Shown: positions 1 through 32,350 of the stretch, piece by piece
Numbering within the stretch: position 1 is the first letter of the stretch
How the letters are laid out: every line of letters starts with the position of its first letter
Assembly: GCA_947381435.1 (NCBI GenBank)
Contig: CANCVE010000045.1
Coordinates: 1 to 32,350, forward strand
DNA: 32,350 nucleotides
Direction of reading: 5' to 3'
Origin: Chitinophagaceae bacterium
GTDB lineage: Bacteria; Bacteroidota; Bacteroidia; Chitinophagales; Chitinophagaceae
Translations under genes and position numbers: made by a program
The notes under the pieces: generated by a model
The model's database searches: none
What the model was told of the DNA's origin: nothing
What the model saw: only the letters and a program-made list of their open reading frames with translations

Positions 1-165
1 CATAAACTTGGATTAACAAAAATGATTACTTCAAAATTGGAAAATTAGCTTTTGATTAGTAGACAAATAATCATTATTTTAATATCAGAATAGATAAAAA
101 ATATTCATATTTTACTAAAATTTTAAGTGTCTATTGGATAGCTACTTTATAATGCTTACTCCCTT

Positions 166-173
166 TATATTTG
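166..173 (+). promoter_or_regulatory. Possible -7 box for glyS
   Basis: TATATTTG matches the Bacteroidota -7 consensus TAnnTTTG exactly. It lies only 7 nt before the glyS ATG, which would give a nearly leaderless mRNA. No TTTG is seen 19-21 nt upstream, so only half of a promoter is supported. Confidence 0.4.
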
Positions 174-180
174 CAGCCTT

Positions 181-1656
181 ATGAGTACACAATCAGAGAA
201 TGTTTTTCAAGCGATTATTTCCCATGCCAAAGAATATGGCTTTGTTTTCCCTTCAAGTGAAATTTATGATGGTCTAAGTGCAGTTTACGATTATGGTCCA
301 AATGGTAGTGAACTAAAAAAGAATATACGCGACTATTGGTGGAAAAGCATGACTCAAATGCATGAGAATATAGTAGGTATTGATGCTGCTATATTTATGC
401 ATCCCACTACATGGAAAGCTAGTGGACACGTAGACAACTTTAGTGACCCATTAATAGATAATAAGGATAGTAAGAAGCGTTACAGAGTAGATCATTTAAT
501 TGAAGCTCATGCCGAAAAGCTTGCTCATGAAGGCAAAAAAGAAGAAGAATTTTCCTTGCTAAAAAGTATGGATGAATTGCTAGCTTCTGATGACTTTGTA
601 GGTTTAAAGAAATTGATTGAAGATAATAAGATTGTTTGTGCAGTAAGTGGGACTTGCAATTGGACAGATATTCGTCAGTTTAACCTGATGTTTGCTACAG
701 AATTTGGTGCAATAGCATCCGATAATCCTGATGACAATAAAGTGTATTTACGTCCTGAAACTGCGCAAGGTATTTTCGTAAACTTTTTGAATGTTCAGAA
801 GACAGCAAGGATGAAGATACCTTTTGGTATTGCACAAACAGGTAAAGCTTTTAGAAATGAGATTGTAGCTCGTCAGTTTATCTTCCGTATGCGCGAGTTT
901 GAACAAATGGAAATGCAATTCTTTGTGCGTCCTGGCACAGAAGGCTTCTGGTATCAATACTGGAAAGAAGCTCGCTTGCAATGGCATTTAAGCTTGGGGC
1001 TTAGTGCTGAAAAGTATCGTTACCACGACCATGTAAAACTAGCACACTATGCTAAGGAAGCTTGTGATATAGAATTTGAATTTCCTTTTGGCTTTAAAGA
1101 AGTTGAAGGTATCCACTCTCGTAGCGACTTTGATTTGAGTCAACATCAACTTTACAGTAAAAAGAAACTACAATATTTTGATAATGATATTGATGAAACC
1201 ACTGGTAAGGCTTATGGCAATTATGTGCCTTATGTTGTAGAGACCTCTATTGGTTTGGACAGAATGTTCTTATTGATTCTGGCTAATTCATACGAGGAAG
1301 AAACAATTACTAAAGAGGATGGCAGTACAGATAGTCGTGTAGTATTGCACATTCCAGCTAAGATTGCTCCAAATAAATTGGCTATACTTCCATTAACGAA
1401 GAAAGACGGCTTGCCTGAACTTGCAAGAGAACTGATGGATGAGTGCAAACCTTATTTTAAATGCTTCTTTGAAGAAAAAGATGCAATAGGTAAACGCTAT
1501 CGTAGGCAAGATGCTATTGGTACTCCTTTCTGTGTAACAGTAGACCATCAAAGCTTAGAAGATAGGACAGTAACTATTCGCTATCGTGACAGTATGCTTC
1601 AAGAGCGTATATCGATGGATAAGGTTAGAGAATTAGTTTTGAGCGAGACGATGTAA
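181..1656 (+). CDS. glyS: Glycine--tRNA ligase (single-chain dimeric type)
   Basis: Cytosolic class II aminoacyl-tRNA synthetase that charges tRNA-Gly with glycine. The 491-aa length fits the alpha2 GlyRS found in eukaryotes, archaea, Gram-positives and Bacteroidota, not the alpha2beta2 enzyme. Near the N-terminus is the family segment with YDYGPNGSELK. The class II core includes RPETAQGIFVNF (about 191-202), motif 2 around FRNEIVARQFIFRMREFEQME (about 220-241) and motif 3 around ETSIGLDRMF (about 357-366). The C-terminal 100 residues (from about APNKLAILPL) are the HGTP anticodon-binding domain. The ATG at 181 gives the expected N-terminus. The gene stands alone and ends at a strong terminator shared with the convergent hpt unit. 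Identification is secure from the motifs. Confidence 0.97.
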   Translation: MSTQSENVFQAIISHAKEYGFVFPSSEIYDGLSAVYDYGPNGSELKKNIRDYWWKSMTQMHENIVGIDAAIFMHPTTWKASGHVDNFSDPLIDNKDSKKRYRVDHLIEAHAEKLAHEGKKEEEFSLLKSMDELLASDDFVGLKKLIEDNKIVCAVSGTCNWTDIRQFNLMFATEFGAIASDNPDDNKVYLRPETAQGIFVNFLNVQKTARMKIPFGIAQTGKAFRNEIVARQFIFRMREFEQMEMQFFVRPGTEGFWYQYWKEARLQWHLSLGLSAEKYRYHDHVKLAHYAKEACDIEFEFPFGFKEVEGIHSRSDFDLSQHQLYSKKKLQYFDNDIDETTGKAYGNYVPYVVETSIGLDRMFLLILANSYEEETITKEDGSTDSRVVLHIPAKIAPNKLAILPLTKKDGLPELARELMDECKPYFKCFFEEKDAIGKRYRRQDAIGTPFCVTVDHQSLEDRTVTIRYRDSMLQERISMDKVRELVLSETM

Positions 1657-1677
1657 TTGAATACAATAACACAATAT

Positions 1678-1721
1678 AAATAAAAAGCCCGCAAGAAATT
1701 ATTCCTGCGGGCTTTTTATTT
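1678..1721. terminator. Bidirectional intrinsic terminator
   Basis: A perfect 16-bp inverted repeat (arms 1678-1693 and 1706-1721, core AAAAAGCCCGCA) with a 12-nt loop. The stem has A-tracts at its outer left and T-tracts at its outer right, so it can terminate both glyS (+) and hpt (-). Confidence 0.92.
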
Positions 1722-1768
1722 ATATTAATATTTTAGATGGTAAAGCGACCAATCTTATAGCCCCTATC

Positions 1769-2317
1769 CTACCCTCTTATCTGATAAATCTCCTTAATGT
1801 TTCGTCCAAGACCATCATAATCTAACCCATAACCTAAAACGAACTTGTTTGGAATTGTAATACACACGTAGTCTATGTTTACGGGGTATGCTTGCGCCTC
1901 TGGTTTATGAAGTAATACGGCAACTTTTAGGGATGCTGGACGCTGATTCTCCAACTGAGGTAAGAAAGTATGCAATGTTTTTCCAGTATCTATAATATCT
2001 TCAAGAATAATAACATGTCTATCAGTTACGGCTATATCCAAACCAATAGCAGTAATCACATTACCAGTAGATTGAGTACCCTTGTAGGAAGCGAGCTTGA
2101 TAAAACAAATTTCTGCTTCTACTGTAACGGCTTTAAACAAATCGGAGGCAAACATAAAAGCACCATTAAGTACTGCTATGAACAAAGGTTTCTTTCCTTC
2201 ATAGTCTTTATTAAGCCTATCGGCTAACTCTTGAATCTTGTGCAGAATTGTTTCTTCAGCTATAAAGGGTACAAATTCTTTGTCATGTACAGTGATGGTA
2301 CTCATTTGTGGTAGCAT
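1769..2317 (-). CDS. hpt: Hypoxanthine phosphoribosyltransferase
   Basis: Purine salvage enzyme that makes IMP (or GMP) from hypoxanthine (or guanine) and PRPP in the cytosol. The 182-aa length is typical. The PRPP-binding signature LEDIIDTGKT is at about 105-114, and FIAVLNGAFMFASDL (46-60) is the usual N-terminal active-site strand. The C-terminal LGYGLDYDGLGRNIKEIYQI is the family ending. An ATG at codon 5 (position 2305) is an equally good start, because homologs usually begin near the TVHDKEF segment. It follows the glucosaminidase gene by 25 nt and is the last gene of a four-gene minus-strand unit ending at the 1678-1721 terminator. Function is certain; the start is uncertain by four codons. 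Confidence 0.95.
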   Translation of the reverse strand: MLPQMSTITVHDKEFVPFIAEETILHKIQELADRLNKDYEGKKPLFIAVLNGAFMFASDLFKAVTVEAEICFIKLASYKGTQSTGNVITAIGLDIAVTDRHVIILEDIIDTGKTLHTFLPQLENQRPASLKVAVLLHKPEAQAYPVNIDYVCITIPNKFVLGYGLDYDGLGRNIKEIYQIRG

Positions 2318-2342
2318 TTAATAATTAAATATTGAGACAAAG

Positions 2343-3536
2343 TTATTTGGAAAGACCATACGCAACGATAGGACGCAATAATATCTTATCCCCAGCTTTT
2401 ACAATAGTTTCCTTTTTAAGTTTATTATATTCTAGAATTTTTTCAATTCTTACACCTTCTTGCTGGCTGATATCCAATAAACTTTCATTTGGTTTTACAA
2501 TATGCATATCTGAAATGCCTTTTAATTGTTTTCTTTCCAAATAAATTAATTGAGGCTTAGTAGTAATATCAATTTCGCCCATATCATTAAATTCTAACAG
2601 TTTTGCTAAAGCAATATCGTATTGATTGGCAACTGATAAAAGACTGGTACCTTCTGAAACATAAATAACTTTTGTATGATTGATGGCAAAAACTCCTTTA
2701 GGATAATTTACTGTTATCGAATCTTTCACCTCTTCTTTCACCAAATTATTATTAATTATTGCAACAGAATCACCTTTTATCAAAATGGGAGTAGCAACAG
2801 TAACAGTGTCAACATGCCTCTTTACTGGGATGATTAGCTCAGCCAATGTGGTGTCTTTTACTATTATATTATTGCTTACAATCGAGGTTGTATCAGAAAT
2901 TTTGGCAACATTTTGAGGTTTAGTAGTTTTCGCTAATTCGAAAGCAACAGAATCAATAGCAACTGGTTTGGCATTATTAATACTTTCAGTAGTTGCAGTA
3001 ATAGTAGAATCATTACTGTAGTCTGTAACCTTATTAAGTGCCAAAAGAGTATATTGATTGAGGTTATAATCACTTATTACTTTGATCAATTTTTGTGGGT
3101 AATCTTTTTCAGTTGCATAGCCTGCTCTTTTAAGTCCCATTGCCCAAGAAGCATAATCGGCTGGTTCTAGTTTAAACAGAAAAGCGTACGGTTCCCTTGT
3201 TCTCAAAAAATCTGAATGATCTTTATAACTATCCTCACCCGACAAATAACTTCTAAAACATTCCTGCCGAGAGTCATCATCATGATATACTTTTCCTCCT
3301 GTCCAATCGGTTTTGCATTTAATACCAAAGTGATTATTACTCATTCTACACAAATCACCCTCACCACATCCACTTTCTATAAGACCTTGAGCTAAAGTTA
3401 TTGCTGCTGGTACACCTGTACGTTGCATTTCGGCAATAGCTATGTCTTTGTATGTGTTGATATAAGCTTTTGCTTTTTCTTGCGCATTTAAGACGAGTAT
3501 AGATAAGCAAAAACATATAACTAACAATTTCTTCAT
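2343..3536 (-). CDS. Secreted glucosaminidase (GH73-type) with C-terminal LysM repeats
   Basis: Probable peptidoglycan N-acetylglucosaminidase acting on the cell wall from the periplasm. A Sec signal peptide covers residues 1-18 (MKKLLVICFCLSILVLNA). The glucosaminidase domain (about 20-165) contains the family catalytic segment ITLAQGLIESGCGEG, with the likely catalytic Glu at 54, and SNNHFGIKC. A Ser/Thr/Val-rich linker (about 175-285) has no recognised fold. Two LysM-like modules follow: a degenerate one at about 287-335 and a clearer one at 343-390, with the family's leading HIVKPNESL and closing VKAGDKILL. Its start codon overlaps the end of the methyltransferase gene by 4 nt (ATGA), implying translational coupling. 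Domain calls are by eye; the exact bond cleaved is inferred from the family. Confidence 0.88.
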   Translation of the reverse strand: MKKLLVICFCLSILVLNAQEKAKAYINTYKDIAIAEMQRTGVPAAITLAQGLIESGCGEGDLCRMSNNHFGIKCKTDWTGGKVYHDDDSRQECFRSYLSGEDSYKDHSDFLRTREPYAFLFKLEPADYASWAMGLKRAGYATEKDYPQKLIKVISDYNLNQYTLLALNKVTDYSNDSTITATTESINNAKPVAIDSVAFELAKTTKPQNVAKISDTTSIVSNNIIVKDTTLAELIIPVKRHVDTVTVATPILIKGDSVAIINNNLVKEEVKDSITVNYPKGVFAINHTKVIYVSEGTSLLSVANQYDIALAKLLEFNDMGEIDITTKPQLIYLERKQLKGISDMHIVKPNESLLDISQQEGVRIEKILEYNKLKKETIVKAGDKILLRPIVAYGLSK

Positions 3537-4183
3537 AATTCTTTCTTTTTAATTAACATTAGTCCATCTCTAAACGGCAACAGCACCTGTTCAGTACGAC
3601 AATCATTTGCTACATGATTATTAAATAAATCAATAGCTTTTGCATTTTTTCCTTTCAATGGATTCTCTAAAACCTGACCATGAAATAATACATTGTCAAC
3701 AATTATTAAACCATTTGGACTTAGGCTAGGTACGATCAATTCGTAATATTCAATGTAGCCCGTTTTATCTGCATCAATAAATACTAAATCCCATGTAAAG
3801 GGCAATTTAGGCAGTATTTGAGTAGCGTCACCGATGTGCAAATGTATTTTGTTCTTTTGTTTTGATTCGTTAAAAAATTGTTGAGCGGTATTTGCATCAC
3901 TTTCCCTTAGCTCAATAGTATGTAATTCGCCATCATCAAGAAGCCCTCTACAAAGGCAAAGAGCACTATAACCTGTAAAAGTTCCAATATCCAATACATA
4001 CTTTGGCCTAGTAATCATACTGATAAAAGACAGAAACTGCCCCTGTACCTTTCCACTAAGCATGTGGGCTTTAACGTGATTAGAAGATGTATAATCATTT
4101 ATTTTTTGAAGTAAAGTGTCTTCCTCAGTTGTAATAGTATCTGCATAGGCCTGTGCTAATGGATTTACTATATCTATATTCAT
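3533..4183 (-). CDS. SAM-dependent O-methyltransferase (COMT/caffeoyl-CoA type)
   Basis: Class I methyltransferase of the divalent-metal O-methyltransferase family; natural substrate unknown. The 216-aa length is typical. The SAM-binding motif VLDIGTFTGYSAL is at 63-75, the acidic residue after the second strand is in HTIELRE (88-94), and the metal-binding set is present: D137 and D139 (FIDADK) and D163-N164 (IVDNVL). No signal peptide or membrane segment is seen, so it should be cytosolic. It begins 5 nt after the symporter gene and overlaps the glucosaminidase by 4 nt, so it sits inside a tight operon. The neighbours do not reveal the substrate. Family call is confident. Confidence 0.92.
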   Translation of the reverse strand: MNIDIVNPLAQAYADTITTEEDTLLQKINDYTSSNHVKAHMLSGKVQGQFLSFISMITRPKYVLDIGTFTGYSALCLCRGLLDDGELHTIELRESDANTAQQFFNESKQKNKIHLHIGDATQILPKLPFTWDLVFIDADKTGYIEYYELIVPSLSPNGLIIVDNVLFHGQVLENPLKGKNAKAIDLFNNHVANDCRTEQVLLPFRDGLMLIKKKEL

Positions 4184-4188
4184 ATAAT

Positions 4189-5634
4189 TTATTTTGATTT
4201 TTTGGAAATAAGCAATAAACCAAGAAATGTTAATAGCCCATTTATTACTAGCAATTCCAAACCAATTTCAAAAGAGCCAAACCACTTCTTCTGGTAGCTA
4301 TCTAAAATGTAGCAAAGTATTGGAGACGTAACACAAATAAATGGGACAAATTTGTCCTTTATATTGATGTGTGTTAGAATCCCAAATGAAAACAACCCCA
4401 ATAATGGACCATAAGTGTATGCTGCAATTTTGAGTATCACTCCAATCATACTTGCATTGTCAATCCATTTATAAATCATTACAAATGCTAGAAAAATAAA
4501 AGCAAAGGTTAGATGAACTAAATGACGTATCCATTTCCTTTTTTCATCAGATAAGTTATTATTACGATTAATAGATAGGATATCAATACAAAAAGAGGAT
4601 GTAAGAGCGGTAATAGCCCCATCTGCACTTGGGAATAAAGCTGAAATTAATGCTATTATAAAAATAACTCCTACAAAAGGAGGCATGTAATTAAGAACAA
4701 TAGTAGGGAACAATTTATCACCTGAAACTGAAATATTTTGTTGTCCAGTAAAAAGATAAAGCAATCCACCAAGAAAAAGAAATAATAAAATAACAAATAA
4801 CATAACAATAGCCATTGTTATTACATTTTTTTGAGAGTCGCCTAACTTTTTAACAGAAATATTTTTTTGCATCATCTCTTGATCCATTCCTGTCATTGTT
4901 ATACTAATAAAAGCACCGGCTATAATTTGCTTCAAACAAAATAATTTGCTGTTGGGATTCGTGAAAAATATCTTGTTATACCCTTTCAATGACATGGCAT
5001 TAAGGCTCTGACTAATATTTAAATTTAGTTTATTCATTATAAATATTACACAAACAATTAACCCCGTTATCATACAAACAGTTTGAAGTGTATCTGTCCA
5101 AACAATTGTTTTTACACCTCCTTGAAAAGTGTATAATACAATCATAATTAAGATGATAATCGTAGTTGCCCAAAACGGAATTCCAAGGTTTTGCAGAATT
5201 GCATCTTGCAATATTTTCACCACTAAATATAACCTCGCAGTAGCCCCTAGTGTTCTGGAAAGAATAAAGAAAGATGCACCAGTTTTGTAGGAAAAAATAC
5301 CAAATCGGTCATTTAGAAAGTTATATATTGAAGTAAGTTGAATTTTATAATAAAGCGGAAGTAAAATAAAAGCAACAACTAAATATCCTAGTAGATAGCC
5401 AATGGAAATTTGAAAATATGAAAAACTATCTTTTAAAACTGATCCCGGAACACTTACGAATGTTACACCGCTTAAACTAGTACCAATCATTCCAAAAGCT
5501 ACCAACATCCAATTGCTGTCCCTGTTTCCAATAAAGAAAGATTCGTTATTGCTGTTTCTCCCAGTATACCATGCTACTGAAAGTAGAATTAAGAAATAAA
5601 ATAGTACAAAACAAAAAAGTATAAAAGGAGTCAT
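4189..5634 (-). CDS. Sodium:solute symporter (SSS family)
   Basis: Inner-membrane Na+-coupled transporter of the SSS/SSF family, 481 aa with about 13 hydrophobic segments. Family marks include the N-terminal GRNSNNESFFIGNRDSNW region, followed by GMIGTSLSGVTFVSVPG in TM2, and GGVKTIVWTDTLQ in the middle. SADGAITALTSSF late in the protein corresponds to the conserved TM8 Na+-site region. The substrate (sugar, amino acid, sialic acid or other) cannot be read from the sequence. It is the first gene of a minus-strand unit with O-methyltransferase, glucosaminidase and hpt. A cell-wall-sugar uptake role next to the glucosaminidase is attractive but only an inference. Confidence 0.92.
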   Translation of the reverse strand: MTPFILFCFVLFYFLILLSVAWYTGRNSNNESFFIGNRDSNWMLVAFGMIGTSLSGVTFVSVPGSVLKDSFSYFQISIGYLLGYLVVAFILLPLYYKIQLTSIYNFLNDRFGIFSYKTGASFFILSRTLGATARLYLVVKILQDAILQNLGIPFWATTIIILIMIVLYTFQGGVKTIVWTDTLQTVCMITGLIVCVIFIMNKLNLNISQSLNAMSLKGYNKIFFTNPNSKLFCLKQIIAGAFISITMTGMDQEMMQKNISVKKLGDSQKNVITMAIVMLFVILLFLFLGGLLYLFTGQQNISVSGDKLFPTIVLNYMPPFVGVIFIIALISALFPSADGAITALTSSFCIDILSINRNNNLSDEKRKWIRHLVHLTFAFIFLAFVMIYKWIDNASMIGVILKIAAYTYGPLLGLFSFGILTHINIKDKFVPFICVTSPILCYILDSYQKKWFGSFEIGLELLVINGLLTFLGLLLISKKSK

Positions 5635-5651
5635 TCTTAAAAAATATGGTG

Positions 5652-5659
5652 CAAAATAA
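5652..5659 (-). promoter_or_regulatory. Possible -7 box of the symporter operon
   Basis: On the minus strand TTATTTTG differs by one base from TAnnTTTG and ends 17 nt before the symporter ATG, the same spacing as the better gldH promoter. No -33 TTTG is visible. Confidence 0.3.
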
Positions 5660-6674
5660 TAGTAATATAAAATAGAAGTTGGATTAAATATGACCTATAA
5701 AAATTTATGATTACTAATTTTAACATTGAACTTATTCAAACCTTTTATCCTTCCGCATTAATAGGTCAGAATGCAGTGAGCAAAATTAATAAGCAAAAAT
5801 TAACTGTAAGTATATTGAGATTTCTTAATTAAAATCCCTACCAATCAATTGGAATTTCTAGATACGCTTCGCTTTAACTACTACGAGCGGCGTAATTATA
5901 CTTCGCTTAGCTGATTGTTTTTAAAATCCATATAAAGTATTATTGTTTTCAATATAAAAAGCCCCCAATCACTTTTCAACAATTAAGAGCTAATATTCGA
6001 ATTCCCAATTCTGTTGCCACTTCAAACAGACTCATCGCGTCATCTCCTACAAATATCTACACTAATTTACAATCAATTAGCATTAATTCATAAATAATGA
6101 AAGTATTGTGGATAGCTTTGGAGTGATTCTGGCTGGATATGCGCAAATAATAACATTTAGAGTAGTTCTCATTTAAGAATGCACTCTTTAACGTTAAGGG
6201 GAGCATCTTATTTATATATATATACTCCTTAACACTCTTTGGTGTATGTTTAAAATAAATAGACGAGCATAAATGCTACGGAGAACATATTTATTTGAAA
6301 CATGCTCTCAGTAACGCAAAGTATTGAATGTTTAAAATAAAAATGCCCCCAGTAAGCCTATTTGGTGCATTCTTAAAAATAAGATGCTCCCAGTAACATC
6401 ATTTAGTGTATTCTTAATATAGGAATGCTCCAAGTAACATCATTTGGTGTATTCTTAATACAGGAATGCTCCAAGTAACATAAAAAATTTCTTTTAGGGC
6501 TGTAATAAATATTTATTTTCATAACTGCTCTAAATACACTGTATTGTACTTTTAATAGACTACTTTCACCCAATAAAATTATCTAGATAAAGGACGACCT
6601 AATTGCCCGCCCCCACATTTTCCTAGTTTCATAAACATTTCAAAAGTTTTTTTCATTCTTTTAAATCGTTCATC
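5660..6674. other. Gene-free interval with degenerate repeats
   Basis: About 1 kb of AT-rich DNA with stops in all frames and no coding signal I can support. The right half (about 6140-6483) holds the tandem array listed separately. The left part (5660-6140) has only short inverted repeats and no recognisable gene remnant. Confidence 0.6.
6140..6483. repeat. Degenerate 41-bp tandem array of hairpin-forming units
   Basis: Three clean 41-bp units lie at 6361-6401, 6402-6442 and 6443-6483. Each begins TTTGGTGTATTCTTAA (or close to it) and ends AATGCTCCAAGTAACAT. More diverged copies extend left to about 6140. Each unit is roughly self-complementary (GCATTCTTA ... TAAGATGC in the first), so each could form a small hairpin. 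Confidence 0.8.
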
Positions 6675-7625
6675 ATGGCAGGATTATTTGTTAATCATTT
6701 CGAATTAGCAACAAGGGGCAGCTCTACAGTAGCAGCTTATCTTTTTAAACAACACATAGACAGTTTGTTTGCCGACAGTGCAACAGTACCCATAGCAATG
6801 ACCTGCTATAGCCGTGCAAATCCGTTGTACATCATTTACAATGAAAGCACCATTGCTCACACTAGCCAAACGGGCAAACAAAGTGGTAAAGTTTTAAGTA
6901 TGGATACCATATTGCTATCCATGCCCGTACAGGTGGATGATTGGGAAGCAAAAATAAAAACGGTTTATACCGCTGGTTCGTCAGAGTTTAAAGCTTTATT
7001 TTCTAAGGGGAAAGCCCCGTTTAATACCGGAACCCAACAAAATAGGGTTAATGCAGTGGCTGCATTGATTTTAACCATTGGCACGGATGCTAGTTTGGCA
7101 GCAGTAAAAGTGCAAGTGCAAACTTTTTATACTACAATGTTGGCATCATTCAATACGAAGGGAGTATCTAAAAAATCTACAAAAACCGATAGTAAAGCAA
7201 TAGAAAAGGCACGAAAAGATATGTGCAATGTGATGCAAGGAAATTTTGGCTTAATAACAGATGAGTTTCAGAATGATCTAACACAGGGCGAAAAGTATTT
7301 TGATGAGGCCTATATGGGCAACCCATTGCAGATGATTTTCCATTTAATCATCAAAATCTTATCCATCAAAAAAGTAATGAAACGCACATTTGCCAATCCA
7401 CTCACTCAGCAATTACAAATTGTAAATAACAGCAATACCACCTTGTACTTGTTTTTATGTGCTAACAAATTGGGAATTATGGGAACCGAATATGTAACAA
7501 TATTACCGCTTAGTACTTCCACTCATTTATTAACCGCATTTGGAGACCCTACCACCGAAACTTTCCTAAAAGCCCATAATACAGATGATAAGATAAAAGC
7601 TGATATTACGGTGAAAGTTTTATAA
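6675..7625 (+). CDS. Hypothetical protein, function unknown
   Basis: A 316-aa protein I do not recognise. It has no signal peptide, no clear membrane span and no catalytic motif, so it is probably cytosolic. The N-terminal half is rich in Ala, Thr and Ser. A lysine-rich stretch (about 164-182, with KKSTKTDSKAIEKARKDM) looks helical, and the C-terminal 90 residues look like a beta-rich domain (QLQIVNNSNTTLYLFLC). Sustained coding composition over 950 bp and a clear ATG make it a real gene. It stands alone, preceded by the repeat array and followed by about 250 bp without a gene. Odd: an AAGGGGAAAGCCCC-like inverted repeat occurs inside the frame near 7007-7019. Confidence 0.7.
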   Translation: MAGLFVNHFELATRGSSTVAAYLFKQHIDSLFADSATVPIAMTCYSRANPLYIIYNESTIAHTSQTGKQSGKVLSMDTILLSMPVQVDDWEAKIKTVYTAGSSEFKALFSKGKAPFNTGTQQNRVNAVAALILTIGTDASLAAVKVQVQTFYTTMLASFNTKGVSKKSTKTDSKAIEKARKDMCNVMQGNFGLITDEFQNDLTQGEKYFDEAYMGNPLQMIFHLIIKILSIKKVMKRTFANPLTQQLQIVNNSNTTLYLFLCANKLGIMGTEYVTILPLSTSTHLLTAFGDPTTETFLKAHNTDDKIKADITVKVL

Positions 7626-7874
7626 GGGTATTAAGAATTTAAAATCTATTCATACACTTAAAAGTCTCAAAGTCCGTATTATACACTAGTTATGATATAT
7701 TTTTTTGTAAATTGTTCATTTTTATAAAAAAAAATATCATTATACAAGTAAAAGCAATACTTTCGTATTCAAATGGTCAGTTTACTATCCTCTCGAACGT
7801 TTTTAACGTAAATGATTCAGGGTTTTTGGTTACTGTTTTTACCATCTAATTATTTATTTTTAATTAAAAAAAGC

Positions 7875-8333
7875 ATGAACATTTACGTTGGAAATTTAAG
7901 TTGGTCGGTGTCTAATGAGGACTTAACCGCACTTTTCGCCCCTTATGGCGAAGTAGCTAGTGCGAAAGTAGTTACTGACAAATTCAGTGGCGGTCGCAGT
8001 AAAGGATTTGGATTTGTTGAAATGGCTGATGATGAAGCTGCTCGTTCAGCAATTAGCGGATTAAATGACCTTGAAATAGATGGTCGTAAAATCCAAGTTA
8101 ACGAATCTACTCCAAGACCAGAAGGAGAAAGAAGAGAAGGTGGATACCGTAAGAGCGGCGGCGGCGGTTATGGCGGCGGCGACAGAAATCGTGGTGGCGG
8201 TGGCTACGGCGGTGGTAATAGTGGTGGTGGATACGGCGGCGGCAATCGCGGCGGCGGTGGTGGATACGGTGGCGGCGGTGGTCGTGATCGTGGAAACAAC
8301 GGCGGTGGATACGGTGGTGGAAGCAGATATTAA
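7875..8333 (+). CDS. Single-RRM, glycine-rich RNA-binding protein
   Basis: Small cytosolic RNA-binding protein, probably an RNA chaperone or post-transcriptional regulator of the bacterial RRM family common in Bacteroidota and cyanobacteria. One RRM spans residues 1-78, with RNP2 IYVGNL (3-8) and RNP1 RSKGFGFVEM (41-50), including the aromatic residues that stack on RNA bases. Residues 85-152 are a low-complexity Gly/Tyr/Arg tail of GGGYGG and RGGGG repeats, locally very GC-rich. I place the start at 7875, giving 152 aa, because the 21 upstream codons from 7812 are hydrophobic and precede the canonical RRM first strand. A long leader is possible, since the nearest -7-like box (TACTTTCG, 7758-7765) is 110 nt away. 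It ends at a perfect palindromic terminator. Confidence 0.95.
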   Translation: MNIYVGNLSWSVSNEDLTALFAPYGEVASAKVVTDKFSGGRSKGFGFVEMADDEAARSAISGLNDLEIDGRKIQVNESTPRPEGERREGGYRKSGGGGYGGGDRNRGGGGYGGGNSGGGYGGGNRGGGGGYGGGGGRDRGNNGGGYGGGSRY

Positions 8334-8353
8334 TTACACTGTTCATACTGTTT

Positions 8354-8393
8354 AAAGTTCTGTACGATACTAGTATCGTACAGAACTTTTTTA
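8354..8393 (+). terminator. Perfect-palindrome intrinsic terminator
   Basis: A 36-nt perfect palindrome (8354-8389, half-site AAAGTTCTGTACGATACT) followed by a T-run lies 20 nt after the RRM gene stop. The stem has essentially no free loop beyond its central CTAG. Confidence 0.88.
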
Positions 8394-8433
8394 TTTATCG
8401 AAATGCGACAAGGATTTAAAATTTTAGAAATAC

Positions 8434-9306
8434 ATGAACATTGTAAAGGTTGGCACCATCCAAATGAGTTGCAATAGCTCAAAAGAAGAAAATTTAGAAA
8501 AAACTATTCTTAGAATAAAAGAAGCAGCAGAAAAAGGTGCACAAATAATCTGCTTACAAGAATTATTTTCTTCACTTTATTTTTGTGATGTAGAAGATCA
8601 TGACAATTTTTTACTTGGAGAAACAATTCCAGGTCCAACCACAGATGCACTAACAATAATTGCAAAAGAAAATAATGTTGTTATTATTGCTTCACTATTT
8701 GAGAAAAGAGCACATGGGCTGTACCATAACACTACAGCAGTTATTGATGCAGATGGGACCTATTTAGGGAAGTATAGGAAAATGCATATACCTGACGACC
8801 CCGGTTACTATGAAAAATTTTATTTCACTCCAGGAGATTTAGGCTATAAAGTATTCAAAACCAAATATGCGACAATTGGGGTTTTAATATGCTGGGATCA
8901 ATGGTATCCAGAAGCAGCGCGAATTACCGCATTAATGGGAGCTGAGATTTTGTTTTATCCTACTGCTATCGGATGGGCAACTCATCAAGATGAGGAAACT
9001 AATATTGAACAATATAATGCTTGGCAAACCATTCAACGATCACATGCAGTTGCAAATGGGGTTCCTGTTGTTTCTGTAAACCGTGTTGGCAATGAATCTG
9101 ATATGAAATTTTGGGGTGGATCTTTTATTTCCAACCCATTTGGAACGCTTCTTTATAAAGCATCGCATGATGAGGAAGAGACTGTGGTTACAGATATTGA
9201 TATGTCTAAATCTGAACGATATAGAACTCATTGGCCGTTTCTAAGAGACAGAAGAATAGATAGCTACTCCCCTATTACAAAAAGATATATAGATGAAGAT
9301 GCATAA
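8434..9306 (+). CDS. aguB: N-carbamoylputrescine amidase
   Basis: Nitrilase-superfamily amidohydrolase that converts N-carbamoylputrescine to putrescine, CO2 and ammonia, the last step of the agmatine route to polyamines. The 290-aa length is typical. The Glu-Lys-Cys triad is visible: E43 (QELF), K116 (YRKMHIPDD) and C153 (LICWDQWYPE). FFTPG-like FYFTPGDLG and the IGWATHQDEE segment fit the carbamoylputrescine branch instead of generic nitrilases. It is followed 68 nt later by agmatine deiminase, the preceding enzyme of the pathway, which makes the specific assignment secure. The ATG at 8434 gives the expected N-terminus MNIVKVGTIQM. Confidence 0.95.
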   Translation: MNIVKVGTIQMSCNSSKEENLEKTILRIKEAAEKGAQIICLQELFSSLYFCDVEDHDNFLLGETIPGPTTDALTIIAKENNVVIIASLFEKRAHGLYHNTTAVIDADGTYLGKYRKMHIPDDPGYYEKFYFTPGDLGYKVFKTKYATIGVLICWDQWYPEAARITALMGAEILFYPTAIGWATHQDEETNIEQYNAWQTIQRSHAVANGVPVVSVNRVGNESDMKFWGGSFISNPFGTLLYKASHDEEETVVTDIDMSKSERYRTHWPFLRDRRIDSYSPITKRYIDEDA

Positions 9307-9374
9307 ATTGTATTCTCAGGTTATATAAATTGCTACAAAAAAGAATAAATACAGTTACAAAGACTAGACTACTA

Positions 9375-10421
9375 ATGAGTTTAAATACCCCAAAAGAATT
9401 AGGTTACTATTTCCCAGCCGAATGGCACAATCATACTGCAACATGGCTAAGTTGGCCACACAAAGAAGAAAGTTGGCCAGGCAAAATAGATACAATATAT
9501 AAACCCTATTGTCAGTTTATTAAGGAGGTTAGCATAGGAGAGACTGTATGTATTAACGTTGTAAATGAACAAATGAAAGCTTTTGCTATTAACCATTTAT
9601 TACTAGCAGGCGTTAATTTAACAAACATTAAATTCTACATTCATCCCACAAATGATGCATGGTGTAGAGATCATGGACCAGCATTTTTGATTAATCCAAA
9701 TGCTTCTAATAAAAAAATAATAGTGGACTGGGGTTATAATGCTTGGGGAAATAAATATCCACCTTTTGATTTAGATGATGTTATACCAACTTTAATTGGA
9801 AATCAATATAATATTCCGGTTTATCATCCTGGGATCGTAATGGAAGGTGGCTCTGTAGACTTTAATGGTAAAGGAACAATACTTACAACTAAAGCTTGTT
9901 TATTAAACGAAAATAGAAATCCAACATTATCTCAAAAGGTAATTGAGGAATACTTATACAATTACTATGGAGTCGAACAAATACTTTGGCTTGGTGATGG
10001 AATTGTTGGTGACGACACAGATGGTCATATAGATGATATTACAAGATTTGTAAATGACGACACCGTTGTGACAGTTGTTGAAGAAAATAAATCTGATGAC
10101 AACTATACTTTATTAAAGGAAAATTTAGAAACCCTTAATACGCTGAGGCTTTTAAATGGGAAACAATTAAACGTTATTGAGTTGCCAATGCCAAAACCTG
10201 TTGAATTTGAAGGGCAACGTTTGCCCGCATCTTATGCAAATTTCTATATTGCCAATGAGGTAGTTGCCGTACCGACTTACAGAGACAAAAATGATGACAA
10301 AGCCTTAACGATATTATCATCTTGTTTTCCAGATAAAAAAGTTGTTGGAATAGATAGTACTGATATTATTTGGGGATTAGGCAGTTGGCATTGTTTAAGT
10401 CAACAGGAACCATCAGTTTAG
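9375..10421 (+). CDS. aguA: Agmatine deiminase
   Basis: Hydrolyses agmatine to N-carbamoylputrescine and ammonia, the substrate of AguB upstream. The protein is 348 aa from the ATG at 9375; an in-frame TTG at 9330 would add 15 basic residues not expected in the family (homologs start near TPKELGYYFPAEW). Pentein-fold catalytic residues are visible: D94 and R98-D99 (NDAWCRDHGP), E157 (VMEGGSVD), D215/H218 (DDTDGHIDD) and nucleophile C340 (GLGSWHCLSQQEP). The C-terminus is intact even though its stop codon overlaps, by 2 nt on the opposite strand, the end of a decayed IS630 transposase. With aguB it forms a two-gene polyamine unit next to the arginine cluster. Confidence 0.95.
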   Translation: MSLNTPKELGYYFPAEWHNHTATWLSWPHKEESWPGKIDTIYKPYCQFIKEVSIGETVCINVVNEQMKAFAINHLLLAGVNLTNIKFYIHPTNDAWCRDHGPAFLINPNASNKKIIVDWGYNAWGNKYPPFDLDDVIPTLIGNQYNIPVYHPGIVMEGGSVDFNGKGTILTTKACLLNENRNPTLSQKVIEEYLYNYYGVEQILWLGDGIVGDDTDGHIDDITRFVNDDTVVTVVEENKSDDNYTLLKENLETLNTLRLLNGKQLNVIELPMPKPVEFEGQRLPASYANFYIANEVVAVPTYRDKNDDKALTILSSCFPDKKVVGIDSTDIIWGLGSWHCLSQQEPSV

Positions 10422-11427
10422 ATGATATTATTACATTTAAAGTGCAAGTGTTTTATCAAACATGTGTTCCCTACCTCTTCTAAAATTAGTTTTGTCTGAT
10501 AGTAAAGTAAATCTGCTTCAACATAATATTTTGAGTCAATCTATCTTGCTTTTTATTTCTTTCCAAAGTCTTTGAATAATATTTAAAAGAGGGAATCAGG
10601 TGGTAAAAAAAATAAAAAAAGGTTTCTTGAAGCCCATATTTCCTTCATTTCTATCGTTTTCTTTGACTTATGAATTTTTGCATTATCTAGTATCACAATT
10701 GTGCTTTTTTAATTAGAATGAAAACATATCCAACTGATGTATTATAAAATCAGTAGTAATATTTTCAGTAGTAGTATTATAGAAGAACTTGTTATATCTT
10801 GCCAACAAGCCAAAACAATAAATCTGGGTTGACTTTGATGAAACTACACGGGCATCCTCGTTCTTATACTGCCACCCTTAGGGTACATACTCTTCTTCTG
10901 ATATTTGACTCTCATCTCCGTAATATATATCTATTTCTCCTTTATCAGACCTTTGTTCTAGTAAAGCCAACTGTTCAACTTTTGTAGTATAAAAATCTTT
11001 GCAGCATTTACCTTTCGGACGTTTCCTTATTCGCTTTTAACAGCAGTTATAACTTTTAAAAATGAGTTAACGTTTTTTGACTAAACTATAGATTCAATTT
11101 TTTCTAAATAATTACTTTAGCTTGAGATAGTCGCTGTCTTTCATTGGTAACCGCACATCTAATAATTGCAGCATTATCTTATTGCAAAATAGCCTTCCGA
11201 CCTCGTCCTGATTATGTATACAAGCCTTCAATACCAGTCTTCGCATAACGACATACCCAAATATTTACACTTGCTTCGCTACAGCCTACCATCTTGCAAA
11301 TTTCATAATAACTGTAGCCTTCTATTTTTAATAATATCATTTGACATCGCTGCCGTATACAATGCATTTTATCTGTTCTTTGAATATTCTGTAAAGAAAT
11401 TTTATCTAATTCGTTAATTTGTATCAT
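10418..11427 (-). pseudogene. Decayed IS630-family transposase
   Basis: Translating the minus strand from 11427 to 10418 with frame changes gives a nearly full-length (about 335 codon) IS630-type transposase. The helix-turn-helix N-terminus is intact for 71 codons (ICKMVGCSEASVNIWVCRYA), then a stop at 11212-11214. Downstream pieces in shifted frames show the DDE core: YYGDESQ (near 10906-10926), VILDNAKIHKSKK (near 10661-10690), and LPPDS followed by IIQRLWKEIK (10602-10558), where the usual third acidic residue has been replaced. The final in-frame tail ends at the TAA at 10418. Multiple stops and frameshifts show it cannot make an active enzyme. No terminal inverted repeats were identified with confidence. 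Confidence 0.85.
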
Positions 11428-11595
11428 TTTGTTAATCTTGCCATGAATACATAAAAAATTAATGCAAACGAAATGTAATAATTACCTATTAAAGAATTTA
11501 AAGCGGATATTTCATATAAATTAGATATCCTCTTTTATATTGATTCAATATTGCGTTGTCAATATGTTTTGATTATTATTTTATAGATAGATACC

Positions 11596-11628
11596 ACTAA
11601 AGGGCATTGAATTTGGGAAAACAATGCC
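11596..11628. repeat. Possible IS terminal-repeat remnant
   Basis: ACTAAAGGGCATTGAATT at 11596-11613 matches 17 of 18 bases of 30403-30420, which lies just after the IS4-type transposase remnant. Here GGCATTG (11603-11609) is followed 12 nt later by its reverse complement CAATGCC (11622-11628). Confidence 0.45.
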
Positions 11629-11819
11629 AATTTCGATTTCTTAACCAAACTTTCTTAAAGAAAATCAACATACATTAGTATAAACTATATACTTTTACGC
11701 CCTCAAATTAATCATCAAATTAAAAAGCAGTTGAAAAATACAACTTCATATCTTAAAGCATCACAGTTTAATACTGCAATGCCTGCTTTTATTAATACTC
11801 CGAGACCACGTCCCGGTTT

Positions 11820-11857
11820 CTGATAGGACGAGCATATTGCCAAGTTGCCCCTATCAG
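11820..11857. promoter_or_regulatory. Hairpin upstream of the arginine cluster, unknown role
   Basis: CTGATAGG (11820-11827) and CCTATCAG (11850-11857) form a perfect 8-bp stem around a 22-nt loop in a segment noticeably more GC-rich than its surroundings. It ends 83 nt before the GNAT gene start. It could be a leader structure, or part of a dispersed repeat; a 29-codon minus-strand ORF (11792-11881) also overlaps it. Confidence 0.3.
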
Positions 11858-11940
11858 TGAAATATATCCGAATAATTGCATTCTAACTTAAATGCAGACA
11901 AATCAACAATTATTTCAGAATACTATAACTTATTTATACG

Positions 11941-12672
11941 GTGGAACAACAAGATATTATTGTTCGTGTAGCAAATCACCTCGATACACATTTCTCAGTT
12001 AGAATTACCGACGAAATGGAATCCTCTGCGAAAGCAAGAGGTACTGGTATTGCTAAAAGAAGCCCAGAATATATTGCCCAAAAAATGCTAGAAGGAAAAG
12101 CAGTCATTGCAATGACTAGATTGGGACATTGGGTGGGCTTTTGCTACATAGAAGAATGGAGTCACGGAAAATTTGTGGCTAACAGCGGATTAATTGTAGC
12201 ACCAGAATTTAGAAAAAGCGGTGTTGCAAAAACTATTAAACAACGAATTTTTGCTTTATCAAGGGAGAAATATCCTGACTCCAAAATATTTGGACTAACA
12301 ACAGGGTTGGCTGTGATGAAAATTAATAGCGATCTAGGCTATGAACCTGTTACCTACAGTGAATTGACCGATGATGAAGTATTTTGGGCTGGTTGCAAAA
12401 GCTGCGTTAATTACGACATATTAATGAGTAAGGAACGCAAAAACTGTATGTGTACGGCCATGCTATTTGACCCAAAAGATCATTATGAGCCAAAAGAAAC
12501 CGCCGATAACTTTAAAGAAAATTCGCAGGTGTATGAGCGTTTCAATAGCATCAAACAAAGTAAATTGCTAAAGTTGTTCTATAAAAAAGAAGGGAAAACA
12601 AGTGGAGGATTGTTGAAATCAATATTTGGGTTTCTTCTGGTTTTAACCATGATATTGCTTTACACAAAATAA
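11941..12672 (+). CDS. GNAT acyltransferase, probable N-acylglutamate synthase of the arg pathway
   Basis: First gene of the arginine cluster, 243 aa from a GTG start. The GNAT acyl-CoA-binding region is at about 82-104: GLIVAPEFRKSGVAKTI, with the R/QxxGxA turn RKSGVA (91-96). By position it most likely acylates glutamate (acetyl or succinyl) to start arginine synthesis, replacing the classical ArgA, which is absent from the window; this is inference from context. Cysteines cluster at about 152-178 (GCKSCVNYD, KNCMCTA). Odd: residues 222-243 (GGLLKSIFGFLLVLTMILLY) form a hydrophobic tail that could anchor the enzyme in the membrane, unusual for a cytosolic biosynthetic enzyme. It is separated from argG by 47 nt containing a dispersed intergenic repeat. 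Confidence 0.75.
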   Translation: MEQQDIIVRVANHLDTHFSVRITDEMESSAKARGTGIAKRSPEYIAQKMLEGKAVIAMTRLGHWVGFCYIEEWSHGKFVANSGLIVAPEFRKSGVAKTIKQRIFALSREKYPDSKIFGLTTGLAVMKINSDLGYEPVTYSELTDDEVFWAGCKSCVNYDILMSKERKNCMCTAMLFDPKDHYEPKETADNFKENSQVYERFNSIKQSKLLKLFYKKEGKTSGGLLKSIFGFLLVLTMILLYTK

Positions 12673-12719
12673 CTACATACAACTTATAACGTAAAACTTA
12701 CAACGTATAATTTAAACAG

Positions 12720-13928
12720 ATGAGTGAAACTAGAAAACAGATTGTATTAGGCTTTAGCGGCGGTTTGGATACTTCCTATTGTGTAAAATATCTTACTGAT
12801 GACAGGGGTTTTGATGTGCATAGCATTATTGTAAACACAGGTGGTTTTAGTGAGGAAGAGTTAAAGCAAATAGAAGCACACGCTTATAAATTGGGCGTAA
12901 AAACGCACGTTACCATCAATGCAGTAGAAGATTATTACGATAGCATCATTAAGTACTTGATTTATGGCAATGTATTAAAGAACAATACTTATCCATTAAG
13001 TGTAAGTGCCGAACGTTTGAGTCAGGCATTGCACATTGCAGAACATGCTAAGAAATTGAATGCTACTGCTGTTGCTCATGGTAGCACTGGTGCTGGAAAT
13101 GACCAAGTACGTTTTGATATGATTTTCCATATCATGATTCCGGGAGTGGAAATTATTACCCCAATTCGTGATTTGAAACTAAGCAGGGAAGAAGAAATTG
13201 CTTACCTTAAAAGCAAGAATGTGGACATGAACTTTGAGAAAAGCATGTACAGCATCAATAAAGGTTTGTGGGGAACAAGTGTGGGTGGTAAGGAAACATT
13301 GAATAGCAAGGGTATGCTTCCTGAAAGTGCATGGCCTACACAGGTAACCAAAACAGAGGCAGAAGAAGTAAAACTAACCTTTGAAAAAGGAGAGTTGAAA
13401 GCTATCAATGACCAAGTTTTCAGTCATCCTTCTTTAGCAATACAATACTTGCAAACTATTGCAGGTGGTTATGGCATTGGACGGGATATTCATGTGGGTG
13501 ATACCATTATCGGTATTAAGGGTAGAGTTGGTTTTGAAGCCGCTGCACCAATGGTCATCCTAAAGGCGCACCATGCTTTGGAGAAACATGTTTTAACCAA
13601 ATGGCAACTAAACTGGAAAGATCAGCTTGCGCAGTTTTATGGTAACTGGTTGCATGAAGGTCAGATTCTTGACCCGGTAATGCGCGATATAGAAGCTTAT
13701 TTAACAAATAGTCAGCAGAACGTTACGGGCGATGTGTTTGTGCAACTGTTGCCTTATCGTTTCCAGATTATAGGAATAGAAAGCAACTACGATTTGATGA
13801 GTGCCAAGTTTGGTAAATATGGCGAAATGAATACTGGCTTCACAGGTGAAGATGTTCGTGGTTTCAGTAAGATATTCGGTAATCAGACTTCTATTTGGAA
13901 TAAGGTGAAGGAGAGTAATGAAAAATAA
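12720..13928 (+). CDS. argG: Argininosuccinate synthase
   Basis: ATP-dependent ligase joining citrulline and aspartate to argininosuccinate, the penultimate step of arginine synthesis. The 402-aa length is normal. The N-terminal PP-loop GFSGGLDTS is at 11-19; further family segments are STGAGNDQVRFD (about 121-132) and, mid-protein, KGLWGTSVGGKE. The ATG at 12720 directly follows the leader and gives the usual short N-terminus. It is the second gene of the cluster; downstream, an imperfect hairpin of TAAGTCGTAAGT repeats separates it from argC. Confidence 0.97.
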   Translation: MSETRKQIVLGFSGGLDTSYCVKYLTDDRGFDVHSIIVNTGGFSEEELKQIEAHAYKLGVKTHVTINAVEDYYDSIIKYLIYGNVLKNNTYPLSVSAERLSQALHIAEHAKKLNATAVAHGSTGAGNDQVRFDMIFHIMIPGVEIITPIRDLKLSREEEIAYLKSKNVDMNFEKSMYSINKGLWGTSVGGKETLNSKGMLPESAWPTQVTKTEAEEVKLTFEKGELKAINDQVFSHPSLAIQYLQTIAGGYGIGRDIHVGDTIIGIKGRVGFEAAAPMVILKAHHALEKHVLTKWQLNWKDQLAQFYGNWLHEGQILDPVMRDIEAYLTNSQQNVTGDVFVQLLPYRFQIIGIESNYDLMSAKFGKYGEMNTGFTGEDVRGFSKIFGNQTSIWNKVKESNEK

Positions 13929-13998
13929 GTCGTGAGTCGCAAGTAGTAAGTCGTAAGTGAAAAATGCTTGTGACTTACGACTTACGACTTATGACTTT
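13925..13998. repeat. Hairpin-forming TAAGTCGTAAGT repeats between argG and argC
   Basis: Iterations of GTCGTAAGT on the left and ACTTACGAC on the right form an inverted repeat. The best stem is a perfect 12 bp (13947-13958 with 13973-13984) with a 14-nt loop. There is no T-run, so it is more likely a dispersed palindromic element or an RNA-processing/attenuation hairpin than a full terminator. Confidence 0.75.
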
Positions 13999-14010
13999 CA
14001 ACTTTTAGAA

Positions 14011-15012
14011 ATGATAAGAGCAGGAATTATAGGTGGCGCAGGATATACAGGTGGTGAATTAATTAGAATATTGGTTAATCATCCACAAGTAGAACTAGCT
14101 CTTGTACAGAGTGGAAGCAATGCGGGAAATTTATTGAGTAAAGTCCATGCTGATTTGATTGGTGATACAGACATTAAGTTTGTGGCTACCATTCCTCCTC
14201 TTACAAAAGAATATGTTGATGTAATCTTCTTTTGTGCAGGACATGGAGAGGCAAAGAAGTTCTTGTTGGAACATGAAATTGCACCAGAAGTAAAGCTGAT
14301 TGATATAGGAAATGACTTCCGCTTACAAGCAGATGCCAACATAAAAGGAAGAAACTTCGTTTATGGATTGCCTGAACTAAACAGGGAATTAATAAAGAAA
14401 TCTGATAGCATTGCTAATCCTGGCTGTTTTGCAACCGCCATTCAATTGGGATTGTTACCTTTTGCAAAGGAAGGAGCTTTCCTGCAAGAAGATGTTTATA
14501 CAACTGGCATTACAGGCAGTACAGGTGCGGGACAAAGTTTGAGTGCTACTACTCACTTTAGCTGGAGAGCAAATAATATTTCCCCTTATAAAACGCTTAC
14601 CCATCAGCATAATGCAGAAATAATACAATCTTTATTGCAAGCAGAAACTGGTAACAGAGTTGAAGCCTTAGACCTAAACTTCGTTCCTTGGAGAGGAGAT
14701 TTTACTAGAGGTATCTTCATCAGTTCCACTTTTAAATGCAATTGGGGTAAAGAAAAGATATTGGAAGTCTTTAAATCTGCTTACCCAAATGAACCTTTTA
14801 CTAAAATATCTCTCGAACCAATAAATCTAAAACAAGTGGTAAATACCAATAAGTGTATTATCAATATTGAAATTGTTGGGAACAAAGTGGTTGTCCATTC
14901 AGCAATAGATAACTTACTAAAAGGAGCATCTGGTCAAGCGGTTCAAAACATGAATCTCATCTTCGGACTAGATGAGACTTTGGGACTCAAATTAAAGGCT
15001 GCAAACTTTTAG
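14011..15012 (+). CDS. argC: N-acetyl-gamma-glutamyl-phosphate reductase
   Basis: NADPH-dependent reduction of N-acyl-glutamyl phosphate to the semialdehyde. The 333-aa protein starts at the ATG at 14011; an upstream GTG at 13957 would translate 18 codons of the repeat hairpin, so I reject it. The dinucleotide-binding turn GAGYTGGE is at 9-16 and the catalytic cysteine is C139 in the signature SIANPGCFATAIQLGLLP. GITGSTGAGQSLSATTHFSWR and the conserved HQHNAEI segment follow. It is about 10 residues shorter than many ArgC proteins but complete. It sits between argG and argD in the arginine cluster. Confidence 0.96.
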   Translation: MIRAGIIGGAGYTGGELIRILVNHPQVELALVQSGSNAGNLLSKVHADLIGDTDIKFVATIPPLTKEYVDVIFFCAGHGEAKKFLLEHEIAPEVKLIDIGNDFRLQADANIKGRNFVYGLPELNRELIKKSDSIANPGCFATAIQLGLLPFAKEGAFLQEDVYTTGITGSTGAGQSLSATTHFSWRANNISPYKTLTHQHNAEIIQSLLQAETGNRVEALDLNFVPWRGDFTRGIFISSTFKCNWGKEKILEVFKSAYPNEPFTKISLEPINLKQVVNTNKCIINIEIVGNKVVVHSAIDNLLKGASGQAVQNMNLIFGLDETLGLKLKAANF

Positions 15013-15052
15013 TTAACACTCGCATTTCAAAACTTAAAACGTATAACTAGAG

Positions 15053-16198
15053 ATGAAATTATTCGATGTTTACCCATTAAACAACATTACGATAACTAGC
15101 GCAAAAGGTAGCACTGTTTGGGATGAAAATGGTGTGCAGTACTTGGACATGTATGGCGGTCACGCTGTAATTAGTATCGGACACACACATCCGCATTGGG
15201 TGAAACGCATTGAGGAGCAGTTGGAAAAGATTGCTTTTTATTCTAATTCCATCATCATTCCTATCCAAGCACAGTTGGCAGAAAAGTTGGGAAAGGTGAG
15301 TGGCAAGGAAGATTACCAATTATTTCTTTGCAATAGTGGTGCAGAGGCAAATGAGAATGCACTTAAATTAGCAAGCTTTCATAATGGCAAAAAGAAAGTG
15401 ATTGCTTTTAGTAAATCCTTCCACGGACGTACTTCTTTGGCGGTTGCGGCTACAGATAATCCATCTATCGTTGCTCCGGTTAATGAAACTGATAACATCA
15501 TTTTCCTTCCTTTTAATGACGAAGCCGCTCTAACGGAGTGCTTTGAAAAGCATGGCAATGAGATTTCTTCGGTTATCATAGAAGGCATTCAAGGTGTTGG
15601 CGGGATAGTTTCTGCCAATACTAGTTTTTTACAATTGATAAGAACGTTGTGCGATAAGTACAATGCGGTTTATATAGCTGATAGTGTGCAGTGTGGTTAT
15701 GGACGGAGCGGACAGTTTTTTGCCCACGATTATGCGGGCGTTAATGCCGACATTTATTCTATGGCTAAGGGTATGGGCAATGGTTTTCCTATCGGCGGCA
15801 TCTTGATTGCGCCTCATATCAAGGCTAAATATGGTTTGCTAGGCACTACTTTCGGCGGTAATCATTTGGCTTGTGCAGCGGCATTGGCAGTGTTGGAAGT
15901 GATCGAACAAGATGGGTTGATTAATTATGCAAAAGAATTAGGAGCCTATATTACAGAAGAATTAAAAGGCATTGACGGGATACAAAATGTTCGTGGCAAG
16001 GGCTTGATGATTGGCTTTGATGTACCCGAAGAATTGAAGGATTTGAAAAAGACTTTATTGACTGAGTTCAAAGTTTTCACCGGGGAAGCGAAACCTAATG
16101 TCATCCGTTTATTACCTTCTTTGGCTTTGACGAAGGCTCATACAGATGAGTTTTTGAGTGCTTTGAAAGGAGCAATTGAGTTGTTGAAAGCAAAATAG
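15053..16198 (+). CDS. argD: Acetylornithine (or succinylornithine) aminotransferase
   Basis: PLP-dependent class III aminotransferase making N-acyl-ornithine from the semialdehyde and glutamate. The 381-aa length is typical. NSGAEANENALKLA (94-107) binds the PLP phosphate, and K239 in SMAKGMGNGFPIGG forms the Schiff base. D210 contacts the PLP ring; the usual DEVQ is here DSVQ (ADSVQCGYGRSG). TTFGGNHLACAAALAVL is the standard downstream segment. The usual ambiguity among ArgD, succinylornithine transaminase and related enzymes is settled by the position between argC and argF'. A TAAAACGTATAAC intergenic repeat lies just upstream. Confidence 0.94.
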   Translation: MKLFDVYPLNNITITSAKGSTVWDENGVQYLDMYGGHAVISIGHTHPHWVKRIEEQLEKIAFYSNSIIIPIQAQLAEKLGKVSGKEDYQLFLCNSGAEANENALKLASFHNGKKKVIAFSKSFHGRTSLAVAATDNPSIVAPVNETDNIIFLPFNDEAALTECFEKHGNEISSVIIEGIQGVGGIVSANTSFLQLIRTLCDKYNAVYIADSVQCGYGRSGQFFAHDYAGVNADIYSMAKGMGNGFPIGGILIAPHIKAKYGLLGTTFGGNHLACAAALAVLEVIEQDGLINYAKELGAYITEELKGIDGIQNVRGKGLMIGFDVPEELKDLKKTLLTEFKVFTGEAKPNVIRLLPSLALTKAHTDEFLSALKGAIELLKAK

Positions 16199-16276
16199 CA
16201 ATTAGATTGTTTGGTGTCGCAAATTGCGATACCTACTTAAAAAGCTCTTTGGTTTGTAAAAATTGCATTTTCTAGA

Positions 16277-16477
16277 GGAGTAAAATTGACTCCTCATAGA
16301 GTGAAATTCATTCCTCCAAGAGTAAAATTCACTCCTACAGGAGAAAAATTCATTCTTATAGGAGTGAAAATCACTCCTCCTAGAGTAAAATTCATTCCTC
16401 TAAGAGTGAAATTCATTTCTCGAAGAGTAAAATTGATTCCTCCAAGAGTGAAATTGTTTCCTCTAAGAGTGGATTAC
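16277..16477 (+). repeat. 21-bp near-palindromic tandem array, 9.5 copies, upstream of argF'
   Basis: Nine 21-bp units (16277-16465) plus a partial tenth, consensus AGAGTGAAATTCATTCCTCC plus one base. The best units contain GGAGT ... ACTCC stems, so each is a small hairpin. The period is two helical turns and also seven codons. In the argF' frame the array reads without stops as about nine heptads similar to RVKFIPP. The pattern resembles a dispersed palindromic repeat more than a protein domain. Confidence 0.9.
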
Positions 16478-16528
16478 ATAATAAAAAGTATTTATCATCA
16501 AAATATGCCGCAGAAGCGGGTTTGGATT

Positions 16529-17524
16529 ATGAAACAATTTATTTCGGTTAATGATTTAATAACGACTGCGCAACCAAATATTGGTGCTGCCATCAATGAT
16601 TTGGCCAAAAAGGCATTGGCATATAAGGCCAATCCGATGATAGATAAGGCATTGGGGGCTAATAAACGTATCGGGCTTTTATTTCTCAATCCGAGCTTGC
16701 GTACAAGACTAAGTACTCAGGTAGCCGCTCAGAATTTGGGGATGGAAGCCATTGTTTTTAATGTGGATAAGGAAGGGTGGGCATTGGAGTTTGAAGAAGG
16801 AGCCATCATGAGCGGAAATACGGTGGAACACATTAAAGATGCTGCCCCAATAATGGGTTTATATTTTGATATATTGGCGATTAGAACTTTCCCTGGCTTG
16901 CAAAACCGCACGGATGATTACAGCGAAATGTATGTGAATCAGTTTATCAAATATGCCGGCGTTCCTGTGGTAAGTTTGGAGAGTGCTACGTTACATCCGT
17001 TGCAATCTTTCACGGATATTATCACGATTCAGGAAGATTTATTGGCTAATCCATCAACAAAAAAGCGTCCTAAAGTGGTGCTTACATGGGCACCTCACGT
17101 AAAACCTTTGCCTCAATGTGTGGCAAATAGTTTTGCAGAATGGATTAATGCTTGGGGCGAGGCAGACTTTGTAATTACGCATCCGGAAGGTTATGCTTTG
17201 GATGAAAAGTTTACAAAAGGGGCTACAATCAATCAAAATCAGGATGAAGCTTTGGCTGATGCCGATTATATATATGTGAAGAATTGGAGCACTTACCACG
17301 ATTATGGAAAGATGCATACCAACGATCCACGCTGGATGCTGACAAAGGAAAAGTTGGCATTAACGAACAATGCAAAAGTGATGCACTGTCTTCCTGTGAG
17401 AAGAAATGTGGAATTGAGCGATGAGATATTGGATAGTCCGAATAGCATCGTTACACAAGAAGCGGGTAACAGGGTTTGGGCGGCACAAGCGGTGTTGGCG
17501 GAAATTTTGAGGACGAAGAAGTAG
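16529..17524 (+). CDS. argF': N-acyl-ornithine carbamoyltransferase (ArgF' type)
   Basis: Transfers a carbamoyl group from carbamoyl phosphate to N-acetyl- or N-succinyl-ornithine, the Bacteroidota/Xanthomonas variant of the OTC step. The protein is 331 aa from the ATG at 16529; the frame is open a further 81 codons upstream through the 21-bp array. Carbamoyl-phosphate motifs are SLRTR (56-60, in place of STRTR) and HPLQS (156-160); HCLPVRRN is at 286-293. SLRTR plus the proline-rich segment LTWAPHVKPLPQ are marks of the N-acyl-ornithine enzymes, not ordinary OTC. The specificity position (Glu in acetyl, Pro in succinyl enzymes, by my recollection) aligns with V99 in NTVEHI, so the acyl group is not decided. 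The ATG start is not proven experimentally. Confidence 0.92.
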   Translation: MKQFISVNDLITTAQPNIGAAINDLAKKALAYKANPMIDKALGANKRIGLLFLNPSLRTRLSTQVAAQNLGMEAIVFNVDKEGWALEFEEGAIMSGNTVEHIKDAAPIMGLYFDILAIRTFPGLQNRTDDYSEMYVNQFIKYAGVPVVSLESATLHPLQSFTDIITIQEDLLANPSTKKRPKVVLTWAPHVKPLPQCVANSFAEWINAWGEADFVITHPEGYALDEKFTKGATINQNQDEALADADYIYVKNWSTYHDYGKMHTNDPRWMLTKEKLALTNNAKVMHCLPVRRNVELSDEILDSPNSIVTQEAGNRVWAAQAVLAEILRTKK

Positions 17525-17580
17525 TACGTTATAAGTTTTACGTAATACGTATTAGGTTGTAGGTATTAAGTAGTAAGTAA
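17524..17580. repeat. Dispersed intergenic repeat copy after argF'
   Basis: GTACGTTATAAGTTTTACGTA here is the inverse of the 12.7-kb copy: its reverse complement contains CGTAAAACTTATAACGTA, matching CGTAAAACTTACAACGTA upstream of argG at 17 of 18 bases. Related pieces lie upstream of argD (15031-15047) and, inverted, at 30921-30937. Confidence 0.7.
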
Positions 17581-17590
17581 AAGAATAGCA

Positions 17591-18397
17591 TTGAAGAAAT
17601 TATATGTCATAAAGATTGGAGGCAACATCATAGACAACGAAGCGAAACTTTCTGCGTTTATCAAGGACTTTGCTGCTGTTGATGGGTTAAAAGTATTGGT
17701 TCATGGCGGTGGTAAATTGGCTACTAAACTGGCTGCTGATTTAGGCATCGAGCAACAAATGATTGATGGCAGACGCATTACTGATGCCGCGACGCTAAAG
17801 ATTGTTACGATGGTCTATGCTGGTGCAATCAATAAAAATGCGGTGGCGCAACTGCAAGCCAATGGTTGCAATGCAATCGGATTGACAGGTGCCGATGGAA
17901 ATGCCATTAAGGCGCATAAGCGAGTATCACCCCCAAACCTTAAAGGGGAGCCGGGAATAGATTATGGTTTTGTGGGTGATGTGGATACAGTAAATACGGG
18001 GCTATTAAAAAGTTTGTTGGAGCAGAACATTGCAGTGGTATTAGCCCCAATTACCCACGATGGAAATGGACTATTGCTAAACACAAATGCAGACACCATT
18101 GCACAGGAAACGGCTAAAGCATTGAGTAGTATCTACGATGTTGAGTTGATTTATAGCTTTGAAAAGAGTGGTGTATTGCTGAATGCAGAGGATGATGGAA
18201 GTGTGATTCCTTCTATCAATCCAACTACTTACAGCGAACTAAAAGATACGAAAGTCATTTTTGCAGGCATGATTCCTAAGCTTGATAATGCGTTTGCAGC
18301 GATAAATAGCGGCGTGAGTAAAGTGATTATAGGTAAGGCAGAACAACTACAACAATTGATTAAGGGAGAGGCTGGAACAACGATTTTAAATAATTAA
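17591..18397 (+). CDS. argB: Acetylglutamate kinase
   Basis: Phosphorylates N-acyl-glutamate on the gamma-carboxyl. The 268 aa run from a TTG at 17591, the only reasonable start because VIKIGGN must be near the N-terminus. Amino-acid-kinase motifs: KIGGN (8-12), HGGGK (38-42), MIDGRRITD (57-65) and GLTGADGN (97-104). The acyl-glutamate/ATP part contains LLNTNADTIAQETAKAL and GMIPKLDNA near the C-terminus. Odd: after KAHKRV (112) the protein carries an extra SPPNLKGEPG (113-122), encoded by a GC-rich palindromic stretch (17927-17956) that looks like an in-frame insertion between conserved segments; IDYGFVGDVD resumes at 123. Homologs read roughly KR..IDYGFVGDV. The loop is probably tolerated at the surface. 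Confidence 0.93.
   Translation: MKKLYVIKIGGNIIDNEAKLSAFIKDFAAVDGLKVLVHGGGKLATKLAADLGIEQQMIDGRRITDAATLKIVTMVYAGAINKNAVAQLQANGCNAIGLTGADGNAIKAHKRVSPPNLKGEPGIDYGFVGDVDTVNTGLLKSLLEQNIAVVLAPITHDGNGLLLNTNADTIAQETAKALSSIYDVELIYSFEKSGVLLNAEDDGSVIPSINPTTYSELKDTKVIFAGMIPKLDNAFAAINSGVSKVIIGKAEQLQQLIKGEAGTTILNN
17927..17956 (+). repeat. Palindromic element inside argB
   Basis: CACCCCCAAACCTTAAAGGGG (split here as CACCCCC plus AAACCTTAAAGGGG) has CCCC/GGGG arms flanking an A/T centre. It resembles the CCCCTTTAGGGG element at 18411-18424 in the next intergenic gap. It encodes ten residues with no stop. Confidence 0.6.
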
Positions 18398-18407
18398 GCA
18401 ATTCTCC

Positions 18408-18434
18408 ATACACCCCTTTAGGGGATGGGGGCAA
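18408..18434. repeat. CCCCTTTAGGGG intergenic palindrome
   Basis: A short GC-rich palindrome with a second GGGGG block lies between argB and argE. It resembles the argB-internal insertion and belongs to a class often seen between Bacteroidota genes. There is no T-run, so it is not a clear terminator. Confidence 0.6.
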
Positions 18435-18443
18435 ATACTTTAT

Positions 18444-19505
18444 ATGAAACAACTAACAGACGAAGCAATAAGGCTTTTGAAACTATTGATTGCAACTCCT
18501 TCATTTTCTAAGGAAGAGAATGAGACTGCCGAGATATTGGGCGCTTTCTTCGACGAACATGGTATTCCTTATTCTCGTGTAGGCAATAATATTTATGCTA
18601 AGAATAAGTCTTACGATGTAAACAAGGAAAGTATCCTATTGAATTCTCACCACGATACTGTGAAGCCCAATAAAGGCTACACAATGGATCCGTTTACACC
18701 GATAGAAAAAGATGGAAAGATATTTGGCTTGGGAAGTAATGATGCCGGAGGATGTTTGGTCTCGTTGATTGCTACTTTCTTGCATTATTATCATCAGGAT
18801 AACCTTAAGTACAATGTTGTATTTGCAGCAAGTGCTGAGGAGGAGATAAGTGGAGTGAATGGGATTGAATTAGTGTTGCCTTATTTGGGAAATATCAACT
18901 TCGGTATTGTTGGCGAACCTACCAAGCTGGAAATGGCTGTCGCGGAGCGTGGTTTGATGGTGATTGATTGCACAGCACAAGGTCGCGCAGGACATGCAGC
19001 TCGAAACGAAGGAGAAAATGCTTTGTATAAAGCATTGGATGATATTAACTGGATAAGAAACTACCATTTCGAGAAGGTAAGTGACTTGTTAGGTGAATCA
19101 AGATTAACTGTTACCGTTATTGATACAGAGAACAAACAACACAATGTAGTTCCTTCTCAATGCAAGTTTGTGATAGATGTTCGTGTAAACGAGCTTTATA
19201 CTTTTGAAGAAATACTAGAAGCTTTAAAACATAACTTAAAGAGTCAGTTTAAGCCTAGAACTACCAGGATGAAATCTACTTCCATTGCTTTAGACCACCC
19301 ATTAGTGAAAGCAGGAATTGCTTTAGGTAAAGGCTATTATGGTTCACCAACTACGAGTGACAAAGCTTTGATGCCTTTCTCCACTTTAAAAATGGGACCA
19401 GGTGATAGTGCTAGAAGCCATACTGCAGACGAATATATTTTTGTAGCGGAAATTGAGGACGGCATAAGTACTTACGTTAAGTTGTTGAATCAACTAGTTC
19501 TCTAA
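18444..19505 (+). CDS. argE: M20-family deacylase, probable N-acyl-citrulline/ornithine deacetylase
   Basis: Zinc metallopeptidase-fold deacylase of the M20/ArgE family, 353 aa. The metal site is visible: H69 and D71 in NSHHDTV, D100 in GSNDAGG, E132-E133 in SAEEEISG, E158 in GEPT; the last ligand is the His of GDSARSHTADEY near the C-terminus. In this variant pathway the acyl group is removed after carbamoylation, so the substrate is likely N-acetyl-citrulline (or succinyl-citrulline). That is inference from the adjacent argF' and the absence of argJ. DapE-like activity is the alternative, but the arg cluster position argues against it. The start at 18444 gives the usual N-terminus. Confidence 0.88.
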   Translation: MKQLTDEAIRLLKLLIATPSFSKEENETAEILGAFFDEHGIPYSRVGNNIYAKNKSYDVNKESILLNSHHDTVKPNKGYTMDPFTPIEKDGKIFGLGSNDAGGCLVSLIATFLHYYHQDNLKYNVVFAASAEEEISGVNGIELVLPYLGNINFGIVGEPTKLEMAVAERGLMVIDCTAQGRAGHAARNEGENALYKALDDINWIRNYHFEKVSDLLGESRLTVTVIDTENKQHNVVPSQCKFVIDVRVNELYTFEEILEALKHNLKSQFKPRTTRMKSTSIALDHPLVKAGIALGKGYYGSPTTSDKALMPFSTLKMGPGDSARSHTADEYIFVAEIEDGISTYVKLLNQLVL

Positions 19506-19538
19506 TCTCGTTATCATGAATAAGCGGATACAAAGTCT

Positions 19539-19546
19539 TACTTTAG
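19539..19546 (+). promoter_or_regulatory. Possible -7 box for the toxin-antitoxin pair
   Basis: TACTTTAG differs from TAnnTTTG by one base and ends 16 nt before the antitoxin ATG, the same spacing as the gldH promoter. No good -33 box is seen. Confidence 0.3.
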
Positions 19547-19562
19547 CAAAAAATATATTAGT

Positions 19563-19823
19563 ATGAAAACATTAATTACGGTAGAGGTTGAACGAAAAGA
19601 GGACTTGGCGGAATTAATGCCATTAGTAGCAAAACTAAAAGTTCCCTACTCAACCAAATATAGCACAGGGAGTGAGTTTAAAGAAGCTTCTGCTTTAGAC
19701 TATAACGAGATCAAGAAAAAGCTCAACACCTTGGCTAGCAAGGTTAATTTTTCTTCATTTGGAGATGCCGCTGCTTATCAAAGAGAATTAAGAAAAGATC
19801 GTAAAATGCCTTTTAGAGACTAA
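19563..19823 (+). CDS. Putative antitoxin of a VapBC-like pair
   Basis: An 86-aa basic/acidic, probably helical protein with no named domain recognised. It is called an antitoxin only because it directly precedes a PIN-domain toxin: its TAA overlaps the toxin ATG by one base (TAATG), the usual arrangement. The C-terminal end (RELRKDRKMPFRD) is charged and could be the toxin-binding tail. It may also bind DNA and autoregulate, which the sequence does not show. Together with the next gene it interrupts the argE-argH order, so it is an insertion in the biosynthetic cluster. Confidence 0.65.
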   Translation: MKTLITVEVERKEDLAELMPLVAKLKVPYSTKYSTGSEFKEASALDYNEIKKKLNTLASKVNFSSFGDAAAYQRELRKDRKMPFRD

Positions 19824-20200
19824 TGGATATGATTTTATTGGACTCAAACATTCTTATATATTGCTATCAAGAAAGATATGGTAGCCTTAGGGATTATATC
19901 TTTAATGCTGACAATATTCCAGGTATTTCTGCAATCACAATCTTAGAAGTACTAGGCTATTTCAACATATCAAAGGCTGAAATGCTTTATTATAATACTG
20001 CCTTAACATTATCAAATCTATTTAGTATAGATTCGAAGGTTATTGAGTTGGCTACTCAACTCAAACAGCAAAAGAAAATGAGTATCGGAGATTCTATTAT
20101 AGCGGCTACCGCACTCATAAATAATCGAACATTATTTACACGAAATACCAAGGACTTCAAGCTCATTAAAGGTCTAAAAGTGGTTAATCCTATTATATAA
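19823..20200 (+). CDS. vapC: PIN-domain toxin (VapC-like ribonuclease)
   Basis: A 125-aa protein that is almost entirely one PIN domain. The Mg2+-binding acidic residues are in the expected places: D7 (LLDSN), E42 (ILEVLG), D90 (GDSIIAATA) and D111 (NTKDF). This family cleaves RNA, typically initiator tRNA or rRNA, when freed from its antitoxin; the target is not shown here. The first ATG at 19823 overlaps the antitoxin stop; a second Met two codons later is also possible. It sits between argE and argH, and the 40-nt gap to argH suggests co-transcription with argH is possible. Confidence 0.82.
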   Translation: MDMILLDSNILIYCYQERYGSLRDYIFNADNIPGISAITILEVLGYFNISKAEMLYYNTALTLSNLFSIDSKVIELATQLKQQKKMSIGDSIIAATALINNRTLFTRNTKDFKLIKGLKVVNPII

Positions 20201-20239
20201 AATCAACTCATTATTTATAACTCATAACTAATAACTACA

Positions 20240-21574
20240 TTGAAACTCTGGCAAAAAGATATCACCTCGCTTAAAGAAGTAGAAACATTCACGGTTGGAA
20301 AAGACCGTGAAATGGATTTACTCCTTGCCCCTTTCGATGTATTGGGGTCTATTGCGCACGTTACCATGTTGGCTACCATTGGTTTATTGACCAATGAAGA
20401 AAAGGATATTATCGTTAAGGAATTACAGGCTATTTACAAAAGAACACTTGGTTCTGACTTTAAGATTGAAGAGGGTGTAGAGGATATTCATTCACAAATA
20501 GAATTTCTACTAACTGAGAAGTTGGGTGAGATGGGAAAGAAAATACATTCTGCCCGCAGCCGCAACGATCAGGTGTTGGTGGACATTAAACTATTCCTTC
20601 GTAATGAGATTGAGGAATTAGTCAATACTATCCTTCCTTTCTTTTCTTTATTACAATCTCAGAGCGAAGCGTTCAAAAATCATTTGTTCCCTGGCTATAC
20701 GCATCTGCAACTGGCCATGCCTTCCTCTTTTGGTTTATGGTTTGGAGCTTATGCAGAGAGCTTGGTGGACGATGTAATTACCCTGCAAGCTGCTTATAAA
20801 GTAGTTAACAAGAATCCACTTGGTTCTGCGGCTGGCTATGGTTCTTCGTTCCCTATCAATCGTACATTGACCACCGAGTTATTGGGTTTTGATAACCTTA
20901 ACTATAACGTTGTGTACGCCCAGATGGGAAGAGGCAAGGCTGAACGCATCACCGCATCAGCTTTGGCAAATGTGGCTGAGACATTGGCAAGGTTGAGCAT
21001 GGATATGTGTTTATACCTCAATCAAAACTTCGACTTCGTTTCCTTTCCACAAGAACTAACCACAGGCAGCAGCATCATGCCTCACAAAAAGAATCCTGAT
21101 GTCTTTGAACTGATACGTAGTCATTGTAACCGCATAAAGGCGTTGCCTAATGAGATAATGATGATGACAACTAACCTTCCAAGTGGTTATCACCGTGATT
21201 TACAACTATTGAAAGAACATCTTTTTCCAGCGTTTGCTACCCTGAAGGATTGTATCAAAATGGCAACGCTTATGTTGAGCAATGTAACGGTAAAAGAGAA
21301 TATCCTAACGGATGAGAAATACAAATACATCTTCAGTGTAGAGGAAGTAAATAAGCTTGTTTTGCAAGGAATTCCTTTCCGTGATGCCTACAAACAAGTG
21401 GGGAGAGCAATTGAGAATAATACCTTCAATTATAGTATAAACATCCACCATACACACGAAGGAACCATCGGTAATTTGTGCAATGCAGAAATAAATTCGA
21501 TGATGGAAGAAACGTTTACTATGTTTGGCTTTCAAAAGGTGCATGACGCCATCAATAAATTAGTTAATTATTAA
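20240..21574 (+). CDS. argH: Argininosuccinate lyase
   Basis: Splits argininosuccinate into arginine and fumarate, the last step of the pathway. The 444-aa protein begins at a TTG at 20240; no ATG occurs before KLWQKDITSLKEVETFTVGKD, the expected N-terminus. Family signatures: HSARSRNDQV (103-112) and the fumarase/ASL motif GSSIMPHKKNPD (276-287). PGYTHLQLAMPSSFG (151-165) is also conserved. It is a little shorter at the C-terminus than the usual 457-460 aa. It follows the toxin gene and is followed 19 nt later by the FKBP gene, suggesting co-transcription of the end of the cluster. Confidence 0.97.
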   Translation: MKLWQKDITSLKEVETFTVGKDREMDLLLAPFDVLGSIAHVTMLATIGLLTNEEKDIIVKELQAIYKRTLGSDFKIEEGVEDIHSQIEFLLTEKLGEMGKKIHSARSRNDQVLVDIKLFLRNEIEELVNTILPFFSLLQSQSEAFKNHLFPGYTHLQLAMPSSFGLWFGAYAESLVDDVITLQAAYKVVNKNPLGSAAGYGSSFPINRTLTTELLGFDNLNYNVVYAQMGRGKAERITASALANVAETLARLSMDMCLYLNQNFDFVSFPQELTTGSSIMPHKKNPDVFELIRSHCNRIKALPNEIMMMTTNLPSGYHRDLQLLKEHLFPAFATLKDCIKMATLMLSNVTVKENILTDEKYKYIFSVEEVNKLVLQGIPFRDAYKQVGRAIENNTFNYSINIHHTHEGTIGNLCNAEINSMMEETFTMFGFQKVHDAINKLVNY

Positions 21575-21592
21575 ACATTTACAAGTTAAAAA

Positions 21593-22360
21593 ATGAAAAA
21601 AACAGGTCTAGTGTTCGCAACAACTATCGTTGCAATTTCCCTAAATGCTCAAGGAGTAAAAAAAGTTCCGGCACCAAAAGTAGCTGCGAAATCAGTTGTT
21701 GCTTTAAAACCCGAAGTAAAGTCAATAGCAACCATCTCCACATTTAAAAACAATACAGATACTGCTAGTTACGGCTTAGGTGTTCGTATTGCACAAAATT
21801 TAAAGTCGCAAGGGTTTGATGGTATAAACCAGGACTTATTGAAAAGAGCCATTAGTGATGTATTACAAAACAAAACATTGGCTATCCCCGATTCATTAAT
21901 TGACGTTAACCTTGAAGCTTACCATAAGAAATGTATGGATTCAAAATCTTCTGTAGCAAAGAAAGAGGGTACAGAGTTTTTGGCTGCTAATGCAAAAAGA
22001 AAAGGTGTAACTGTATTGCCAGATGGTTTGCAATATGAAGTGATTAAAGCAAGTGCTGATACAACACATCCATTATTGACAGACAAGGTAAAATGTCATT
22101 ATCATGGAACATTGATTAACGGAAAAGTATTTGATAGTTCTGTCGACAGAGGCGAACCTATTACCTTCCCATTAAACGGTGTTATTAAAGGTTGGCAAGA
22201 AGCAGTGCAGTTAATGACTGTAGGAAGCAAATGGAAACTATTTATCCCTTCTGATTTAGCTTATGGCGATCAACAAGCAGGCCCTAGTATTGCTCCAGGT
22301 TCTACATTGATTTTCACTGTAGAATTGTTGGGAATAGAAAAAGGCGGTGATAGTAAATAA
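21593..22360 (+). CDS. Secreted FKBP-type peptidyl-prolyl isomerase
   Basis: Periplasmic chaperone with cis-trans prolyl isomerase activity. A Sec signal peptide covers about residues 1-19 (MKKTGLVFATTIVAISLNA), followed by a Lys/Ala/Pro linker. Residues about 55-145 match the FKBP N-terminal dimerisation domain (TDTASYGLGVRIAQNL). Residues 160-248 form the FKBP catalytic domain: VKCHYHGTLINGKVFDSS, GVIKGWQEAVQLM and IPSDLAYGDQQAG, with aromatic pocket residues visible. It resembles FkpA/MIP proteins. It is 19 nt after argH and ends at an intrinsic terminator, so it is probably the last gene of the arg transcript, though its function is unrelated to arginine. Confidence 0.94.
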   Translation: MKKTGLVFATTIVAISLNAQGVKKVPAPKVAAKSVVALKPEVKSIATISTFKNNTDTASYGLGVRIAQNLKSQGFDGINQDLLKRAISDVLQNKTLAIPDSLIDVNLEAYHKKCMDSKSSVAKKEGTEFLAANAKRKGVTVLPDGLQYEVIKASADTTHPLLTDKVKCHYHGTLINGKVFDSSVDRGEPITFPLNGVIKGWQEAVQLMTVGSKWKLFIPSDLAYGDQQAGPSIAPGSTLIFTVELLGIEKGGDSK

Positions 22361-22387
22361 ATCATAAGTTAAGGTATAATATTAATG

Positions 22388-22427
22388 ATAGGCTAATTGC
22401 AAAGTTGCAGTTAGCCTATTGTTTTTT
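22388..22427 (+). terminator. Intrinsic terminator after the arg/FKBP unit
   Basis: A 14-bp stem (22388-22401 with 22406-22419, one T-G wobble, core ATAGGCTAA) around a 4-nt loop is followed by TGTTTTTT. It lies 27 nt after the FKBP stop. Confidence 0.88.
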
Positions 22428-22468
22428 AAAGATGATTAAATAATTGGTAGGATATTACAGTTTGATAC

Positions 22469-23515
22469 ATGAATAGAAAGTTCTCCATTCTTCAGGTTTA
22501 TCGGGGTATTGCCGCCATTTTGGTGGTGCTGTACCACTTTACCAAACTTTTCTTCAGGAAACACAATGGACTCGTACTATTTAATAGCTTCTTCGACTTT
22601 GGTGGATACATGGGTGTGGACTTTTTCTTTGTGTTGAGTGGTTTTATCATTACTTACAACCATTACCACGATATCGGAAACCAAAATAAGCTTCTCCCCT
22701 ACTTTATTAAAAGGTTGGTGCGGGTATATCCTATTTACTGGCTATTCTTTTGTGTTTATCTTATTCTTCTGGTCTTTACCCAACGTATGTTTTTTGCAGA
22801 ACATGACCTTTCATACTTCCTTAAATCATTCTTTTTAATATACCAATCAGGCTTTCCAGTCATGATGGTTGCATGGTCATTATGCTTCGAAGTTTTCTTT
22901 TATTGCTGTTTTGGTTGCTGTATCATTTTATCCAAACGATTTGCAATTATTTTCAGTATTCTTTGGTTATCAGTCATTCTTATTTACAATATATGCTTTA
23001 AGGATTCCCTTCTAAGCTATCCCTTCTTTGTCTTTATATTAAACATTAATGTCGGCAGATTTCTTCTTGGTTGCGTAGCTGGATACCTTGTCTTGAATTA
23101 TAAAACACTCGCTTCTACTTGGTTTCTATTGGCCGGATTAATAATACTTACCCTTTATTTCAACATAAATGGTAGCAATTGGAATGTAAATGCGCTTATA
23201 GAAACCATGAGTTTTGTCTTCATCATCATTGGTTCTACTGGGCTGGAAAAGAACTTTCCCTTCAAGAATATATTCATCAAAATTGGGGATGCCTCTTACG
23301 TTCTTTACCTGTTTCACGTTCTCCCAATTTCATTATTTAGCAGGGGGCTTGGCCTTTTCAATCTTTCTGCTATCAATTCATTCTATATCAACTGCTATTG
23401 CATACTAGGCTTGGTTGTTATCGTTTGCGTATCAATACTCATACACAATTGTTTGGAAAAACCATTGACCAATCGGCTAAAAACAATGCTCTTATCTATC
23501 CCCAAAAGTAATTAA
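22469..23515 (+). CDS. Membrane acyltransferase (acyltransferase-3/OafA family)
   Basis: A 348-aa integral inner-membrane protein with about ten hydrophobic segments. The catalytic N-terminal region holds YRGIAAILVVLYHF, with the family's active-site His at 23, and GVDFFFVLSGFIIT. The following RLVRVYPIYW is also conserved. Members O-acetylate or acylate sugars of exopolysaccharides, lipopolysaccharide or glycopeptides; the acceptor here is unknown. It stands alone between the arg cluster terminator and the convergent hemN, whose stop codon is only 2 nt away. No terminator fits between them. Confidence 0.9.
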   Translation: MNRKFSILQVYRGIAAILVVLYHFTKLFFRKHNGLVLFNSFFDFGGYMGVDFFFVLSGFIITYNHYHDIGNQNKLLPYFIKRLVRVYPIYWLFFCVYLILLVFTQRMFFAEHDLSYFLKSFFLIYQSGFPVMMVAWSLCFEVFFYCCFGCCIILSKRFAIIFSILWLSVILIYNICFKDSLLSYPFFVFILNINVGRFLLGCVAGYLVLNYKTLASTWFLLAGLIILTLYFNINGSNWNVNALIETMSFVFIIIGSTGLEKNFPFKNIFIKIGDASYVLYLFHVLPISLFSRGLGLFNLSAINSFYINCYCILGLVVIVCVSILIHNCLEKPLTNRLKTMLLSIPKSN

Positions 23516-23517
23516 CC

Positions 23518-24882
23518 CTACACCGCTTTACTAAATCCTACCATACTTGTTTCGTCGGTGAGCCATTTAATATCAAATGCTTTACAGATGTTTCGCACAA
23601 AATTGAAACCTAACTTAGTTACCGTTAATGAGTGGTCATTAAGTTCCAGCAATCCATCAGCGGCCATATCTTTCAATAACGGCAACGAGTATTCATCAAT
23701 AAAATACCTGAAATCATCAACAAAGTCTGTATGCCCTTTGCAGATTGTTTGAAGTATATATTGTTTAAAAACTAGATCGGTCTTATCCATAAAATATCCC
23801 TTCGTAGTAGGTATTTCATTGGCTTCAATACTGCGGTAATAACTTTCTAACTCCTTATGGTTCTGTGCATAAGCCACGCCAATATCACTTATAGCCGATA
23901 CGCCCAACCCTATCAATGCAGCAAAATTAGTGTCTGTATAACCCATAAAGTTTCGGTGAAGCCTGCCGTACAACCTTGCTTTATACAACTCATCAGAAGG
24001 CAACGAAAAATGATCCATGCCTATATCTGTATAACCTGCTTCGGCAAACATTCGCTTTCCTGTAGCATACAGTTTAGTTTTCAATGCGGCATCGGGTAGA
24101 TCATTTTCATCAAACAACCGTTGCACCTTTTGTTTCCAAGGCACGTGGGCATAACTGTAAAACGCCACTCTGTCTGGTTGTAATTCAACAGTTTGACGAA
24201 TTGTTTCTTGCATGCCTTCTATTGTTTGAAACGGCAGTCCATATATCAAATCAAAGTTTACAGAAGTAAACCCAATCCGGCGTGCGGCTTCTGTAGCCCT
24301 TTTCACATTCTCTATCGGTTGAATCCTATTAATGGCTTTTTGTACAACAGGATCATTGTCTTGAACACCATAGCTTATTCTTCTAAAACCAAGATTATAT
24401 AGTGTTTGCAAGTGATCTTCTGTAGTATTATTTGGATGCCCTTCTATACTAAAAGCATGGTCATCTGCAACTAAAGCTCCTTCTAATATCCCATTAATCA
24501 ATTTTTCTAAGTTCTCCGGCGCAAAGAAGGTAGGCGTACCTCCACCCAAATGAATGGACTGGATTACTGGCACATTGTGCAGCAAATGCTTATACAATTG
24601 CCACTCTTTCAGTATGGCAGAAATGTACCTGTCCTCCACAGAATGGTTGGTTGTTATCCGTTTATTACATGCGCAGTAGGTGCACAAAGATTCACAAAAA
24701 GGTAAATGGATATAAATACTCAAACCAGCCTCGGTTAAGTTTATGCTATTTAAATGTTTTCCAAACCTATCTTTCCACTCAAGGTTATTCTCCCAATCTT
24801 TCCAAAAGGGTACTGTAGGGTAACTTGTATAACGTGGAACTGACTTATTATATTTTTCGATAAGCTTATTAAAATCGGGCAT
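23518..24882 (-). CDS. hemN: Oxygen-independent coproporphyrinogen III oxidase
   Basis: Radical SAM enzyme that decarboxylates coproporphyrinogen III to protoporphyrinogen IX during anaerobic haem synthesis. From M25 of the longest frame (24882) the protein is 454 aa, and its N-terminus LIEKYNKSVPRYTSYPTVPFW is the classical HemN start. The radical SAM cysteines C63, C67 and C70 are in PFCESLCTYCACNK, where the fourth cysteine is also HemN-like; GGGTPTFF is the SAM-binding GG motif. The 24 extra codons up to 24954 look unlike the family. A -7-like box (TAGTTTTG) ends 17 nt before 24882, also supporting the shorter start. True HemN instead of HemW is indicated by the YTSYPT N-terminus. Confidence 0.93.
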   Translation of the reverse strand: MPDFNKLIEKYNKSVPRYTSYPTVPFWKDWENNLEWKDRFGKHLNSINLTEAGLSIYIHLPFCESLCTYCACNKRITTNHSVEDRYISAILKEWQLYKHLLHNVPVIQSIHLGGGTPTFFAPENLEKLINGILEGALVADDHAFSIEGHPNNTTEDHLQTLYNLGFRRISYGVQDNDPVVQKAINRIQPIENVKRATEAARRIGFTSVNFDLIYGLPFQTIEGMQETIRQTVELQPDRVAFYSYAHVPWKQKVQRLFDENDLPDAALKTKLYATGKRMFAEAGYTDIGMDHFSLPSDELYKARLYGRLHRNFMGYTDTNFAALIGLGVSAISDIGVAYAQNHKELESYYRSIEANEIPTTKGYFMDKTDLVFKQYILQTICKGHTDFVDDFRYFIDEYSLPLLKDMAADGLLELNDHSLTVTKLGFNFVRNICKAFDIKWLTDETSMVGFSKAV

Positions 24883-24899
24883 ACTTTCATTTGTTGATG

Positions 24900-24907
24900 C
24901 AAAACTA
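24900..24907 (-). promoter_or_regulatory. Possible -7 box for hemN
   Basis: On the minus strand TAGTTTTG fits TAnnTTTG exactly and ends 17 nt before the ATG at 24882. The -33 element is not clear. Confidence 0.4.
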
Positions 24908-25124
24908 ATCCTAACATTTGTCATCGATTCTAAACAAGTGTCAATTAAAAACATGATTATTATCAGACAAGCAATTGCTATTCATTCCAATTAAATATTT
25001 AATTAAAATTTAGAATAAGTAGTACTTTTTAGCATTTAATAGTATCATTAAGACAATATTGTACTAGTTAATTCCAATGTTTTAACGAATACATTTACTT
25101 TTAACGCCTCTTACAAAATTTATT

Positions 25125-26093
25125 ATGAAAAGAACAAATACAACTCTCAGTTTTAACTACCTCTTCCTTGCCATTGCTGTACTATCAATCCTCAGCTGCA
25201 AGCATAAAAAAGCTGACTTATCTGGCGATGCACCTGTAAAAGTCAATGATTTTATAGCAGTATTCTCCCCAATTGTTTTGCCTTATTCGGTGGCCGACTC
25301 TAACATAAATGCAGGTGCAGATACAATCACCATTGGTCACGCAGTACTTAGCCAATTCATTCCAGATAGTGTATTAGATCAACTAGTAAATGTAAAGAAG
25401 TCGTTCTCCATACATCCTGTAGGGCGTTTTGAAAAAGAAAAGGAAGTGTATTTATTGTTCAATGTTACTCAGAAAGAAGTTACCCAACAGGTTGTTGCTG
25501 TTTTTGATAAACAAAATAAATACCTGTCTGCTAAAGCAATATTAAGCAACGAACCCGACGAGGATGGTTATACACATTCACTATCTATTAATAAGGAACC
25601 AACTTTTACAGTTAATAAGGAACGTATTAATGCACAAACAAAACAAATACAGTTCTCTAGGGTTGGTTGGGTTTACAATACGGCAGGGGTATTTATGGTA
25701 GTTGTAAACGATACTAATGAAGATCCGAAAAAAGTAGGCGTTATCTTAAATCCGATAGATACCTTACCTAGAAAGAATAAATTGAGTGGAGAATATATTG
25801 CTAATAAGCAAAACTTCATCTCTATACGTGATGGTAAAGATGCTAATACTTACTTGTTTTTCATTCATTTTGAGAAGAAAGAAGGCACTTGTACTGGAGA
25901 ACTAAAAGGAACGATGAAAATAGCAGATGAAAAGACCGGCATCTACAGTGAGGCAGGCGACCCATGTATTATTGACTTCAACTTTGAGGGAAATGACGTT
26001 ACCCTGAAAGAGCAAGGAAGTTGCGGAAACAGAAGGGGAATGGAGTGCTATTTTAATGATACATTTACAAAGAAAAAGAAAGGCAGACTTTAG
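25125..26093 (+). CDS. Lipoprotein of unknown function
   Basis: A 322-aa envelope protein with a lipoprotein signal peptide: hydrophobic stretch 10-24 and lipobox ILSC with Cys25. The mature part has no domain I recognise. It alternates predicted beta strands with charged turns. Four cysteines near the C-terminus (TCTG, PCIID, GSCGN, MECYF) could form disulfides. The tail is basic (KKKKGRL). It is divergent from hemN with 240 bp between start codons and is followed by a decayed transposase. Likely membrane-anchored in the periplasm or at the surface; no function is claimed. Confidence 0.75.
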   Translation: MKRTNTTLSFNYLFLAIAVLSILSCKHKKADLSGDAPVKVNDFIAVFSPIVLPYSVADSNINAGADTITIGHAVLSQFIPDSVLDQLVNVKKSFSIHPVGRFEKEKEVYLLFNVTQKEVTQQVVAVFDKQNKYLSAKAILSNEPDEDGYTHSLSINKEPTFTVNKERINAQTKQIQFSRVGWVYNTAGVFMVVVNDTNEDPKKVGVILNPIDTLPRKNKLSGEYIANKQNFISIRDGKDANTYLFFIHFEKKEGTCTGELKGTMKIADEKTGIYSEAGDPCIIDFNFEGNDVTLKEQGSCGNRRGMECYFNDTFTKKKKGRL

Positions 26094-26219
26094 AGTTAGT
26101 TATGTGGTTTGAACGTTAAACGATGAATGATGAGTTTGTAACCACAAAAGCGATTTCTCATCTTTTTGAGGTATTTAAAAAGGTTTTGTCATTGTAATAA
26201 ATCAATATAAAAAGAGTTT

Positions 26220-27145
26220 GATGCAAGGTTAATCTGGCAACTTTAATAAGTGAATAGACCCAAACTAATTCAAGACCATGTGATTCAAACACCACTGCCT
26301 TGGTCTCTTTACCCCTTACAATAGGACGTATGTTAGGTTTATTGAGGCTTACTATCCTATCATTTATCTTGTCAACCTCTCTATCTTCATTCGTTGTTGT
26401 TTATAAACAGTGGTAATTGTATTTAGCCTAACAGACCGCTTTTTCGACAACTTAACTTCTTTTCTTGAATTAATCCAACGTATGAATCAAGTAGTCACTT
26501 TAAGAATTTAAGGAGTTTCTTCCCTTTACGCTTTCACTTTTTCTTAGATTTCTGGTAGGATAAAAAGAATTTCTTATGCTTGTCATAATTACATCTTGAC
26601 ACACGAAGTTTTAATCGTTTCCGAATCGATTGTATTGCCAGATATAATTCATTACAACTTTGCCAGACTATTTTTACAGGTGTCTGAAAGGCGATGTTAC
26701 TCTCATAACAGGTGGCATCTTCTGTACTAATATGGGTTTCCTGCATATAAGGTTTCCAGTAATTAGCTGCTATGGTCTGTAGTTTATCCATTTCCCAATA
26801 TTGACCAATATAACCACCCCAATAACTTGGCAAATTGATGTCTTTTATTACTTCTGTTGGCTTTAGGCTAATGCCACAGAAATGCTGCATTGCCTAATCC
26901 GTATTGTTTCGTTGTATGAAATCGGCATCACTTAGTTTAAGGAAATGCTTTAAATCAAGCAAACCAATGCCTCCTTTAATACTAAACCAAGGTTTGCATC
27001 TGCTGCCACTTTGTTGTTGCTTTTGGATTGGAATCGTAGCAACCGTGGCTTTGAATGGAAGGGATTGGTGTAATTGCCCCAAATCAGTTTGTAAAAAACG
27101 CTCATTGAATAAAGAGGGAAATTCGAGTAAAATTACCTTTTACAT
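26220..27145 (-). pseudogene. Decayed IS1182/IS5-like transposase (DUF772 type)
   Basis: On the minus strand a near-complete transposase can be read from about 27145 with several lesions. The N-terminal part (EFPSLFNERFLQTDLGQLHQ) starts right after a TAA that replaces codon 2. An in-frame TAG (26891-26893) replaces the Trp of the conserved TDWxMQ segment. Then comes CGISLKPTEVIKDINLPSYW, and the frame ends at 26534 (SYQKSKKK). Beyond it, pieces in shifted frames reach RIVSLNKPNIRPIVRGKE near 26385-26300. The family is recognised from memory as the DUF772-type transposase common in Bacteroidota; the IS family name is less certain than the gene being a transposase. No terminal repeats identified. 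Confidence 0.8.
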
Positions 27146-27266
27146 ACGTGTTATTATGCCTAACTTTTAGCAAAAATCGAATCCAAACTACCATGTTTTA
27201 TGATTATATTTCAGTGAAAACTTTGCCGGTATAGGTTTTGAATTTTCAGGAAATACCTACAAAAGA

Positions 27267-27971
27267 TTATTCTACATATTTGTATCCTACTCCTCTAACT
27301 GAATGAAAGAATCGGGGAGTGCGAACATCTTGCTCGAAGTTTTTACGAAAGCTCAGAATGAAATTATCGATGGTGCGTGTGGTAGGGAAAACATTGTATC
27401 CCCAAACAACCTGCAATATTTTTTCTCTTGTTACCACTTCGCCTTTGTTTTCTATGAGAAGTTTGAGCAGCATGGTTTCTTTCTTGCTTAGCTCAATAGT
27501 ATTACCTTCATAAGTGGTGGCATTCTGCGATTTGAAGTTTACGGTATTTCCGCCAAAGCTGTAACTATCTCCAATACTTTCTTTTACTTGCAACTTTTGA
27601 TTCTTGGTAATTAATTTCTCTACCCTAAGCAAGAGTTCTTCTAGATTGAAGGGTTTAGTAAGGTAATCATCAGCTCCTTTTTTCAATCCTAATACCTTAT
27701 CTGCACTTGAGTTTTTGGCACTCAACATCAATATTGGCGTATCCATACTATTAACTCGCATGGTCTCGGCAACAGTAATACCATCCACTTCGGGCATCAT
27801 AACATCGAGGACTACTAAATCGAAATATCCATTAGCCAAAGCCTTCAGAGCCTGTGTACCATTGAAAGCACTAGAAACTTCATAGCCTTCTATTTCGAGA
27901 TTCATTTTCAATGCTTCATGCAAATTTTCTTCATCATCCACTAAAAGTATATTTCCCTTATTTTCTTTCAT
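27267..27971 (-). CDS. OmpR-family response regulator
   Basis: A 234-aa two-domain transcription regulator. Receiver domain 1-120: acidic pocket D12-D13, phospho-acceptor D56 (VVLDVMMP), switch residue S84 and K106 (TKPF). The C-terminal winged-helix DNA-binding domain (about 135-233) includes LSKKETMLLKLL, VVTREKIL and TRTIDNFILSFRKNFE, with RGVGYKYVE at the end. Its ATG overlaps the histidine kinase stop by one base, so the two are translationally coupled and form a cognate pair. The regulon is not visible. It resembles RprY-type regulators in Bacteroidota. Confidence 0.94.
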   Translation of the reverse strand: MKENKGNILLVDDEENLHEALKMNLEIEGYEVSSAFNGTQALKALANGYFDLVVLDVMMPEVDGITVAETMRVNSMDTPILMLSAKNSSADKVLGLKKGADDYLTKPFNLEELLLRVEKLITKNQKLQVKESIGDSYSFGGNTVNFKSQNATTYEGNTIELSKKETMLLKLLIENKGEVVTREKILQVVWGYNVFPTTRTIDNFILSFRKNFEQDVRTPRFFHSVRGVGYKYVE

Positions 27972-28948
27972 TATTGTGTGCTTAATGTTACCGTAAAAAT
28001 ACTTCCATTGGGTTTATTATCAGTAATAGAAATTCTCCCTTTATGACCAGCTACAATTTTTTTGCATAGATACAATCCTAAACCGGTACCTTTTGTATTT
28101 CTGGTACTTTCATCTCCACTCCGATAAAACTTATCAAATACTTGTTTCTTCTCCTCGTCCTTTATGCCTGTTCCTTCATCCGTAACAGACATTATTGCTT
28201 TACCCTTTAATTCATGTAAAATGACAGAAACTTTAGCTTCTGCGGGGGAATATTTTAATGCATTTTCTATGAGGTTATTCACCAACATTTGTAATTGCAA
28301 CTCCTCTCCTAGCACATAAATGCCTTCATCTATCAAAATTTCTATAACTCTTTGAGGATAACGAATGATAAAATTTTCGGCACATCCCGCAACCATATCA
28401 CTCCAGTTAATCTCTTGTTTAGCAGGCTTATGGGCGGCGGCGTCTAGCTGTGCAGCCAATAAAATGTTGTTACAAAGGGTATTTAGTCTATTTGCTTCTT
28501 GAAGTGTATTAGTAATTAGTCGTTGCTGCTTTACTTCATCCAACTTTCTCTTCTGGAGTGTTTCTAAGTTTAATTGAGTGACCGCAATGGGGGTTTTAAG
28601 CTCGTGCGTAACTGCCATCATAAAATTGTTTTGCTGGTTAGACAGTCTGATTTGTCGTCTGGTAGCTCGAAAAACAAACACTGCACCCACTAGAATAAGC
28701 GCCAAGAAAGTAGTACCCTCTCCTATATATTGGGCAATCTTTCTATTTTTTGCGGCTTCAATAAGCATTACTTTATCAAGATAATGTACATCATCTTTTT
28801 TCAGTTCCACCAAACGCATACTCGCCATCAAACTATTTTGGTTTTGTAGTGCCACAAACCACCAAACCAAGGCAACAATCATGTATACCAATAGAACCCA
28901 ATATACCACCGTTACAACTTGTAATCGTCTTTTTGCATTTCCAATCAT
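27971..28948 (-). CDS. Membrane sensor histidine kinase
   Basis: A 325-aa HisKA-type sensor kinase, partner of the downstream response regulator. TM1 at about 11-33 and TM2 at about 77-94 enclose only about 40 periplasmic residues, so the sensor domain is very small. The phosphorylated His is H115 in VTHELKTPIA. The ATPase domain has the N-box NNLIENALKYSP (224-235), DEGTGI (257-262) and GTGLGL (287-292). It overlaps gldH by 4 nt and the regulator by 1 nt. The short sensor loop suggests it may sense envelope state or the upstream lipoprotein, but that is speculation. Confidence 0.93.
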   Translation of the reverse strand: MIGNAKRRLQVVTVVYWVLLVYMIVALVWWFVALQNQNSLMASMRLVELKKDDVHYLDKVMLIEAAKNRKIAQYIGEGTTFLALILVGAVFVFRATRRQIRLSNQQNNFMMAVTHELKTPIAVTQLNLETLQKRKLDEVKQQRLITNTLQEANRLNTLCNNILLAAQLDAAAHKPAKQEINWSDMVAGCAENFIIRYPQRVIEILIDEGIYVLGEELQLQMLVNNLIENALKYSPAEAKVSVILHELKGKAIMSVTDEGTGIKDEEKKQVFDKFYRSGDESTRNTKGTGLGLYLCKKIVAGHKGRISITDNKPNGSIFTVTLSTQ

Positions 28949-29409
28949 GGTATTGCTTTTTCTACCCTAATACCTGCATCTAATACAGATTCCAACGGAT
29001 TCTCTCGCATTGTTTGTTGTAGTGTAAACTGGTATTCACCTTGTTTTAGCTTAACTGGTGCTTGCGTAATTCGTACTCTGTGCGTAAAAATATCATCAAG
29101 TCCACTGCCCAACCATCCTCTTCCATTATTTGCCAAAACAAGTTCTAACTGTTGATTAATAGGGGCAGTTCCTGGAGCTTTGGTTGTTACATTGAGCCAA
29201 AGATTATTGAAGTGATAAGCATCTTCGTGCCTTACAACAATGTAGATATTATACAAAGAATTTGTGTCTTTGATGGTAAAATTAAAAGTAGGTTTGTTAG
29301 AAGTTTCCCATTTGAATGCAGGAAATCTTGTAATCTTTTCATACACACTAACGGTATCACAACTAAAAAAGAAAAGACAACTCACCAAAACAACACTTAA
29401 TACTCTCAC
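28945..29409 (-). CDS. gldH: Gliding-motility lipoprotein GldH
   Basis: A 154-aa lipoprotein with signal peptide 1-16 and lipobox FFSC (Cys17). The family pattern is well preserved: the mature N-terminus with VYEK, YNIYIVVRHEDAYHFNNLWLNV (here split: YNIYIVVRHEDAYHF then NNLWLNV), GRGWLGSGLDDIFTHRV, and the C-terminal TLQQTMRENPLESVLDAGIR. In Flavobacterium johnsoniae GldH is required for gliding (established knowledge), but it is also common in non-gliding Bacteroidota, where it relates to the envelope. It is the first gene of the gldH-kinase-regulator operon and has the window's best promoter upstream. Confidence 0.9.
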   Translation of the reverse strand: MRVLSVVLVSCLFFFSCDTVSVYEKITRFPAFKWETSNKPTFNFTIKDTNSLYNIYIVVRHEDAYHFNNLWLNVTTKAPGTAPINQQLELVLANNGRGWLGSGLDDIFTHRVRITQAPVKLKQGEYQFTLQQTMRENPLESVLDAGIRVEKAIP

Positions 29410-29425
29410 TTATGAAAAATTTTTT

Positions 29426-29457
29426 CAAATATAGGCACTTCAACAACGCGTAACAAA
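29426..29457 (-). promoter_or_regulatory. Bacteroidota-type promoter of gldH-kinase-regulator
   Basis: On the minus strand TTTG (29454-29457), a 20-nt spacer and TATATTTG (29426-29433) match the sigma-ABfr consensus TTTG-N19/21-TAnnTTTG. The -7 box ends 16 nt before the gldH ATG. Confidence 0.75.
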
Positions 29458-29496
29458 GGCATACTAAATGATTGGCTTAGAAAATTAAAATATCGG

Positions 29497-29643
29497 GGCA
29501 CAAAGTGTAATCATTGCTATATGTGAAGCTTTCATTGGCATACAAAGCTTCATCATTGGTATATGTGAAGCTTTCATTGGCATACAAAGCTTAATCATTG
29601 GTATATGTGAAGCTTTCATTGGCATACAAAGCTTAATCATTGG
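29497..29643. repeat. 21-bp alternating tandem array, 7 copies
   Basis: Seven 21-bp units at 29497-29643 alternate between two types, TATATGTGAAGCTTTCATTG and CATACAAAGCTTAATCATTG, each ending in G and sharing AAGCTT and CATTGG. The pair makes a 42-bp super-unit. No coding frame runs through it. Confidence 0.88.
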
Positions 29644-29652
29644 TATTAAAAA

Positions 29653-29847
29653 CTTACTCGCTACAAGAGCTTGAGTTAAAACTGGAAGGTATAAACAAGT
29701 TAAGTTATTCGCTTTGATAATTTAATAGCCAACCCTATAAGGGTTTGAAACCCTTATAGGGATTTAAAAGCTTACTCGCTACAAGAGCTTGTGTTAAAAC
29801 TAGATAGGTATAAACAAGTTAAGTTATTCGCTTTGATAGTTTAATAG
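29653..29847. repeat. 76/77-bp direct repeat flanking a 29-bp palindrome
   Basis: Copy 1 (29653-29728) and copy 2 (29771-29847) are about 95% identical, starting CTTACTCGCTACAAGAGC and ending TTTAATAG. Between them 29733-29761 is a perfect palindrome around one G (CCCTATAAGGGTTT arms). Confidence 0.85.
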
Positions 29848-29849
29848 AC

Positions 29850-30388
29850 AAATCTTTCAAGAAGTATCGGACACCGTTACCGTCAGAATATCGGTTATAG
29901 ATTTAGGGGAGGGCAAAAGGGAAATACTTTGTACAAGCCTGTTGGATATCCAGAATTACACTTAGGAGGATTTAAAACAACTCTATCATATTAGATGGGG
30001 GATAAAAGAGGCCTACAAGCTATTCAAGGTTAGGGCTGATTTAGAGTCATTCTCTGGTATGACAGCCTTGTCTGTCAAACAAGATTTTCATGCTGGTATC
30101 CTTGCCATGAATCTATGCGCCATGATGAGCTTTCCAAAAGAGCAAAAAGTAAGAGAAGAAAGCAAGGATGCCCAATTGAAAAACATAAAGACAGTGAATA
30201 GAACCAATGCTTTTGCATTAATAAAAGAGTCGATGTTAGGGGTGTTTTTGAAGAAAAAGAAGAACCAGTTTCTAGAAACAATCGACCATATCCTCCAAAA
30301 GACAACTGAAATAGTGAGACCCAATAGAAAATTCCCTCGAAACCATAAACAGAAGAAACCTAAATCAATGAACTATAAAATCATGTAA
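29850..30388 (+). pseudogene. IS4-family transposase, C-terminal remnant
   Basis: From about 29850 the plus strand reads the C-terminal part of an IS4-type transposase: VIDLGEGKREILCTSLLD, then a TAG (29963-29965), then EDLKQLYHIRWG and ADLESFSGMTALSVKQDFHAG, ending in a basic tail at 30388. The IS4 YREK signature (Y-2-R-3-E-6-K) is present as YHIRWGI-K-EAYKLFK, but the catalytic Glu position is Lys (30005-30007). The N-terminal two thirds are missing. The open part from 30059 (109 aa) could be translated but would have no active site. Confidence 0.85.
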
Positions 30389-30402
30389 ACACATTTTTCT
30401 TA

Positions 30403-30420
30403 ACTAAACGGCATTGAATT
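30403..30420. repeat. Possible right end of the IS4-type element
   Basis: ACTAAACGGCATTGAATT, 14 nt after the transposase stop, matches 11596-11613 at 17 of 18 bases. It abuts the start of the truncated sulfatase homology and so may mark the insertion boundary. Confidence 0.45.
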
Positions 30421-30423
30421 ATA

Positions 30424-30912
30424 ATAGATATTTTGCCAACCACACTAGACTTTGCTGGCGTGAAAGCTCCTGCTCAGATACGTGGCATTAAACAAGATAC
30501 TATTCAAGGTAAATCTCTGTTCTATTCTGTGGCTAATGCAAAAGCACCTTCTACTCATAAAATACAGCACTACTACATATTTGGGGCTAGGGCTATCTAT
30601 GCCGATGGCTGGAAAGCAGGAGCAGCACACTGCCCCGACAATGTAGAAATAGGCAACTTCACGCTTGGCAAACCACAGCCGCATGGCGATTTTAGTAAAG
30701 ACACTTGGGAATTATATAACCTAAAAGAGGATTATACTGAGAACAACGACTTGGCTGCAAAGTGTCCACAGAAGCTGGCTGAACTAAAGGCTTTGTTTGA
30801 GGTACAGGCTAAGAAATATGATTTGTATCCTTTTGTAGATTGGGTTGATGTTGCAATAAAACGTAAGGCTTTGGCGAAGAAAGCAGCAGAGGAAGCGGCT
30901 AAGAAGAAATAA
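30424..30912 (+). pseudogene. Arylsulfatase, 5'-truncated (C-terminal 160 codons)
   Basis: The reading frame from IDILPTTLDFAG to the stop at 30912 matches the C-terminal third of Bacteroidota arylsulfatases: the GIKQDTIQGKSL segment, ARAIYADGWKAG, TWELYNLKEDYTENNDLA and the Lys/Ala-rich end. The catalytic N-terminal two thirds, including the CxPSR formylglycine site, are absent. The upstream boundary coincides with the IS4 element end, so IS insertion or deletion probably removed the 5' part. The missing part is not visible elsewhere in the window. A short product from the TTG at 30433 (159 aa) is possible but would not be a sulfatase. Confidence 0.85.
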
Positions 30913-31024
30913 GAGTTTGAGTTATACGTTTTAAGTTGTGGGTTGTAAGTGTGAAGCGTTTTATCAAATAAAAAGCAAAACTTATATCCTACAACTTTCA
31001 TAATAATTCTTAAAAATAAACTGT

Positions 31025-31927
31025 ATGAAAAAGGTGTTATTCACGTTATCGATGCTTTCCAGCATTGGGATGTATGCGCAACAAAGCACTATTCGCATTT
31101 CGGGTACAAGATTAACTTATCCGCTATTTCAAAAATGGATAGATTAATACAGTAAGCTACACCCTAACCTACACTTTATACTGAATAGTAAACAACCTGT
31201 TGATAGTGTAGATATATCCATTGTGGCACATAAGCTAGCTGCTACAGATATAAAAGAAGGCAAAACTGCCATTACTGTAAGCAGATATGTACAGCTTCCT
31301 GTGGTGAATAGTAACCGAACAGATGTTGCTGCATTGCAAGAGAAAGGCTTTAATGAGGCAAGTTTTAAGCAAGTATATTTTGGAGAAACTAGTAATAGCA
31401 ACATTGCTTCGGAAGCGGTGTTTACCGTTTATAAACGCAAGCAAAATGCCTGTGCCTCTCAGTCGTTTTCCAATCATTTTGGTAGCGAACAGAAAGACAT
31501 CAAGGGTGTTCCTATTGTGGGCGATGACAAAGACTTATTAAATGCAGTGAAGCAAGATGTAAACGGTGTATCGTATAACAACCTAGGCTTCATTTATGAC
31601 CTAAAGACTCGAAAGCTGATAGATAGTATTGCCATAGTACCCATAGATTTTAATGAGAATGGTAAGATTGATTCTGACGAAAAGATATATGGCACACTGG
31701 ATAATGTATTAACGTATGCAGAGAACACAAACAGTCCGAAGCTGTTGATAGAATACATACATGTACTCTATAATCAAAACAATCCCAACAAAGAAGTGGC
31801 TAATTTCTTGAAATGGATATTGACTCATGGTCAGCAATACAACCATGAATATGGGTTTATCAATCTATTGAATAAAAGTAAAAAGCAATCTTTGGAGACT
31901 TTAAAGAAAGAGTTGGCTAAAAGGTAA
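31025..31927 (+). pseudogene. PstS-like periplasmic substrate-binding protein with in-frame stop
   Basis: From the ATG at 31025 a single frame runs 300 codons to 31927, broken only by a TAA at codon 41 (31145-31147). The N-terminus is a signal peptide (MKKVLFTLSMLSSIGMYA) followed by ISGTRLTYPLFQKWID, the start of a PstS-type phosphate-binding fold; the stop then interrupts it before YSKLHP. Later parts include DISIVAHKLAATDIKEG, ITVSRYVQLPVVNS, and EYIHVLYNQ near the end. A restart at GTG 31223 would give 234 aa without signal peptide. It may be a fresh pseudogene, a polymorphism or a sequencing error. The ligand is inferred only from family resemblance. Confidence 0.8.
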
Positions 31928-32020
31928 CAAAGAAGTAGAAGGTTTAGTAAATTAAAACAACCATAGCTAATAGAAATGATAAACTAATTAAGAACATCAT
32001 TTCTTATTGCCAATTAACGC

Positions 32021-32028
32021 ACTTTTGC
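32021..32028 (+). promoter_or_regulatory. Possible -7 box for the sulfatase-modifying-factor gene
   Basis: CACTTTTG differs from TAnnTTTG by one base and ends 16 nt before the ATG at 32045. No -33 box is clear. Confidence 0.3.
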
Positions 32029-32044
32029 AACAAATGATTTAGGT

Positions 32045-32350
32045 ATGATGGAGATTAGAAAGATACATTTATTAGCTATTTTGATATTGATTGTAGGGAA
32101 AACATCCGCACAAATCCCTAGCGCAAAAAACCTTTCCATTGATACAGCTACAAACTCTAAAAAGAAGAAAGCTATCTGCTGCGAATCGAATCTTCCAAAG
32201 CGGTTTGGGGCTAAAACAGGTACTACTGTTAATCAATCAGAGAAAAATAAATCTATCAGTCATAAAGGAATGGTTTGGGTGCCTGGCGGAACATTTATGA
32301 TGGGCGGGGATAATAAACAAGCTTCTCCTGATGAATATCCAAAGCATAAA
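32045..32350 (+). CDS. Formylglycine-generating enzyme/SUMF1-family protein (partial)
   Basis: Open from the ATG at 32045 to the window end (102 codons). Residues 1-23 are a signal peptide (hydrophobic HLLAILILIVG, then TSAQ). A Lys-rich segment and a CCESNLPKRFG motif follow, then MVWVPGGTFMMGGDN, the first strand of the sulfatase-modifying-factor (FGE/SUMF1) domain, with PDEYPKH next. The family converts the sulfatase active-site Cys or Ser to formylglycine, or serves structural roles such as GldJ/GldK. Proximity to the broken sulfatase suggests a former sulfatase locus. The rest lies outside the window, so activity cannot be judged. Confidence 0.85.
   Translation, partial: MMEIRKIHLLAILILIVGKTSAQIPSAKNLSIDTATNSKKKKAICCESNLPKRFGAKTGTTVNQSEKNKSISHKGMVWVPGGTFMMGGDNKQASPDEYPKHK

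Follow-up and report, generated by a model that had tools for sequence, protein, structure and literature searches.

The 21-bp repeat array upstream of argF' in an uncultured member of the Chitinophagaceae is not an argF' device; taken as a whole, it is probably best explained as one of the non-coding satellite arrays that occur across a single genus of this family. An estimated couple of hundred such intergenic arrays share the same step, 21 bp or about double that, while their letters are mostly unrelated, and something other than argF' therefore seems to set that step. The array lies in a window of 32,350 nucleotides (assembly GCA_947381435.1, contig CANCVE010000045.1), by which we mean the whole stretch of DNA that was analyzed, with the following features:

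6332..6481, no strand: third array of the window, 41-bp period, 3.7 copies; unit unrelated to the argF' unit
15053..16198, + strand: argD-like aminotransferase gene, the left neighbor; TIGR00707 is the best match at 353.2 bits, below its cut-off of 410
16278..16470, no strand: the array in front of argF', 9.2 near-palindromic 21-bp units of family A, AGGAGTGAAATTCACTCCT-like
16491..16528, + strand: short 38-bp leader directly 5' of argF', from the alignment of genomes G000, G001, G005, G006 and G010
16529..17524, + strand: argF' (N-acetylornithine carbamoyltransferase-like), 331 aa from ATG 16529
29500..29646, no strand: second array of the window, 21/42 bp; unit unrelated to the argF' unit, with unit relatives in G005 (L164, L175)

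Anatomy of the array

TRF places the array at 16278-16470 with a period of 21, 9.2 copies, 78% matches and no indels, bearing out an earlier note that had described 21-bp near-palindromic units there from the letters alone. A repeat search of 16200-16540 found one direct-repeat family, made of eight overlapping 89-nt copies in register at a spacing of 21. The units are indeed near-palindromic, though imperfectly so: their strict Watson-Crick dyad score of 5.25 out of 8 compares with 4.31 in column-permuted controls, which retain the tandem structure while scrambling the unit (p = 0.06), and the self-folding of both strands taken together is better than in such controls (p = 0.033). With 9.2 head-to-tail copies, no coding signal and family A at six places in the genome of the window, G000 (C45, C13, C165, C85, C61 and C132), the array has the properties of a non-coding bacterial satellite (minisatellite). 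Its 21-bp units are contiguous, without the unique spacers that separate CRISPR repeats, and a promoter and terminator scan across it gave no useful signal (three weak promoter-like sites versus 1.7 expected). The product of the gene downstream scores 282.6 bits with the NCBIfam model for N-acetylornithine carbamoyltransferase (NF003384/PRK04523), just short of the cut-off of 288, and both of its Pfam OTCace domains exceed theirs.

Arrays of one step across a genus

We counted arrays with at least three copies and a period of 20-22 or 40-44 bp in stretches sampled from the genus (13 genomes), from 10 further genera in its family and from 15 genera of the order's other families. Without six stretches picked for holding an array or the argF' locus, the genus has 57 arrays in 1,281,071 bp, or 44.5/Mb, with periods of 21 (38 arrays), 22 (1), 41 (6), 42 (9), 43 (2) and 44 (1); the short arrays are exactly 21 bp in 38 of 39 cases. 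Nine of the 13 genomes have arrays by this criterion, and the four others are G002, G004 and G008, each sampled over less than 15 kb, and G012, sampled over 60 kb, which has one weaker array, lying in a dropped stretch. Outside the genus, there are no arrays by the same criterion in 1.11 Mb overall: 0 in 387,180 bp from the 10 further genera within the family, 0 in 241,683 bp from the 15 genera of other families and 0 in the 479,827 bp that make up 72 named argF' loci. Excluded from these loci were L041, L042, L043 and L069, which belong to the genus genomes G004, G008, G012 and G011, respectively, and likewise L047 (83% identity); none of the five has arrays. The 19 arrays in 380 kb of G000 extrapolate to about 240 genome-wide. 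The genomes are fragmented draft assemblies, in which array copy numbers may be wrong.

When all noncoding arrays with a period of at least 10 are taken, targeted stretches included, the genus has 70 in 1,408,524 bp: 42 at 21, 1 at 22, 20 at 41-44, 4 at 14 and one each at 37, 81 and 85, with none at 15-20 or 23-36. Moreover, once arrays are masked, exact 9-mer repeats in the genus's noncoding DNA still show peaks, at lags 14, 21, 42 and 63 (30, 28, 17 and 9; mean 3.4), a sign of arrays that are decayed or nascent; the corresponding count outside the genus at lag 21, 3 against a mean of 0.6, is too small to judge.

Heptad-like arrays of 7 and 14 bp occur both in the genus and at other Chitinophagaceae loci (window 17519-17579; L248:7969-8112, 11137-11276). 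That 21 is three times 7 may be a coincidence.

Unit families and self-complementarity

Clustering the units of 64 arrays (63 noncoding arrays and that of argF') gave six clusters of two or three members and 50 singletons; thus, the step is common to the arrays, while the letters are mostly different. Family A has no match in the other 12 genomes of the genus (1/13 matched), and family C (CCTCGGATGCGACAAAA) occurs at many places in G000, G001, G005, G006 and G010. A family-C match in another genus (G111) sits in a repeat with a 19-bp period and was set aside.

Self-folding beats the column-permuted controls at p ≤ 0.05 in 30 of the 64 arrays, with mean Z values of -1.83 and -1.85 on the two strands; this measure replaced the fold z of the sense/antisense test, which is biased by taking the better of two strands. 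Strict dyads reach p < 0.05 in 25/74 arrays, a set drawn from 76 that omits two 87-bp arrays in long open reading frames and includes two 41-bp arrays (L137:1596 and L135:15685) that are part of a dispersed element of about 600 bp and fall under the three-copy cut of the census, clustering and folding. In 34/64 arrays, self-complementarity is not detectable (p > 0.05), so that foldback cannot account for the mechanism on its own. Among 30 arrays between codirectional genes, the sense strand folds more stably in 13 (Wilcoxon p = 0.38), and the equal folding of both strands, together with the lack of a sense bias, points to DNA rather than RNA. No covariation of the dyad arms was found among the 39 distinct units of family A, since 204 of 1000 shuffles reach the observed pairing; this, like the 34 arrays without detectable self-complementarity, speaks against a hairpin maintained by selection. 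No 10-11-bp sub-period or helical phasing was seen inside the units. In several arrays of 41-44 bp, two dyads stand half a period from each other, which is partly a consequence of symmetry, and this feature was left unused.

Position, turnover and dispersal

Arrays occupy intergenic DNA roughly by its length, irrespective of gene orientation: among the 52 of 63 that could be placed, 17 lie between divergent genes (13.7 expected by length), 29 between codirectional genes (30.6) and 6 between convergent genes (7.7). A preference for divergent regions was a first impression only and disappeared in the comparison with this background.

What occupies a given site changes between close relatives. 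At L137:10913, a family-C site, the flanks of G000 and G005 are 95-97% identical and the interiors differ, one being made of alternating 42-bp units and the other of single 21-bp units; G006 has an array at this site, with only its left flank matching G000, and G010 matches G006 on both sides and has none. One cassette of leader plus gene, seen as L238 in G000 and as L233 in G006, holds 21-bp arrays that occupy one and the same position, ahead of related genes of 210 aa, and are dissimilar; the 210-aa protein of L238 has no NCBIfam or Pfam match. Different arrays at the same sites show that units are replaceable while the step persists. Several of these multi-array orthologous loci were fetched for family C or for a flank match and are thus examples rather than an unbiased rate. 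We found no clean empty site with exact array borders; the polA surroundings and the intergenic flanks of L224:4344 are too diverged.

Some arrays ride in larger dispersed elements. L125 and L238 share a 440-bp stretch, 91% identical, that includes an array, and an element of about 600 bp with a 41-bp array of 2.8 copies lies at L137:1281-1883 (G000:C20), at C1, C18, C123 and C88, and at C28 and C48 of G005.

Several dispersed sequences were also noted. A GGAGGC..GCCTCC hairpin marks a leader that recurs ahead of a 21-bp array at L238:2984-4034, L233:13011-14204 and L125:11932-12421, and in L238 and L233 this leader precedes the 210-aa gene. A short interspersed element of about 150 bp (L125:18693-18848 and L137:12797-12948) is matched dozens of times in G005 and several times in G000. 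The opening 145-150 bases of the L137 contig (L137:1-150) are found again, with 98-100% identity, where ten other G000 contigs begin and also elsewhere; they probably represent a mobile element in many copies, at which the assembly breaks.

What may set the 21-bp step

We propose that an array begins from a short, often self-complementary stretch and would then lengthen or shorten by 21 bp at a time while DNA is replicated, through slippage, template switching or unequal recombination, with foldback aiding its growth. Units would be homogenized locally, and copies would occasionally reach new sites between genes, in some cases carried along within larger dispersed elements; any effect on argF' would be incidental. 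With less assurance, we suggest that the step might be set not by the unit sequence but by a ruler that acts on the DNA and spans two helical turns, conceivably a dimeric DNA-binding or nucleoid protein or the repeat-making machinery; our search identified no candidate enzyme or binding protein for the arrays. Two helical turns are the natural reading of a 21-bp step, and the earlier note, which had drawn attention to this spacing, was right about the anatomy; the period may still be explained in this way. Since arrays of one, three or five turns and any 10-11-bp sub-period are missing, a simple helical-phase rule is insufficient, and the quantum is 21 bp itself. In its strongest form, which we put forward tentatively and would not be surprised to see fail, the proposal is that the genus has a sequence-independent 21-bp ruler, in which a dedicated activity (a polymerase, a recombinase or a filament-forming DNA protein) would build or keep what we estimate as at least 200 fast-changing, site-specific arrays.

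Alternatively, selection rather than mutation could fix the 21 bp, if the arrays were sites on one face of the helix for a putative cooperative nucleoid or DNA-organizing protein with a loose sequence preference. Several observations fit such a role: 21 and 42 bp correspond to two and four B-DNA turns, the step is held over some 50 unrelated units, the units lean toward dyad symmetry alike on both strands, and array position is independent of gene direction. However, no shared motif was seen among the units, one-, three- and five-turn arrays (10-11, 31-32 and 52-53 bp) and the 10-11-bp sub-period are all absent, no binding protein was identified, and certain intergenic sites have an array in one species and lack it in another. 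We therefore regard selection for protein binding as unlikely.

Comparison with known repeat systems

In the available part of a survey of 119 bacteria, only 18 exceed 4 satellites per Mb, dispersed non-coding families of long repeats are given for Leptospira interrogans alone among bacteria, and the Leptospira families tabulated have unit lengths of 37, 46 and 69 (Subirana and Messeguer 2019, PMC6749651). As that part of the survey describes them, L. interrogans satellites resemble the arrays studied here in being non-coding, intergenic tandem arrays, some of whose families are dispersed in the genome, with no known function (PMC6749651), whereas here the step is 21 or about 42 bp and the units are mostly unrelated. 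A rough copy of the survey's criterion, applied to our sample with all periods counted, gives 37, 50 and 26 satellites per Mb in the three best-sampled genomes (G000, G005 and G006, respectively) and none in the other sampled genera.

The tandem repeats of archaeal Borgs are likewise many independent, fast-evolving arrays that differ at the same site between related genomes and, in the portion of the source consulted, are virtually absent from host genomes (PMC9879509). Borg units are there described as perfect, A-enriched, of varied length and about half within genes (PMC9879509), in contrast to the imperfect, intergenic units here, whose lengths fall into a single class or twice that. A long-read lake metagenome study mentions, in its available text, deletions at tandem repeats between genes, apparently in members of the Planctomycetes (PMC9426551). 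Within the literature covered, from which most subscription journals and all preprints fell outside, we found no published account of 21-bp arrays in this family.

Plasmid iterons are direct repeats of about 20-22 bp with two-helical-turn spacing, where one sequence at the origin serves one Rep protein, and REPs form one or a few families per genome. Compared with iterons, the arrays studied here comprise many different sequences, spread over what we estimate as a couple of hundred sites in the chromosome. A likeness to REP/BIME elements, spread by a Y1 (RAYT) transposase, could be imagined, since the units are palindromic, about 20 bp long and clustered between genes, and G000 has seven matches to PF01797. 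In the sections of the source drawn on here, REPs are short palindromic units, often intergenic, that are tagged at one end by GTAG or CGTC and are thought to be mobilized by RAYTs (PMC3733652). By comparison with that account, the genomes examined here hold many unrelated families each, their units follow head to tail at a step of exactly 21 bp, and there is no constant tag; a regular GTAG or CGTC is missing from the argF' units, and GTAG is present in several units of the C85 array. Moreover, PF01797 is also found in 7/9 other genera examined, which are array-free in the stretches sampled, so that its presence does not track the arrays. An origin as RAYT-mobilized elements is thus quite improbable.

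The argF' locus in relatives

If the array were a hairpin-rich mRNA leader controlling argF' expression, as the earlier note had thought possible, its structure should be conserved upstream of orthologues, as in a cis-regulatory arg leader; instead, we found unrelated arrays or none. The argF' protein is 98-99% identical in four other genomes of the genus, and the region between argD and argF' has no array in G001 and G010, an unrelated 21-bp array of 11.2 copies in G005 and another unrelated one of 5.6 copies in G006. In the more distant G008, no array lies between matching argF' flanks, and none of 21 bp was found in the fetched argF' loci of G004, G008, G011 and G012, irrespective of gene order upstream. 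Thus, three genomes have three arrays that are mutually dissimilar at E ≤ 1e-3 (G000, G005 and G006), and six have none in the stretches fetched. Such shared occupancy is only mildly unexpected, with about 10% of intergenic regions estimated to be occupied. The 38 bp ahead of ATG 16529 are conserved in G000, G001, G005 and G006 and carry two substitutions in G010, and farther upstream the intergenic DNA varies among these five genomes.

In favor of a leader, the array ends 58 bp upstream of the argF' start codon, and the folding of the leader RNA, a check that the earlier note had called for, gives z = -4.85 against dinucleotide shuffles; this value is overstated, because such shuffles destroy the repeat. 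Set against these points are the five relatives with matching flanks and unrelated or absent arrays, the five further places of family A in G000, its lack of covariation, the lack of a sense-strand bias in the 30 arrays between codirectional genes and the absence of any Rfam match in the whole window. We consider control of argF' by hairpins in this leader highly improbable, although the array may have a secondary effect on the gene.

The earlier note's other reading, an N-terminal extension of argF' by up to 81 residues of RVKFIPP heptads, has next to no chance of being right, even though the frame does stay open across the array, as that note had stated, from TTG 16286 to 17524 (412 aa, 81 aa longer than the 331 aa from ATG 16529), and an in-frame ATG 16505 is kept in G001, G005 and G006: in G010 (L018), a TAG stands in frame six codons 5' of the conserved ATG 16529, making an extension through that stretch impossible there, the four closest relatives have open frames of 336-355 aa versus 427 here, and neither codon-position bias nor a conserved frame marks the array as a coding repeat, its heterozygosity at codon positions 1, 2 and 3 being 0.183, 0.215 and 0.183, with 20 nonsynonymous differences and 6 synonymous ones. 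Chance alone leads one to expect an open frame through such an array, because at least one of the six frames is open in 35/42 noncoding arrays of 21 bp, without any excess over the 36.8 expected from column-permuted controls. False open reading frames and N-terminal extensions are therefore to be expected in these genomes, and annotators should be warned by the 412-aa argF' frame as an example.

Significance

Repeat lengths that arise by slippage should vary, whereas here unrelated units share one length or its double. If a ruler does set this length, these chromosomes would hold a structured satellite layer of a kind for which we found no description in other bacteria. The restriction of the arrays to one genus, as against its sampled relatives, amounts to a natural experiment on what fixes the size of tandem repeats, and it also bears on whether bacterial chromosomes can hold a satellite layer with a physical register.
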